Part shown: positions 1 through 64,000 of the stretch, piece by piece
Layout: each line of letters opens with the position of its first letter
How positions within the stretch are numbered: the first letter of the stretch is position 1
Assembly: GCA_013140605.1 (NCBI GenBank)
Contig: JABFSL010000001.1
Coordinates: forward strand, 123,707 to 187,706
Direction of reading: 5' to 3'
DNA: 64,000 bases
From: Anaerolineales bacterium
Lineage (GTDB): Bacteria; Chloroflexota; Anaerolineae; Anaerolineales; Villigracilaceae
Notes under the pieces: model-generated
Told to the model about the DNA's origin: nothing
The model's database searches: none
What the model saw: the letters and a program-made list of their open reading frames with translations, nothing else
Translations under genes and position numbers: made by a program

Positions 1-1015
1 TTAAGAACGGGCTGCCAAAGCCATCAACCTGAATATCCATGCCGGGCTCGGTATTCGCGAACACATCAATACGTCCGCCAATGGCGTTGCTCTGTGAGTA
101 GGTTGCGCGATTCGCATTTACATCGGCATTGGTGGCGTACTTGCCGATCAGTGAGAACTGATCCATCTGGATGCAGTCATCAGTTGCAATTGGATCATCA
201 CCCAAAGCGGGATCAGCACATTGATCCGCGCTGCCGGGGAAACTGCCAACCGGGCCTTCAACACGGAAGAAGTTGGTATTGAGCGGGCTTCCTGTAACGG
301 GATGCAAAACATCAGGATCGCCAATGTAGCCAGCTGGGGCAGCCGGCAAAATAGCAGGATCCCAAGCCAGGAACGGTCCGATGCGGCTGTTCATGGCGCC
401 GGTGAAATCTCCCGGCGCGCCAATACCGATATCTTCAACGTAACGGATCATGCGCCGCCCGAAAACTGGATCAGCGGTAAAGTTGTCCACGCCATACGGG
501 TGAGTGACTCTGTACTGAGCGCTGGGGATCAGATTATCGATCCAAATGCGAACGCGTCCGAAAGTGATCTGATCACCCGGAACAGCCGTTCCGCCACTAA
601 AAGCCGCTTCAAGCGCCAGCACGAGAATGGCTCTTCCGCCAGTGGCAGAATCTGTTTCCATCAGGGCGCTGCCCAGCATGTAGAAAGCCTCACCAGTTGT
701 CGGGTAGTTATCTGGAACCGAGATGGGAGCGGCCGGGTTGGGAATATCACCGGGCAGGAAACCGCAGATCGGGTTGAGTCCGCCATCGAGACACAACTCC
801 AGGCGGGTACCGTTTGAATCCTTATACCAGCTCGGGTAGCCAGTCAGGCTTGAAGTAGGTCCAACCGCCACAAGACCCGCTCCCGGAACCGCAAGCGCGC
901 TGGATGTGGAAAGAAGCATGATCGCTATGAGAAAAACAACTATAAAACTACGAAAACTAAAATTGATCTTTTTGTAAGGAAATGAAGAAAGTGAATTATG
1001 AATATTGTTTAACAT
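1..1015 (-). CDS. Conserved secreted protein, C-terminus runs off the window (missing from the ORF track because no stop lies in the window)
   Basis: Reverse strand open from ATG at 1015 to the window edge (338 codons): MLNNIHNSLSSFPYKKINFSFRSFIVVFLIAIMLLSTSSALAVPGAG...GYPSWYKDSNGTRLELCLDGG...YRVTHPYGVDNF...DIGIGAPGDFTGAMNSRIGPFLAWD; signal peptide at N-terminus. Confidence 0.85.
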   Translation of the reverse strand, partial: MLNNIHNSLSSFPYKKINFSFRSFIVVFLIAIMLLSTSSALAVPGAGLVAVGPTSSLTGYPSWYKDSNGTRLELCLDGGLNPICGFLPGDIPNPAAPISVPDNYPTTGEAFYMLGSALMETDSATGGRAILVLALEAAFSGGTAVPGDQITFGRVRIWIDNLIPSAQYRVTHPYGVDNFTADPVFGRRMIRYVEDIGIGAPGDFTGAMNSRIGPFLAWDPAILPAAPAGYIGDPDVLHPVTGSPLNTNFFRVEGPVGSFPGSADQCADPALGDDPIATDDCIQMDQFSLIGKYATNADVNANRATYSQSNAIGGRIDVFANTEPGMDIQVDGFGSPFL

Positions 1016-1514
1016 GTTTTTTATCCTCTACTATTGGTGATCCATTATTTGACACCATCGACAGATTCGCATTACCGGGCAAGTGCAATGAATATAATAG
1101 TAGGAAGCGGACAAATACAATATGGACATAGGTAGTTAAATTGTGCTTAACTTTGGTCTATGGTTTTCCGACTTTAGAGTGAGAAAAAGAGTGATTTGAA
1201 TCAACCCAGGGCGTAAATTATTTATTACAACTTGTACAAATCAAGGCCTGTTTGGAACAATTTACGAACTGACACATGACCATAAACGTGCAATATTTTG
1301 AAATTCTCCGTTGACATCACAAAAGTCTATGAAATAGCAATAGATTTTCGGGACAACTTTTATCCTATTAGCGATATAATAGCGCGGAACAAAAAATAAC
1401 ACACGGATATTGGCAGGTCATTAAGCAGGGCTTTGGTCTACAGCCCTCCGACTTTAGTCGGAACACTCTATAAGAATCAATTATTTATTTTTCAGCATTC
1501 CAAGGGAGTTAATC

Positions 1515-2942
1515 TTGTTCATTCGTATTGCAAATTTTGCAACACGCTGGAGTTTGGTTCAACGGTTCAGGCTTGCGGGTATTGTTGTTATGATTCTTGG
1601 AACCGGTGTGATCGGCACATGGGTGGGGGAAAAAATAAAGACCAATGTGATCAACGAGTCCGCCTCAACCACCGCTCTTTACATGGACAGCTTTATCACT
1701 CCCAACCTTCAGGAACTCGCGACATCCGATTCACTAACCACGAAAAGCTTTTCAAATTTAAGTAATGTACTAAGCAAAACCGACCTCGGCCGCCAGATCG
1801 TAACAATAAAGGTTTGGGGAAAAGATAACCGCGTGCTTTTTAGCAGTTCAGCATCTCTGGTAGGCCGCACATTCCCCAGTGCGGAAGATCTCGAAACAGC
1901 CAGAAAAGGCGAAATTGTCGCATCGATCAGCAACCTGCAGGAAGATGAAAATATTGAAGAGCGAAGGCTATATTCAAGGCTGCTCGAGATCTATATCCCG
2001 ATACGATTGAATGGAACAAATCAGATCATTGCTGTTGCCGAATTCTACAAGAAAGTTGACAGCCTTGAAGCAGACATCGCCGCCGCCCAGCGAAAAAGCT
2101 GGTTCATCGTGGTTTCGGCGATGACGGCCATTTATTTGATATTGGTCGGATTCGTTCAATGGGTCGGCTATCGGATCGGACGACAGGAACGCGATTTAAA
2201 AAATCAAGTGGTTCGATTGACAGAACTACTGGCACAGAATGCCGAACTTGACAAGCGCATGCGCCGCGCCGCCGCCAATTCAACCTCACTTAACGAGAGG
2301 CTTCTGCGGCGTACCAGCGCCGAACTTCATGACGGCCCGGTACAGGAAGTGAGCCTGGCGCTATTGCGCCTTGACCGTGTCAACGCCCAGAATGAAACCT
2401 GCCGCATAGTCCGCTCGGACTTTGAATGTAACGATCACCTGCCCACCGTTCAGACATCCCTGCAAATTGCCTTGCAGGAAATGAGAACCATTGCCACCAG
2501 CCTGGGACTTCCACAATTGGATAATATGCCTTTGCAGGAAGTTTTTACCCGCGTGGTGCGCTCTCATGAAAAGCGCACGAGATCAAAAGTTGGCCTGAAT
2601 ATTAATAACCTGCCGGAACAGGCGACTTTAGCGGTGAAGATCACGATCTATCGTCTCATTCAGGAAGCGTTGAACAACGCATACAATCATGCGGGCGGCA
2701 TGGACCAACAAGTCCGCGCGACATACGATAAGGATCTTTTACAAATCGAGATATCAGACAAGGGACGCGGTTTTGATGTTTCGCTCCCCATTGAATGGGA
2801 TAACCACCTCGGCCTGGCAGGGATGCGCGAACGCGTTGAAAGCCTGGGAGGGTTGTTTGAAATACAAAGCGCGATCAACGAAGGAACAATCGTAAACGCA
2901 AATATTTTCCTTCTTGATGTGGAACATAATATCAATGGATAA
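1515..2942 (+). CDS. Sensor histidine kinase, NarX/HisKA_3 type (copy 1)
   Basis: Two TM segments, ELHDGPVQE H-box, C-terminal HATPase (LIQEALNNAYNHA, DKGRGFD, HLGLAGMRERVESLGG). Confidence 0.9.
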   Translation: MFIRIANFATRWSLVQRFRLAGIVVMILGTGVIGTWVGEKIKTNVINESASTTALYMDSFITPNLQELATSDSLTTKSFSNLSNVLSKTDLGRQIVTIKVWGKDNRVLFSSSASLVGRTFPSAEDLETARKGEIVASISNLQEDENIEERRLYSRLLEIYIPIRLNGTNQIIAVAEFYKKVDSLEADIAAAQRKSWFIVVSAMTAIYLILVGFVQWVGYRIGRQERDLKNQVVRLTELLAQNAELDKRMRRAAANSTSLNERLLRRTSAELHDGPVQEVSLALLRLDRVNAQNETCRIVRSDFECNDHLPTVQTSLQIALQEMRTIATSLGLPQLDNMPLQEVFTRVVRSHEKRTRSKVGLNINNLPEQATLAVKITIYRLIQEALNNAYNHAGGMDQQVRATYDKDLLQIEISDKGRGFDVSLPIEWDNHLGLAGMRERVESLGGLFEIQSAINEGTIVNANIFLLDVEHNING

Positions 2943-3005
2943 GATACTGATGGTTCATGCAATAATGGCAGACGCGATATTCTTCCTTCAAAAGGAGAAT
3001 GAAGA

Positions 3006-4439
3006 ATGTTAAAACGCGTCTCAAGTTTTGCAACGAACTTGAATCTAGTCCAGCGATTTACAATCGTGAGTTTCGTTGTTATGATCTTCGGCATGATCAG
3101 TATCGGCAGGTGGGTTGCAGAGCAGATCAAGATCGGTGTCATAAAGGAAACAGCCGCCACAACCGCGCTCTACATGGATAGTTTTATCTCTCCAATTCTG
3201 CAGGACCTCGGCTCTTCACCCACATTAACGCCGGAACATTTCGAGGAACTGGGCAACCTGCTCAACGAAACAGATCTCGGGGATCAGACCGTAACGATAA
3301 AAATATGGAGTTCAGACCATCATGTGCTCTATAGCGATACCCCGTCGCTGATGGGGCGTGATTTCCCCACGACGGAAGATTTGGAAGAGTCGTGGCAGGG
3401 TGAAGTAGCGGCAGAGATCAGTAATCTGGAAGCCGAAGAGAATGTTGAGGAGCACAAATCCTATAAAAGCCTGCTTGAGATATACAGCCCGGTCCGTTTA
3501 AGTGGTACGAACCAGATCATAGCCGTCACCGAGTTCTATCAGAAGGTTGATGTTCTTGAAGCTGAAATCATTGCGGCCCAGGAACAAAGTTGGATCGTGG
3601 TGGGCGCGACCATGTTTATAAGTTATCTCCTGCTGATCGGTTTTGTTCAATACGCAAGCAATACAATCGAACAACAGGAAGCTGACCTGAAAAACCATGT
3701 GGAAAGATTAACAGACCTGCTGGCCCGCAACGAAGAACTTAACAGACGCGTGCGCCGCGCCGCGGCAAACACAACAGCGTTTAACGAACGGTTCCTGCGC
3801 CGCACCAGTTCGGAACTTCATGACGGCCCCATTCAGGAGATCGGACTGGCCCTGGCGCGGCTTGAACGCGTAAAAAGTCAGAACGATACCTGCCGCTTGA
3901 TCGATGCAAATTACAAGTGTACCGACCACCTGCCCACCGCCAAAACATCCTTGCAAACTGCCCTCAATGAAATCCGCTCAATTGCAACCGGCCTCGGACT
4001 TCCACAATTGGAATATTTCACTCTGCCCGAAATTCTGACGAGCGTGGTTCGCGCTCATGAAAAACAGACCGGCACGAAGGTTATGCTAAGCATGAATGAA
4101 CTTCCGGAACGAACTCCGCTTGAGATCAAGATCACCGCCTATCGTCTCATTCAGGAAGCGTTGAACAATGCGCACAACTACGCCGGTGGAGCCGGTCAAC
4201 AGGTACGGGTAAGATACCAAAACAGCTTTGTACTGATCGAAATTTCAGACAAGGGACCAGGGTTCGATGTTAACCGTCCCGTTGAATCAGGAGAGCGCGA
4301 ACACCTTGGTCTGGCAGGGATGCGTGAACGTGTGGAGAGCCTGGGCGGCTCATTTAAGATCGAGAGCCGGAAGAATCAAGGAACAAAGGTGATTGCCGCG
4401 CTATCCCTGCAAAATATTGGAGAAAATGAAAATGGATAA
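3006..4439 (+). CDS. Sensor histidine kinase, NarX/HisKA_3 type (copy 2, tandem paralog)
   Basis: Colinear with 1515..2942; ELHDGPIQE H-box and HATPase; SD aaaggag upstream. Confidence 0.9.
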   Translation: MLKRVSSFATNLNLVQRFTIVSFVVMIFGMISIGRWVAEQIKIGVIKETAATTALYMDSFISPILQDLGSSPTLTPEHFEELGNLLNETDLGDQTVTIKIWSSDHHVLYSDTPSLMGRDFPTTEDLEESWQGEVAAEISNLEAEENVEEHKSYKSLLEIYSPVRLSGTNQIIAVTEFYQKVDVLEAEIIAAQEQSWIVVGATMFISYLLLIGFVQYASNTIEQQEADLKNHVERLTDLLARNEELNRRVRRAAANTTAFNERFLRRTSSELHDGPIQEIGLALARLERVKSQNDTCRLIDANYKCTDHLPTAKTSLQTALNEIRSIATGLGLPQLEYFTLPEILTSVVRAHEKQTGTKVMLSMNELPERTPLEIKITAYRLIQEALNNAHNYAGGAGQQVRVRYQNSFVLIEISDKGPGFDVNRPVESGEREHLGLAGMRERVESLGGSFKIESRKNQGTKVIAALSLQNIGENENG

Positions 4440-5085
4440 AATACGGCTAGTGATCATTGACGACCACCCGATCTTTCGTGAGGGAGTCGTTTCGATTCTC
4501 GGGAGCGAAGCTGACCTTGATGTTGTAGGCCAGGGACTCACGGCGGACGATGCCCTGCGCCTGACTCGCGATCTTTTACCAGATGTGATCCTTTTGGATG
4601 TAAATATGCCCGGCGGCGGATTGAACGCGGCTGAAACGATCGCCAACTCCTTCCCTGTGGTCAAGATCATCATGCTGACCGGGTCTGCTGATGAAGATGA
4701 CGTTCTGGCCGCTCTCAAGGCCGGGGCACATGCCTATGTGCTAAAAGGAGTGGCTGCCCGTGAGTTGAATACCATCCTGCATACCGTTTACTCCGGAGAG
4801 GGCTATGTGACTCCCTCGCTGGCGGCCAGCCTGCTCTCCGAGATGAAATCAGCGGTTAAGGAAAAACAACCCACCAAGGTGGACTCGTTCGATGAGTTAA
4901 CCGAGCGTGAACGCCAGATATTGGAATTGATCGCAGATGGAACCAGCAACAAGGAAATTGGACAGAAATTATTCCTGACCGAAAAAACCATCAAACATTA
5001 TGTGACCAATATTCTGCAAAAATTGCATGTCAGTAATCGAGTCCAGGCCGCGCTGCTCGCGCAACAAAAAGCACGGCCGAAATAG
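4426..5085 (+). CDS. NarL/LuxR-family response regulator
   Basis: Receiver domain (IDDHPIFREGV, LLDVNMPGGG) plus LuxR HTH (LTERERQILELIADGTSNKEIGQKLFLTEKTIKHYVTNILQKL). Confidence 0.93.
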   Translation: MKMDKIRLVIIDDHPIFREGVVSILGSEADLDVVGQGLTADDALRLTRDLLPDVILLDVNMPGGGLNAAETIANSFPVVKIIMLTGSADEDDVLAALKAGAHAYVLKGVAARELNTILHTVYSGEGYVTPSLAASLLSEMKSAVKEKQPTKVDSFDELTERERQILELIADGTSNKEIGQKLFLTEKTIKHYVTNILQKLHVSNRVQAALLAQQKARPK

Positions 5086-5088
5086 CAC

Positions 5089-5227
5089 AACTCTGGAGTC
5101 GGACAGCTTGCTGTCCGAGTGGCCGAATGAACTACGAAATGCCAAAAGAAAAAATAAAAGGGTTATTCCATTGTTTCGTTGCAGTTCGCATCCCAGTTTG
5201 TCCATCAGCAAGCTGATGGACTCCAGA
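5089..5227. repeat. Two hairpins bounded by AACTCTGGAGT ... ACTCCAGA (palindrome family C)
   Basis: aactctggagt-cggacagc-tt-gctgtccg at 5089-5118 and tccatcagc-aa-gctgatgga-ctccaga at 5201-5227. Confidence 0.8.
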
Positions 5228-5236
5228 ATAGGGAAA

Positions 5237-5270
5237 CAAAAACGCCGCTCGTTTGAGCGGCATTTTTGTT
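5237..5270. terminator. Rho-independent terminator
   Basis: gccgctcgtttgagcggc flanked by A- and T-rich tracts. Confidence 0.85.
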
Positions 5271-5287
5271 TCTTAATTTTCCAATTC

Positions 5288-6766
5288 TCAATCCATACCA
5301 ATTACTGTGGATTCGCTTTCGAGCGATTTCTCTTTTAGTTCCTGATGCGGGGTGAAGAAGACTGCCGCCAGCCCAAGCGCGGCGGACACGAAGGCAATCA
5401 CAAAAACCAAATGGATCGAGTCTGCCATTGCAAGGCGCACGCCGGCATCGACAACAACCTCAACGCCAGGTAAAGGATCGAGCAAAGCAGTCACCAGCTT
5501 CGGGTCCAGACCAGATGCGCTTAAGTTTGAGGCGAGGCGAATGCTCAACGCGGCGCCCATCACGCTTACGCCGAGAGTCCCGCCCATCGAACGGCTGAAT
5601 TGAAGCATGGAAGTGGCCGTGCCAAGATTCCGCCGCTCCACGTTCGTCTGCACCGCGACCAAAAATGATGGGATGGAAAGCCCCATACCCACACCCATGA
5701 TGGTGACGAAAATCATCATCATGATCTGGCTCGAGTTCGGGCCGATCAGTGTCATCAGGAATGCGCCCGTCACGAACAATGTTGTGCCGATCACTCCCAG
5801 CCTGCGATGGCCGACCGTCAATATCAGCCTCATGCCGATGATGCTGGCAGTGACCCAGCCCAACAGCATCGGCGTGATGGTGATGCCCGCCTGAGTGGCG
5901 CTGGTTCCCAATACCGATTGAACAAATAGCGGGATGAACGAGATGCTTCCAAATAACGCCCAGCCCGTAAATATGCCATGCGTGACGGCGGTTGCAAATA
6001 AACGGTCACGAAAAAGTTGGATCGGCAGGATCGGGTCAGCGGCGCGGCTCTCGACCCAAACCAACGCGATAAAGAATACCACCGCAGTTGCGATCAACAT
6101 CCAACTATTGAGTGAGCCGAATTCCATCAGGCCAAGCAATAACGAGACAACACTGGATGTGAGCAAGGCCGCGCCGAGATAATCCACTTTCGGTCGTTCG
6201 TGACTTTGAGCCTGCTCCTGCCATGCGAGAGCGACCAGCGCCGCTGCAAGCAACCCCGGCAAAACGTTGATGTAGAAGACCCAGCGCCACGTGAATTGAT
6301 CCACAAGGAAGCCACCCAGCAGCGGACCGGCAATGGACGAGAAGCCCCACACGCCGGAGAAAAGTCCCTGCATTTTGGCGCGCTGCTGCAAATTGAACAT
6401 CTCGCCGATCAGGATAAACGCCAGCGGCATGATTCCGCCCGCGCCGAGTCCCTGCAAGGCGCGCGCGAAGATCAGTTGCGTCATGCTGTTTGCCAGTCCG
6501 CTCATTACGGAGCCGACTAGAAAAAGCGCCATCGCAATCACATAGATTCGGCGGCGGCCATAAATATCCGAGAGCTTTCCATATAATGGAACAGAGGTGG
6601 TGGATGCGAGCATGAAGGCCGAAAAGACCCAGGAGTAATGTTCCAGCCCGCCCAGTTGACCGACGATGGTCGGCATGGCGGTTGCAACAACAGTCGATTC
6701 CATCGAAGCGAGGAATAGACTGAGCATAATCCCAACGGTGACAAGAATGATTCGTTTACGTGACAT
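5288..6766 (-). CDS. MFS drug transporter, DHA2/EmrB-QacA type
   Basis: Multi-TM, FLASMESTVVATAMPTIVGQLGG, GKLSDIYGRRRIY, GGFLVDQFTWRWVFYINV. Confidence 0.93.
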   Translation of the reverse strand: MSRKRIILVTVGIMLSLFLASMESTVVATAMPTIVGQLGGLEHYSWVFSAFMLASTTSVPLYGKLSDIYGRRRIYVIAMALFLVGSVMSGLANSMTQLIFARALQGLGAGGIMPLAFILIGEMFNLQQRAKMQGLFSGVWGFSSIAGPLLGGFLVDQFTWRWVFYINVLPGLLAAALVALAWQEQAQSHERPKVDYLGAALLTSSVVSLLLGLMEFGSLNSWMLIATAVVFFIALVWVESRAADPILPIQLFRDRLFATAVTHGIFTGWALFGSISFIPLFVQSVLGTSATQAGITITPMLLGWVTASIIGMRLILTVGHRRLGVIGTTLFVTGAFLMTLIGPNSSQIMMMIFVTIMGVGMGLSIPSFLVAVQTNVERRNLGTATSMLQFSRSMGGTLGVSVMGAALSIRLASNLSASGLDPKLVTALLDPLPGVEVVVDAGVRLAMADSIHLVFVIAFVSAALGLAAVFFTPHQELKEKSLESESTVIGMD

Positions 6767-6934
6767 GGTACCCTTTCAAGGTGTTGGATATTCGGGCAAT
6801 CATACTCCAAAATAAAAACAGAGCACTATGGCCGAAGCCCTGCTTATTCGCTACATACATGTTGAGCGTTTTTTTGGACCCATGAGATCTATCTGCATTC
6901 CCCAACAATCTGAATTTTGTTCAGCCGGCAAAAA

Positions 6935-7047
6935 GACTTACGCAAACCCTGGAAGAATCCGCTAATCTTCGCAAATTTTCGCTAATCCTTTTAAAATTCG
7001 CGTGGATTAGCGTAGATTAGCGGATAAAAATTCATTCTGCGTAAGTC
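6935..7047. mobile_element. MITE-like palindromic element
   Basis: Terminal inverted repeats GACTTACGCA (6935-6944)/TGCGTAAGTC (7038-7047) and internal arms tccgctaatcttcgc/gcgtagattagcgga. Confidence 0.75.
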
Positions 7048-7057
7048 CTTATTTTAT

Positions 7058-7483
7058 CTACACTGTGTATCGCTTATTCCAACTGTCTGGGAAGGTAAGC
7101 TTGTTCCCATAGACAAAGCGAATCATCTGCCCGTGATGTTGGATTTCGTGTTCAAGGAGATCGAATGCCAGGTTGATCTGTACGTCAGTCAAATCTGCGA
7201 AGTCAATTTCGTTCATTCGCTTATGCGTTGCATCCAAAACGGCAAGCACAGATTGTTTAACACGCGGCGTTGCGAGGCTGCATGAGAATCCCTTCCAACC
7301 GCCTGTCTCGATTGCTTTGGTATAACTTTCACGAGCGCCGACGATGCACCATAACTGACCCGCGATTCGGTTGGATGGCAGACTCGGTAAATCCAGGTTC
7401 AGGGAACCTTCATCGAGATGCGCTACAAGATCGTGCGTTAGTTTGAATGACCGATCCAATTTCGCTTTTAGATGTTTTCTCAT
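7058..7483 (-). CDS. DinB-family protein
   Basis: MRKHLKAKLDRSFKLTHDLVAHLDEGSL...LLEHEIQHHGQMIRFVYG; start trimmed from 7558 because the extension is repeat-derived; SD aaggag. Confidence 0.7.
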   Translation of the reverse strand: MRKHLKAKLDRSFKLTHDLVAHLDEGSLNLDLPSLPSNRIAGQLWCIVGARESYTKAIETGGWKGFSCSLATPRVKQSVLAVLDATHKRMNEIDFADLTDVQINLAFDLLEHEIQHHGQMIRFVYGNKLTFPDSWNKRYTV

Positions 7484-7525
7484 GAGTATCTCCTTAACCT
7501 TACCGTTATGTGCTGGGAAGTGTGC

Positions 7526-7595
7526 GCCAAATATACAGCCAATCCAATCGTTTGACAATAAAAATCCCTCCCGCCAAACGGCGGAAGGGATTCAC
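7526..7595 (-). repeat. Terminator-promoter cassette copy 1
   Basis: Minus strand: AATCCCTTCCGCCGTTTGGCGGGAGGGATTTTTATTGTCAAACGATTGGATTGGCTGTATATTTGGC. Confidence 0.85.
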
Positions 7596-7601
7596 TAATT
7601 A

Positions 7602-8099
7602 CTATTTATTGTTTCGTGTTCTTTTCAGCAATTCCTCTATCTGGATGCAATGTTCGTCTTCATGCCGGGCCATTCGTTGTGCATAACTCAAGACAGTTTG
7701 TTCCCGTCCTTTGGTAGTTGCAGTAAATGTCGCTCCTCGCGACCAGTCCTCGGTGCTTAACGATTTCAATAATTTTAAGAGTTCACCACGCTGTTTGGTA
7801 AATGCTGCCACGGAAATCTGAAATTCCTGTTGGGGGTAATCCCTTTTTCTAATCCAGGTACGCGGGGACATGTAGCGCAAGATTGGGTGATCCTGTACGA
7901 TCATCGCTGCAATACTTTTGCCCCACACATCTGCAGAGGCGCGCAAATGCGCAAGAATATCATTGACAGACCAGGGTTCTTCATCAGAGTTAAAATGCAA
8001 CCGAATTTGGTCGAGACCTTTGGTTGAGGATTTAATGCGGTGCGGCGTGGCTGTAAGAATTTTGAGAACTTTCTTGATTTCAGAAGGGTCAACTTCCAT
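7602..8099 (-). CDS. DinB-family protein
   Basis: MEVDPSEIKKVLK...WSVNDILAHLRASADVWG...RMARHEDEHCIQIEELL; start trimmed from 8183. Confidence 0.75.
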   Translation of the reverse strand: MEVDPSEIKKVLKILTATPHRIKSSTKGLDQIRLHFNSDEEPWSVNDILAHLRASADVWGKSIAAMIVQDHPILRYMSPRTWIRKRDYPQQEFQISVAAFTKQRGELLKLLKSLSTEDWSRGATFTATTKGREQTVLSYAQRMARHEDEHCIQIEELLKRTRNNK

Positions 8100-8149
8100 T
8101 TCAACAAATCCTTTAGAAGACAGGCAATAGCTCTCGGTATACTGGGCAA

Positions 8150-8218
8150 CGCCAAATATACAGCCAATCCAATCGTTTGACAATAAAAATCCCTCCCGCC
8201 AAACGGCAGAAGGGATTC
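8150..8218 (-). repeat. Terminator-promoter cassette copy 2
   Basis: Nearly identical to 7526-7595. Confidence 0.85.
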
Positions 8219-8268
8219 ACTTCTCACTACCCACTACTCACATCACACTATCCCCACACTCCACTCAA

Positions 8269-9861
8269 TTATTCGGGCAGATGATACAGCTTGAACGTGC
8301 CAACTTCAACGAGACCCAAGCCAGCGGATTCGGTGATCCATTCCTTCTTGGCGTAATACTCGCCACCTAAAATCTCCCAATCTTCCATTAGGAATCCACC
8401 GTCCGCCTGACTCATTTCGCTTTCGTGTGTGACCAGGTAGACACCCGTCCAAAATGGAGAGGGCGGGCTATTAAATGGCGGTTGATCCTCACATAGGATG
8501 GTAAAACTTTCAGTGGTATTGCCTGGATAATAAACAAACTTGAAATCACGGACATAACCAAGTTCGTCCGTGGGAGATTTCGTGTCCGAAATGTAGGCCA
8601 GACTGATCGCTTCAAAGGTACTGCCGCCACGGGCGCTGGTAACAGAGCATCCTTGTGTCCTCCAATCAAAGGCGGTATTGACCAGCGGCGCCTGCCCCTT
8701 CATTGTTACACCTTCGGGGTTGAACTGTATTTTGATCTTCGATTCAACCGTCGAATCATAACCGTCGCCGCCATCCTCGAATGTTGCGTGTGACTCAAAC
8801 CTCATTTCAAACGTCAGGCACTTGCGCGCATACTCACGGGCTTTTTGGATCACAGGAGGAATAGTCCCCTGCTCGGAAAAACCCAACAGTTGAAACTGGC
8901 GTTCCAGTCCCAGCCAGGCGGGGATGATGCGATGGATGATGTGCTGATCGCGGCAGAGTTCGTATTCCTCCTTCATGCAAACATCCGCAACAGTCTCCAT
9001 CAACCCCGCATTGTCTATTAATGCGTTCCCCGCATCGCTTTCAAACCCCAACAATTGTTTCTGTCGTTCAACACCAAACACGGTCTGAAGGGCCAGCCGC
9101 CCGGCCGCGCAGCTTTCACCGGCAGCGGCAATGCGCGGTTTGACAACCTCTTCCTCATATTGTTGGAACGCGCTTTCAAAATCGATCTCGCTATTTTCAT
9201 TTCCCAAAAACTGCTCCTGGCGTACTCTGGCCAGCTGTTCAGCCACCGCACTCTGCAAGCGCGCCTCGGCGTCACCGCCAATGCGCGCCCGCACAGGTTC
9301 GATATCCGCAAGAAAACCCTTGGTCACGCCGTAACCGCTAAAGTGCAGCAACTGGATTTTTATCTCGCGTGAATCGACCACCGGCGAGGTCAGAGTCAGG
9401 TTTTCGCCTGTACCCTGATAACCAAAGAAAATCTGCTGGTCAATGGGAATTTCCTGGGTGGGTATGATGGTCAGCGTCACAAAATCATAAAATTGCAAGC
9501 CTTGAGGTTCAAGCTGCACGGCGTAGGGATTGCTGCCGAATGGCATCCCGTCCAACTGGCTGACCGGGATCATACGGATCAGCGTGTCGGTTACCAGCGC
9601 GCTGGCGGGGATGTCCAGCCGAAAGGCAGTCCCATCCGCGCCGGTGACGGTCAACGTCCCACCCGAGGCTGGGATGACTGCTTCGATCTGCCGCTCAGTG
9701 CTTAGGGTTGGTGTGACACTGAACGGTTCGTCGGGAGTTTCGAAAACATATTGCAATTCGGGCGGCGCTTTGCTCCCGCTCCCAAACAACATACCCGGCA
9801 AGGCGCAGGCAGCACCAACCAACAAGATCAGGAACGAAACAAATAAAATCAGCTTTTTCAT
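8269..9861 (-). CDS. Hypothetical lipoprotein/secreted protein with ZU5-like N-terminal segment
   Basis: MKKLILFVSFLILLVGAACALPG signal; IPASGGTLTVTGADGTAFRLDIPASAL. Confidence 0.75.
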   Translation of the reverse strand: MKKLILFVSFLILLVGAACALPGMLFGSGSKAPPELQYVFETPDEPFSVTPTLSTERQIEAVIPASGGTLTVTGADGTAFRLDIPASALVTDTLIRMIPVSQLDGMPFGSNPYAVQLEPQGLQFYDFVTLTIIPTQEIPIDQQIFFGYQGTGENLTLTSPVVDSREIKIQLLHFSGYGVTKGFLADIEPVRARIGGDAEARLQSAVAEQLARVRQEQFLGNENSEIDFESAFQQYEEEVVKPRIAAAGESCAAGRLALQTVFGVERQKQLLGFESDAGNALIDNAGLMETVADVCMKEEYELCRDQHIIHRIIPAWLGLERQFQLLGFSEQGTIPPVIQKAREYARKCLTFEMRFESHATFEDGGDGYDSTVESKIKIQFNPEGVTMKGQAPLVNTAFDWRTQGCSVTSARGGSTFEAISLAYISDTKSPTDELGYVRDFKFVYYPGNTTESFTILCEDQPPFNSPPSPFWTGVYLVTHESEMSQADGGFLMEDWEILGGEYYAKKEWITESAGLGLVEVGTFKLYHLPE

Positions 9862-10024
9862 AACTGCCTCCGTGTTAAATCTATATGGGGACTTGTATCT
9901 ACGAAAACTTTTCACACATGGAATTTATACGGAATAACGATCTCCCGAGCTTGGTCAACTATACCGCACTCGGTTACAAATTGCGCTTTTTCTGAAGGTG
10001 GAAAACGCAATTTGTAACCGTGGG

Positions 10025-10098
10025 TATTATATACAACCAATCCAACCATTTGACAACAAAAATCCCTCCCGCCAAATGGCAGAAGGGATTTTCTTCTC
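10025..10098 (-). repeat. Terminator-promoter cassette copy 3 (diverged)
   Basis: Minus strand: AATCCCTTCTGCCATTTGGCGGGAGGGATTTTTGTTGTCAAATGGTTGGATTGGTTGTATATAATAC. Confidence 0.8.
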
Positions 10099-10114
10099 AC
10101 TACCCACCGTCCCG

Positions 10115-10516
10115 TTATTTTGCTCTCATTCGATTATTGCGCGCATTATGTTCCACCTCTGCAAGCCCCAGCGCTTCCATCAGCGGCGGGATGTACATCG
10201 CAAAGCGCCCCTTGAAACCCTTCTTGAGTCCGTACCAACCGCCGATGGGATTTTTCGACGAACGCGCCCAATGTTCCACAGTGCCTTCGACAGTTTCCTG
10301 TTTCTCGTCCTTGCTTCCCAGTTCCATCCAATCGCCATGCTTTTTTAACATGGCATGCAGGTCTGCAAGGCAGCGATAGTCATAATGCAAAACGGTTGTG
10401 CCGACCGTGCAGACGATAATTTCCTTCCCATCTTTTGTATCCACGTACATTTCATATTCCGATGTTTGGGGAGGTGTCTTTAATTTCCAGGGGTTGTCTT
10501 TCGTTCTCTTTTCCAT
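10115..10516 (-). CDS. Conserved hypothetical protein (resembles DUF6855)
   Basis: KDNPWKLKTPPQTSEYEMYVDTKDGKEIIVCTVGTTVLHYDYRCLADLHAMLKKHGDWMELG...NPIGGWYGLKKGFKGRF. Confidence 0.6.
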   Translation of the reverse strand: MEKRTKDNPWKLKTPPQTSEYEMYVDTKDGKEIIVCTVGTTVLHYDYRCLADLHAMLKKHGDWMELGSKDEKQETVEGTVEHWARSSKNPIGGWYGLKKGFKGRFAMYIPPLMEALGLAEVEHNARNNRMRAK

Positions 10517-10534
10517 TTTTAATTCTCCTTCATA

Positions 10535-10999
10535 TCATTTTTTTGAACCTTGAATGGTTTCCGCTTCTTTCTTTAGGTCTGCCGCGAATTGCTCAAAAGA
10601 TTTATCAAATGACGGGATCATGTTCGCAAACAACGGGAAAAGCGGACCTCCGATCTTTTCGGACATCGCAACGAGAACACCTCCTTCATTTTTATCAAGG
10701 GTGTAAACACGGCTTCCCATATTGTCGCCCCAAACGAGTCGTTTTCCGGGCACAAATTCCTTCACTTTCAATTTGAAAGTTCGCTTTTCATCCAGCGTGG
10801 ACTTGAGTTCAATCGTCCCGCCTTCTTTGATCTCGCCTTTCAACGAAACCACAGTCGAATTCCATCTTGGGATATCGGACGCGTGAGTCAGCAATGCCCA
10901 CACAATGGATGGGTCCGCCTGAATATTCACACTGACGGTTGTCTCCCGGCTGAACATTCTCTTGTCTGTAACTGCTTTTGGATTTGTCTGCTGATTCAT
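10535..10999 (-). CDS. SRPBCC/START-like protein
   Basis: SVNIQADPSIVWALLTHASDIPRWNSTV...VWGDNMGSRVYTLDKNEGG. Confidence 0.8.
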   Translation of the reverse strand: MNQQTNPKAVTDKRMFSRETTVSVNIQADPSIVWALLTHASDIPRWNSTVVSLKGEIKEGGTIELKSTLDEKRTFKLKVKEFVPGKRLVWGDNMGSRVYTLDKNEGGVLVAMSEKIGGPLFPLFANMIPSFDKSFEQFAADLKKEAETIQGSKK

Positions 11000-11051
11000 T
11001 TCTAAACTCCTTTTCTTATTTAGACGAGCGGGAGACTGAAAATGATAGGCT

Positions 11052-11846
11052 TTATTCCCCCAGATATTTTTCCATCACCTGCCTGTTATGCTCCAAATGA
11101 TGCAGTTGCAATTCCGCCGCCCCAGATTCAAAAGGATCGAGTTCCTGCAAAATCTTCATCCGCAAATCGAACAATTCCTCTTTGCTTTTGTTCTCAGCAT
11201 CTTTTGCCATCTCAATCTTCACCAATTCCTCCTGCGCCTTTTGTTTGGGATTAAAGATGCCGTTCAACTCCGTGCATTGATGACAGATCCCCTGCTTGTT
11301 GATCAAAGAACAGCGCTGGTCGAAAACCTCGATCATCCTGCTGCGGCTTGTATGCAGATAATATTTCACCATTGCCTCTGTCTGGTTGAGGATACTGGCA
11401 ATTTCCTTCATTGAGAAACCGTACACTTCCTTTAGAAGCAAGGCAAGCTGCTGTTCAAGCGGAAGCGATTTGGAAACACAGGTAAAACAAAAAGCGATGT
11501 GTTCCTTGATCTCGAAATTTCCCTGCGGCGATGTTTCTCTGATCTGCATGGCCTCCTGAAAAAATTGAGGATTGCCCAGCGCTTCCTCCCTGCAAATATC
11601 CGTCACATTTTCAGGCCATCTTTTCTTTGCTCTCAACAAATCCCTTGCAAGGTTGGACGCAATGCTAAAGACCCATGTCTTCAAAGATGATTCGCCTCGA
11701 AAGGTATTCAGCTTTGCATGGGCCTTGATATACGTCTCCTGCACGATGTCTTCCGCATCTTGTACGCTGGCAGTCATTCTCAAAATAAAAGATTTCAGTT
11801 CCCCCTGAAAAGTCTCAAATTCTGGCGTGAGTTTATCAGTTGCCAT
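11052..11846 (-). CDS. RNA polymerase sigma-70/ECF sigma factor with C-terminal extension
   Basis: DAEDIVQETYIKAHAKLNTFRGESSLKTWVFSIASNLARDLLR; YGFSMKEIASILNQTEAMVKYYLHTSRSRM; CHQC motif. Confidence 0.88.
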   Translation of the reverse strand: MATDKLTPEFETFQGELKSFILRMTASVQDAEDIVQETYIKAHAKLNTFRGESSLKTWVFSIASNLARDLLRAKKRWPENVTDICREEALGNPQFFQEAMQIRETSPQGNFEIKEHIAFCFTCVSKSLPLEQQLALLLKEVYGFSMKEIASILNQTEAMVKYYLHTSRSRMIEVFDQRCSLINKQGICHQCTELNGIFNPKQKAQEELVKIEMAKDAENKSKEELFDLRMKILQELDPFESGAAELQLHHLEHNRQVMEKYLGE

Positions 11847-11870
11847 TTCTTTCCAATTACCAATCACTAT

Positions 11871-12839
11871 TTACTGAATCACTGGTAACTGATTACTATT
11901 CTCTTGCCCTTCCCCATACAACTTGCGATGCACCACACTCAACGCGCGGACTTGCTCCGCGGCGTGATACGATGACCTCACCAGCGGATTCGACTCGACC
12001 CACTTGAAGCCTATGTCCATGCCGAAGGCTTTCAGTTCGGCGAATTCTTCCATTGTGTAATAGCGTTCCATCGCAAGGTGTTTCTTGCTGGGCTGTAAAT
12101 ACTGGCCAATGGTCAGAATGTCCACGCCCCAAGAGCGCTGGTCACGCATCACTTGTTTGACTTCATCCATCGTTTCGCCAAGGCCAAGCATAATGCCGGA
12201 TTTGGTCAGCACATCGGGGTCGAGTTTCTTGGCATTGGATAATGTCGCCGCCGCCCACTCGTAATTATCCTGCGGCTGGACGGTCTTGAACAAACGCGGC
12301 ACAGTTTCCACATTGTGATTCAAAATTTCAGGACGCGCATCCATGACGATCTTCAAAGCTTCCACTGAACCTTTGAAATCGGGAATCAAGACTTCAATCG
12401 AACAGCCCGGCAGCACTTCACGAATGCGCCGAATCACCATTGCAAAGATCGGCGCGCCACCATCACGCCGTTCATCGCGGTTGACCGATGTGATGACCGC
12501 GTGTTTCAACTCCATTGATTTCACGGCTTGCGCCACGCGTTCGGCTTCGCCCCAGTCCATGAGTGTAGGCTTGCCGTGTTTGATATCGCAGAAGGCACAC
12601 GTGCGTGTGCAGACATCACCGAGCATTAAGAACGTGGCAGTGCCGCTGCCCCAGCACTCGCCGAGGTTCGGGCACATCGCTTCTTCGCAAACAGTATGCA
12701 GCTCTTTCGAGCGCATCAACACTTGCAGTTTTTCAAAGGTCTCGCCCGATGGCGCGCGCACCTTGATCCAATCCGGGCGGCGCAATGGGCGTGACTCTGT
12801 TTGGGCGGAGACTCTGTCTCTCGTAGGGGTGGCAGGCAT
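11871..12839 (-). CDS. lipA: Lipoyl synthase
   Basis: [18 protein letters not shown] radical-SAM motif, GLGETMDEV; start trimmed to MPATPTRD because the upstream extension is repeat-derived. Confidence 0.95.
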
Positions 12840-12855
12840 AAGGTCCTCTTGATAC

Positions 12856-12942
12856 GATGTCGTTGCGAGCGCACTTTGCGAAGCAATCTCCAACTCAATA
12901 GGAGGTTGCTTCGTCGCGAAGAACGCTCCTCGCAACGACATC
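12856..12942. mobile_element. MITE-like palindrome, family A
   Basis: 14-bp TIRs gatgtcgttgcgag/ctcgcaacgacatc plus internal gaagcaatctcc/ggaggttgcttc. Confidence 0.8.
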
Positions 12943-14246
12943 TATTTCTTCTTAACGATCAATCTCAATCCACGAACTTCGACAACTTCAACTGAATCGC
13001 CCTTACTGATGGGTTCTGACTCAGCGGATTTTTCCGCGCTCCATAATTCGCTTCCCAACTGGACTTGCCCCGCCTCACCCACCGACGTTCGGGCTGTTCC
13101 TGTTTTCCCATGCATTGACTCAACCCCGGTCTGGACCGGGCTATGCTGCACGCGCAGCGCAAGGAGAAGTATGCCGAAAAATAACAAGCCCAGGAAGACG
13201 CCCATGGCAATCACAAGCGGCACAGATACCTGCTGGAATTGCGGAGTGCCCGGCGAATTGAACAGCACAAGCGCGCCAACTATAAATGAAGCAACACCCG
13301 CCGTAGTGAGCGCGCCATGCGTGGGCGCTTTGATATCGAGGATGAAAAGCACGAAGGCAATGATGAGAAAGATACCCCCGAACCAATTGACGGTCAGCAC
13401 ACCCATGCCATAAACCGCCAGCGTCAGGCATGTTGCGCCAATGAAACCCGCGAACCATCCGCCGGGGCTGGAGATCTCGATCAACACTCCCTGCACACCG
13501 ATGGCCAGCAATAGGAATGCGATGTTCGGGTCGGTGAGCATGAGCAGAAGTTGTTCGATAAAGCTGATGTTTAGATCCTGTGTGCGGACATCCGTTGTGT
13601 TGAGCGTGCGCTCGCCATTGTCCATTTGAACAGTGAAACCATTCAGTGATTGAAGCAGGTCTTCCGTATCATCAGAAATAAAATCAATCAGCTTTGCTTC
13701 AAGAGCCTCCGTGGCTGTGACGGCTTTCGCATCATCGATCATCGCCTCGGCAAGTTGAATGGCATCCGGGCCGCGGCGTTCCACCAATGTGCGCGCCTTA
13801 GCTTTAAGATCTTCCTTGATCTTTTTTTCCAGCGTGGATTCTATATCCGCGCCTGAGCTGTCAATCGGGCTGGCGGCGCCAATCACGGTGCGCGGCGACA
13901 TGGCGGAGGCATGTCCGGCCATGGTGATCAACGCGCCGGCGCTTGCCGCCTGCGCATCCTTTGGCGAAACATAGATCACCACCGGCACTTTACTATTACC
14001 AATGGCTCCGATCATTTCAGACATGACACTTACACTTCCGCCCGGCGTGTTCAGTTGAATGACAAGCACTTCCGCGTTAAGCTGTTCCGCTGACCGAATG
14101 CCGCGTTTAAAATATTCCAACATCGGAGGCATGATGGTACCGTCAGCGGTCATGATTATTGCCAGAGGTTCATTGCTTTGCGCGTGAACCACTGAAAAAA
14201 ATGCCAGCACGGTTAAAACAAGCAGAAATACACGGATTTGTTTCAT
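12942..14246 (-). CDS. NfeD-family membrane-bound serine protease
   Basis: LNTPGGSVSVMSEMIGAI, SAGALITMAGHASAMSPRTVIGAASPI, C-terminal TM and NfeD OB domain. Confidence 0.9.
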   Translation of the reverse strand: MKQIRVFLLVLTVLAFFSVVHAQSNEPLAIIMTADGTIMPPMLEYFKRGIRSAEQLNAEVLVIQLNTPGGSVSVMSEMIGAIGNSKVPVVIYVSPKDAQAASAGALITMAGHASAMSPRTVIGAASPIDSSGADIESTLEKKIKEDLKAKARTLVERRGPDAIQLAEAMIDDAKAVTATEALEAKLIDFISDDTEDLLQSLNGFTVQMDNGERTLNTTDVRTQDLNISFIEQLLLMLTDPNIAFLLLAIGVQGVLIEISSPGGWFAGFIGATCLTLAVYGMGVLTVNWFGGIFLIIAFVLFILDIKAPTHGALTTAGVASFIVGALVLFNSPGTPQFQQVSVPLVIAMGVFLGLLFFGILLLALRVQHSPVQTGVESMHGKTGTARTSVGEAGQVQLGSELWSAEKSAESEPISKGDSVEVVEVRGLRLIVKKK

Positions 14247-14291
14247 AATGAAAGATTATACCCTTCACGGGCACTTTGTAACCCCAAAGCA

Positions 14292-14465
14292 AAGACGGGC
14301 TTTAATTATGGGTTATTGGGAATCGCCGTGATAAACCATTTTCTGTACACAGATTTCACGGGAAACACGGAAAAGAACAGATTTTAAAGGTCTTTCCGTG
14401 CCGTCCGTGCTATCCGTGTACAAGAATCACGGCAAATCCCAGAGAGCCTTAATTATGGATTTATT
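14292..14465. repeat. Palindromic element bounded by diverged ~20-bp direct repeats
   Basis: Arms ctgtacacagatttcacgg / ccgtgctatccgtgtaca inside near-repeats gctttaattatgggttattg / gccttaattatggatttattg. Confidence 0.55.
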
Positions 14466-15211
14466 GTCAGGTAGAGGGTGCGCAGACTCAGCAAAATGAT
14501 GATGATGCCCACAGTGATCATCAAGGTTTTAATGGGAAGTTTTTGCGAAATCTTTGCGGCGATTGGCGCGGCAATGGCTCCGCCGATCAACAGCCCCAAT
14601 ATGATCCTCCAGTATTCGCCAAAACTTAAAGCAATGATGAATAAAACAGATTCAGAAAATGTGACAAAAAACTCCGTGAAATTGACGGAACCGATCGTCA
14701 TACGCGGATGTTTGCCGTGCGCAACCAGTGTGGATGTAACCACCGGTCCCCAGCCGCCGCCGCCAACTGCGTCGCAAAAACCGCCAAACAGTCCCAACAG
14801 GCTGACGCGGGGTCCGTGATATTCATCCATTTCGTGATGATGCTTCATCGTGAAGGCCTTGTAAACGATCACGCCGCCCATAATAAGCAGGTATGCCGCA
14901 ATATACGGCTTGATGAGATTTCCATCTATTGTTGTAAGCACATACGCACCCAGAACGCCACCGATCACACCGGGCACAAGCAGGCGGCGGACGAGTTTCC
15001 AATCCACATTGCCGAGCTTCCAATGTGAAAAGCCGGAGATGCCGGTTGTGACCACTTCAGCCATATGTACACTGGCTGAAGCCGCCGCAGGCGGGATTCC
15101 CAAACTTAATAAAAACGTATTTGAACTGACGCCATACGCCATCCCCAATGCGCCATCTATCATTTGAGCAATAAAACCAACAAGAACGAATACCAGGATA
15201 TCTAGATCCAT
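14453..15211 (-). CDS. TauE/SafE-family sulfite/anion exporter
   Basis: FIAQMIDGALGMAYGVSSNTFLLSLG, multi-TM. Confidence 0.9.
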   Translation of the reverse strand: MDLDILVFVLVGFIAQMIDGALGMAYGVSSNTFLLSLGIPPAAASASVHMAEVVTTGISGFSHWKLGNVDWKLVRRLLVPGVIGGVLGAYVLTTIDGNLIKPYIAAYLLIMGGVIVYKAFTMKHHHEMDEYHGPRVSLLGLFGGFCDAVGGGGWGPVVTSTLVAHGKHPRMTIGSVNFTEFFVTFSESVLFIIALSFGEYWRIILGLLIGGAIAAPIAAKISQKLPIKTLMITVGIIIILLSLRTLYLTINP

Positions 15212-15356
15212 TAAATGTGTCCTTCTTAAAATTGGATGTTCAACTTTCGCGATGAGTTGTTTTCGAGAGAGTCTCAGCGATCAAGAAGAACACATTCGTG
15301 TTCAACAGAGGAACATTATAACGCCAATGCAATGGCGGCCTCTCGGCCGCCGTGTT

Positions 15357-16112
15357 TTATATCTGTCCTTCAAGATAGGCCCGTGTGCGTTCGTGTTGTG
15401 GATTATTGAAGACTTCCTTTGCGGGGCCTGCCTCAATGACTTCACCGAGATACATATAAATAACATAGTCCCCAAGGCGTTTGGCCTGACGCAATGTGTG
15501 TGTCACGATTACCGTGGTGTATTGCTGTTTCAATTCAATTAAACGGCTTTCGATGTTTTGCGAAGAGATCGGGTCCAGCGCGGAGGTCGGTTCGTCACCG
15601 AGGATGATCTCAGGTTCGACAGCCAGTCCGCGCGCAAGACAGAGGCGCTGCTGCTGCCCAATGGAGAGACTGGTCGCGGGATCATGCAACCGATTCTGGA
15701 CTTCGTCCCATAAGCCTGCGATCTCAAGATAATGCCGCGCCGCATCCTTGTATTCCCTGCGGTCTTTCTTCATCCTGTGAATGTTCATTCCATAAAGGAC
15801 ATTATCGAAAATCGACATCGGCAGCGGCGCGGGACGCTGCGCCAGAAGCCCCACCACCTTGCGGACTTCAGTTACATCCACATCACGGTCGTAGATATTT
15901 TTTCCATCAACGAGAACTTCGCCGGTAAGTTGTGTCCCTTCCGTGAGTTCGAGAAAACGATTGAAGGTTTTTAGCAGGGTGGTCTTGCCGCAGCCGGAAG
16001 GCCCCATGATGACAGTGATCTGATTCTTGGGAATTTCGATATTAACGTCTTTCAGCGCCTGTTGCTTGCCGTAGTAAACGTTGAGATTTTTTACTTGAAT
16101 ATGAGCATCCAT
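15357..16112 (-). CDS. pstB: Phosphate ABC transporter ATP-binding protein
   Basis: Walker A GPSGCGKTTLLKTFNR, LSIGQQQRLCLARGLAVEPEIILGDEPTSALDP; start at MDAHIQVKN. Confidence 0.95.
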   Translation of the reverse strand: MDAHIQVKNLNVYYGKQQALKDVNIEIPKNQITVIMGPSGCGKTTLLKTFNRFLELTEGTQLTGEVLVDGKNIYDRDVDVTEVRKVVGLLAQRPAPLPMSIFDNVLYGMNIHRMKKDRREYKDAARHYLEIAGLWDEVQNRLHDPATSLSIGQQQRLCLARGLAVEPEIILGDEPTSALDPISSQNIESRLIELKQQYTTVIVTHTLRQAKRLGDYVIYMYLGEVIEAGPAKEVFNNPQHERTRAYLEGQI

Positions 16113-16168
16113 ATTATTTCCTTTTTTAGAGCGCCAGGGGTTGCACAACCAGCTGCCTGACTCCAGAG

Positions 16169-17041
16169 TTATTTCACTGTATATTTATTCAACCGCGCAG
16201 AGAGCCAGCGTGAGCTAAAACTGACCACCAATACAATAACCGTGAGGATCAGAGCGGCGGCATAACCGCGTTCACGGACTTCAGGATAAGGGGAGCTAAG
16301 TTGAAAAAAGACTGCCAATGGCAATGAAGCCGTGGGGCGCATCAATGAGGTGGGAATACGGTCGGTATAGCCTGCCGTAAACAATACGGAGGCCGCATCA
16401 CCGATCCCGCGGCCAAAGCCTAATAAAATAGCCGTGGTAATTCCAGGCAGCATTTGACGTGTGACAATTCGCAGTGCAACTTCAAATTTTGTGGAACCCA
16501 GCGCGAGCGCGGCATGTTCCAGATCTTCCGGCATGCGGCGGATGACTTCATCCATGGCGCGGGTCATGATCGGCAGTTCGATGAATGCAAGGATGATGAT
16601 GCCGGCCAATAAGGAGGCGCGCATACCGAGGGAGATCATCAACGCGAACCCGAATGCGCCGTAGACAATGGACGGGATGCCCCAAAGCACATCCAGCGAA
16701 AGGCGCACATACTGTCCCCATTTTGAATCGCCCAAATAAGTTTTTAGATAAATGGCAATCGGCACACTGAAGATCATGGCAAGCAGAGTCCCGCCCGCAG
16801 CCAGATACAACGAACCAATGATGGCGTTCAATATGCCGCCACCCTTGCCCATGTAATAACCGCCCTTCGGGATCTGCGAGACCATTTCCCAGGAAAGGGA
16901 CGGCAGGCCGCGCACGACCACGATCCACAGGATCAATCCCAGCGAACCAGCCACAATAAACAATGAAACCCGCATGATGAATTTCATGAAGGTTTCCACC
17001 AAATGGCGTCTTTGCCAACGTTTTTTAGTTAAGAAGCCCAT
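16169..17041 (-). CDS. pstA: Phosphate ABC transporter permease
   Basis: GGGILNAIIGSLYLA, ALALGSTKFEVALRIVTRQMLPGITTAILLGFGRGIGDAA. Confidence 0.93.
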   Translation of the reverse strand: MGFLTKKRWQRRHLVETFMKFIMRVSLFIVAGSLGLILWIVVVRGLPSLSWEMVSQIPKGGYYMGKGGGILNAIIGSLYLAAGGTLLAMIFSVPIAIYLKTYLGDSKWGQYVRLSLDVLWGIPSIVYGAFGFALMISLGMRASLLAGIIILAFIELPIMTRAMDEVIRRMPEDLEHAALALGSTKFEVALRIVTRQMLPGITTAILLGFGRGIGDAASVLFTAGYTDRIPTSLMRPTASLPLAVFFQLSSPYPEVRERGYAAALILTVIVLVVSFSSRWLSARLNKYTVK

Positions 17042-18030
17042 TTGCGCCTCAACATTCGCTGGATGACCAGCATGGAAAGGATATTAAATATAAGAATGAC
17101 GATCAGTAATACAAGCGCGGCGCTCAATAACGCAGCATCATACAATGGAATGGACATCATCTCACCGTAGTTGTTGGCGATCAAAGCCGGGAGCGGATAC
17201 GCCGAATCAAAAATCGAAGTCGGTACCTGCGGGATGTTGCCGACCACCATCAACACCGCGATGGTTTCGCCAAGCGCGCGTGACGCTCCAAGCACGATGG
17301 CGGCGAGAATCCCCGGTGCGACCTGCGGCAATATGATGTTTCGAATTGTCTGCCAGCGTGTTGCGCCGACTGCCAGAGAGGCGTGACGCAAGTCGTTTGG
17401 GACTGTGGAAAATATTTCGTACATGACCGAGATGATCAACGGGGCGATCATGACTGCAAGCACGATGCCCGCGGAGAGGATTCCAAACCCTGTCGGTTGG
17501 TTGACTTTGAAGATCGAAACTGAACCCAGCCAACGGTCGAAGAGAGGCGCGAGCACGTCATCCACAAAAGGGACGATGGTAAGCAGTCCCCAGACTCCGT
17601 AAACCACGGGTGGGATGGCGGCCAGTAGATCCAAAATGGGCTTGGCAAATGAACGCATTTTGACATGAGCATACTCTGCCAGATAGATCGATGCCAGCAG
17701 GCAGAGCGGCACGGCCAGAACTACACCCACTGTCGTGACCCAGAGTGTGCCAAGGATGAAGGGCCAGAATCCAAACTGTTCGTTATTGGGTCTCCAGACC
17801 TCGCCAAAAAGCAGGTCGGATAACCCGTAGGCGCTGATGATCGGCCAGGAACGAATAAATAACGCGATGGCGATGAAGAGGATGAGCAGGACCGGCAATA
17901 AAGTGAATACAAAAAACGTGCGCCGCGCGGCCTGATCCTGACGAGCGCGCGTAGAGACAGAAGGCCGGGGAGGCCGGCCTTCTGTTTGTTTGTTCGATTG
18001 TTTTGAAAATGTGGAATTGCTTTGACTCAT
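17029..18030 (-). CDS. pstC: Phosphate ABC transporter permease
   Basis: ASLAVGATRWQTIRNIILPQVAPGILAAIVLGASRALGETIAVLMVVGN. Confidence 0.93.
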   Translation of the reverse strand: MSQSNSTFSKQSNKQTEGRPPRPSVSTRARQDQAARRTFFVFTLLPVLLILFIAIALFIRSWPIISAYGLSDLLFGEVWRPNNEQFGFWPFILGTLWVTTVGVVLAVPLCLLASIYLAEYAHVKMRSFAKPILDLLAAIPPVVYGVWGLLTIVPFVDDVLAPLFDRWLGSVSIFKVNQPTGFGILSAGIVLAVMIAPLIISVMYEIFSTVPNDLRHASLAVGATRWQTIRNIILPQVAPGILAAIVLGASRALGETIAVLMVVGNIPQVPTSIFDSAYPLPALIANNYGEMMSIPLYDAALLSAALVLLIVILIFNILSMLVIQRMLRRKWAS

Positions 18031-19010
18031 TTAAGTTTTGCAAGCGACTCAGCTTGTTGTTCAGGAGTGAGCGGCACGAAACCTGCAGCTTCGAGGTATT
18101 GCTGGCCGTCGGTCAAAATCCATTCGATGAAAGCGAGGGTCAAACCTTCGGGCTTGCCCAACGTAGCAAGGTTCTCGAAACGAGCGGGGGGTGATGGATA
18201 TGTGCCATTTGCAACAGCGCCGAACGCATCCTCCTTGACCTTGTAAATTTCAACAGCATCAGCCTTGCCATTCTCATCAATATCAATGGGCGGAATGACG
18301 ATGCCCGGGACAATATTACCATTGCCAAGGTCAAAAATGCTGTTCAAATTGCCATAGCCAATGCCCAGAGGATCCTTGATGATCGTATCCACCATGGCAG
18401 GTTCGCCGTTCACGCCAACGCCTTTGAGGTCTTCCTGCGCCTCTCCGCCTGTATATTTTGCCCATTGGTCGGCGGCTCCTGAGGCGTCGGAACGGGTGAA
18501 GACATGGATCTCGTCTGTGATGGCTGGGTCGCCGATCACTTCGCCCCATGTCTTAATTTCTTCGGTAATATAAATTTTATTGAAAATTTCCTGGGAGATT
18601 CCCTTCTCGAGAATTTGTGCCGCAACAGGATTTTCAGAACTGATGATCGGGAAGACCGCATCCTTGGTGACGGATACCCAGAAGATTCCTTGGGCAGTCT
18701 CCTCATCCTTGATCGAGCGGGAGATCATGCCAATATCCACTGCCTTGGCGATGGTATCGGTCATGCCTTTGCCCGCGCCGCCGCCTTGAACATCGAATTG
18801 AACATCGGGATGAATTTTGGTAAATTCCTCAGCCCAAACGGTCATCATGGGATAAAGCGCGAATGCGCCGGATACCGAGATGGTTCCACTAAGTGCCCCT
18901 TCGGCGGAAGGGGCTTCCGTAGCGGCGGGACCCGTTGAACCACAGGCCGCCAAAAGCATGGATGCGGCTGCAAGTACGGATAACAGTGTTAGGGTTTGTC
19001 TTCTCATCAT
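18027..19010 (-). CDS. pstS: Phosphate-binding periplasmic lipoprotein
   Basis: Lipobox MLLAACGS; ISVSGAFALYPMMTVWAEEF; first gene of pstSCAB. Confidence 0.9.
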   Translation of the reverse strand: MMRRQTLTLLSVLAAASMLLAACGSTGPAATEAPSAEGALSGTISVSGAFALYPMMTVWAEEFTKIHPDVQFDVQGGGAGKGMTDTIAKAVDIGMISRSIKDEETAQGIFWVSVTKDAVFPIISSENPVAAQILEKGISQEIFNKIYITEEIKTWGEVIGDPAITDEIHVFTRSDASGAADQWAKYTGGEAQEDLKGVGVNGEPAMVDTIIKDPLGIGYGNLNSIFDLGNGNIVPGIVIPPIDIDENGKADAVEIYKVKEDAFGAVANGTYPSPPARFENLATLGKPEGLTLAFIEWILTDGQQYLEAAGFVPLTPEQQAESLAKLK

Positions 19011-19084
19011 TTATCTCCTATTTGTTTGAGTATATTATAAAGTCTATAGTACTAGTATGCTTTTAGGGTAAATAAAAAATGTAC

Positions 19085-19151
19085 AAGACCTGACAGGTTT
19101 ACAAAATAACCTTATTGACAGGAAACCACCTGGCAAAACCTGTCAGGTCTC
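19085..19151. repeat. 15-bp-arm inverted repeat (agacctgacaggttt...aaacctgtcaggtct)
   Basis: Perfect arms flanking ~36 bp between Rrf2 gene end and pstS promoter. Confidence 0.8.
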
Positions 19152-19154
19152 ACC

Positions 19155-19616
19155 CTATTTCTTCGAAGCGAGTTTTTTGCGGACCGCGTTCTGTCGTTTG
19201 GTCACATCAGCAAGGCTGGTGTTATCCAAAATATCGGCAATGGCATTTCGCACATCACCCATCACAAGGCGCAGACCGCAAGTCGCTTCATCGGGACAGC
19301 CGCATGGCTCATAAGACATGTGACTGACACACTTGACAGGAGCTACGGGACCATCCAAGACGCGGAAGATTTGTCCGAGGGTGATCTCTTTGGCAGACCT
19401 GGCCAGGTAATACCCGCCGCCGACGCCCATTTTACTGTGAAGCAGTCCCGCGTTTTTGAGCGTTAGAAGAATCTGCTCAAGGAATTTGGGTGAGATCTGC
19501 TCGCGTAGAGAGATCGCTTTGATCTGCATCATTTGTGGGGTGGCGCTTTTGTCTGCGGGTTCCGCCAATGCGATCATTGCCCGAAGTCCGTATTCGCCGC
19601 GTTTGGATAATCTCAT
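19155..19616 (-). CDS. Rrf2-family transcriptional regulator with cysteine cluster
   Basis: MRLSKRGEYGLRAMIALAE...ISPKFLEQILLTLKNAGLLHSKMGVGGGYYLA; CVSHMSYEPCGCPDEATCG. Confidence 0.92.
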   Translation of the reverse strand: MRLSKRGEYGLRAMIALAEPADKSATPQMMQIKAISLREQISPKFLEQILLTLKNAGLLHSKMGVGGGYYLARSAKEITLGQIFRVLDGPVAPVKCVSHMSYEPCGCPDEATCGLRLVMGDVRNAIADILDNTSLADVTKRQNAVRKKLASKK

Positions 19617-19728
19617 ATACTTGTTTTATATCCTAGTATTCCAATAGACTTTATTGATTACAATAATAATTCAGCGGCTGAACTATGTCAAGGACATTAA
19701 TACCTCATTGATTTCTGTACCTGTAGCA

Positions 19729-19917
19729 TTATGGACCATATGGCTATAGCAAAGTCGCTTGACAAAATGAAATATGTCGCCCTGAGCGAAGCGACACTTG
19801 CGCCGCGCGCCAGTGCGGTGAGGGTCTCTACAACGGCTAAGAGACTCTTCGGTCGCGACGAACACGCTCCCTCAGAGCGACATAAACCGGACTTTGCTAC
19901 AGCCATGTTATGGACCA
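19729..19917. mobile_element. MITE-like element with TIRs and 10-bp flanking direct repeats
   Basis: atggctatagcaaagtc / gactttgctacagccat; direct repeats ttatggacca at 19729-19738 and 19908-19917. Confidence 0.75.
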
Positions 19918-20038
19918 AATACCCACTGGCTTTGAATCGGATAATATAATAAAATAATGTCAGGTAAGAAAAACACAGTTCATAATCTCCAGATAGAAAT
20001 ATTATGATGAAAAAACCATTGAATTGCATCTGTACACG

Positions 20039-20203
20039 GCGGGGTCACTAAACACCGCATCTTCCCCAAAGATAAACGGCTGACTGCCGTAAACGGTGAA
20101 TTGGACCCCGCAGATTCAAAGTCGCTGCCAGCGGCTTATTTGCATTCACCGTTTGCGACACCGAGGAAATTTCCCCGGTCGCAGACAGCCGTTTTATTTA
20201 TTT
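20039..20203 (+). promoter_or_regulatory. Structured 5' leader of cysK (candidate cis-regulatory RNA)
   Basis: Helix 20074-20087/20181-20194, helix 20091-20101/20144-20154, hairpin 20160-20179, U-rich tract after, alternative helix 20039-20046/20104-20111. Confidence 0.5.
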
Positions 20204-20241
20204 AATCGGGCAATCGTCCCACTATTTTAAAGGAGCATAAA

Positions 20242-21192
20242 ATGAAAATTGCAAATGATGTCACAGAGTTGATCGGCAATACCCCACTGGTCCGTTTGAA
20301 CCGCGTCACCGAAGGAGCAAAAGCAGTGGTTGTTGCCAAGCTTGAATTTTTCAACCCAGCTCACAGCGTGAAGGACAGAATCGGCTTTTCAATGATCGAT
20401 GCCGCAGAAAAGACCGGCTTGATCAACAAGGATACGGTTCTCGTTGAACCGACAAGCGGCAATACCGGCATCGCATTGGCCATGGTCGCCGCGGCGCGTG
20501 GATACAAACTTATCCTGACCATGCCTGAGACGATGAGCAAGGAACGCCGCATCCTGCTGCGCGCGTATGGCGCTGAACTGGTGCTGACTCCCGGCCCTGA
20601 TGGCATGGGCGGCGCGATCCGCAAGGCGGAGGAAATTGTTGCCTCAGACCCGAAGAAATATTTCCTGCCGCAACAGTTCAAGAATCCAGCCAACCCTGAA
20701 ATTCATCGCAAGACAACCGCCGAGGAGATCTGGCGCGATACCGATGGAAAAATCGATTTTCTGATATCAGGCATTGGCACTGGCGGAACCATCACCGGCG
20801 TGGGCGAAGTGATCAAATCACGCAAACCATCATTCAAGGCAATTGCAGTTGAGCCGGATGCCTCGCCTGTTCTCTCCGGCGGTGTGAAAGGTCCGCATCC
20901 CATTCAAGGCATCGGCGCCGGGTTTGTACCGGATATTCTCAATACAAAGATCTACGATGAAGTGATCCGCGTTAAAAGTGAAGATGCGTTTCAGATGGCC
21001 CGTCGCATGGCACGTGAGGAAGGCTTGCTGGTTGGAATCTCATCCGGCGCGGCAACCTGGGCAGCTTTGCAGGTGGCGAATCGTCTGGAGAATGAAGGCA
21101 AACTGATCGTGTTGATCATCCCCTCATTCGGTGAGCGCTATCTCTCCACCGCGCTCTATGCGGACCTGGCGGATGCTCAGCCAGGCCTTTAG
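20242..21192 (+). CDS. cysK: Cysteine synthase A
   Basis: [47 protein letters not shown]. Confidence 0.96.
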
Positions 21193-21243
21193 TTTTAGTT
21201 GCGCTGCTGGTACTTTCCCAACAAAACCGGGAAACCAGGTTAA

Positions 21244-21277
21244 ATTTTCGGCTCTCCGTTGCTGGAGAGCCGAAAAT
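21244..21277. terminator. Strong hairpin between cysK and cysE
   Basis: attttcggctctcc / ggagagccgaaaat. Confidence 0.7.
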
Positions 21278-21338
21278 AGCGGGAAATCCATTTCTGGCTG
21301 TGACTAATAAAATTCAATTTCGAAACTGAGAGAATAAA

Positions 21339-22034
21339 ATGTTAAGAACAATTCGCAATGACGTTCAATCCGTTCTGGAGCGGGACCCTGCCGCCCGTAA
21401 TGTGTTGGAAGTTTTACTATGCTACTCAGGTTTACACGCCATTTGGGCGCACCGCTTATCGCATAAACTCTGGGTGGGCGGTTTCAAACTAATTGCACGC
21501 TGGGTCTCCCAAACAACACGTGGACTTACCGGGATCGAAATCCATCCCGGCGCGACCCTCGGGCAAAATTTTTTCATCGATCACGGCATGGGAGTTGTGA
21601 TCGGCGAAACCGCGGAAGTTGGAAACAATGTAACGATATATCACGGCGTTACCTTGGGCGGAACCAGCTCAAAAAAAATAAAACGTCACCCGACTCTGGA
21701 AGATAATGTGGTGGTTGGGGCCGGGGCAAAAGTGTTGGGCGCAATTACAATTGGCAAAGGAAGCCGTATTGGCGCGAACGCTGTCGTTGTGAAATCATCC
21801 CCGCCGAATTCTGTGATCATTGGTGTCCCCGGTCAGGTTCTGATACGCAGTCATGAACACACCCCAATTGACCTTGACCACAACCTAATGCCCGACGCGA
21901 TCGGCGACACCGTGGCTGCATTAGTCTCACACGTGGAGGAATTGGAAAAAAGGTTGAATGGTCACTTTTCCAATTCGCCAGCCCTGCACATGTCCGATCA
22001 TGGAGTATGGCATGGCGAAGACTTTGCAATTTGA
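21339..22034 (+). CDS. cysE: Serine O-acetyltransferase
   Basis: [44 protein letters not shown] hexapeptide repeats. Confidence 0.95.
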
Positions 22035-22258
22035 TCGCGCCTAAATGAACATTTGAGAAGTCTGAAAACATATCAGGGGCGAGAGCATACAGGAGCAGGG
22101 AGGTAAGATCAAGCCTCAAAATTCAGCCACTGAATATTGACGTGGTGAAAAAACTCACTATAATTCCTTTTAATCAGGCATATATAAGCTGAAACAATTT
22201 TTTGCCTGCAATGAAGTTTTTGCGATATTAGTAACTACCAATAAAAGGAGTTAAAAAA

Positions 22259-23323
22259 ATGAAAAATAAAAAGCTTGCGATTGTCGCTGTGGGCGGCAAC
22301 TCCCTGGTCAAGGATGAAAAGCGAAAATCATCCCGCCACCAATACATAGTCGTCAAAGAGACCGCACATCACATCGCCGACATGATCGAAGCGGGCTGGG
22401 ATATGGCCATTGGCCACGGAAACGGCCCCCAGTTGGGATTCGCCTTGCGCCGCTCCGAAGTTGCCTTTCGAGCTGACGGAGTCCCTGCCGTTCCGATGGA
22501 CATTTGCATCGCTTTAAATCAAGCCGAAGTTGGGTATGCCCTTCAGCAAAATTTACAAAATGAGCTGTTCGCGCGCGGGATCAATAAACAGGTGGCCACC
22601 ATCCTCGCGCAAATGCTGGTGGATGAGGATGACCACGCCTACCGCCTGCCCCCCACCAAACCAGTCGGCAGTTTTATGAAGGAAGACGAAGCCAAACACC
22701 TTGCTGGACAATGGGGCTGGAATGTGACCGAAGATGCGGGCCGGGGTTGGAGGCGTGTAGTTCCCTCTCCATTCCCCAAGAAAATCCTGGAGATCGAAAC
22801 CATCCGCACTCTGATCAATGCCGGCGTTGTGACAATTACAGCAGGCGGCGGCGGCATCCCCGTGATCGATGAAGGAGACGGCCAGCACAGGGGAATTCCC
22901 GGCGCAGTTGACAAGGATTATGCCGCCAGCCTTCTTGCACAGGAATTGAAAGCCGATCTGTTTGTTGTATCCACCGCTGTTGAAAAGGTTGCGATAAATT
23001 TTGGCCGTCAAAACCAAAGATGGTTCGACAAAATGACGCTTTCGCAGGCGAAAAAATATCTGGCGGAAGGAGTTCATTTTGCGCGAGGCTCGATGGCTCC
23101 GAAGGTTCACGCCATTGTCTGGTATCTCGAAAACGGCGGAAAGGAAGCCGTCATCACCAACCCTGAAAATATCGGGAATGCGCTAAATCGCAAAACAGGC
23201 ACATGGTTTGTGCATGATGGCGCTCAAAAATTTGTTGTGACCGCAAAGATTGGGGCGGCCAGGCCAAAGACAAAAACCACCATCACTAAAAAGGAAGCGG
23301 TTCCTGCCAAGGCAGAAAAATGA
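22259..23323 (+). CDS. arcC: Carbamate kinase
   Basis: VAVGGNSLV, IGHGNGPQLGF, TITAGGGGIPVI, VDKDYAASLLA, GSMAPKV. Confidence 0.92.
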   Translation: MKNKKLAIVAVGGNSLVKDEKRKSSRHQYIVVKETAHHIADMIEAGWDMAIGHGNGPQLGFALRRSEVAFRADGVPAVPMDICIALNQAEVGYALQQNLQNELFARGINKQVATILAQMLVDEDDHAYRLPPTKPVGSFMKEDEAKHLAGQWGWNVTEDAGRGWRRVVPSPFPKKILEIETIRTLINAGVVTITAGGGGIPVIDEGDGQHRGIPGAVDKDYAASLLAQELKADLFVVSTAVEKVAINFGRQNQRWFDKMTLSQAKKYLAEGVHFARGSMAPKVHAIVWYLENGGKEAVITNPENIGNALNRKTGTWFVHDGAQKFVVTAKIGAARPKTKTTITKKEAVPAKAEK

Positions 23324-24366
23324 GCTTGAAGCAAAGAGTTCGTGATGCCTGGAATGTTTTGATTCACGGCGCCAAAGTTGCGCGCAAACGAAAATCCATT
23401 CCACCTGTCAGCGCGGAAGATATTGCCGACGTGAAAGTCTTTTTCCCGATGGATAAATTTTTTATCCTCGGGCATTCACGCTCGGGCAACACATTATTAA
23501 TGCGCCTTGTGCGCCAGCATCCCGAAGTCCATGCCAATTATCAAGGCACATTTTTCGCGCGCCCGCCCGGCCTTGCATCTCTGGTAAACAGACCCGAAAT
23601 TGAAGAATGGTTTACGCGCGGAACAAACCGCTGGAATCGCGGACGCGACCTTTCCCCGCGTGTCCTGCGGGCCATCGCTGATTTCATCATGGAAAGCGAC
23701 GCGCATCACGCCGGCCCAACCAAACATATCGTCGGCGATAAAAGTCCCACCACAGTGACACATGGCAAGGCAGTGCGCGACATGTTCCAGGTTTATCCCG
23801 ATGCGCGCATGGTGTACATCGTGCGTGACGGGCGCGATGTGATGGTCTCTGACCGATTTAGAAATTTTGTCGAGGAAAAATTCCTGCGCAAAGGGGATGA
23901 CAAGATCATCGCGGCTCTGCGCGCGGACCCGAAGCTGTTCACTGGCGGCGGGAGTTCGATCTTCACTGAAAGCTGGTTGCGCAATAAAAACCAGGGCGCC
24001 CCAAGCTGGGCCGACAACCTGAAAGAGTCAGCCGCTGAAGGGAAGCGCCTTTACGGAGATCGTTATTTCCCAATTCGGTACGAAGATATTTTGGCAAATC
24101 CCTTTGAAGAGCTGAAAAAGCTATGGCTGTTCCTTGGCGTAAAAGATGTTGACCCCGCACTTGAGAAAAAATTACGCGATGAAGTTGCCGATAACCCGGA
24201 CGAGAAATGGCAGGCGCAGCGAAATGACTCACTCGCGCCAATTTTAGCAAAAGGCCATCCCGGTAACTGGAAAACCTTTTTCACCCAGCGTGATCGTGAA
24301 ATTTTCAAGGAGATCGCTGGAGAGCAGTTGGTGGAGTGGGGCTACGAAAAAGATTTGAATTGGTAA
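23320..24366 (+). CDS. Sulfotransferase-family protein
   Basis: FILGHSRSGNTLLMRLVRQHPEV (PAPS-binding), MVYIVRDGRDVMVSDRFRNF; 4-nt overlap with carbamate kinase. Confidence 0.88.
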   Translation: MSLKQRVRDAWNVLIHGAKVARKRKSIPPVSAEDIADVKVFFPMDKFFILGHSRSGNTLLMRLVRQHPEVHANYQGTFFARPPGLASLVNRPEIEEWFTRGTNRWNRGRDLSPRVLRAIADFIMESDAHHAGPTKHIVGDKSPTTVTHGKAVRDMFQVYPDARMVYIVRDGRDVMVSDRFRNFVEEKFLRKGDDKIIAALRADPKLFTGGGSSIFTESWLRNKNQGAPSWADNLKESAAEGKRLYGDRYFPIRYEDILANPFEELKKLWLFLGVKDVDPALEKKLRDEVADNPDEKWQAQRNDSLAPILAKGHPGNWKTFFTQRDREIFKEIAGEQLVEWGYEKDLNW

Positions 24367-24403
24367 AAAAAATCAGTCACTGTATAAGTGACTGATTTTT
24401 TTT
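24364..24403. terminator. Bidirectional rho-independent terminator
   Basis: aaaatcagtcact gtata agtgactgatttttttt. Confidence 0.9.
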
Positions 24404-24583
24404 CATTATCCCCCTATTACCTGGATCAATAATTTTTCGGCACTTGTCACGCCGTGATTAATACATCAAGGCTCTTGCAGATCACGATTCTGCAACAAAT
24501 CCATGCTTGACAAATTAGAACAAGTGTTCTATATTAGGGGTAGTTGATCCTTCCTGTCATTGGTTCCAAAAAGGAGATTTCCC

Positions 24584-25312
24584 ATGAACCGTTCTCTCAA
24601 CATTCAAATACTTCCATTTTTGAAAAGCACCGCCCATAAACGCGGCGCGATCTTTGGAAGTATTCTCATCACTGCCCTGCTTGCGTTCGAAGTATTCAAT
24701 TTCGGCACGACTTCATTCGCGTTGCGGGATGTTCTCGGCGATCTAAAATTCGCCGGAATGCAATGGTCGGCTGTTCTGGCCGTTGCATTCTGTGGCATCG
24801 ATTTTGCGGGAATTGCCCGCATCTTCACCCCCGAACAGGGCCGCGATGAACCTGCCGAAGTTTGGTACCTCTTTGGAGCCTGGCTTCTCGCGGCGGCATT
24901 CAATGCCATGTTGACCTGGTGGGGCGTTTCAGTGGCGATCCTCAACCACAATGTTGAAGGAGGCTCGCTGGTGGGGCAGACTGCCATGATCAAAATCGTC
25001 CCGATCTTCGTAGCTGCGATGGTTTGGCTGATCCGTGTGCTTATTATCGGTACATTCTCTGTGGCAGGCGAACGTCTCTTTACACTTGCGGATGTCCATG
25101 ACCGCTATGGTTCCTATCGAAACAACCCGGCTCAAGCCACTCAACCTGCTTATCGGCCAAATAATCAGCCGAACACTAATTATCCCCGTCCTGCGCCCAA
25201 GCCTGTCTCGAGTTATAACGTGAATCGTCCGACTGCCGAGCCCACGTATCACCCAATTGGCATGACTGCCATGGGGCGCAGTGAACAAAATTCTTCGTCT
25301 GTACGAAGATAA
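24584..25312 (+). CDS. Hypothetical multi-TM membrane protein
   Basis: Four predicted TM segments, Pro/Asn-rich C-terminus; SD aaggag. Confidence 0.75.
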   Translation: MNRSLNIQILPFLKSTAHKRGAIFGSILITALLAFEVFNFGTTSFALRDVLGDLKFAGMQWSAVLAVAFCGIDFAGIARIFTPEQGRDEPAEVWYLFGAWLLAAAFNAMLTWWGVSVAILNHNVEGGSLVGQTAMIKIVPIFVAAMVWLIRVLIIGTFSVAGERLFTLADVHDRYGSYRNNPAQATQPAYRPNNQPNTNYPRPAPKPVSSYNVNRPTAEPTYHPIGMTAMGRSEQNSSSVRR

Positions 25313-25386
25313 ATAATTTTCCAAATAAAAGAGATGTCCGAAAGGGCATCTCTTGCGTTAATGATTGTGTAGTCGGGAGACCAACC

Positions 25387-25412
25387 CCATCAGCAAGCTG
25401 ATGGACTCCAGA
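25387..25412. repeat. Palindrome family C, half element
   Basis: ccatcagcaagctgatggactccaga, identical over 26 nt to 5202-5227. Confidence 0.85.
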
Positions 25413-25414
25413 GG

Positions 25415-26293
25415 TTACTCAAATTCGTCGAGCGTACTTTCGCCGTGGATCATCACGTACAATCCGCGCGGATTGCCATCATTTTTATCAAAGATGAAAT
25501 CGGTGATGATATATTTTTTTTCAAACGCAGTCTCAAAAAGTTCGCGGGTGAAGAAACGCCAATCACGGGCAAGCGCAAAATCCTTTGATTTGAGATCAGG
25601 GAAATCAACAGGGATCTCGGCAAGCAGCAGGCGATCCTCAAAGGGCGGAACATGCTCGGGTGGTTGAAGCAGGCCGTTCGTTAAAGGCTGAAGCGAATAA
25701 AAGGGATGCAGACCCGAGCGCGTTATGTGAGTCAACTTAAGGGTGGGGCGTGAACGTTTGCCCAGTCTGCTTTCGACGCGGCGGGTGTTGATCCACCAAT
25801 CCACTTGAAAGCGGTCGGATGGAAGGCCGGCATTCAGGCCGTCGCGCATGTCGCCATATTCAGAGCGGCGATAAGTGGAGCAGACCGCGCCAAGTTTTGC
25901 GATATTGAGATAGGCGTTGCGGCTGAGCAGTGGATCATACGTCCACGTGATGCGATCGAAGCTTTGACGACGGACCATTTGCCACTGCGCTCGTTTGAGC
26001 GCAAAGCCAACGCCATCATCGCGATGATCTGGGTGAATGCCCATCATGTGCGAGCAATGTTTGGGAAGCGGGCCGTCTGGTGTGTTTTCAAAACCGGGGA
26101 AGCCAAAGACAAAGCCGATTATTTTTTCATCGATGAACGCGCCAAGTACAAGTCCGCCATTATGCACAGCGGTAATGAGCATGTGCAAAGGGACAACGTC
26201 GGTCTCGGAGCCGGGCCAAACATCACGTTGAAGCTGCTCCACGAGACGCATTTCTTCGGGCGTTTCGATCAGATGAATTTGGAAGTCGGTCAT
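25415..26293 (-). CDS. GNAT-like acetyltransferase
   Basis: MTDFQIHLIETPEEMRLVEQLQRDVWPGSETDVVPLHMLITAVHNGG...HMMGIHPDHRDDGVGFALKRAQ. Confidence 0.8.
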   Translation of the reverse strand: MTDFQIHLIETPEEMRLVEQLQRDVWPGSETDVVPLHMLITAVHNGGLVLGAFIDEKIIGFVFGFPGFENTPDGPLPKHCSHMMGIHPDHRDDGVGFALKRAQWQMVRRQSFDRITWTYDPLLSRNAYLNIAKLGAVCSTYRRSEYGDMRDGLNAGLPSDRFQVDWWINTRRVESRLGKRSRPTLKLTHITRSGLHPFYSLQPLTNGLLQPPEHVPPFEDRLLLAEIPVDFPDLKSKDFALARDWRFFTRELFETAFEKKYIITDFIFDKNDGNPRGLYVMIHGESTLDEFE

Positions 26294-26295
26294 TT

Positions 26296-27249
26296 TTAGC
26301 GGGGGCGCAGGGATGAAATTCTTTCCGTGACATTGTTCCATGCGCGTTGATACCACGGTTTGCGAAGCAGGTAATCGAGGCGGTAGGAAAAACGCGCAGG
26401 CATCAGGCCGAAAACACGCGGAAGGGAATCAATGGCACAGGTGCGGTTTACGGCAAAGTAATCGAGCCAGAATGATGAAATGGGAAAATTGGGGATCACG
26501 CCTTCGAGAAAAACCGTGATCGCACGCAACGTGATCGGAGACAACGGCACAAGATAGCGGCGGCTGTGTGTGGCATCCATGATGGTTTCGACAATCTGCT
26601 GCAATGTGAAAAATTCAGTCCCGCCAAGTTCATAAACCTTATTGAGCGTATCATCATTTTGAAGCGACCATAACACGCATGTCACCAGGTCTTCAACCCA
26701 AACCGGCTGAACAACGGTCCGCCCGCCGGATGTGATCGGGAATATGCCCGGCGAAGCGCGAATGATCCGCGCCAAATTATTTGTAAAATGATCCTCAGCG
26801 CCGTACACCAGCGAACTGCGCAGGATCGTATAAGGCACCTTCCCGTTGCGGATATGTTCCTCGGCAATTCCCTTTGCCTTGAAAGCGGGATATCCTGAAG
26901 CGCGCGCTGCGCCAATATGACTGAGATACACGATCCTGTCAACGCCCGCATCTGATGCGGCCTCAACGAGATTTTCAGTGCCTTGAATATCTGCCACTAA
27001 AAGATTTCCGCGGCTGCCTTGATTCTCCGCGCTGGCAAGGTGGATGATGGTATCCACATCACGCAGCGCCGCGCGCAAACCGCGCACATCCGCCAGGGAC
27101 ACCACCGCCACTTCCACAGGGACGCCTTTCGGCAATTTCGGCGTACGCGGCGAAGGGCGGATCAATGTCCGCAGTGGATATCCAATGGATGAAAGCTGCC
27201 GCACCACCGCACGTCCGATAAAACCTGTTGCACCTGTAATGAGAATCAT
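26296..27249 (-). CDS. NAD-dependent epimerase/NAD(P)H-binding (SDR) protein
   Basis: MILITGATGFIGRAVVRQL. Confidence 0.9.
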   Translation of the reverse strand: MILITGATGFIGRAVVRQLSSIGYPLRTLIRPSPRTPKLPKGVPVEVAVVSLADVRGLRAALRDVDTIIHLASAENQGSRGNLLVADIQGTENLVEAASDAGVDRIVYLSHIGAARASGYPAFKAKGIAEEHIRNGKVPYTILRSSLVYGAEDHFTNNLARIIRASPGIFPITSGGRTVVQPVWVEDLVTCVLWSLQNDDTLNKVYELGGTEFFTLQQIVETIMDATHSRRYLVPLSPITLRAITVFLEGVIPNFPISSFWLDYFAVNRTCAIDSLPRVFGLMPARFSYRLDYLLRKPWYQRAWNNVTERISSLRPR

Positions 27250-27288
27250 GAAAGAGATTATAGCAGAGGGGATGACAGTCAAAGAAAT

Positions 27289-27314
27289 AAAAAATCCCGC
27301 AAAAGCGGGATTTA
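27289..27314. terminator. Terminator adjacent to tRNA-Val
   Basis: aaaaatcccgcaaaagcgggattt. Confidence 0.8.
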
Positions 27315-27315
27315 G

Positions 27316-27389
27316 TGGGCGCTGAGGGACTCGAACCCCCGACCCCCTCGGTGTAAACGAGGTGCTCTAACCAACTGAGCTAAGCGCCC
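27316..27389 (-). tRNA. tRNA-Val(UAC)
   Basis: GGGCGCTTAGCTCAGTTGGTTAGAGCACCTCGTTTACACCGAGGGGGTCGGGGGTTCGAGTCCCTCAGCGCCCA; anticodon TAC. Confidence 0.97.
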
Positions 27390-27566
27390 GGGTGACCAGC
27401 ATTATAGCATGTGAATCTGAAAAATGAAAAATGTTTTTCGCCTGCGTTATAATCGCATTACTTACATAGTATCGCATAATTTAGTAAACTGGAAAAATGT
27501 TTTCCGCCCGCAATTCCATCAAAACGTTTACTTATTATGAGACAAGCGATAGACAGGAGAGAACCC

Positions 27567-27986
27567 ATGACTGAATCAAAACCATTGAACTGGTCCCCTA
27601 CTTCCGATGTTGGCTATTCCGTGATCCGCCGCGGTGACGGCGGCATGACATTGACATTCACCGATCTGTCAGATGCCACGCTTACCCACTGGCATGATTT
27701 TGCGCTGGCGCATTTACTCGAAGCGGATCGCCGCACGCGCAATCTGTATGATCTGCGCGCCGTAAAACAAATCCCTGAAAAAGCCATCCGCATGGCAGTG
27801 GATGCGAACAGTGACCCGTCCGCGCGCAATATCCGCGTGGCGGTTGTGGTGGCGGACCAATCCGTTGCGGATGCGGTCCGCAGTGTGGCCGCTGGTTCTT
27901 TGCCGGAAACAGCTTCGGCCATGAAGATTTTCACCGACATTAACGAAGCCGAAGCCTGGCTGGCGCGTCCGCTGGATCAGATTTAA
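27567..27986 (+). CDS. Small protein, STAS/SpoIIAA-like fold likely
   Basis: MTESKPLNWSPTSDVGYSVIRRGDGGMTLTFTDL; SD caggaga. Confidence 0.6.
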   Translation: MTESKPLNWSPTSDVGYSVIRRGDGGMTLTFTDLSDATLTHWHDFALAHLLEADRRTRNLYDLRAVKQIPEKAIRMAVDANSDPSARNIRVAVVVADQSVADAVRSVAAGSLPETASAMKIFTDINEAEAWLARPLDQI

Positions 27987-27990
27987 CTTC

Positions 27991-28075
27991 GTCATTGCGA
28001 GGGCGTTCTTTGCCCGAAGCAATCTCCTACATTATGATGAAGATTGCTTCGTCGGGGAGAGTGCCCTCCTCGCAA
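27991..28075. mobile_element. MITE-like palindrome, family A
   Basis: gtcattgcgagggcg...gaagcaatct / agattgcttc...ccctcctcgcaac. Confidence 0.75.
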
Positions 28076-28103
28076 CACTTGCACCGCACGCAAGTGCAGG
28101 TGT
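28075..28103. repeat. Family B palindrome
   Basis: acacttgcaccgcacgcaagtgcaggtgt, 29 nt identical to the reverse complement of 60271-60299. Confidence 0.9.
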
Positions 28104-28114
28104 GACGTAATATC

Positions 28115-29020
28115 TTGATGAAATCACCTTCCCTACAAATCGGGAGTTTTACATTCAACTGGGGTTCCCGCACGTATGTGATGGGAATCTTGAATGTGAC
28201 TCCCGATAGTTTTTCCGGTGATGGGCTATTATCCCCCTCTCCTTCCGGGAGAGGGGCTAGGGGTGAGGGTTTTGCCGTGGAGCAGGCGCGGAACTTCCTC
28301 ACCTACGGCGCGGATATTTTGGATGTGGGCGGAGAATCCACACGACCCGGCTCTGCGCCAGTCAACGCGGATGAAGAGATGGAACGTGTCATTCCCATCA
28401 TTCACGCATTGAACAAAAATTTCCCCGAAGCACTTATTTCAATTGATACTTATAAAGCGCAAGTTGCTGAAGAAGCGATTCGTGCGGGCGCGCATATTAT
28501 CAACGATGTGTGGGGCTTGCGCGCGGATGATGGACTCGCGTCTGTCGCGGCGAAATATAAAACGCCTGTCATTCTGATGCATAATCGCAGCAACCCAGCC
28601 AGTGTGGAAGTCCGTGAGAAATTTGGGAATGCCTATATCGGCGCGGAGTATGAAAACTTAATTGAAGATGTAAAACGTGAATTATTGAATAGCGTGGAAT
28701 TGGCGCGCAAAGCCGGAATTGCTGAGTCGCATATTGTTCTGGATCCAGGCGTCGGCTTTGGAAAGACGCGTGAACATAATCTGGAATTAATTAATCGGCT
28801 GGGCGAGATCCGCGAGCTGGGATATCCCATCTTGTTGGGGACATCCCGCAAATCATTTATCGGATTCACTTTAGACCTGCCCGCCGACCAGCGCGTGGAA
28901 GGCACTGCCGCCACTGTTGCGGTTGGCATCACGCGCGGCGCGGACATCATCCGCGTGCATGATGTGAGAGAAATGGCGCGTGTTGCAAAAATGACGGATG
29001 CGATTGTGAGGGAAAAATAA
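28115..29020 (+). CDS. folP: Dihydropteroate synthase
   Basis: VMGILNVTPDSFSGDG, DILDVGGESTRPGS, DVWGLR, DPGVGFGKTREHNLELI. Confidence 0.95.
   Translation: MMKSPSLQIGSFTFNWGSRTYVMGILNVTPDSFSGDGLLSPSPSGRGARGEGFAVEQARNFLTYGADILDVGGESTRPGSAPVNADEEMERVIPIIHALNKNFPEALISIDTYKAQVAEEAIRAGAHIINDVWGLRADDGLASVAAKYKTPVILMHNRSNPASVEVREKFGNAYIGAEYENLIEDVKRELLNSVELARKAGIAESHIVLDPGVGFGKTREHNLELINRLGEIRELGYPILLGTSRKSFIGFTLDLPADQRVEGTAATVAVGITRGADIIRVHDVREMARVAKMTDAIVREK
28233..28272. repeat. REP-like element inside folP
   Basis: ccccctctccttccgggagaggggctaggggtgaggg, encodes SPSPSGRGARGEG. Confidence 0.85.
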
Positions 29021-29021
29021 T

Positions 29022-30356
29022 ATGGAAGATTATTCAAAAGAACTTCTCCGCTCTGGGATCATCGAAGCGAAATCAGGCAATCATGAATCCGCCCGCCGCT
29101 ACCTTGACCGCGCCATTTATATGACAAGCTCATTTGACATACTTGCTGAAGCTTGGTTTTGGATGGGCGAAGTGACCGCCGACCTGGTTGAGAAACGCAA
29201 GGCGTTGGAAAATTGTCTATCACATGATCTGCGTCACGCGCGGGCGCGGCGCGCGCTTGCGATCCTCGATGGAAAACTCAAGGCCGATGAAGTGATCAAC
29301 CCCGATAAATTGCCAGCTGCGCCGGAAGGGCTGCGTCAGTCGAACGCGGACAGATTCATGTGCCCCAAGTGCGGCGGACGCATGGCCTTTGCGCCCGATG
29401 GTCAAACGCTTGTCTGCGATTATTGTTCACGCAATCAGGTTGTCGGCGCAAATGCGCAGGAAGCGGACGAAAAAGATTTCATCATTGCCATGGCAACCTC
29501 ACGCGGACATGGCAAGCCGCTGCAGGAACAGGTCTTTCATTGCAATGGCTGCGGCGCGGAATTCATATTGCCGCCGAATCAAATTTCGGCTTCATGTGTG
29601 TATTGCGATTCTCCGCATGTGGTGAGCCTTGAAAAAACAAAAGACCTGCTCGCGCCGGATGGGATCATTCCACACGCGTTCAATCAGAAACAGGCCGTAA
29701 AACTTCTGATCAACTGGGTTGAAAGCAACAACATCAAGCCCGGGAAAAAAGTGGAACTGCCGCGCGGACTGTATCTCCCATTGTGGACTTTTGACATTGG
29801 CGGCGTGATTGATTACACGTATGAAATGATCGAATCTGAAAATGAAATGTTTAGAGAACGCGGCCATCAGGAAGTTGTTCGCTTGAAAGATCAATATCCA
29901 ATTATGGTGGATGACCTGCCGCTTCCCGCCTCACGAAAACTGTCTTCTGTTTTCTTGAAGCTGATCGGCGCTTTTGACATGAAAACCATCAAGCCGTACG
30001 ACCCACGCTTCCTCGCAAGCTGGCCCGCTGAAATTTACGATGTACCCATGGCTGATGCCTCACTCGATGCGCGCAGTCAGGCGTACAAGCGTTACAAGGA
30101 TAGACTTCCGCATTTGCTAAATGGGTTGAACATTGTACACACATCATCACAAAATCTTATGGTCGAGTCGTTCAAACTTAATTTGCTTCCTGTGTGGATG
30201 ACAGAACTTCCGTTCAACCGACGCGAACATCTGGTGCTGATCAACGGTCAAAGCGGAGTTGTGGCAAGTAATATTTCAGATAAGACGCAAAAGAAGGAAG
30301 AATCTGAGAACGGCGGGTTGATGGGGTTTCTGGCTGACCTGCTTGATAATAAGTAA
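29022..30356 (+). CDS. TPR plus double zinc-ribbon protein
   Basis: MCPKCGGRM...CDYCSRN and CNGCGAEF...CVYCDSPH. Confidence 0.8.
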   Translation: MEDYSKELLRSGIIEAKSGNHESARRYLDRAIYMTSSFDILAEAWFWMGEVTADLVEKRKALENCLSHDLRHARARRALAILDGKLKADEVINPDKLPAAPEGLRQSNADRFMCPKCGGRMAFAPDGQTLVCDYCSRNQVVGANAQEADEKDFIIAMATSRGHGKPLQEQVFHCNGCGAEFILPPNQISASCVYCDSPHVVSLEKTKDLLAPDGIIPHAFNQKQAVKLLINWVESNNIKPGKKVELPRGLYLPLWTFDIGGVIDYTYEMIESENEMFRERGHQEVVRLKDQYPIMVDDLPLPASRKLSSVFLKLIGAFDMKTIKPYDPRFLASWPAEIYDVPMADASLDARSQAYKRYKDRLPHLLNGLNIVHTSSQNLMVESFKLNLLPVWMTELPFNRREHLVLINGQSGVVASNISDKTQKKEESENGGLMGFLADLLDNK

Positions 30357-30428
30357 ACATAAATACATAAACACGTCTGCAAAAATATCCTGTTTACTTG
30401 TGTACCCGTTTACCTGTATACTTTGCTC

Positions 30429-32951
30429 ATGCCCTCCACCCACCCAATTCTCCGCGCCCGCCGCGAGCGACGACTCGCGAAACAACGTACATCATCCAAC
30501 CGCACGCGCGGAACCTTACTCAGTGTGGGGATCGTTCTTTCCCTTCTTTCCGCAGCGTTGATCATTCTGGGCGCATTCGTCTACGCGGACATTACGCGCG
30601 ATCTTCCCTCGGTTGAGATTTTGCCGCGCCTGCTCAACCCGCCTAATGGGTTTCTTCTTCAACCAACAAACATCTACGACCGTACAGGACTGCAATTGTT
30701 ATTTACGTTTGCGCCAACGAACACGCCGCGCCGTTACATTCCCATCAACGAACAAAATCCACAGCATATTCCGGAAGATCTAGTTAATTCATTAATAGCA
30801 GTTGCCGACCCGCAATTTTGGTCGCACGCAAAGCGTGGTTATGTAATTCAAGATTACAACAATCCCGATTCACATCCGACCATCGCGCAGAAACTTGTCA
30901 GCGAATTGATCCTTTACAACGAACCACCGTCTCTGCGGCGCGCCATCCGCGAGCGGATTCTCGCGGCGCAGATCACCGCGCAATTCGGGCGCACGCAGAT
31001 CATGGAGTGGTATCTCAACAGCGCGAACTTCGGCAATTATGCTTTTGGCGTCGAGGCCGCGTCTCAGCTTTATTTCGGAAAATCTGCCGAACAGCTTACA
31101 TTGGCAGAGTCCGCCATCCTTGCGGCGGCGAGTGAAACACCGGCGCTTAATCCGCTGGATGCGCCGCAGTTGGCGTTGCAACATGGGCGCGAAGTGATCT
31201 ATGTTTTGAATGGGCTTGGGATTGTAAATAACAAGGATACGATCACTGCGCTGGCAGAGACTCCACAGATCGAGTCTGCGCCTCCGACTCCGCCCGAGTT
31301 TGCTCCTGCTTTCGTCAACATGGTCCTGTCCCAATTAGAGTCGCAAATCCCGCGTGACCGGATCGAACGCGGCGGATTAAACATTATCACCACGCTCGAT
31401 CATGAACTGCAGGAACAATCCGCTTGTGCGACGGAAGTGTACGCGGCCCGCATGGCAGGTTTAACTGAATCAGAAAAAGATTGTAAGTCGGCAGGGTTAT
31501 TACCTTCACTTCCTCCCGCCGTCACACTTGTTGACTCATCCGCGAGCGCATTGATCCTCGACCCAAATAATGGTCAGGTGTTGGCGCTGGTCGGTGAGAC
31601 AGTTCAAGGCGTGGAAACTCCACTCATGACCGCACACCAACCCGGGTCCAGTTTGGATGCGTTTGTCTATTTGACAGGATTCACCCGCGGCTTGAGTCCA
31701 GCCTCGCTGACGTGGGATATTCCCCCCTACGGGGACTTTGCCAACGAAGGAAACATCCAAAACTTTGACGGTATTTATCACGGGCCTGTGCGTTTGAGAA
31801 TTGCGCTGGCGAATGATTACCAAGTGCCAGTGGAAACGTTGAAGGCACAAATGGGAATTGAAAATGTGACCAGCATTACATCGTCGTTTGGAATTGATCT
31901 GAACGACGATGTGAACATGCTGAAGCTCGCGGGCGCGTATGGCGTCTTTGGAAAACAGGGAATTTATTTCGGCCAGAATGTGGATGATGAATTTTTGCCT
32001 GTCACAGTTTTGCGTGTTGAAGGCGTTGATCATACGGTGCTGGTGGATTGGGCATTGCCGCAAGCCAAACCTGTGTTGACGCCCGCGCTGGCCTATTTGA
32101 TGACGCATGTATTAAGCGATGAAACCGCGCGCGGCCAATCGAACCCGCTTGAGATCGGGCGGCCTGCGGGTGTGAAGGTTGGGCAAACATCCGATGGACT
32201 CGATGCGTGGGTCGTTGGGTATACACCGTCGCATGTGGTCGTTACATGGACGGGTATGCATGGTGAAGAGATAGTTACACCACGATTCCCATCCGTGTTG
32301 TGGAATGCGTTAATGCAAGTGGCCTCTGGTGATTCTCCTGCCAACGGTTGGACCGCGCCGCAGGGCGTATCCACAATTACAGTCTGCGATCCTTCGGGAA
32401 TGCTGCCAACACAGGATTGCCCGAATTTAGTGAGTGAGATATTCCTGAACGGCAGTGAACCGATTCAGGCAGATAATTTATTCCGTGAGTTTTCCATCAA
32501 CCGCGAAACAGGCTTGCTGGCTACTGTGTTCACTCCACCTGAATTAATTGAAACACGCGTGTACATGCTCATCCCTGAAACTGCGCGCGATTGGGCGGTA
32601 AGCACAGGCCTTGAAATTCCGCCAACTTCTTATGACGCCATTCAAGCGCCGCCTGTGAATCCGATAGCCAATATCGCCTCGCCTGAATTATTTGCGGATG
32701 TGAGTGGAGTTGTGAAAATCATTGGTACAGCTTCAGGCGAAGACTTTTCATATTATCGTGTGCAAGTGGGCAAGGGATTAAATCCGCAGGAATGGATTCA
32801 ATTGGGTGGCGATGTTACGACTCCCGTAGAAAATGATGTTCTGGCTGAGTGGGACACAAAAAGTTTGAGCGGATTGTACGCTGTGCAGTTGCTGGTTGTG
32901 AGAAATGATCAAGTGGTGGATACGGCGGTCATTCAAGTAACCATCAAGTAA
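30429..32951 (+). CDS. PBP1-like (GT51 + transpeptidase) membrane protein, probably catalytically degenerate
   Basis: N-terminal TM; IMEWYLNSANFGNYAFGVEAASQLYFGKSAEQLTLAESAILAA (GT51); PGSSLDAFVY and AGVKVGQTSDGLDAWVVGYTP (TP domain). Confidence 0.85.
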   Translation: MPSTHPILRARRERRLAKQRTSSNRTRGTLLSVGIVLSLLSAALIILGAFVYADITRDLPSVEILPRLLNPPNGFLLQPTNIYDRTGLQLLFTFAPTNTPRRYIPINEQNPQHIPEDLVNSLIAVADPQFWSHAKRGYVIQDYNNPDSHPTIAQKLVSELILYNEPPSLRRAIRERILAAQITAQFGRTQIMEWYLNSANFGNYAFGVEAASQLYFGKSAEQLTLAESAILAAASETPALNPLDAPQLALQHGREVIYVLNGLGIVNNKDTITALAETPQIESAPPTPPEFAPAFVNMVLSQLESQIPRDRIERGGLNIITTLDHELQEQSACATEVYAARMAGLTESEKDCKSAGLLPSLPPAVTLVDSSASALILDPNNGQVLALVGETVQGVETPLMTAHQPGSSLDAFVYLTGFTRGLSPASLTWDIPPYGDFANEGNIQNFDGIYHGPVRLRIALANDYQVPVETLKAQMGIENVTSITSSFGIDLNDDVNMLKLAGAYGVFGKQGIYFGQNVDDEFLPVTVLRVEGVDHTVLVDWALPQAKPVLTPALAYLMTHVLSDETARGQSNPLEIGRPAGVKVGQTSDGLDAWVVGYTPSHVVVTWTGMHGEEIVTPRFPSVLWNALMQVASGDSPANGWTAPQGVSTITVCDPSGMLPTQDCPNLVSEIFLNGSEPIQADNLFREFSINRETGLLATVFTPPELIETRVYMLIPETARDWAVSTGLEIPPTSYDAIQAPPVNPIANIASPELFADVSGVVKIIGTASGEDFSYYRVQVGKGLNPQEWIQLGGDVTTPVENDVLAEWDTKSLSGLYAVQLLVVRNDQVVDTAVIQVTIK

Positions 32952-32974
32952 TTTATAGAGTAAAGCTGAATTAT

Positions 32975-33010
32975 AAAAAGCCGCTGAGATTTTTCTTCTC
33001 AACGGCTTTT
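32975..33010. terminator. Bidirectional terminator
   Basis: aaaagccgctgaga...tctcaacggctttt. Confidence 0.8.
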
Positions 33011-33045
33011 GCTTTTACTTATTACTTTTTACTCGTTACTTTTAA

Positions 33046-34023
33046 TTATCTCGCCAGCACCTTCGTCATGTGATAATACTCCATGCTCACCTGGCGTTTA
33101 TTGCTGATCACATCCAAAAGCGGAATGAAATCCACGCCCTTGCCTTTGAGCCCGGTCATTACGCCGTGTTTACCTTCCATGAGCGCTTCCACAGCTTTCA
33201 ACCCCATGCGTGATGCCAGCAGACGGTCATAGGCGGTCGGTGAGCCGCCGCGTTGAATATGACCGAGGATCGTCATGCGCGTTTTGAAGCCCACATCCAT
33301 GTTGTCGAGTTTTTCTGCAAGATCGATCGTGCGGATGCTTGAGCCTTCGGCATTAATAATGATGGCATGGGTCTTGCCGCGTTTATAAGCTTCCTCCACC
33401 GCCACAGCCACTTCATCGGCAGTGATCGGAACTTCAGGGATCAGGGCCACTTCCGCGCCGCAAACAATGGCCGCCATTACAGCAAGGTACCCGCTGTTGC
33501 GTCCCATCGTTTCGATCAAAAACGCGCGCTGGTGCGATGACGCGGTATCGCGCAATTTGTCCACGGCTTCCATGATGGTGTTCATGGCCGTATCCGTGCC
33601 GATGGCAATGTTCGTGCCCCAGATGTCATTATCAATACTGCCGGGAATGCCGATCACTTTCACGCCTTGCTGCGAAAGCGCATACGCGCCATTCATCGAG
33701 CCTTCACCGCCGATCACAATCAGCGCATTTATGCCCGCTTCATTCATTTTGCGGATCGCATCGCGCTGACCGGACGGTTCCATGAATCGTTTGCTGCGAC
33801 TGGTGAGCAAGACCGTTCCGCCGCGCTGTAAGATTCCGCCGACAGAGCGTTCGTTCATATTACGGAATTCGCCATTGATCAAACCTTCATATCCATTTTG
33901 GATTCCAATGACATCCATATTATTCGACAGCGAAGTACGGACCACGGCGCGAATGGCCGCATTCATACCGGGCGCATCGCCGCCGGAAGTTAATACCCCA
34001 ATTGTAAATTTCTTATCTGGCAT
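33046..34023 (-). CDS. pfkA: 6-phosphofructokinase
   Basis: IGVLTSGGDAPGMNAAIRAVV, GSIDNDIWGTNIAIGTDTA. Confidence 0.94.
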   Translation of the reverse strand: MPDKKFTIGVLTSGGDAPGMNAAIRAVVRTSLSNNMDVIGIQNGYEGLINGEFRNMNERSVGGILQRGGTVLLTSRSKRFMEPSGQRDAIRKMNEAGINALIVIGGEGSMNGAYALSQQGVKVIGIPGSIDNDIWGTNIAIGTDTAMNTIMEAVDKLRDTASSHQRAFLIETMGRNSGYLAVMAAIVCGAEVALIPEVPITADEVAVAVEEAYKRGKTHAIIINAEGSSIRTIDLAEKLDNMDVGFKTRMTILGHIQRGGSPTAYDRLLASRMGLKAVEALMEGKHGVMTGLKGKGVDFIPLLDVISNKRQVSMEYYHMTKVLAR

Positions 34024-34945
34024 CTTCAATTTCTCTCTTGATTTGGTATGTGTCAAAATCACGCGCCACAACCACGTTTGGGAAAACGGATTGCGCTTCG
34101 GCAATCACATCTTTTTCACGATAGCGGCGCGAAATATGCGTAAGGATCAGCTTCTTAACCCCGGCTTTTATGGCGAGTTCCGCGCCCATGCGTGCGGTGA
34201 GATGCGAGAACTGTTTCGCCATATCCGCTTCTTCATCCAGGTATGTGGACTCGATCACGAGGGCATCCGCATCTTTGCAGATATCGATCAGGTTATCTAT
34301 CCTGCCGGCGTCTCCCACAACCACGAATTTACTGCCCTTTTCCCACGGCCCCAGCACATCTTCAGATGTGACACGGCGGCCGTCAGCGAGTGTGATCTCT
34401 TTGCCGGCAACCAACTGTCCGCGTTCGGGACCGAACGGCACGCCGAGTTCATCCGCTTTTTGTGAAAGAAACGGCCTGCGCGCTTTTTCTTCAAAAACAT
34501 AACCAAAACAATCCGGGCCGCGGTGGGTGACAGGGAAAGCGGTCACGGTGAAATCATCCGCTTTAAAGATGACACCGGGTTTTATTTCTCTTAATTTCAA
34601 AGGCATGGGAGTTTGCTGGCCGCGCAGAACCACGTCATAGAGAAGCGTTTTTACACGCTCCAGTGTACTGCGTCCGCCGAAGATCTCGAATTCATCAATC
34701 GCTTCCCAGCGCATGAATGTGGATAGTAGTCCGCCCAGCCCAAGGATGTGGTCAAGATGACCATGCGTTAATAGCACGCGCGTCAGCCGTTTAAAGCCGA
34801 TGCCCGATTGCAGGATCTGTCTTTGTGTGCCTTCGCCGCAATCAATTAGAAAGCGATACTCGTTATGAGAAACGATCTGCCCCGAAAGCCCGCGCTTTGC
34901 AGATGGCGCGGAAGCGGATGTGCCAAGAAATAGGATTTCGAACAA
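34013..34945 (-). CDS. rnz: Ribonuclease Z
   Basis: FLGTSASAPSAKRG, LLTHGHLDHILGLGGLLST, ESTYLDEEADMAKQFSHLTA. Confidence 0.93.
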   Translation of the reverse strand: MFEILFLGTSASAPSAKRGLSGQIVSHNEYRFLIDCGEGTQRQILQSGIGFKRLTRVLLTHGHLDHILGLGGLLSTFMRWEAIDEFEIFGGRSTLERVKTLLYDVVLRGQQTPMPLKLREIKPGVIFKADDFTVTAFPVTHRGPDCFGYVFEEKARRPFLSQKADELGVPFGPERGQLVAGKEITLADGRRVTSEDVLGPWEKGSKFVVVGDAGRIDNLIDICKDADALVIESTYLDEEADMAKQFSHLTARMGAELAIKAGVKKLILTHISRRYREKDVIAEAQSVFPNVVVARDFDTYQIKREIEDAR

Positions 34946-35191
34946 TGTTAAGTCCTTACGATAATTAACAATTAGCCACAGAGAGCATAGAGAAGTTCTT
35001 TGAGTTTGTCTCTGGTTTTCTCTGTGAACTCTGCAGCAAGTTTTTTTGAGAAAATTTATAATAACGCAATTGTACCTTAAAGAAAACAGACCATTTGTGC
35101 TATAATCTTTTTTGAAGTTAAGAGTTAAGTGGAAGTCAACAAGTTCAGAAAATAATGCCCAATTCCTAATCCCTAATTCCTAATTTAATTC

Positions 35192-37522
35192 ATGCCTCTT
35201 TTAAAACCCACCACCCCTCCCAAGAAAAACACAAAACCCGCAGGCAAAATCCTCCCATCCAAAAAAGGAGATGCGCCGCGAAGCGGTTCCGCCTCAAAGG
35301 GCAGGTCACACAAACCCCCGCCGCCTCCGCTGCCGGCGCTTTCCTGGTGGGAAAAACTTTCAGCGGAACGCAAACTCGATGTGGTCGGCATCATCCTCAC
35401 ATTTATCGGCGTTATTATTTTTCTGGGTTTGATCTCCGCCAACCGCTCTGTCTTCATCGGCGGCGCGATCTTGTTTCTTTCGCAAATTTTTGGCTGGGGC
35501 GCTTACATCCTCCCGCTTGGTTTGCTCATCTTTGGGCTTTGGCTCGTTCTCCGCAAAATAGAACGCATCCCGCCGCTTTCATTGGAACGCGCAGTTGGCA
35601 GTACCATTCTTTTCCTTTGGCTGCTCACCCTCCTGCATCTTATTACAACTCTCGGCAACGCAGATGTCGCCGAAGCTGTGGCGTTAACCGGCAAAGGCGG
35701 CGGCGCAGTAGGCGGCCTCTTCCAACGTGGACTCTCAGCCGGGCTTGGAGAGGGTGGAACTTATGTGGCACTGCTCGCCTGGCTCATTATCGGCATCGCA
35801 GTCACTTTGGATAAACCAGTACAGGATTTATTCTTCTGGCTCACACCGTTGAGGGATACATTGCGGAAGTGGCTGAACAAACCCATCGCGCCTCGCGCTT
35901 CGCGAAACCTCGAACCTGATCCTGTTCCAACAGAAGATTTCACCCCGATAGATTCTGCCGCCATGCCCGTGATGGAGCCGGTTACGGTAAACAGCATCCA
36001 ACCCACGCGCACCACCAGCGGACAGAACATCATCCACTGGAAACTTCCAGCCGTCAGCGATATTCTTGATTCAGGCAATGCGCCCGCCATCAATGAAGAT
36101 TTCATTCAACAACGCGCGCGATTAATTGAAGAGACACTTGCGTCCTTTGGCGCGCCGGCCCAGGTAGTTGCGATCAGCCGCGGGCCATCAATCACGCAGT
36201 TCGGAGTGGAGCCGCTATTTCTTGAGACCCGAGGCGGAGTCCGCACCAAGGTCCGCGTCAGCAAGATCGCATCCTTATCCGATGACCTTGCGCTCGCATT
36301 GGCTGCGCCGCGCATCCGCATTCAGGCGCCGGTGCCAGGCCATAGTTATGTGGGCATTGAAGTTCCAAACGAAGAGATGGCGATGGTGGCGCTACGCGAT
36401 ATTTTGGAAAGCGACATCTACAAACGCAATGCCAAGCCTTTGAATTTTGGTCTTGGCCGCGATGTGGCAGGACTTCCGATCATTGCCAGCCTTGAGAGTA
36501 TGCCGCATATGTTGATCGCGGGCACCACCGGTTCTGGAAAATCTGTGTGCGTGAATTCCATCCTGACTTGTTTTTTGTTGTTCAATACACCTGATGATCT
36601 GCGCATCGTTTTGGTTGACCCCAAGCGCGTGGAGTTGACCGGCTATAACGGCATTCCGCATTTACTTGGCCCCGTTGTCGTTGAAATGGACCGTGTCATC
36701 GGCGCATTGCAATGGATGACGCGCGAAATGGACAAGCGTTATCATCTGTTCGCACAGGCAGGCTCGCGCAATATCATTGACTACAATGCCAAGATGAAAT
36801 TGCAGGGACAAAAGAAGTTGCCGTACCTTGTCATCATCATCGATGAGCTGGCCGACTTGATGATGATCGCACCGGATGAAACTGAAAAAACGATTACACG
36901 CCTCGCGCAATTGGCGCGTGCCACCGGCATTCACATGATCCTCGCCACACAGCGCCCATCGGTGGATGTGGTGACGGGCCTTATCAAAGCGAACTTCCCC
37001 GCGCGTATTGCTTTCGCGGTTGCGTCCAATACCGACAGCCGCGTTATTCTTGATCAACCCGGCGCTGAAAGATTATTAGGCCGCGGCGACATGTTGTATC
37101 AAGCGCCGGATGCGCCATCCGCCGCGCGTTTGCAAGGTGTGTTCGTTTCAGATCATGAGATCCAAAATTTGGTTGAATACTGGAAGACTCAGGCTGGTGG
37201 AGCAAGTCCGTATGCGGTGGCTGGCACTCCCGCCGATTCTGTGCCAACCGGCGTTCTGCTTAAACAGACCCAATTATGGGATGAAGGCGCAAAGTCAGAT
37301 AATGATCCGCTCTTCGATGATGCCGTGGAAATTGTCCGCAAGGAAGGCAGGGCATCCGTTTCCATGCTGCAAAGAAGAATGCGCATCGGTTACACCCGCG
37401 CCTCCCGCATTGTGGATATGATGGAGGATAAAAAGATCGTCGGCCCTCCTGAAGGTGGTACGCAAATGCGGCCGGTACTGGATTATGGTCAGACCGCACC
37501 GCCAAAAGATGATGGCGCGTAG
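35192..37522 (+). CDS. ftsK: FtsK/SpoIIIE DNA translocase
   Basis: Four TM segments, GTTGSGKSVCVN, VDPKRVELTGYNGIPHLL, gamma winged helix at C-terminus. Confidence 0.95.
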   Translation: MPLLKPTTPPKKNTKPAGKILPSKKGDAPRSGSASKGRSHKPPPPPLPALSWWEKLSAERKLDVVGIILTFIGVIIFLGLISANRSVFIGGAILFLSQIFGWGAYILPLGLLIFGLWLVLRKIERIPPLSLERAVGSTILFLWLLTLLHLITTLGNADVAEAVALTGKGGGAVGGLFQRGLSAGLGEGGTYVALLAWLIIGIAVTLDKPVQDLFFWLTPLRDTLRKWLNKPIAPRASRNLEPDPVPTEDFTPIDSAAMPVMEPVTVNSIQPTRTTSGQNIIHWKLPAVSDILDSGNAPAINEDFIQQRARLIEETLASFGAPAQVVAISRGPSITQFGVEPLFLETRGGVRTKVRVSKIASLSDDLALALAAPRIRIQAPVPGHSYVGIEVPNEEMAMVALRDILESDIYKRNAKPLNFGLGRDVAGLPIIASLESMPHMLIAGTTGSGKSVCVNSILTCFLLFNTPDDLRIVLVDPKRVELTGYNGIPHLLGPVVVEMDRVIGALQWMTREMDKRYHLFAQAGSRNIIDYNAKMKLQGQKKLPYLVIIIDELADLMMIAPDETEKTITRLAQLARATGIHMILATQRPSVDVVTGLIKANFPARIAFAVASNTDSRVILDQPGAERLLGRGDMLYQAPDAPSAARLQGVFVSDHEIQNLVEYWKTQAGGASPYAVAGTPADSVPTGVLLKQTQLWDEGAKSDNDPLFDDAVEIVRKEGRASVSMLQRRMRIGYTRASRIVDMMEDKKIVGPPEGGTQMRPVLDYGQTAPPKDDGA

Positions 37523-37557
37523 TTTGACACAGTTAGGCGGTTAGTCGAGGAAAATTT

Positions 37558-38319
37558 ATGGATTACAGTCAAACCATTCAGGACACAATACACATACTCC
37601 GAACGACCAAACTTGTTTGGGTTTTTGGACTACTTTCGCTTCTCACGACAATTACATCCTCATTAGCACGATTTGTACCCGACAATCTGCTATTCGCTTT
37701 TATCTATATACTCGCAAGCTGGGCAATTTTATGTTTTTCTCTCGTCGGTGTAGGTGGCTTTATTTATGTAGTCTATCAAAAAATCTTGGGGCAAAATTTT
37801 ACTTTTTCTGATATTTGGTTTCATAGCAAAACTAATTTTTTTACTATCATCGGGTCATTATTTCCAGTAATTTTTCTAGCTTTCCTCACTTCAATTATTT
37901 TTGAAGAAGTACTACTTAACTCTTCGCTTCGCTGGTATATAACGTTTATAGGAAGTTGGTTTATAGGTGCGGTTGTTATTTTTAGCATATGTGCAATTAT
38001 GATTAATAATGTAAATGCTATGCCTGCTTTATGGACTGGATTTCTTATCGCGCTTAGAAATTTTTTTCATGTTTTGATAATTGCTTGCACAGCACTCTTA
38101 ATGCGGGCATTGTTTGCTAGTTTGACGATAGGAATTCTTCGGATTTTTGAATATTCCTCTACTCAAAAAATTATGGGCGTTTCCATTCAACCAACACTAC
38201 TCTGGGTATTATTCCGAATTCTAATGATTCCAATTTCAGTGTTCTTGACACTCGCGTACTTAAAATTTACCGAAAAGATTTCTTATCCTGCACTTTCAAA
38301 CCAGCAAAACGTAGCCTAA
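37558..38319 (+). CDS. Hypothetical AT-rich membrane protein
   Basis: Multiple hydrophobic segments, lower GC than flanks. Confidence 0.7.
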   Translation: MDYSQTIQDTIHILRTTKLVWVFGLLSLLTTITSSLARFVPDNLLFAFIYILASWAILCFSLVGVGGFIYVVYQKILGQNFTFSDIWFHSKTNFFTIIGSLFPVIFLAFLTSIIFEEVLLNSSLRWYITFIGSWFIGAVVIFSICAIMINNVNAMPALWTGFLIALRNFFHVLIIACTALLMRALFASLTIGILRIFEYSSTQKIMGVSIQPTLLWVLFRILMIPISVFLTLAYLKFTEKISYPALSNQQNVA

Positions 38320-38375
38320 CTAAACGGGGTTATGATACATAGTATAATTTCATTCACTATTCCCTCGGAGGAACA

Positions 38376-38774
38376 ATGACTGAAAAGAAAATCCGCGTGT
38401 TGGTTGCCAAGCCCGGCCTGGATGGGCATGACCGCGGCGCAAAAGTTGTTGCGCGCGCGTTACGCGATGCCGGCATGGAAGTGATCTATACCGGCCTGCG
38501 ACAAACCCCGGAAATGATCGCCGAAGCCGCGCTTCAGGAGGATGTGGATGTGGTGGGGCTTTCCATTCTTTCCGGCGCACACATGGCGCTAACTCCACGC
38601 GTGATGGAATTACTCAAAGCCAACGGACAATCGCATGTTAAGGTTTTTATTGGAGGCATTATTCCAGACGAAGATCTTCTTCGTCTAAAGGAAATGGGAG
38701 TCACCGGAGTCTTTGGTCCCGGCGCTTCCACCGAAGACATCATTCGCGATGTTCAAATGGCAGTTGCAGGATAG
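38376..38774 (+). CDS. Methylmalonyl-CoA mutase small/C-terminal B12-binding subunit
   Basis: [40 protein letters not shown] (DxHxxG B12 motif). Confidence 0.95.
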
Positions 38775-38780
38775 CCAGCC

Positions 38781-38815
38781 AAAAAACACAGAGACTTATA
38801 TGCTCTGTGTTTTTG
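38781..38815. terminator. Terminator
   Basis: aaaaaacacagag...ctctgtgttttt. Confidence 0.85.
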
Positions 38816-38840
38816 TTGTTATTTTAAAGATTACATTTCT

Positions 38841-39839
38841 ATGACGTATTCCCAGGCAATTCTTGGCGGTGATAGACTTGCATTAGCCCGCTTGCTCACG
38901 CAAGTGGAAAATGATGTACCGGAAAGCCGCACCGCATTGATCGAATTATTCCCACACACCGGCAAAGCGCATTTGATCGGTGTGACCGGCGCGCCGGGTA
39001 CCGGCAAATCATCGCTGGTGAATCAACTGGCATTGTATTATCGTAAAACCAAAGAGAAACGTGTTGCGATCATCGCAGTTGATCCTTCCAGTCCGTTCAC
39101 GGGCGGCGCGGTGCTGGGTGACCGTGTGCGCATGCGCGATCTTTCCGGTGATACCGGTGTGTTCATCCGCTCGATGGCAACACGCGGTTCGCTCGGCGGG
39201 CTGGCGCAGTCCACAGCAAACATGGCGCAAGTCTTCGATGCGGCCGGGTTTGACATCGTTATTATTGAAACAGTAGGCGCGGGCCAAAGCGAAGTGGATG
39301 TGGCGCGTCTCGCGCATACAACTCTTGTCGTTGAAGCGCCCGGACTTGGCGATGATATTCAAGCCATCAAAGCCGGCATTTTGGAAATTGCGGATATTCT
39401 GGTCATCAACAAATCAGACCGCCCCGGCGTGGAAAATACCGAGAAGGCATTGAAGTCCATGCTGGAGTTGGCGCATCCAACCGAACGAGTCTTTCAACAT
39501 CACGGTCAATCCATGCGGACGGCTGCTCCCAGGCAAGATTCATCTTCAGCGCCGATGTGGATTCCACCTATTCAAAGGACGGTCGCCACTGAAGGCAAAG
39601 GCATTGCTGAACTGGCGGAGTCCATTGCGCTGCATGTGGCATACTTAACTCAAAGCGGCGGATGGGGTCTTCGGGAACGCGCCAGGCTCGAGGTCGAGTT
39701 GGAAGCGTTGATCCGCGAAAAGCTGTTGAATCGTTTTCGGGAGGATGTCCCGCAAAAGAGGTATGACGAGATCCTTGAAAAAGTTATCCAAAGAAATATT
39801 TCACCGTGGGAAGCGGTGCGGATGTTGATCGATAAATAA
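38841..39839 (+). CDS. meaB: Methylmalonyl-CoA mutase-associated GTPase MeaB
   Basis: GVTGAPGTGKSSLVNQLA, DPSSPFTGGAVLGDRVRM, ETVGAGQSEVDVA, NKSDR. Confidence 0.95.
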   Translation: MTYSQAILGGDRLALARLLTQVENDVPESRTALIELFPHTGKAHLIGVTGAPGTGKSSLVNQLALYYRKTKEKRVAIIAVDPSSPFTGGAVLGDRVRMRDLSGDTGVFIRSMATRGSLGGLAQSTANMAQVFDAAGFDIVIIETVGAGQSEVDVARLAHTTLVVEAPGLGDDIQAIKAGILEIADILVINKSDRPGVENTEKALKSMLELAHPTERVFQHHGQSMRTAAPRQDSSSAPMWIPPIQRTVATEGKGIAELAESIALHVAYLTQSGGWGLRERARLEVELEALIREKLLNRFREDVPQKRYDEILEKVIQRNISPWEAVRMLIDK

Positions 39840-39881
39840 TATTTTGCTTTTGCATAAGCAGCATAAAAGAAGGAAAATTAA

Positions 39882-40871
39882 ATGCACCATGTTCATCACG
39901 ATTTGAAAGTATACGGAGGGATCAAACTTTTTGTAGGTACCGGCTCCCCGGAGCTTGGACAAAAAATTTCAGATTATCTCGGTCAACCTGTAAGCGAGCG
40001 TGAAGTGATCGAGTTCCCAAATGAAAATCTGTTTGTGAAATTGCAGGGAAGCGTACGCGGCCAGGATGTATACGTGATCCAAAGCACATCTTCTCCGGTG
40101 CATCGCAATTTGATGGAATTGCTGATCATGATCCAGACACTGCGTTTGGATTCTGCCGCCCGTATCACGGCAGTTGTGCCCTATCTATGCTATGGTCGTT
40201 CAGATAAAAAAGATCAGCCGCGCGTGCCCATCACCGCGCGTTTGATCGCGGATATGCTCGAAGTTGCCGGCGCGGACCGTTATATGACTCTCGATCCACA
40301 CGCGGGACAGGTACAGGGATTCTTCTCCATTCCCGGCGATGTGCTGACCGCATCCCATTTGCTGGTCGGGCATATCAACAAGAACCTTCGCGCAGAAATG
40401 CATGACCCCGTTGTGGTTTCCGTTGATCTTGGCTTTGCCAAAAAAGGCCGCAACTACGCCGCAGATATGGATATGCCGATTGCATTCATTGAAAAACGCC
40501 GCCACGGAAATGATGCGAACGCCGAAGCGCTGACCCTGATCGGTGATGTAAAAGACCGTGATGTGATCATTGTGGACGATGAAGTGGACACAGGCGGATC
40601 CATCGCCCAGGCTGTGAATGTTGTTAAACAAAATGGAGCGCGCAATATATATCTCGCATTTGTCCATGCCATACTTTCACATAATGGCGCAGAACGTCTG
40701 GCAGCTTTACCGATCAAACATATCATTACAACCGATTCCGCTCCGCTCTCGGCCGATAAAATGAAATTTCTGGAAGGCCGCCTGACCGTGCTTTCTGTCG
40801 CGCCGTTATTGGGCGAGGTGATCAAGCGCGCACATGAAGGCCGCTCGGTTGGAGAAATGTTCAATGAGTAG
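39882..40871 (+). CDS. prs: Ribose-phosphate pyrophosphokinase
   Basis: VPYLCYGRSDKKDQPRVPITARLIADML, DVIIVDDEVDTGGSIAQA. Confidence 0.94.
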   Translation: MHHVHHDLKVYGGIKLFVGTGSPELGQKISDYLGQPVSEREVIEFPNENLFVKLQGSVRGQDVYVIQSTSSPVHRNLMELLIMIQTLRLDSAARITAVVPYLCYGRSDKKDQPRVPITARLIADMLEVAGADRYMTLDPHAGQVQGFFSIPGDVLTASHLLVGHINKNLRAEMHDPVVVSVDLGFAKKGRNYAADMDMPIAFIEKRRHGNDANAEALTLIGDVKDRDVIIVDDEVDTGGSIAQAVNVVKQNGARNIYLAFVHAILSHNGAERLAALPIKHIITTDSAPLSADKMKFLEGRLTVLSVAPLLGEVIKRAHEGRSVGEMFNE

Positions 40872-42072
40872 AACGGAATGGCAGCGACTTATGGGGGCAC
40901 AAATTTTTCGCTATTTACTGATTTTTCTAATCACATTGGTTGTAGCTTTTTCCATCGCCATAGTCTTTTACATAAAGCAGGGACAGGATGCGCGAGTATT
41001 CTGCTCTGCAGCGTATACTTCTGCTATTGGTAAAAATCCATATAATGTGAAGGATTTGGGACTCGATTTTTCCTGGAACTATCAACCTTATCTGCTTACT
41101 CTTTTTCAGGCCATATGTCCACCTCCTATTGATTTTCAAAATTTATATCCACTCTACTATACTCTTCTTTTGATTGGTGGTACTGCGGTTTGGGAGTTGA
41201 AATCGGACTGGCATCTGGGTTTTTTATTAGCATTCGGTGGTTTTTGGGGATTTGGCTGGACAATAATTACCGGCAATATTACAGCAATTGAATTCTTTCT
41301 GATTTCAATCGTTATTGCTCTGCTAAATAAACAGCACTGGTGGAAAGCTGGGTTAGTGTTAGCCGTTGTTGCGAGTTTCAAATTATTGACAATCGCTTAT
41401 TTAGGTTTACTCTTGTTCATTCCCAACGCACGTCCCCGCCGATTTCGCGTTCTCATCCTTTCTTTGTTTGTATTTATTCTAACCTTTGGCATCTCGTTAT
41501 TTCTATATCCACATCTCATGAGACCCTTCTTCGAGCAGATTCTTGGGCTTATTCCAAACCAACATAATGTGTGGATTGAAGATGGAAGTAAAAATAATCT
41601 ACCACTTGCCTTCTTGCTGACTAGTGCGCTGGCGCTCATCGGCGTTGATTTTCCGTTCCTATTATCTTCCATTGCCGTCGTTTTAATACTGATTCTATTT
41701 TCTTTCTGGCCTTATAGAATATTTAACCTGATAAATTTTGCAAAAGATCACTTCACTGAGTTCTTTTGTATTGGGTTATTGGGTATTACGTTAGCCCTGC
41801 CGCGTCTGAAACCATATTCGTTCTTGGCGGTAATACCGCCTCTTTTCTATTTGATTCGCCTCCAAAGCAAAGAACGTCAAAATCTTGTACTAGCCATTTC
41901 TGTTGTTTTTCCTATTATCTGTTTTTTCGTTCGACTGTTCCTAACAGGCGATAATGCCTATCTTACGCTTCTATTTACCTATTCGCCAACAATTTCCCTG
42001 CTTGTAATTTTTATAATGATATTTCATTTTGTTGCCAATCCCCAGCAGATCACACATGCCCGAACTACCTGA
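40864..42072 (+). CDS. Multi-TM glycosyltransferase-87-like membrane protein
   Basis: About ten hydrophobic segments; YYTLLLIGGTAVWELKSDWHLGFLL. Confidence 0.65.
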   Translation: MSRTEWQRLMGAQIFRYLLIFLITLVVAFSIAIVFYIKQGQDARVFCSAAYTSAIGKNPYNVKDLGLDFSWNYQPYLLTLFQAICPPPIDFQNLYPLYYTLLLIGGTAVWELKSDWHLGFLLAFGGFWGFGWTIITGNITAIEFFLISIVIALLNKQHWWKAGLVLAVVASFKLLTIAYLGLLLFIPNARPRRFRVLILSLFVFILTFGISLFLYPHLMRPFFEQILGLIPNQHNVWIEDGSKNNLPLAFLLTSALALIGVDFPFLLSSIAVVLILILFSFWPYRIFNLINFAKDHFTEFFCIGLLGITLALPRLKPYSFLAVIPPLFYLIRLQSKERQNLVLAISVVFPIICFFVRLFLTGDNAYLTLLFTYSPTISLLVIFIMIFHFVANPQQITHARTT

Positions 42073-42859
42073 AGTTGAAACAATCGCACGTGCGTTGCAA
42101 CCAGACCTCATCGGAAAAACCATTCTTTCCGCCGAGGTCCGTTGGGCGCGTACGCTTGCCACGCCTTCATTGATCCAATTTAAAAAACAAATTGTCGGGC
42201 AAAAGATACTGGATGTCTCGCGCCGCGCAAAATATCTCATACTCAATCTGGAAGATTACAATCTCCTGATACATTTGCGCATGAGCGGGGATTTAATGAT
42301 AAGAGAAGGTAAAATTATTCCAGAAAAGCACGACCGCCTTTTGCTGAATCTTTCAGATCATCATTATCTGGCATTCAATGACACCCGCAAATTCGGCCGT
42401 GTCTGGCTGACGAGCCAACCAGAAGAAATCCTTGGTAAACTAGGCCCGGAACCATTTGGAAAAGTCTTTACAGCTCAGTGGCTCTTCGAAAATTTACACG
42501 CGCGCAAACGTTCCTTAAAACCGTTGCTGCTTGACCAAACCTTTATTGCCGGTCTTGGGAACATTTATACGGATGAGTGTTTACACATCGCCAATCTGCA
42601 TCCATTGGCATCATCGAACAACGTCACAAAAGAACAGGCCGCAGCATTGCACAAGGCAATCCGCGCCGTTTTAAAAGAAGGCATCCGCCGCAACGGCGCC
42701 AGCATAGACTGGGTGTATCGCGGCGGCGAGTTTCAAAATTATTTTCGCGTGTATGGCCGTGACGGACAACCCTGTTCTGTTTGCGGCACGACGATACAAA
42801 AGCTGACAGTTGGTCAACGCGGCACACACATTTGCCCAACCTGCCAGCCTATGAGGTAG
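42056..42859 (+). CDS. mutM: Formamidopyrimidine-DNA glycosylase
   Basis: MPELPEVETIARAL; C-terminal zinc finger CSVCGTTIQKLTVGQRGTHICPTCQ. Confidence 0.95.
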   Translation: MPELPEVETIARALQPDLIGKTILSAEVRWARTLATPSLIQFKKQIVGQKILDVSRRAKYLILNLEDYNLLIHLRMSGDLMIREGKIIPEKHDRLLLNLSDHHYLAFNDTRKFGRVWLTSQPEEILGKLGPEPFGKVFTAQWLFENLHARKRSLKPLLLDQTFIAGLGNIYTDECLHIANLHPLASSNNVTKEQAAALHKAIRAVLKEGIRRNGASIDWVYRGGEFQNYFRVYGRDGQPCSVCGTTIQKLTVGQRGTHICPTCQPMR

Positions 42860-42863
42860 CGTT

Positions 42864-43583
42864 ATGACCATAAATTTCACTCCAACCCCTGTTCTTTATA
42901 TATTCATCGGCTTGATCGTTGGAATATTGATCGGCTGGGCCATTGGCTTTTTCGATTCCAATGGCCGCGCGGATAAAAAAATAAAGATCGCTGAAGCAAA
43001 TGCAGAAACAAAGATCAGGGAGGCCGAGAAAAAGATCGCGCAAGCTGACGAACAAATTTCACTGGAATCCCGCCTATCTCCCAGCGTGAAAGATGACCCC
43101 GGTCTTTTGCGCCTCAAAAAAAATAACGGCCGCATCACAGTTGAAATGGACGGCGCACAGCTTCCTGAGGTGTTATCTGCGGACAGGAAAAAGCGTTTGA
43201 TCGAACTGATCTCAAACTTTCGTCCCTGGCTTGAAAGTGGCGGACAAAGTCAACAGGCCGCTGCCACGCCCGCCGCACCGATCAACGCTTTGCGTCCGTC
43301 CACACCCGCTTCTGTACAACCACAAGCCCAAAAGCCCGAAGAAAAAAATATTGCAACACTAAGCATCGTCAATCAAATTGACACTGTCCTGCAGACACGA
43401 TTAATGAAGACTCAATTTGCAAAGAGCGGCATCCGCTTGCAGGAATCGGCGCTGGGCGGCGTGGAAGTTTATGTGGGCCTGCAAAAATTCTCCACTGTGG
43501 ATGATGTTCCTGACGAGGCCATAAAATCCGAGATCCGCGCTGCGATTTCAGAGTGGGAAGAAAAATTCACGCCGGGTCTGTAA
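42864..43583 (+). CDS. Hypothetical N-terminally anchored coiled-coil protein
   Basis: TM segment then KKIKIAEANAETKIREAEKKIAQADEQI. Confidence 0.7.
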   Translation: MTINFTPTPVLYIFIGLIVGILIGWAIGFFDSNGRADKKIKIAEANAETKIREAEKKIAQADEQISLESRLSPSVKDDPGLLRLKKNNGRITVEMDGAQLPEVLSADRKKRLIELISNFRPWLESGGQSQQAAATPAAPINALRPSTPASVQPQAQKPEEKNIATLSIVNQIDTVLQTRLMKTQFAKSGIRLQESALGGVEVYVGLQKFSTVDDVPDEAIKSEIRAAISEWEEKFTPGL

Positions 43584-43589
43584 ACAAAA

Positions 43590-44114
43590 CTACGCGATCA
43601 CCGCGCCTTCAAATTTGAGCAGCCACTCCTTGGTGGGCAGACCGTCTCCGCCGCCATAGCCGTGTAGTTTTCCATCCTTGCCGATTACGCGGTGACATGG
43701 AATCACGACCGGCATGGGATTGGTTGCATTGGCGCGGCCAACTGCGCGATAGGCGTGCGGTCGGTCAATTTGCGCGGCGACTTCAGCGTAGGTACGTATT
43801 TCCCCAAACGGAATTGCATAAACAACTTTCAAGGTTTCCTGTTGAAATGGCCGCAAAGTTGACCAATCAATAGGGAAGGTGAATTCATGGCGCTTTCCTT
43901 TTAGATATTCACCCAATTCTTTTGCATAGGGTTTTATTTTTGCCTGATTTGGCTCAACAGCACATTTGAAACGGCGTAAGTACGAATCCAGCCGGGGTTG
44001 AGAATCTGCCCATTCAACGGCGAGCAGGCCCAAGTCGGAGACAGCGAGGCGGAAATCCCCAAGGGCAGTGTGATTCAGTTCACCAAAATAAATTTTCAGG
44101 GTAGAGAAAGCCAT
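43590..44114 (-). CDS. ogt: Methylated-DNA-[protein]-cysteine S-methyltransferase
   Basis: AVGRANATNPMPVVIPCHRVIGKDGKLHGYGGG. Confidence 0.95.
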   Translation of the reverse strand: MAFSTLKIYFGELNHTALGDFRLAVSDLGLLAVEWADSQPRLDSYLRRFKCAVEPNQAKIKPYAKELGEYLKGKRHEFTFPIDWSTLRPFQQETLKVVYAIPFGEIRTYAEVAAQIDRPHAYRAVGRANATNPMPVVIPCHRVIGKDGKLHGYGGGDGLPTKEWLLKFEGAVIA

Positions 44115-44365
44115 TTCGTGATCCTCCGCAAGAGAAAAATTATAAAAAAAATTTGCATTCCTGTTAATTGTCTAACAATCGTAGGGCAATCGTAGGTATT
44201 GCGTCAAGTACTATTTGGACAACCATGATAAATTTACTTTTGTAAGGTGATTTCTCTTCTCCTCCTTTCAAAGAGAACCGCGGTCGGCGTCCGCGGTTCT
44301 CGTCGTTTAAGTCGGGGACGTTGATTGGCAGTATAATCGCGACATCAAACTCTTGCGAGGGTAAC

Positions 44366-45343
44366 ATGACTGTACAAATTACAATTATTGGTCTTGGTCA
44401 AGTGGGAGCTTCAATTGGATTGGCGCTCGCGGCGCATAAAGACAGCGTTGTGTGCGTGGGACACGACAAGGATTTTTCGATCGAGCGCGCCGCGCAGCAA
44501 AAAGGTGCCGTGGATAAAACTGAACACAACCTGCCCAAAGCTGTGCAGGATGCGCGGTTGGTACTGCTGGCTTTACCGGTGCATCAAGTGCGTGAGACTT
44601 TGCAGTTCATTGCCCCCGATCTCATGCCAGGCACGGTGATCGTGGATACCTCTCCAATCAAATCTGGAGTGGCAAATTGGGCGCGGGAAATTCTTCCTGA
44701 AGGTTGTTACTACGTGGGAATTGTCCCGACTATTGCCGCTGAATTTTTACAGGAAGCAGGCACGGGGCTGGACTCAGCCAAAGCTGATCTTTTCAAAAAT
44801 AGCATTTTCCTCGTTGACGCACCCGCCGGCACACCGGGCGATGCGATACAGTTGGTTGCAAACCTCGTGAGTTTTCTCGGTGCAACCATCATGATCGCCG
44901 ATATTGTCGAGTCAGATGGATTGATGTCTTCCGCATATCTCCTGCCGCAATTGGTCTCCGCCGCCTTGTTGAATGCGACCACAAGTCAGCCCGGCTGGAA
45001 GGAAGCCCGCAAAGTTGCCGAGCGCGCCTACCATAACACCACATCCATTCAGGATGATTTTGCGACGTTGCACATGCTGTCGTTGCATAATCGCGAAAAT
45101 GCCACGCGGGTTCTGAACACGATGATCAGTTCACTCGTTGATTTGCGCGACGCGGTCGAAGAGGGAAATGAACAGGCTTTAAAAGATTATTTAAAAGCTG
45201 CTCATCGTGAGCGTGAAGAATGGTTGAATGACCGTTTTTCCGCCACCTGGGCGGACAAGAAAGCTCCGCCGCTGGAAAAAATTCCGCTCAAAGAGAGATT
45301 GTTAGGGACGATGTTTGGCAAGTCACCAAAAGACAAGAAATGA
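44366..45343 (+). CDS. Prephenate dehydrogenase family protein
   Basis: TIIGLGQVGASIGLALAAHK, VDTSPIKSGV. Confidence 0.85.
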   Translation: MTVQITIIGLGQVGASIGLALAAHKDSVVCVGHDKDFSIERAAQQKGAVDKTEHNLPKAVQDARLVLLALPVHQVRETLQFIAPDLMPGTVIVDTSPIKSGVANWAREILPEGCYYVGIVPTIAAEFLQEAGTGLDSAKADLFKNSIFLVDAPAGTPGDAIQLVANLVSFLGATIMIADIVESDGLMSSAYLLPQLVSAALLNATTSQPGWKEARKVAERAYHNTTSIQDDFATLHMLSLHNRENATRVLNTMISSLVDLRDAVEEGNEQALKDYLKAAHREREEWLNDRFSATWADKKAPPLEKIPLKERLLGTMFGKSPKDKK

Positions 45344-45594
45344 CCTGTTATTGTTACATCGTTGAATGTTCAGACGGAACGTACTACACCGGCTGGACAA
45401 CCGACCCGCACAGACGACTCTCCCAGCACAATAAAGGGACTGGCGCAAAATACACCAGCACGCGCCGTCCTGTGAAATTGGTTTATCTGGAGCCCCAGTC
45501 AAACCGCACCGATGCAATGAAGCGCGAACTTGCGATCAAAAAAATGAAGCGGGTTCAAAAAAGTAAATTGGTTGAAAAGTATGAAGCCAAGTAA
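45340..45594 (+). CDS. GIY-YIG nuclease-superfamily protein
   Basis: CYCYIVECSDGTYYTGWTTDPHRRLSQHNKGTGAKYTSTRRPVKLVY. Confidence 0.93.
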   Translation: MTCYCYIVECSDGTYYTGWTTDPHRRLSQHNKGTGAKYTSTRRPVKLVYLEPQSNRTDAMKRELAIKKMKRVQKSKLVEKYEAK

Positions 45595-45604
45595 ACAGGT
45601 ACAC

Positions 45605-45640
45605 AAGGCCCCGAGATATTTTCTCAGGGCCTTATTTTTT
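45605..45640. terminator. Terminator
   Basis: aaggccccgagatattttctcagggccttatttttt. Confidence 0.85.
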
Positions 45641-45669
45641 ACCTATTTACTTGTTTCCGTGTTTACCTG

Positions 45670-46221
45670 CTATTCCGTAAACAACGGCAAATGTCCCAAC
45701 GATATGATGTGCATCCATTGAGCGCGGTCGCCTTCAGTGAGGATGGCGGCTTCTGCAACCACATTTGCATTCGCCTTATCCAGGATCATTCGCATGCCTT
45801 GCAAGGTGGATCCCGTGCTGATCACATCATCCAAAATCACAACTTTTTTACCCGCTATAAGATTTAAGTCTTTCTCATCCAATATCAACACCTGCGGCTG
45901 ACCTGTTGTAATGGATAATGTTTCCGCCTTGAGCGCGTCGCCCATATATGGTTTGTATGATTTACGCAGAACTATATACGGTTTTTTTGTCTCGACCGAA
46001 AGCGCATACGCCAGCGGAATGGATTTCGCTTCCGCGGTTACAAGGATGTCATATTCAACTTCTTCAAGCTTTTTCGCCAGTCCATGCGCGCAGGCCTGCA
46101 CCAACTCGGTATCGCCAAGAATGTTCAAGATCGCAATCCGCAAACCGGGTTTGATCTCGAACAAACGCAGTTCCCGTTTTACACCAGCGATCTCAATCGA
46201 GTAAGTTTCATGTTCGGACAT
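45670..46221 (-). CDS. Purine phosphoribosyltransferase (adenine PRTase-like)
   Basis: KVVILDDVISTGSTLQGMR PRPP-binding motif. Confidence 0.88.
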   Translation of the reverse strand: MSEHETYSIEIAGVKRELRLFEIKPGLRIAILNILGDTELVQACAHGLAKKLEEVEYDILVTAEAKSIPLAYALSVETKKPYIVLRKSYKPYMGDALKAETLSITTGQPQVLILDEKDLNLIAGKKVVILDDVISTGSTLQGMRMILDKANANVVAEAAILTEGDRAQWMHIISLGHLPLFTE

Positions 46222-46332
46222 GTTTGTCCTCCGTAAGGAAAAATATTTTTTGCGCGTGTAGTTTATCATAAGTGAAGGCGGCGATCACTTTTCGGACAGC
46301 TGTCCATAGAAAATTTGTGCTATACTCTGCCC

Positions 46333-46566
46333 ATGCCAATTATCCGCGCTTCTGAAATTGGAAGTTATCTGTATTGCCGCCGCGCCTGGCGCTATCACAA
46401 AGCTGGAGTCAAATCGGAAAATCAGGCTGAAATGGCCGCAGGGACCGAATTACATCGCCAGCACGGACGGAAGACCCTCTCCGCGCTTCTCCTTCGGACC
46501 ATTGGCATGGTACTGCTTCTTGCGGCAATTCTTCTGCTGGTGGCATTTTGTACCGCGCAATTATAG
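46333..46566 (+). CDS. Cas4-like N-terminal fragment with C-terminal TM helix
   Basis: MPIIRASEIGSYLYCRRAWRYHKAGVKSENQAEMAAGTELHRQHGRKTLSALLLRTIGMVLLLAAILLLVAFCTAQL; -10-like TATACT 6 nt before ATG. Confidence 0.75.
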   Translation: MPIIRASEIGSYLYCRRAWRYHKAGVKSENQAEMAAGTELHRQHGRKTLSALLLRTIGMVLLLAAILLLVAFCTAQL

Positions 46567-46573
46567 GAAATCA

Positions 46574-47206
46574 ATGTCAAATTTATTAAGTCGTCTCGGC
46601 TATCTGCAAACCCGTCGTGATCGAACGCCCAATCTCGATCTGGCGCGTGACCTTGTCGCGCGAAATGACATCACCGGCATTCGCGAGATCGCCGAAAACA
46701 TGTGGAACGATAACAAACATATTCACAGCGACTGCATGAACGTAATGTATGAAATTGCCATCATCGACCCAAATCTTGTTATGCCGTATGCGGCAGATTT
46801 TATAAAATTTCTAAAGGGCAAACATCAAAACATGGTGCGGGGCGCGATCACAGCACTCGCGGAAATCGCCAAGGTCAGGCCTGATTTCACATTCAAGCAT
46901 TTGGATGATATCAAAAAGATCAAAGAGACAAGCTCCGAGATCACCCTTGATAAATCCATTTCGGCGCTGGCGAACACATCCGCTGAAAATGAAGAGTACG
47001 GGAAAGTCATCTTTCCTTATTTGCTGAATCATTTGTCAACCTGCCGCTTCAAGGAAATGCCCGAACACGCCGAGAGGATATTACCCGCCGTGAACGAAGA
47101 CAATAAATATGAATTCATCAAAACTTTGGAAAAAAGAATTGAAGAACTTTCAGGCTCAGATTTCACAAGACTAAAGAAAATACTAAGAATAGCGGAAAAA
47201 CTTTAA
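46574..47206 (+). CDS. HEAT-repeat-like all-helical protein
   Basis: MSNLLSRLGYLQTRRDRTPNLDLARDLVARNDITGIREIAENMW...MVRGAITALAEIAKVRPDF; SD aggaaa. Confidence 0.75.
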   Translation: MSNLLSRLGYLQTRRDRTPNLDLARDLVARNDITGIREIAENMWNDNKHIHSDCMNVMYEIAIIDPNLVMPYAADFIKFLKGKHQNMVRGAITALAEIAKVRPDFTFKHLDDIKKIKETSSEITLDKSISALANTSAENEEYGKVIFPYLLNHLSTCRFKEMPEHAERILPAVNEDNKYEFIKTLEKRIEELSGSDFTRLKKILRIAEKL

Positions 47207-47218
47207 ACATAAACTCAG

Positions 47219-47740
47219 GTGTCTGAAGTGCTATACCTTGCCCTTGCTTTATTAATCTTTGCCCTTTTCTTCTTTCGCAAATCCTCGACCCAGCGAAAGG
47301 AAGCTGGTTTGCCCGGCGGACGGATCATCTATACCGACACGCATGGATGGGGAAAAGTGGAAAAACCGCTTTATTACTCCGCGTTGGAATTGACAGGCAA
47401 GCCTGATTATCTCGTGCAGAAAAACGGAACCATTATCCCAGTGGAGGTTAAGTCGGGTCGCGCGCCGGAAGCTCCGTACGACTCACATATTTATCAACTC
47501 GCATCCTATTGCCTGCTGGTGGAAAAAACTTATGGCACACGCCCGCCATATGGAATTATCCATTATGAAAACCGTGACTTTGCAATAGATTACACCCACG
47601 AATTGGAAACAGCCTTGATCGACCTGCTTGTGGAAATGAAACGCGATGAACATAAGAAGGATGTTCCGCGTTCGCATGAACAAGCCGCGCGCTGTGCCCG
47701 CTGTGGATATAAAAATGTTTGCGATCAGCGTCTGGCTTAA
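47219..47740 (+). CDS. Cas4/RecB-family nuclease core with N-terminal TM helix
   Basis: LALALLIFALFFF TM; GKPDYLV, IPVEVKSG, IYQLASYCLLVEKTYG, ARCARCGYKNVCDQ; GTG start. Confidence 0.85.
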   Translation: MSEVLYLALALLIFALFFFRKSSTQRKEAGLPGGRIIYTDTHGWGKVEKPLYYSALELTGKPDYLVQKNGTIIPVEVKSGRAPEAPYDSHIYQLASYCLLVEKTYGTRPPYGIIHYENRDFAIDYTHELETALIDLLVEMKRDEHKKDVPRSHEQAARCARCGYKNVCDQRLA

Positions 47741-47783
47741 AAGCAATTCAACGTTGTGACATTACAAAAGGTATAATTTCGTC

Positions 47784-48647
47784 ATGTCTGCCTCCTTCAT
47801 TCCCAAACGCCCTATTGTCACGGCCTATCCTAAAATGCCGGAGGCCTTTGCGGAAGCGGAAGCCATGTCTGCCTTTCTCAAGGAAAAAGGCCTGGAAGCA
47901 GATCATGGTTCTTTATATGATGAAGAACTGCGCAAGCGTGTGAAAAAAGGCGAGTACGACATGCTCATTGCTGTCGGCGGTGATGGAAGCGTATTACGCG
48001 CCGGTCACTTATGCGCCCCCAGCAGGGTGCCGATCCTCGGTGTGAATCTTGGCCGTCTGGGTTTCATGATCCAGGTCGACCGCAAGGAATGGCGCGGATA
48101 CTTTGAAAAACTATTCAACGGTGAAGCATGGATCGAGAACCGCATGATGCTGCGCGCAGAGCACATCCGTGCGGGCGAAAGCCTCGGCAGTTCGAACGCA
48201 TTGAACGAAGTTGTCGTTGCCCGTGGACAGAACCTGCGCCCCGTTCGCTTGACCGCTTCAGTGGATGGACGGCGCCTCACCAGTTACGTTGCGGATGGAT
48301 TGATCGCGGCCACAGCCACAGGCTCCACGGCATATGCGCTCGCCGCAGGCGGACCCATCCTGCCGCCGGAGTTACGAAATATTTTGATCGTCCCCATTGC
48401 ACCGCATCTCTCAGTGGACCGTGCGGTGGTTTTATCAGAAGGCTCTTCGGTCAGCATTGTTGTTAATAGTGAAAACTCCGTTCTCAGTGTGGATGGTCAA
48501 TTGCCGACACCGTTGATGGAAGATGATCAGGTAAAAGTAACCGCCGCAGATGTGACCGCGCAATTTGTCCGTTTTGGAGACCCGGGCTACTTCTACCGCA
48601 ACCTCACAGCACACATGAATGAAAATTCCTTAGGATTTCCACGATGA
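47784..48647 (+). CDS. nadK: NAD kinase
   Basis: AVGGDGSVLRAGHL, GVNLGRLGFM, ATATGSTAYALAAGGPIL. Confidence 0.93.
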   Translation: MSASFIPKRPIVTAYPKMPEAFAEAEAMSAFLKEKGLEADHGSLYDEELRKRVKKGEYDMLIAVGGDGSVLRAGHLCAPSRVPILGVNLGRLGFMIQVDRKEWRGYFEKLFNGEAWIENRMMLRAEHIRAGESLGSSNALNEVVVARGQNLRPVRLTASVDGRRLTSYVADGLIAATATGSTAYALAAGGPILPPELRNILIVPIAPHLSVDRAVVLSEGSSVSIVVNSENSVLSVDGQLPTPLMEDDQVKVTAADVTAQFVRFGDPGYFYRNLTAHMNENSLGFPR

Positions 48648-49177
48648 CAGAAACCATACCCACCACAACAGATACACTTTATTGTTATGTTCACCCAACC
48701 CGTGAAACCATGCTGCGCTGCAAACGCTGCGAAAGACCGATCTGCGCAACCTGTGCGCAACGCACGCCCACCGGCTACCTTTGCAAGGAGTGCGTGAATC
48801 AGCATAAAAAAATATTTGATACCGCGCTTTGGTATGACTACTTAATTGGCCCCGGCATCATTTTCACTCTCTCCTTGATCGCAAGCGGATTGCTCGCATT
48901 TATCGCGAACTTTATTGGTTTCTACATGATATTTGTTGCGTTTGCAATCGCGGGCGGCGCGGGTGTATTCCTCTCCAATATTGCATTAAAAGTGACAAGT
49001 AAACGCCGTTCACGCCCGCTCTTTATTGCCTGCGCAGCGGGTGTTGCGCTTGGCGCGATCCCCATCGGTTTAATTCTGCTGCTATCAGGCGGTATGCTCC
49101 CCGTCATCTCAATTGGAATTTACGCTGTCGTCGCCACATCCACCGTATACGCGCGGCTCGCAGGGATTCAGTTATAG
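48644..49177 (+). CDS. B-box zinc-finger membrane protein
   Basis: CYVHPTRETMLRCKRCERPICATCAQRTPTGYLCKECV then TM segments. Confidence 0.85.
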   Translation: MTETIPTTTDTLYCYVHPTRETMLRCKRCERPICATCAQRTPTGYLCKECVNQHKKIFDTALWYDYLIGPGIIFTLSLIASGLLAFIANFIGFYMIFVAFAIAGGAGVFLSNIALKVTSKRRSRPLFIACAAGVALGAIPIGLILLLSGGMLPVISIGIYAVVATSTVYARLAGIQL

Positions 49178-49180
49178 CCT

Positions 49181-50914
49181 ATGCTCACCGAACTTCACAT
49201 CCAAAATTTTGCAATCATAGACAAGCTTGATCTGCGCTTTGACTCCGGCCTCATCATCCTTACCGGTGAAACGGGCGCGGGCAAATCCATTATCCTCGAT
49301 GCGGTTGTCATGCTCATCGGCGGGAAAGCCGATACGACTTTTGTGCGCACTGATTCAGACGCCGCATTTGTCGAAGCGGTGTTCCAGCTCACAGGTCCAG
49401 AAAAAGAAGCGGTGCACTTCATCCTCAACCGCGAAGAGCTAATGGATGATCCCAATTATGTAACGCTCATGCGCGAAGTCCGCAAAGAGGGGCGCAGTGT
49501 GGCGCGCATTAATGGTCGCACGGTGAATGTTGGATTGTTGAAGGAATTAGGCGCGCTGCTGGTTGATATCCACGGACAGGCGGAGCATCTCTCACTGCTC
49601 GATCCGCGCGCACACCTTGGCCTGCTTGATCGCTACGCGGAAGTTGGTCAGCCCCTTGGCGACTACCGCCAAACTTATCATGCGATATTGAATCTTCGCC
49701 GCGAGCTGACGGATCTTCGCAAGGCACAATCGGATGCAGACCGCCGCATCGAAATGCTCACTTATCAAGCCGAGGAAATTGAATCTGCCGGGTTAAAGGC
49801 GGGCGAAGAGGAGGAACTGCGCAAAGAGCGTGATCGTTTAGCCAATGCAGAATCGCTTGCAGAAAATGCACAGGAAGCCCTGGCGGTGCTGGATGAAGGT
49901 TCACCCGAAACCCCAGCCGCAACAGACTTGATTGGTCAGGCCGCGCAGGCGTTGGCGACCCTTGCAAAAATAGACGCGGGTCAGGCAGAGTTGGCGAATC
50001 AGGCCGAACTTTTGCTTGACACGATCTCGGATGTGATTCACAGTTTGCGTGACTACCTTGAAGAAATTGAATTCAATCCCAAGCGCCTCGACGATGTTGA
50101 GGAACGTTTGGATCTGATCCACTCACTTACCAGAAAATATGGCGGCGCCATTCCCGCTGTGATCGCATACGGCGCGGACGCACGCAAACAACTTGAAACC
50201 ATTACGGGCGCAGCTGACCGCATCAATGAATTGGAAATGCAGGAAGCGAAGTTATTGGAAAAACTTGCGAAACAGGGCGGCGCGCTTTCTGAAAAACGCA
50301 AATCTGCCGCGCTTGAAATGGGCAAGGGAATCGAAGCCGAACTTAATGATCTAAAAATGCAATCTGCGCGGTTTAGTGTTGATTTCCAGACCAAGCCCGA
50401 TGCGAACGGCGCGCCCATGCAGGATGGCACGCGCATCGCATTCGACCAGAACGGTTTCGACCGCGCGGAGTTTTTAATCGCGCCGAATCCCGGTGAGGGA
50501 TTGAAACCGCTTGCAAAGATCGCATCCGGCGGTGAAACCTCGCGTTTGATGCTTGGATTAAAGAATATTTTGGCAAAGGCTGATCAAGTCCCATCACTGA
50601 TCTTCGATGAAATTGATCAGGGCATCGGCGGGCGCGTGGGCATGGTGGTTGGTCACAAACTTTGGAATCTATCCCGCACACATCAAGTCTTCTGCGTGAC
50701 TCATCTTCCCCAACTTGCGGTCTTTGGCGACCAGCATTATCAGGTGCAAAAACTTGTGGATAAAGGCCGCACACTGACGCGGGTCGAAACCCTGGAAGGC
50801 GAGCCGCGCCTGCTTGAACTATCGCAAATGCTTGGAGAAGTGGGCGAAGGAACATTGCGCTCGGCGCATGAATTATTACAGATCGCAAGACAAATGATAA
50901 AAGGCAGCAAATAA
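49181..50914 (+). CDS. recN: DNA repair protein RecN
   Basis: MLTELHIQNFAIIDKLDLRFDSGLIILTGETGAGKSIILDAV, IASGGETSRLMLGLK, FDEIDQGIGGRVG. Confidence 0.95.
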   Translation: MLTELHIQNFAIIDKLDLRFDSGLIILTGETGAGKSIILDAVVMLIGGKADTTFVRTDSDAAFVEAVFQLTGPEKEAVHFILNREELMDDPNYVTLMREVRKEGRSVARINGRTVNVGLLKELGALLVDIHGQAEHLSLLDPRAHLGLLDRYAEVGQPLGDYRQTYHAILNLRRELTDLRKAQSDADRRIEMLTYQAEEIESAGLKAGEEEELRKERDRLANAESLAENAQEALAVLDEGSPETPAATDLIGQAAQALATLAKIDAGQAELANQAELLLDTISDVIHSLRDYLEEIEFNPKRLDDVEERLDLIHSLTRKYGGAIPAVIAYGADARKQLETITGAADRINELEMQEAKLLEKLAKQGGALSEKRKSAALEMGKGIEAELNDLKMQSARFSVDFQTKPDANGAPMQDGTRIAFDQNGFDRAEFLIAPNPGEGLKPLAKIASGGETSRLMLGLKNILAKADQVPSLIFDEIDQGIGGRVGMVVGHKLWNLSRTHQVFCVTHLPQLAVFGDQHYQVQKLVDKGRTLTRVETLEGEPRLLELSQMLGEVGEGTLRSAHELLQIARQMIKGSK

Positions 50915-50946
50915 AAAAACTCCCGCGAAAATCGCGGGAGTTTTTT
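50913..50946. terminator. Terminator
   Basis: aaaaaaactcccgcgaaaatcgcgggagtttttt. Confidence 0.92.
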
Positions 50947-50978
50947 GAAGTTATGCTGTTACCAACCATTAAATTAAA

Positions 50979-51019
50979 TGATGAGCGCTAGGGTGAGGGG
51001 GGCACCCTAGCGCTCATCA
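50979..51019. repeat. Perfect 17-bp hairpin without T-tract
   Basis: tgatgagcgctagggtg-agggggg-caccctagcgctcatca. Confidence 0.9.
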
Positions 51020-51088
51020 AGGTCAATATTACTATAAGGATTAATTTCTGGCAAGTGATTTATCTTAAAAAATGATTAGTCTTTTCAG

Positions 51089-51160
51089 TGCCCCGAGTAG
51101 GAATCGGACCTACATCTAAGCCTTAGGAGTGCTTTGTTCTGTCCATTGAACTATCGGGGC
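51089..51160 (-). tRNA. tRNA-Arg(CCU)
   Basis: GCCCCGATAGTTCAATGGACAGAACAAAGCACTCCTAAGGCTTAGATGTAGGTCCGATTCCTACTCGGGGCA; loop CTCCTAA. Confidence 0.9.
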
Positions 51161-51298
51161 GAGCAGCAAGATTATACACAAAAGGAAGAAATATATCCAT
51201 GCGGCGACCAACAATTATGTTTAGCATTTTAACCGCACAATATTTACAAATAAATCTCTAACGGATATTCTCCGCAGATGGTGCTAAAATTTTTCCTA

Positions 51299-51325
51299 TG
51301 AACACCACCCGACCACCCTGCTAAG
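51299..51325 (+). CDS. Putative leader peptide MNTTRPPC
   Basis: ATG AAC ACC ACC CGA CCA CCC TGC TAA, 7 nt after -10-like TAAAAT; hairpins follow. Confidence 0.3.
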
Positions 51326-51521
51326 TCTTAATTCAAACTGAACCACTGGTTCACAAAGCCCAACGGGCTTGTTTTGCATTTCCCCTAATTCGTAAAAAAA
51401 CAACGCCTGATGATCTCGACGGTGCCTGACCCGACCGTCTATTTTCGTTTAAGTCCAGGGCGCGTGCTCCACCTGCTCCAATCTGTCTCTATTCAACCAT
51501 TTGACAGATTGGAGGTTTCTG

Positions 51522-52042
51522 ATGGAAACAATTCGGGGCAAAGCGTCCCTTAATTCGCATTTTGCCACGCTGATAAATTTCCGAACCACTTCGTCATCGG
51601 TGTGGACTCGTGCCGCGAGAATCTGCACGAATACTCGCGCGCGAAGCTGCCAAACCTGCTCTACATCATTGCCAGCGCGCAAAACTTGCCGCATGAATTA
51701 AGCGGACTGGTCTCACACATCACCATCAACTTTCCGTGGGGCAGTCTGCTTGAAAGTTTACTGACTGGCGACATAAGGTTGATGCGCGGACTCGAGTCCA
51801 TTTCACGTTCCGCTACAACAATTGAAATTCGACTGAACGGCGGCGCACTCACCGAAGCCGGCTGGGGTCTCGAAGCTGGCGCGGAGAAAATTTACAACAA
51901 CCTGATTCAAGCAGGCTGGCAGATCAATGTTCCTGCGTTGATGAATGCCAATGCTCTGCGGAGTTTTCCCAGTACCTGGGCAAAACGCCTTGCCTTTGGG
52001 CGCGATCCGCGAGCAATTCAATTAAGTGGATGCTTTGAATAA
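51522..52042 (+). pseudogene. 16S rRNA (adenine-1408-N1)-methyltransferase, NpmA/KamB type, with internal deletion and frameshift
   Basis: Frame 1 METIRGKASLNSHFATLI, then another frame KFPNHFVIGVDSCRENLHEYS...ITINFPWGSLLESLL...TWAKRLAFGRDPRAIQLSG; no DLGTGDGR SAM motif; SD ggagg. Confidence 0.8.
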
Positions 52043-52226
52043 CAGTGCAGGCCACATCTGGTTGAGTACCAACCAGATGTGGCCTGCACACCCCTTACCA
52101 CAGCACCTATTCCGCGTCAGCTCCCTTTTTGGAAAACTCTTAGCATATATTAATACTGATCTTGTCCAGTTAGTGCTATTCTAAATTAATAAGTCAATAT
52201 TGGTAAATTTTACAAAAGGAGAAAAA

Positions 52227-52418
52227 ATGGAAAAATTTGCTTGCAAGCATCTCGGTATAGATTGCGACTTTGTCGCAACAGGATCCACCAAGGAAGAAGT
52301 AATGGACAAAGCCATGGCACATGGTAGTACTGTCCACGCTGACTTGATGAAAGGTATGACTGAAGTACAATTGGCGGAATTCGCCCAAAAGTTGGAGGCC
52401 TCGATCCAACCGATCTAA
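52227..52418 (+). CDS. DUF1059-family small protein
   Basis: MEKFACKHLGIDCDFVATGSTKEEVMDKAMAHGSTVH; SD aaaggag. Confidence 0.88.
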   Translation: MEKFACKHLGIDCDFVATGSTKEEVMDKAMAHGSTVHADLMKGMTEVQLAEFAQKLEASIQPI

Positions 52419-52438
52419 GTTGAATATGAAATAAGAAA

Positions 52439-52468
52439 ATGCTCCAAGCTAAAAACTTGGAGCATTTT
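52439..52468. terminator. Terminator
   Basis: atgctccaagctaaaaacttggagcatttt. Confidence 0.85.
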
Positions 52469-52487
52469 GATTCATCTTATCTTTTAT

Positions 52488-52622
52488 TTCAAAACCTTCA
52501 CGACATTTCGCCCGCTTGCCCCGCTGACTCCGCCTCCGCAGAGATATAAATTATCAATCGGCGTCTTGTCATTCGACCAGCCCGGGATGGGTCGCATGAA
52601 CATGAATTGATCGAGCATGAAT
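52488..52622 (-). pseudogene. 3' remnant of a PYROXD2-like oxidoreductase gene
   Basis: Near-identical to 55991-56147 with a short internal deletion. Confidence 0.85.
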
Positions 52623-52661
52623 AGTGCGCGGCGCAACCTTGCGGATGCTCGACGCGCTTGA

Positions 52662-53663
52662 TCATTTCAATTTAAATTCAAAAAATTCCACCACCATTTG
52701 AGTAATCTCTTTCCGTGATGGGTTGATGGTCTTGCCGCCCACTGGCTTGAAACTGTGACCTGCATTTATTACAGTCACCAGTTCGGCAGGCACGCCCACC
52801 GCCTGGAGCGCGGCAAGCAAGATCTGCGATTGCTCGATGGGAACGAGTTTATCTGTATCGCCATGCAGCATAAGAAAAGGCGGGTCCTCTGCCGAGACGT
52901 AGGTCACGGGGCTGGCGAGAGCCGCGTCGAAACCATCGAATACGCGGGATGCGCCTTCATATCCGCCTTCGAATTGGACAGTCAGATCAGTGGGACCGAA
53001 CATGGACACAACGGCTTGAACGCGGCTGGAATACTCAAGATATTCCCCAACATCGAATCCCGCGCTTTCGTCCGTTGTGCCAAGTAGGTTGACAAGATGC
53101 CCGCCCGCGCTTCCGCCCCAGACGCCAATGCGATTCGGATCAAGATTATATTGACTTGCCTGGGCGCGCAGGTAACGCACCGCGCATTTGATATCCAGAA
53201 TCATGGCTGGGAAAGGATATTCCGGCGCGAGGCGGTAATTGACAGACACCACTAAAAAACCCGCGTTTTGCAAAGCTGGGATTTCCTGCGCGCCTGAGCC
53301 TTCTGCTTTATCCCCATTCGACCATCCGCCGCCATGCACGTACATCGTCACAGGTAAGGGAGATTGATCCGACAACGGATAATAAAGATCCATCTTGAGC
53401 GCCACGCCGTCCATGGTGCAGTACGTGACATCCGACATGCTTGGCGTGGCGGCATTTCCGCGCGGATTTTGTTGGGGCGGATTGTTTGTTGTCGAGGGAA
53501 GGGAAGACGCTGCAGGCTGGATCGGCAAAACAGGCGTGATCGTCTCCAAAGGGGAGGCTGTTGCCGTTTCAACGGGCAGATTTGTGGCGGTAGGCGCGCC
53601 CGCCACACTGCAAGCCAGCGCGATAGCCGCGAGAAGCGTGAGAAAAAAATAAAATCGTTTCAT
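52662..53663 (-). CDS. Alpha/beta hydrolase (esterase/lipase) lipoprotein
   Basis: MYVHGGGWSNGDKA, GVWGGSAGGHLVNLLG; lipoprotein signal LACSVAG. Confidence 0.9.
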   Translation of the reverse strand: MKRFYFFLTLLAAIALACSVAGAPTATNLPVETATASPLETITPVLPIQPAASSLPSTTNNPPQQNPRGNAATPSMSDVTYCTMDGVALKMDLYYPLSDQSPLPVTMYVHGGGWSNGDKAEGSGAQEIPALQNAGFLVVSVNYRLAPEYPFPAMILDIKCAVRYLRAQASQYNLDPNRIGVWGGSAGGHLVNLLGTTDESAGFDVGEYLEYSSRVQAVVSMFGPTDLTVQFEGGYEGASRVFDGFDAALASPVTYVSAEDPPFLMLHGDTDKLVPIEQSQILLAALQAVGVPAELVTVINAGHSFKPVGGKTINPSRKEITQMVVEFFEFKLK

Positions 53664-54778
53664 TTTGCAATCTCCAAAATATTTTCCGAAGTGACCACTG
53701 CCAGATTCGCGGCGGCATAGGCGACCAACTCCTCGTAGGCGGCGAAGATGGCGGATTTATCCTCATCTGTGCGCGGACGGGATGGGTCGGGCGCATTTAG
53801 ATCAAACGGCGGCGAGAGCGGCCCACCCTTTTTGCCTTTGTCCATTGTGAAATAAATGGATGACCATGACTCTGCCCCACTGCGATAAAAGTTGTTCTCG
53901 TGGATGAGCGACGTGATGAACGGGGCGCGTTTGTAGGTCACGCTTGAAGCGTGACCTACCCAATCTGCGAGTTGGGTTTGCAGCATCTTCGTCGGGTTGT
54001 ATTGATCGGCTTCAGGCTTGGACATGAAGTTCCACCAGAAATTATCCGTGCCGTCTATGATCGTAGTGCGCGTCACGCTGAAATCACTGGGACGCGCGAG
54101 CAGGTCATTGACGTATTCGAACGGCTGATCCACTTTTGTGCCCGACTCGTGATAAAGCAAAGTCATTTGTGCGCCAAGGCTGGCATAGACACGTTGCGCA
54201 GCATCCTTTATGCGCTGGTTGCCATTCGGCGATGGCGCGACGACGGGTTTGCGCCCAAAGATTTGCGCCACGTAGGTATAGCCGCCGGGTTGCGAGCGAT
54301 CCAGGTCGCCCGTTTCGAGATCCAAGGCGTAGGTTTCATAATCCAGCAGGGTTTGGTACAACTCGTCATCGCTGAGTCCCTGCAAACGGGAATCGAAGCC
54401 TGTGTAGAGCGGGTGCGGCGGGCGGACGTGGTAACTGATGGTCATGTCCGAATTCTTGAAACGTTCGATCACATCGGGGCGTTCTTCGGCAAGTTTGCGA
54501 GTCACTTCGGCGGTGAAATAAAAATCGCCGCGCACATTGTAACGTTCAAACAGGTCAACGAGTTGGAGGAGAATATCCGCGCTGTCTTCGGTATTGATCC
54601 AATCGTGGACGTTGATAATGAATGAGATGTAGGCGCGCCCCTCACCCTGTCCTTCTCCCAAGGGAAGAGGAGATGGTTGGGTAACAGGAGCAGTTGTCGG
54701 CGGAGTCTGAGGCGCTGTTTGGATGCAGGAAACTACGATGAAGGCGAGAAATGCGAAGGCGTGGAAGAGTCGATTCAT
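53660..54778 (-). CDS. Hypothetical lipoprotein, polysaccharide-deacetylase-like fold possible
   Basis: MNRLFHAFAFLAFIVVSCIQ signal; YISFIINVHDW...DLFERYNVRGDFYFTAEV. Confidence 0.7.
   Translation of the reverse strand: MNRLFHAFAFLAFIVVSCIQTAPQTPPTTAPVTQPSPLPLGEGQGEGRAYISFIINVHDWINTEDSADILLQLVDLFERYNVRGDFYFTAEVTRKLAEERPDVIERFKNSDMTISYHVRPPHPLYTGFDSRLQGLSDDELYQTLLDYETYALDLETGDLDRSQPGGYTYVAQIFGRKPVVAPSPNGNQRIKDAAQRVYASLGAQMTLLYHESGTKVDQPFEYVNDLLARPSDFSVTRTTIIDGTDNFWWNFMSKPEADQYNPTKMLQTQLADWVGHASSVTYKRAPFITSLIHENNFYRSGAESWSSIYFTMDKGKKGGPLSPPFDLNAPDPSRPRTDEDKSAIFAAYEELVAYAAANLAVVTSENILEIAK
54638..54676. repeat. REP-like element inside 53660-54778
   Basis: cccctcaccctgtccttctcccaagggaagaggaga, encodes PSPLPLGEGQGEG. 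Confidence 0.8.
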
Positions 54779-54786
54779 GAGACATC

Positions 54787-55884
54787 CTATCTCGGGGCAA
54801 CACCAGGGTTGGCGGCTTCCCAGACGGCGTAGGCGTCTGCCATTTCGGAGAAGGTCGCCCACTGCACTTGTCCACTCGCAACCAGCGGGTCAACCACTTC
54901 GGTTAAAAACTTTTCGATCACATCATACGGATGTTGCGGGTTGCCGCGGAATTCTCCGGGATGTATGGTGAAGTGAAAGACATTAACCTTGCCCGCTTGG
55001 GAGGCTTCGAGCGAGGCATATAAACTTTCCTTGAGATATTCGAAGTAAGCTTCATCACCGCCCGTATCCTCAGAACGCCGTGAGGCAGCGAAATTCGATT
55101 TGTCATACTGGCCTTCGGGTAAAAAGATAACTGCGCCATTGGGATCATGCTGAGTGAAATCAACGAGATTGATGCCATCGGTTCCACCTGAGGGACGCCA
55201 GGAATTGACGCCCACAAACTCAAGCGGTGTTTCCTGCAATTGCGGATTTTTCCAATCGCTGTTCACGTCGAGACCCGCGCATTGCGCGGCTTCATAAATA
55301 TCCACATATAAATTTCCGCCGCTCCAATAGCGAATATCCGTCACACCGCTGGCTTGCGAGATGTATGAAATTTCCTCTTTCATCACATCGCACCATTGCT
55401 GCACAGAAAGCGCTTCATCATTTTTTCCAAGATGCGCATCTTCGTGAAAGTGAAGCGCCATCTCATGTCCGCGTGACGCGAGGTCGGCAAGAATTGTATT
55501 GCCCGATTCAATCGCAACGGTTGTGAACGGCGATTGTGCCTGAATGGTCATACGTCCGCCGTGCGCCTCAACCATTCCCGTCACAGTGAGAATAGCCTGT
55601 ATGTGCCTGTCGAAGAGTTGCGTTTGACGATAATCGCCATTGCCGCCGCCGTAACCTTGCGCGGTTTCGCCCAACGGCTCAATATGCATGCCGATGGTGA
55701 ACAGGAGGACGGCTGATTCAGAATTGGCAGACGGAGCCGAGCCCGCGTCATTCTGGATATTTGTGCTGGTTGCTGTTTCAACAGGTTGATTCGCCGCTGG
55801 GGCATTTTCTGCGGCAGGCGCACCGAGACTGCAGGCGAGCGAAAGAATAATGAGCGTGGTCAATGTGATGAGTGAACGTTTCAT
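54787..55884 (-). CDS. Polysaccharide-deacetylase-like lipoprotein
   Basis: Lipobox LACSLG; LLFTIGMHIEP...HGRMTIQAQSPFTTVAIESGNTILADLASRGHEMALHFHEDAH. Confidence 0.7.
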   Translation of the reverse strand: MKRSLITLTTLIILSLACSLGAPAAENAPAANQPVETATSTNIQNDAGSAPSANSESAVLLFTIGMHIEPLGETAQGYGGGNGDYRQTQLFDRHIQAILTVTGMVEAHGGRMTIQAQSPFTTVAIESGNTILADLASRGHEMALHFHEDAHLGKNDEALSVQQWCDVMKEEISYISQASGVTDIRYWSGGNLYVDIYEAAQCAGLDVNSDWKNPQLQETPLEFVGVNSWRPSGGTDGINLVDFTQHDPNGAVIFLPEGQYDKSNFAASRRSEDTGGDEAYFEYLKESLYASLEASQAGKVNVFHFTIHPGEFRGNPQHPYDVIEKFLTEVVDPLVASGQVQWATFSEMADAYAVWEAANPGVAPR

Positions 55885-55991
55885 GGCGAACTCCTTTTCT
55901 ATAAAATATACAGGTTCGTTGTGTACAGGGAGTTTTGCAGGTGTAAAATCTTTGTAAAAAAACAGGTCGAGCTTTATACCCGACCTGTAAT

Positions 55992-57542
55992 CTATTTCAA
56001 AACCTTCATCACATTCCTTCCCGCCGTCCCGCTGACTCCGCCTCCGCCGTGGACTCCACTTCCGCAGAGATATAAATTGTCAATTGGCGTCTTGTGATTC
56101 GACCAGCCCGGGATGGGTCGCATGAACATGAATTGATCGAGCATGATCTGACCGTGATTCAGATCGCCTTCGGTGAGACCATAGGTTTGTTCAAGGTCAA
56201 GAGGTGTTAGAGATTTACGATTTACGATTGACGATTTTAGATTGGGAAAATATTCGGCGAGTGTATCAATCGCGATCTTTTCAACCAAGTTTCGTTTTTC
56301 ATTCCACAACTCTGAAGTGCGACGGCTGGCCGTCGCACTTGCAGGAGCAAGCTCCTGCACTCCAGAGTTAAGAGCGTATGCGGCGAATTGGAAATGAATG
56401 GAAACTACATTCCCAGAAGTTGTCACTTCAAGATAGGGCTTCTCGGAAATTTGATGATACTTCGCTGCGTCGTAGGCTTGTTCCAAATATTTGATGGACG
56501 GCGCGACTACCACCGTTCCATCGGGAATGCCATGTTTGCCGTCAGTAAGTAAATGGACTTTTGCAACCGATCCACGCATTTTGATGGATTGGACATTCCA
56601 TACGAATTCGGGCGGGAGATTCATTGCGCCGACGAGTGTCAGGAAAGTATGTTTCGGGTCAGCAGCGGAGATGATGTTTTTCGCGGAAATCTCTTCGCCA
56701 CTCTTCAACACCACACCCTTACATGTGTACATGTCTACTTGTATACGTTCTACTTCCGCGCCCGTGCGGATTTCTCCGCCAAGTGATTTCACTGCGCTGG
56801 CGAGTGCTTCAGTAATTTTTCCAATGCCGCCTTGCACTGAGACATGCGACAGTCCGCCGCGATTGGACCAGTTGTGCATGAGGGTGTAGCCTGTGCCTGC
56901 GCCATACACGCCGAGAGTCAATCCGTGAATGCCAAGGGATGCGATTGCGGCCTTGACCACATCCGACTCGAACCATTCGTCCACGAATTCGTCGGCGGTC
57001 ATGGGAATGCCGCGGACGATTCGCATCATGTCCTTGCCGCCCATCATGCGCAGGTCAAGACCGAGTTCGGCTAGTGCCATGCCTTCGCTGAGATTAAATC
57101 CTTTTGGCAGGCGCGGCATGATTGTGGCGTTGGCGGTCTCGATGAATTGAGTCGCTTTCTTCATAAAGTCCAGAAAGGGAATCCAATTCGCCGCATCTTT
57201 TTCGGAGTAGCGTTTGATGGACTCAACTGTCTTTGCAGGATCAACGTCGAAGACGAGGTGATTGGAGTCCGCTTGAAGCGAGATGAATGGTTTTCGGACG
57301 GAATCAACTACAAGTCCGTGTGAAGCGAGGTTGAGATGTTTGACAATGTCTGGGCGCAGAGTCCCGCCTGCGTGGAGGGAGTCAACGGTGAAATCGTCGC
57401 CGAAGGATTCTGTCACAACCTGCCCGCCGACAATGTCGCGTCGTTCGAGAACTAAAACTTTTTTGCCCTGCTTTGCAAGATAGGCGGCAGCGACCAAACC
57501 GTTGTGTCCCGCGCCGATGATGATGGTGTCGTAGGTTTTCAT
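55992..57542 (-). CDS. NAD(P)/FAD-dependent oxidoreductase, phytoene desaturase/PYROXD2-like (copy 2)
   Basis: MKTYDTIIIGAGHNGLVAAAYLAKQGKKVLVLERR; start trimmed from 57911. Confidence 0.92.
   Translation of the reverse strand: MKTYDTIIIGAGHNGLVAAAYLAKQGKKVLVLERRDIVGGQVVTESFGDDFTVDSLHAGGTLRPDIVKHLNLASHGLVVDSVRKPFISLQADSNHLVFDVDPAKTVESIKRYSEKDAANWIPFLDFMKKATQFIETANATIMPRLPKGFNLSEGMALAELGLDLRMMGGKDMMRIVRGIPMTADEFVDEWFESDVVKAAIASLGIHGLTLGVYGAGTGYTLMHNWSNRGGLSHVSVQGGIGKITEALASAVKSLGGEIRTGAEVERIQVDMYTCKGVVLKSGEEISAKNIISAADPKHTFLTLVGAMNLPPEFVWNVQSIKMRGSVAKVHLLTDGKHGIPDGTVVVAPSIKYLEQAYDAAKYHQISEKPYLEVTTSGNVVSIHFQFAAYALNSGVQELAPASATASRRTSELWNEKRNLVEKIAIDTLAEYFPNLKSSIVNRKSLTPLDLEQTYGLTEGDLNHGQIMLDQFMFMRPIPGWSNHKTPIDNLYLCGSGVHGGGGVSGTAGRNVMKVLK
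56308..56369. repeat. Palindrome family C, complete compact copy inside a CDS
   Basis: aactctgaagtgcgacggc-tg-gccgtcgcacttgcaggagc-aa-gctcctgcactccagagtt. Confidence 0.9.
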
Positions 57543-59125
57543 TAGATGCCGTCCTTCAATGCAAGTTCTGCGGCGAATTTGCCGGGCGAGCCCATGATGC
57601 CGCCGCCCGGATGCGCCCCCGAGCCTGCAAGGTAATAGCCTTTGATGGGCGTGCGGAAGCCTGACCATTTTGTGGCGGGGCGCATGAAGAAGAGTTGATG
57701 CAGCAGCAGCTCGCCGTGGAAGATGTTGCCGCCGGTGATGCCTGAAATGCTTTCGATGTCCAATGGCGTGAGGACTTGTTTGCCGATGATCGCGCGGCGA
57801 ATGTTCGGCGCGTAGCGCTCGATGGTGGAGATGACCGCTTCGCCGAAGGCTTCGCGCTTGGTGTCGTCCCAGCCGCCTTCGATATCGTACGGCGCGTACT
57901 GCACAAAACACGACATGACATGCTTGCCGGGAGGCGCCATGTCGGGGTCGATCATCGAGGGGAAGATCATGTCGACGTACGGCTCTTTCGCAAAGCGACC
58001 ATACTTCGCGTCGTCGTAGGCGCGTTCGATGTAATCAATGCTCGGGCTGATGGAAACCGCGCCGCGATGCAGAACGTTCGAGTCGGGTAACGCGGTGAAT
58101 TTTGGAAGTTCGCTCAGCGCGATGTTGACCTTGCCTGAAGAACCGCGCGTGCGGAATTTTTTGATCGAGTGAGTTAGATCATCGGGTAGATATTTTTGGT
58201 CAACGAGTTTTAAGAATGTAACGAACGGGTCAGCGGAGGAAAGGACTGCCTTCGCATAAATCTCATCGCCGTTTTCGAGCGCGACTCCGACTGCGCGTCC
58301 ACCTTTAACGATGACCTGCTTCACGGTTGCGTTGAGTCTGATCTCAGCCCCGAACGCTCGCGCCGAACTTGCGATGGATTCGGCGATACCGCCTGTGCCG
58401 CCTTTTGCGAATCCCCAGGCGCGGAACGCGCCGTCAATTTCGCCCATGTAATGATGCAGCAAAACATACGCGGTGCTTGGTGAGCGCGGACCTAAGAACG
58501 TGCCAATGATTCCGCTGGCGGATTTTGTTCCCAGCAGCGCGTCGGTCTCGAACCATTCTTCGAGCATGTCCGCCGCGGATTGGGTCATGATCTTTGAGAG
58601 ACCATACAATTCCTTTTCGGTCAGTGTCGAAGCGAATTGACCGAGTTTGAGCAGTCCCATTAAATCTTTGGGACTCAACGAAGTCGGGTCGGGAGGTAAC
58701 ATGCCCAAAATGGGCTTGATGGCTTTCGCAAGGCGTGCCATGCGGCGGCCATACTCGTCATAGGCTTCAGCATCCTTGGGTGAGTGACGATAGATTTCGC
58801 GGCGGGTGGTGTCGTGATCGTCCCAGCCTGCAATGTAGTCGCCATTGTCCATGGGAGTGAAGGTGCTGGGCAGCGGCAAAATTTTCAAGCCGTGCTGGGG
58901 AAGTTTCAAGTCGCGGATGATCTCGGGGCGTAATAAACTCACCACATAAGAGAATTCCGTGAATTTGAATCCAGGGATTATCTCTTCAGTGATCGTCGCC
59001 CCGCCGACCATGTGTCTGCGTTCGAGCACAACAACTTTCTTGCCCGCGCGCGCCAGATATGCGGCAGCAACAAGTCCGTTGTGCCCACCGCCGATGATGA
59101 TTGCGTCGTAATTATTATTTGTCAT
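57542..59125 (-). CDS. NAD(P)/FAD-dependent oxidoreductase, phytoene desaturase/PYROXD2-like (copy 1)
   Basis: YDAIIIGGGHNGLVAAAYLARAGKKVVVLERRHMVGGA; overlaps next gene by one nt (TAATG). Confidence 0.93.
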   Translation of the reverse strand: MTNNNYDAIIIGGGHNGLVAAAYLARAGKKVVVLERRHMVGGATITEEIIPGFKFTEFSYVVSLLRPEIIRDLKLPQHGLKILPLPSTFTPMDNGDYIAGWDDHDTTRREIYRHSPKDAEAYDEYGRRMARLAKAIKPILGMLPPDPTSLSPKDLMGLLKLGQFASTLTEKELYGLSKIMTQSAADMLEEWFETDALLGTKSASGIIGTFLGPRSPSTAYVLLHHYMGEIDGAFRAWGFAKGGTGGIAESIASSARAFGAEIRLNATVKQVIVKGGRAVGVALENGDEIYAKAVLSSADPFVTFLKLVDQKYLPDDLTHSIKKFRTRGSSGKVNIALSELPKFTALPDSNVLHRGAVSISPSIDYIERAYDDAKYGRFAKEPYVDMIFPSMIDPDMAPPGKHVMSCFVQYAPYDIEGGWDDTKREAFGEAVISTIERYAPNIRRAIIGKQVLTPLDIESISGITGGNIFHGELLLHQLFFMRPATKWSGFRTPIKGYYLAGSGAHPGGGIMGSPGKFAAELALKDGI

Positions 59126-59139
59126 GGATGATTCCTTTT

Positions 59140-60234
59140 TTATTTTGGAAACTGTTGAGAAAATCCATCATCGAAAATATCCTTTGGGAAAGATGGAACA
59201 TTGTTATTTTCGGTATGAAATACCAGAAAATTAGGGCGAGAGAAACGTGGGTCAAAATTCTCGCAGAAGACAACTGCGCTAAATTCAGGAAACTTTGAAA
59301 GGACACGCCTGTTTATCTCGGATTCCAATTTATCTATATTGGAAAAATACTCGAAGAGAAGGTTTTGTTCTAGAAATATCACAACAAGCCTAATAACTTT
59401 CTCAGGCTTAGATTCGCGATACAGTAATTGATCTTTTATTTGCTTTTGAGCCTTCCGACAAACTCCTTTTCCTTCAATAGATTCCCAATTCACACCAAGA
59501 TCTGAATTAGGCAACACTTCGATCTTCAAGCCCTTTTCTGCAAGTCTCACAAATATTTGATTGTGTATATATCGCCCATCCGCACGTGCTTTTCTGTATT
59601 CACCGTATATGAAATGGAAGTCCCCATTTACATTCCAATCAGGCGAGATTTTTCCAGCGCCGATAAGACTTAATTTGTCAATTAAGTGGTTAACAAACCC
59701 TTGTAATTCTTCTTGCGTCCAAGAAAATGGGTCACTTCTATAAATTGTTACTGCCAGAGGGAAGTTACCAACTGTTGATTCTTCTAGTAATTTTTTAATT
59801 TTCTTGGCTTTTTCTTCTTCTAGCACACCTGTATTTCGCTCGTTATCAGGATAATCTATTTTACCGTTGGCAAGTTCCAGTTGTTCACAAGTAACAGTGA
59901 GATTTGTATTTTGTTTCTTCGCTTCTTCCTTCCACTGTTCAAATTCAAGGCGATTAACATATTTCCAATCGCTCTCTGAAAGGTCTCCCGTTGGAGAGTC
60001 TGGCCTCTTTACTTCACATATACATACAAGGTTTTTTCCAACAATGCGAAAATCTGGGGTGCCTTCTTTTTCTATTTTCTTAGGCTTTCCAACGCACAAT
60101 CTTTCTACAATCAAGCCACGAGATTCAAAATAGTCCGCCATGATTTTTTCATCAGGATTCAATTCACAATCTGTATGTTTTGATTCAGGAAACTTTGCAC
60201 ACTCTTTTTTCATACAATTTCCTATGTTTATCAT
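59140..60234 (-). CDS. Orphan protein with PD-(D/E)XK-like nuclease signature
   Basis: EGTPDFRIVGKNLVCICEVKRPDSP; low GC relative to neighbours. Confidence 0.6.
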   Translation of the reverse strand: MINIGNCMKKECAKFPESKHTDCELNPDEKIMADYFESRGLIVERLCVGKPKKIEKEGTPDFRIVGKNLVCICEVKRPDSPTGDLSESDWKYVNRLEFEQWKEEAKKQNTNLTVTCEQLELANGKIDYPDNERNTGVLEEEKAKKIKKLLEESTVGNFPLAVTIYRSDPFSWTQEELQGFVNHLIDKLSLIGAGKISPDWNVNGDFHFIYGEYRKARADGRYIHNQIFVRLAEKGLKIEVLPNSDLGVNWESIEGKGVCRKAQKQIKDQLLYRESKPEKVIRLVVIFLEQNLLFEYFSNIDKLESEINRRVLSKFPEFSAVVFCENFDPRFSRPNFLVFHTENNNVPSFPKDIFDDGFSQQFPK

Positions 60235-60270
60235 CTCTTCTTCACAAGTTCATAGAACCTGCTGGTTTCG

Positions 60271-60299
60271 ACACCTGCACTTGCGTGCGGTGCAAGTGT
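60271..60299. repeat. Family B palindrome
   Basis: acacctgcacttgcgtgcggtgcaagtgt; reverse complement identical to 28075-28103. Confidence 0.9.
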
Positions 60300-60362
60300 A
60301 CGCCCTTCGCTAGCGCTCAGGGCCACTCAACTAGCCACTGATCACTGATTACTAATTACTGA

Positions 60363-61559
60363 TTACTTCTTTTTCCACTCTGGCTCATAGAACGGCAACT
60401 TGACCACTTTCGCGGGCGCGTGCTTGCGTTGATGTTCGACGGTGATTTCCATTCTCACATCCGTACCGAGTTCGTAATATGGTTTCTGCAAATGCGCGAG
60501 CGCGATGTACTTCTTCAACAGCGGCGACCATGAAGCCGTGGACGCGTATCCCACCTGCACATTGCCAACCAAAATCGGCATACTGGCGCGGATCGCTGTG
60601 CCCGGAATTTGCGGCGGCAGGCCCACTTCGGCGTACAACTGCTCCATGCCGACCCAGTCAATCTCGATGCCAACCATCTTCCACGCTGAGCCTTCGTGCT
60701 TCTCTTTTTCCAGCGCCTTGCGCCCAACGAAGTAGCCGGGCTTATCAAGTGCAACTGTCCAATCGAGTCCCAGCTCAAAGGGAGATGACTTCTGCGATTC
60801 GATCCACGCATGGCCCGAAGAGGTGTAATCCACATCGAGCATGAACAGCCCTGCTTCGACGCGTGCCATATCGAGCGCGAGGATTCCCACGGGCGTGATC
60901 CCGTAATCCTGTCCCGCTTCCATCAACACGTCCCAAACCTTGATCGCGTCCTTCGCGTCCATCCAAATCTCATAGCCAAGGTCACCTGTGTAACCAGTTC
61001 TTGAAATGGTGACTTCGACTCCGCCAAGTTTATTTTTTATCAGACGAAAATATTTCAGCCCATCGAGATCGGATTCGCAAACGCGGTTCAAAACGACCCG
61101 TGAGTTGGGTCCCTGCAAACTGAGAGACGCCACGCTGTCAGAGACTTCGCTGATCTCCACGTCGAGTCCGACCGCATTCATCATCAGCCAGCGGATGTTC
61201 GGCTCCGCGGCAGTGAGGCGGAAGGTAGTCTCATCCATCCGCGCAACGGTGCCGTCATCGATCAGCTTGCCTTCATCATCGCACCAGCCTGTGTAGTAGA
61301 CTTGTCCCACGCTCATCTTGTGGATGTCCCGCGTGGTGACGCGATGAAGCAGGTTGGCCGCGTCCTTACCTTTGATCATATACTTCATCAAAGGGGTCAC
61401 ATCGATCAACGCCGCCGCATTGCGAATGGCCCAATACTCGCGGTCAATGGTCAGCTCATACGAGCCGACGACAAAATATCCCGCCCAACGCCGCCAATTC
61501 TGCGGCTGGCACAACGCGGACGTTCGTTCATGAAATGGGGTGTAGCGTAGTTTTTCCAT
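60363..61559 (-). CDS. Aminomethyltransferase-family (GcvT-like) protein
   Basis: LLHRVTTRDIHKMSVGQVYYTGWCDDEGKLIDDGTVARM, SRTGYTGDLGYEIWM. Confidence 0.88.
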   Translation of the reverse strand: MEKLRYTPFHERTSALCQPQNWRRWAGYFVVGSYELTIDREYWAIRNAAALIDVTPLMKYMIKGKDAANLLHRVTTRDIHKMSVGQVYYTGWCDDEGKLIDDGTVARMDETTFRLTAAEPNIRWLMMNAVGLDVEISEVSDSVASLSLQGPNSRVVLNRVCESDLDGLKYFRLIKNKLGGVEVTISRTGYTGDLGYEIWMDAKDAIKVWDVLMEAGQDYGITPVGILALDMARVEAGLFMLDVDYTSSGHAWIESQKSSPFELGLDWTVALDKPGYFVGRKALEKEKHEGSAWKMVGIEIDWVGMEQLYAEVGLPPQIPGTAIRASMPILVGNVQVGYASTASWSPLLKKYIALAHLQKPYYELGTDVRMEITVEHQRKHAPAKVVKLPFYEPEWKKK

Positions 61560-61574
61560 AATTAAACTTCCTTT

Positions 61575-62243
61575 CTAAATAAGTTCGAAGAGTCTTCTAT
61601 CAACAAAACCCCAAAAATTTTCTTGATGATATATTTCTCTTGTTTCATGATCCCAATCAACCGTTGTCAATTCTCCAGTTTTCAGCTTGTAAAAACATTG
61701 CTGATTTCCCAGCCCGTCGGGGAAAAACTGCAATAGATATTTAGGGTCAATGGCGAAATTAAAATCCGGGTCATCTTTAAAAAATGAATTAAGCGTATCC
61801 AATTTGTTGTCTGGCAAAATACAGTGTGAACTCCAAAATATTTCCAATGACCACAGGGTCCCAAAACCATTATGAACTGAGTAGAAAACTCTTAAATCAT
61901 CAGGCAACTCCCATCCATCTGAAATTACATTCACAGGTAAGATTGGCGTATTAGTTGGCTCTCCACCGCATAAAAATGTGTCTTCATCTATCGCGTAAAT
62001 CAAGAACCATTTGTTGCTTTCCAGAAGAGCATAAATACTTTGGCAATTCTCAATCAGACGATCAAGAGTAATGGGAATTGCTATTGGTTGAAATATGTTT
62101 TTGATGAAATCTTTTTGGACTTGTTTTTGAACAATTTGCCAAGGACATTCCAGCGGAAAACTACCATATTCAAATAATTCAAATGAACTTTCATGCCAAT
62201 AATTTTTTAGGTGTTGAATAATTTTTAAACCCAGAGAGTTCAT
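61575..62243 (-). CDS. SMI1/KNR4 (SUKH)-type protein
   Basis: LPDDLRVFYSVHNGFGTL...YLLQFFPDGLGNQQCFYKLKTGELTTVDWDHETREIYHQENFWGFVDRRLFEL. Confidence 0.65.
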   Translation of the reverse strand: MNSLGLKIIQHLKNYWHESSFELFEYGSFPLECPWQIVQKQVQKDFIKNIFQPIAIPITLDRLIENCQSIYALLESNKWFLIYAIDEDTFLCGGEPTNTPILPVNVISDGWELPDDLRVFYSVHNGFGTLWSLEIFWSSHCILPDNKLDTLNSFFKDDPDFNFAIDPKYLLQFFPDGLGNQQCFYKLKTGELTTVDWDHETREIYHQENFWGFVDRRLFELI

Positions 62244-62258
62244 ATTGTTTTGCTCTCA

Positions 62259-62609
62259 TTAAGATTTATTTGAATATTCCGCCGGTGCAAAGAACACGAT
62301 CACCGTCAACTCTTCCTCGATCGAGTGGAAGCGATGCTCCACATTCTTTGCCACATACACAATGGACCCCACCTGCACGGCGAGATTCTCGTCTGCAACC
62401 TTGATCTGCGCTCTGCCGCTCACTATGTAATAGACCTCATCCTCTGTGTGCGGTGACTGGGGATCTGTCCCGCCGGCGGGGAGAACGTATAGTCCCATGC
62501 TCAAGTCCGTGACTTTGAGGAATTCGAGATACAGTTTGTCCGAGTCGGCTCGTTGGGATATAAGTTGGGGGAGTTCATAAGCTTGCATGGGATGCTCCTG
62601 AATGGGCAA
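62259..62609 (-). CDS. Cupin-domain protein
   Basis: GTDPQSPHTEDEVYYIVSGRAQI...VAKNVEHRFHSIEEELTVIVFFAP. Confidence 0.93.
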   Translation of the reverse strand: MPIQEHPMQAYELPQLISQRADSDKLYLEFLKVTDLSMGLYVLPAGGTDPQSPHTEDEVYYIVSGRAQIKVADENLAVQVGSIVYVAKNVEHRFHSIEEELTVIVFFAPAEYSNKS

Positions 62610-62803
62610 AATTGTATATTATATATAATTTTAAGACAATGGACATTTGTCACTTTAAGTTATTTTGAACGCCAGAAACTCGGTCAATTTCTCCTCCATT
62701 TTTGACCTAGTAAATAGTTCACATGACCTACATAATAGGTCATGTAGTAATGACAACAAAAAAGGCAGACCAATGATCTGCCTTGAGTTTGAAAGCTATA
62801 GAA

Positions 62804-63361
62804 TTACTTCCAGTCGCCCAATTCCTCTTCAAGTTTTTCGATCAACTTGATATATTTTTCAGTGCCTTCCTTTAAACTCCCTTCGAAGACAATATTATTC
62901 ATTTCTTCAGAGACTTTATGTTCTTCTTCCACAGAAATGGTTTGCTCCAACAGCGGGTAGATCAGGTTCTTGAGCCGCTCCAAATGCTGACGGACTGTGG
63001 ATGTGTATTCGCTGGTGGCCCAGCCTACATCGGAGCGGGCAACTTCATCACCTGACTGCCAATGGTTTGCGGCTTTTAATATGATCTCAGCTGAATCATG
63101 GCTTTTCTGCTGGTCATTTCTGATTGCGGCAATAGGACCGCCATCGGCAGGGAAGCCACCTTCATCCAGGGCCTTTATGAGCAGCTCCTCCTTGCGAAAG
63201 AATCCCTCTTCAATAAATTCCTTTATAAAACTGTGCGCCGTGATGAAGAAAATGGGACGGGCACGTTTACTGGTGCTTAACATCACTGAACCACTTCCAA
63301 GCACGGCAAGGAAACGGGTAATGGCTTCCTGGTCGGCGCGTAAATATTTTGTAATGCGCAT
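62804..63361 (-). CDS. Hemerythrin-HHE-like protein
   Basis: ITAHSFIKEFIEEGFFRKEELL...RQHLERLKNLIYPLLEQTISVEEEHKVSEEM. Confidence 0.6.
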   Translation of the reverse strand: MRITKYLRADQEAITRFLAVLGSGSVMLSTSKRARPIFFITAHSFIKEFIEEGFFRKEELLIKALDEGGFPADGGPIAAIRNDQQKSHDSAEIILKAANHWQSGDEVARSDVGWATSEYTSTVRQHLERLKNLIYPLLEQTISVEEEHKVSEEMNNIVFEGSLKEGTEKYIKLIEKLEEELGDWK

Positions 63362-63653
63362 ATGTTTCCCTGATCTTTATTGGATTTGTAATTTCGCGGA
63401 GTATACCACGCTGTAAAAGGGAAGGGTGCTTCTATTGCCGTGGGATCCATTATCCGTTTCGAGCAAAGCGTACGAAGCGCGAAGGCTTATTGATAGCAGC
63501 AACTGTAATGAAGATAGCGATTATAAGAGATCATTTTCAATATTTTATGTGATTTTTAACACAATAAAGCGTTCTACTATCCGAAATATCTAATCTGAAG
63601 GCCATATTTGGGGGGCATTGTTTAGACAAGTAGGCATTAGAAATCCACTTACC

Positions 63654-64000
63654 TGTGGATAAGTGCCTGCAATCTGTGGAGAACTACCCTGCCCTGTGGA
63701 CAATATGCCCATTTGTTCGAATATTTAATTGAAAACTATAAAAAGCCCACCCCCATATATGGGGGGTATTATTCTTATTGCCCAAAATATAGAAATCTTC
63801 AAAAAACATGGTTTCAGACATTTTTTCTGTGGAGAAGTTTGCCGTGAACTCTCCACAGGAGTCGAATGCTTGAAAACGGAATCAGGCCGCAGGTCTGGGG
63901 GAAAGCGCGGCAGAGTCTCCACGGGTGGTGATGATTCGGTTTTGTCCACAGTATCCACAGGCCCTACTACTATTACGATTCCATATAAATATATATATAC
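63654..64000. other. Putative chromosomal origin (oriC): DnaA-box cluster and AT-rich tract
   Basis: TGTGGATAA 63654, TGTGGAGAA 63675, TGTGGACAA 63695, TGTGGAGAA 63828, CTCTCCACA 63849, TTGTCCACA 63942, GTATCCACA 63951; ccatataaatatatatatac at the end. Confidence 0.8.

Follow-up and report, generated by a model that had tools for sequence, protein, structure and literature searches.

A Cas4-type nuclease of an Anaerolineales bacterium is divided between two genes, each encoding a polypeptide with its own transmembrane (TM) helix. Both lie on the forward strand of the 64 000-nucleotide stretch of DNA analyzed here (the window), the N-half at 46333..46566 (77 aa) and the C-half at 47228..47740 (170 aa). 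The reading that we favour, with a probability of roughly 0.7, is that they make a single PD-(D/E)XK nuclease of the Cas4 family, probably containing a 4Fe-4S cluster, from two obligate subunits, for which a role linked to the repair of DNA damage is the most likely.

The N-half opens with the Cas4-style sequence RASEIGSYLYCRRAWRY, followed by GTELHRQHG, and closes with one hydrophobic helix. Cys15 is contained within YLYCRRAW, GTELHRQHG holds both His41 (motif I) and His44, and the TM helix spans approximately residues 51–74. The C-half begins with a hydrophobic helix, after which come GKPDY (D60 of motif II), PVEVKS (E73 and K75 of motif III), QLASY (Q90 and Y94) and a C-x2-C-x5-C array (Cys156, Cys159 and Cys165). 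Both open reading frames (ORFs), and all the motifs named in a preliminary description of this DNA, are present where it placed them. It began the C-half at GTG 47219, which is indeed an in-frame start, but relatives begin at the equivalent of GTG 47228; and its layout of the locus was right for the two halves but missed a third ORF between them, at 46574..47206.

The NCBIfam cas4 profile is covered in a complementary manner, positions 2–45 by the N-half (E = 1.4e-4) and 55–178 by the C-half (E = 9e-21), and full-length coverage of the Cas4 family profiles (TIGR00372, PF01930) is reached solely by both chains together. Measured against the curated Cas4 cut-off the C-half lies above, at 74 bits, and the N-half below. 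The two are the only Cas4 matches in the genome, which is 96% complete. Both evolve under purifying selection, with median dN/dS values of 0.20 for the N-half and 0.12 for the C-half. The complementary profile positions, this selection and the recurrence of the pattern in some 200 of the 298 Anaerolineae genomes show that it has not arisen by chance. Motif-I His, D, ExK and QxxxY, together with one N-terminal and three C-terminal cysteines, are the residues of the Cas4 family, and the pair possesses all of them; it departs from the family's usual single polypeptide, a feature that is not strictly defining.

Is the division peculiar to this genome? A genome scan located 80 relatives of the C-half, at 62–88% identity, and for about 75 of them the surrounding stretch contains the N-half too, each time as a separate ORF. 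Among 104 distinct loci holding both halves there is no single open frame across the two and no fused, single-chain relative; the intact Cas4 in close relatives that the preliminary description had envisaged for a broken gene was not found. The layout between the halves varies, taking the form of a 4-base out-of-frame overlap, stop codons, a HEAT gene or other, unlike genes. Two loci have a tandem pair of HEAT-like genes between N-half and C-half (L006:2673-3922 and L018:2641-3906), and a YkuD L,D-transpeptidase gene takes the interval in several Anaerolineae families (L126, L127, L135, L136 and L137). At one locus (L051:3032-3481) the frame of the N-half continues into unrelated residues past about position 65, reflecting a frameshift in the copy or in the assembly.

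Within the 298 Anaerolineae genomes the C-half occurs in 205 and the N-half in 198; both are present in 196, the C-half alone in nine, the N-half alone in two and neither in 91. Four of the nine C-only genomes rest on weak matches, probably to other Cas4-type proteins. The small ORF is thus conserved with the nuclease ORF, as had been supposed, in 196 of the 207 genomes having either. Fisher's test of co-occurrence gives p ~3e-63, a value that ignores shared ancestry, so that the case rests on the pairs that are not linked. Such pairs occur in 26 of the 128 genomes tabulated for position. Many of these 26 are on separate contigs of draft genomes and are not decisive, but in the single-contig genomes G228 and G010 the halves lie 434 kb and 2.8 Mb apart. 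Across the phylum Chloroflexota the pair is found in further families, some of them strongly diverged, and is likewise split. The existence of the two halves as distinct ORFs is strongly supported, as is their standing as obligate partners.

Beyond Chloroflexota the range was sampled by means of plasmid and phage records. A tblastn search of the plasmid records revealed the C-half in plasmids of Bacillus subtilis and Paludisphaera, and the short 'hypothetical protein' encoded immediately ahead of it is in each case an N-half with its Cys, motif-I His and TM helix; the key positions are kept in both. The same split pair is found on pSINAC03 of Singulisphaera acidiphila. These plasmid sequences are complete, and thus remove any concern over metagenome assembly. 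In the B. subtilis plasmid (L146:11342-14663) the gene order is a DinG/Csf4-like helicase, a small ORF, the N-half, the C-half and an Hfq-like gene, and the helicase has a match to type IV DinG profiles with E = 2e-117. The Planctomycetota plasmid copies adjoin DNA methyltransferases, near mobF. None of the phage records matched, and viral scans gave one weak match.

In a 106-row alignment C15 and H41 are invariant in all 58 N-half rows, and D, E, K, Q, Y and the three cysteines in all 62 C-half rows, counts that exclude L100–L104, the most distant Chloroflexota copies, which deviate at motif II or QxxxY. Through L100–L105 motif II is altered to GRCD or GRCE and QxxxY to QxxxL, and the C-half of L105 is broken. 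Given the departures in L100–L104, activity may be lost in places. For structure prediction we took locus L030, in which the halves are separated by a lone in-frame TAG, read here as Gly, together with the same alignment. AlphaFold predicts this read-through chain with a pLDDT of 95.5 and a pTM of 0.90, as a complete Cas4 fold, in line with the preliminary description, with a pair of long helices arranged as a hairpin. The joined model therefore indicates that the halves fit one fold, although binding is not something that it measures. Its best Foldseek matches in the PDB are Cas4 (8d3l), ACE1, Dna2 and Cas4–Cas1, and the sequence-profile matches to PDB entries include Cas4 8d3l at 2e-11 and 4r5q at 1e-8. 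Charges flanking the TM helices, judged by the positive-inside rule, place the N-terminus of the small subunit inside in 40 of 44 cases and the C-terminus of the large subunit inside in 43 of 48. Both soluble parts should therefore face the cytoplasm, and this predicted topology is strongly supported by the sequences. The arrangement resembles a Cas4 domain with an internal TM hairpin that has been severed in its outer loop.

A scheme for the assembly can be drawn from these predictions. The small subunit would give the first helix, the first cluster cysteine and the motif-I His, while from the large subunit would come D, ExK, QxxxY and the remaining three cysteines. Within the membrane, the small subunit's C-terminal TM helix would lie against the N-terminal one of its partner to form a split hairpin, and the enzyme so assembled would be displayed towards the cytoplasm. 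An active site and four-Cys cluster drawn from two chains had already been proposed, and the division of the residues between the halves and the complementary profile coverage are consistent with it. Assembly into one active site is what the model predicts, and by analogy with the family the pair would bind an Fe-S cluster and have nuclease activity.

The ORF between the halves (46574..47206, + strand) encodes a 210 aa HEAT/ARM-repeat protein, H, that is present in 40 clustered loci and missing from many relatives. H matches designed armadillo repeats at E = 4e-7 and gives an all-helical model with a pLDDT of 88; profile match and model reveal a repeat scaffold only, with no enzyme signature. 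Downstream on the same strand are conserved genes, named from their sequences, for NAD kinase (47784..48647; cluster in 74 loci), a B-box-type zinc-finger membrane protein (48644..49177; 70 loci) and, ending the run, the double-strand-break repair ATPase RecN (49181..50914; 77 loci). The gene order N-(H)-C-nadK-zinc finger-recN is conserved in Anaerolineales, and in the window all are on one strand with short gaps. Linkage of nadK and recN is common in bacteria, and the association with recN is therefore weak when taken alone.

Beyond Anaerolineales the neighbours are often others, including Trax-like, YkuD, STAND regulator, DNA methyltransferase and DinG-like helicase genes. A Trax/translin-like gene lies upstream of the N-half in many Anaerolineae families (L126, L127, L130–L133 and L135–L140), matching AfTrax (3zc1) at E = 1.5e-34. 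Among the pair-positive genomes checked, roughly half have it beside the N-half, but 62 of 65 genomes carry it, some without the pair among them; being near-universal in the class it is to be regarded as a neighbour, and its position is no proof of partnership. In one family with unlinked halves (f6) the gene directly ahead of the N-half encodes an AAA ATPase of STAND type that bears a Trans_reg_C domain (L118:3358-5247 and L124:1934-3531). No competence gene is found among the identified recurrent neighbour clusters.

Just 5′ of the N-half start is a promoter block, TAGAAAATTTGTGCTATACT (46307..46326, + strand), in which a LexA/SOS-box-like element (46307-46322) overlaps an extended −10. In most of the roughly 75 N-half loci the block is almost unchanged, unlike its flanks. 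In 17 relatives the lexA promoters have GAACN4GTTC between −35 and −10, and 16 of them carry a second element like TAGCACAAATGAGCGA. On a matrix constructed from this second element, with the N-half promoters left out, the N-half promoter site ranks second of 63 985 positions in the window, first place being taken by a site before an ftsK-type gene; for the GAACN4GTTC box it ranks sixth. A top-three site of the locus falls within 75 bp upstream of the N-half in 69 of 75 loci. The sequence ANNTGTGCTATANT has two copies only in the genome, at the N-half promoter and before the ftsK-type gene. The latter site is the LexA-like CAGACCATTTGTGCTATAAT at 35087-35106, upstream of an FtsK/SpoIIIE-type translocase gene (35192-37522), and is the sole other copy of the motif. 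An SOS-box-like palindrome, TAGAACAAGTGTTCTA, occurs at 24516-24531, upstream of a membrane-protein ORF near 24560-25312, and elsewhere in the genome a similar site directly precedes a DnaQ-DinG-like gene, named by eye. When scanned with a loose pattern, a control read backwards equalled the real matches, and single-mismatch matches alone are therefore not evidence. A generic promoter is an unlikely explanation of TAGAAAATTTGTGCTATACT, given the two genomic copies of ANNTGTGCTATANT and a lexA half-site in the other orientation. The element shares that half-site with lexA but is not the canonical GAACN4GTTC box, and may serve another regulator. On these likenesses control of the pair by DNA damage (SOS) is probable.

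Taken together, the recN gene run and the LexA-like promoter element favour damage-induced repair over uptake or phage entry. Our view of the role, held with a slight preference, is that of a DNA-damage-inducible, membrane-tethered nuclease that would process DNA ends or damaged DNA with RecN, and not in CRISPR. The preliminary description had suggested envelope DNA handling, DNA uptake or phage entry; this proposal is not supported: the soluble parts of both halves are predicted to be cytoplasmic, and the recN run and the LexA-like element point to DNA damage.

The same two-subunit nuclease might instead degrade foreign DNA, from phages or plasmids, on its arrival at the membrane. The tether on the cytoplasmic face would suit such a defence, and the plasmid copies make it a serious rival, with DNA methyltransferases and mobF near those of Planctomycetota and a helicase with a type IV DinG profile match ahead of that of Bacillus. 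In some archaea, moreover, solo-Cas4 is next to restriction-modification genes according to the main text of Hudaiberdiev et al. 2017 (PMC5704561). Against this, the Anaerolineae pair is conserved and mostly single-copy in a stable nadK-recN context, unlike genes of an island, both halves are under purifying selection, the promoter element resembles LexA sites, and no phage record matched, so that we regard defence as unlikely. That the nuclease serves natural uptake of DNA, or its handling in the envelope, is highly improbable; it is the two TM anchors that speak for it, whereas both catalytic halves are predicted to be cytoplasmic and the recurrent neighbour clusters that we could identify contain no gene of competence.

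Other alternatives question whether there is one enzyme at all. The N-half could be a membrane regulator, with a C-half that is active alone or inactive. The joining of the halves rests on prediction, and the departures of L100–L104 from motif II and QxxxY would be in keeping with such an arrangement, yet the aligned N-half rows keep the cluster Cys and the motif-I His throughout, both of which the C-half lacks, the halves co-occur even when unlinked, and the joint model is confident; this arrangement is highly improbable. Alternatively a frameshift, a sequencing error or the insertion of a gene might have broken a single-chain Cas4, or read-through might rejoin it, as could be imagined at those loci where one stop codon separates two halves that share a frame. 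Three phyla show the split, and its forms include differing genes between the halves, out-of-frame overlaps, and halves far apart on one contig. Such data already exclude a broken gene or an assembly error, for which we see virtually no chance. The favoured reading remains that of one nuclease made from two obligate subunits.

We know of no established function for bacterial solo-Cas4. In Chloroflexota it has probably been studied and annotated as the C-half alone, which would be unable to complete an active site or cluster, and expression of the annotated 'Cas4' gene by itself would yield an incomplete enzyme. The missing subunit can now be identified as an ORF of 75–90 aa, a 'hypothetical protein' in plasmid records, and the pair makes function testable in B. 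subtilis, whose natural plasmids carry it. More tentatively, and with the odds somewhat against the full proposal, there may be a class of two-gene, membrane-assembled Fe-S nucleases in at least three phyla, in which the split of the catalytic domain between two TM subunits would be an assembly lock, giving activity only at the place and time at which the halves come together in the membrane; under DNA-damage control it would act at the membrane, on chromosomal DNA that is broken or on DNA that is entering. If true, a PD-(D/E)XK/Fe-S nuclease that is divided in this manner and sits on the membrane would be an unusual means of controlling a DNA-degrading enzyme.

How does the pair relate to known systems? 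There is no cas1 in this 96% complete genome, which rules out a CRISPR role here, and the pair has nadK and recN as neighbours; lying outside CRISPR-cas loci it is by definition a solo-Cas4, and what the preliminary description proposed, a Cas4-type nuclease that is split, anchored twice in the membrane and located away from CRISPR loci, holds good. Of 65 genomes of the class, cas1 is present in 33 of 46 that are pair-positive and in 10 of 19 that are pair-negative, away from the pair. Two genomes have weak extra Cas4-type matches beside cas1 (contig C5 of G111 and contig C5 of G033), and a CRISPR Cas4 and the split pair therefore probably coexist in one genome. Solo-Cas4 proteins that are monophyletic in many Chloroflexi and Thermoanaerobacterales were described by Hudaiberdiev et al. 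2017 (PMC5704561), whose main text contains neither 'split' nor 'transmembrane', and 'membrane' once in an unrelated sense. The published Chloroflexi solo-Cas4 is very likely the C-half of the split pair. Literature searches, covering the main text of that paper, returned no account of a split or membrane-anchored Cas4 or of a separate N-half, and Cas4-family enzymes in the literature searched are described as single chains only. Solo-Cas4 in Chloroflexi is therefore known already, and the split and the membrane anchors, for which we found no report, are apparently new.

The solved Cas4 structures (type I-C Cas4, 8d3l; Pcal_0546, 4r5q; SSO0001, 4ic1) are like the pair in their PD-(D/E)XK fold, their motifs and their 1 + 3 cysteines, and provide its best matches of sequence and fold. 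Structurally solved Cas4 is a single soluble chain, and CRISPR Cas4 works with Cas1–Cas2. Dna2, AddAB and AdnAB share the RecB-family nuclease domain (fold matches 5eax, 7sjr and 3u44); in these the nuclease is joined to a helicase in one chain with no TM helix, whereas the gene run of the window has no helicase and the pair on the Bacillus plasmid follows a DinG-like helicase. The Argonaute-associated ACE1 (9iab, 9iac) is, like the pair, a Cas4 fold outside CRISPR, but it is a single chain of about 266 residues, with Argonaute as its partner according to the PDB title.
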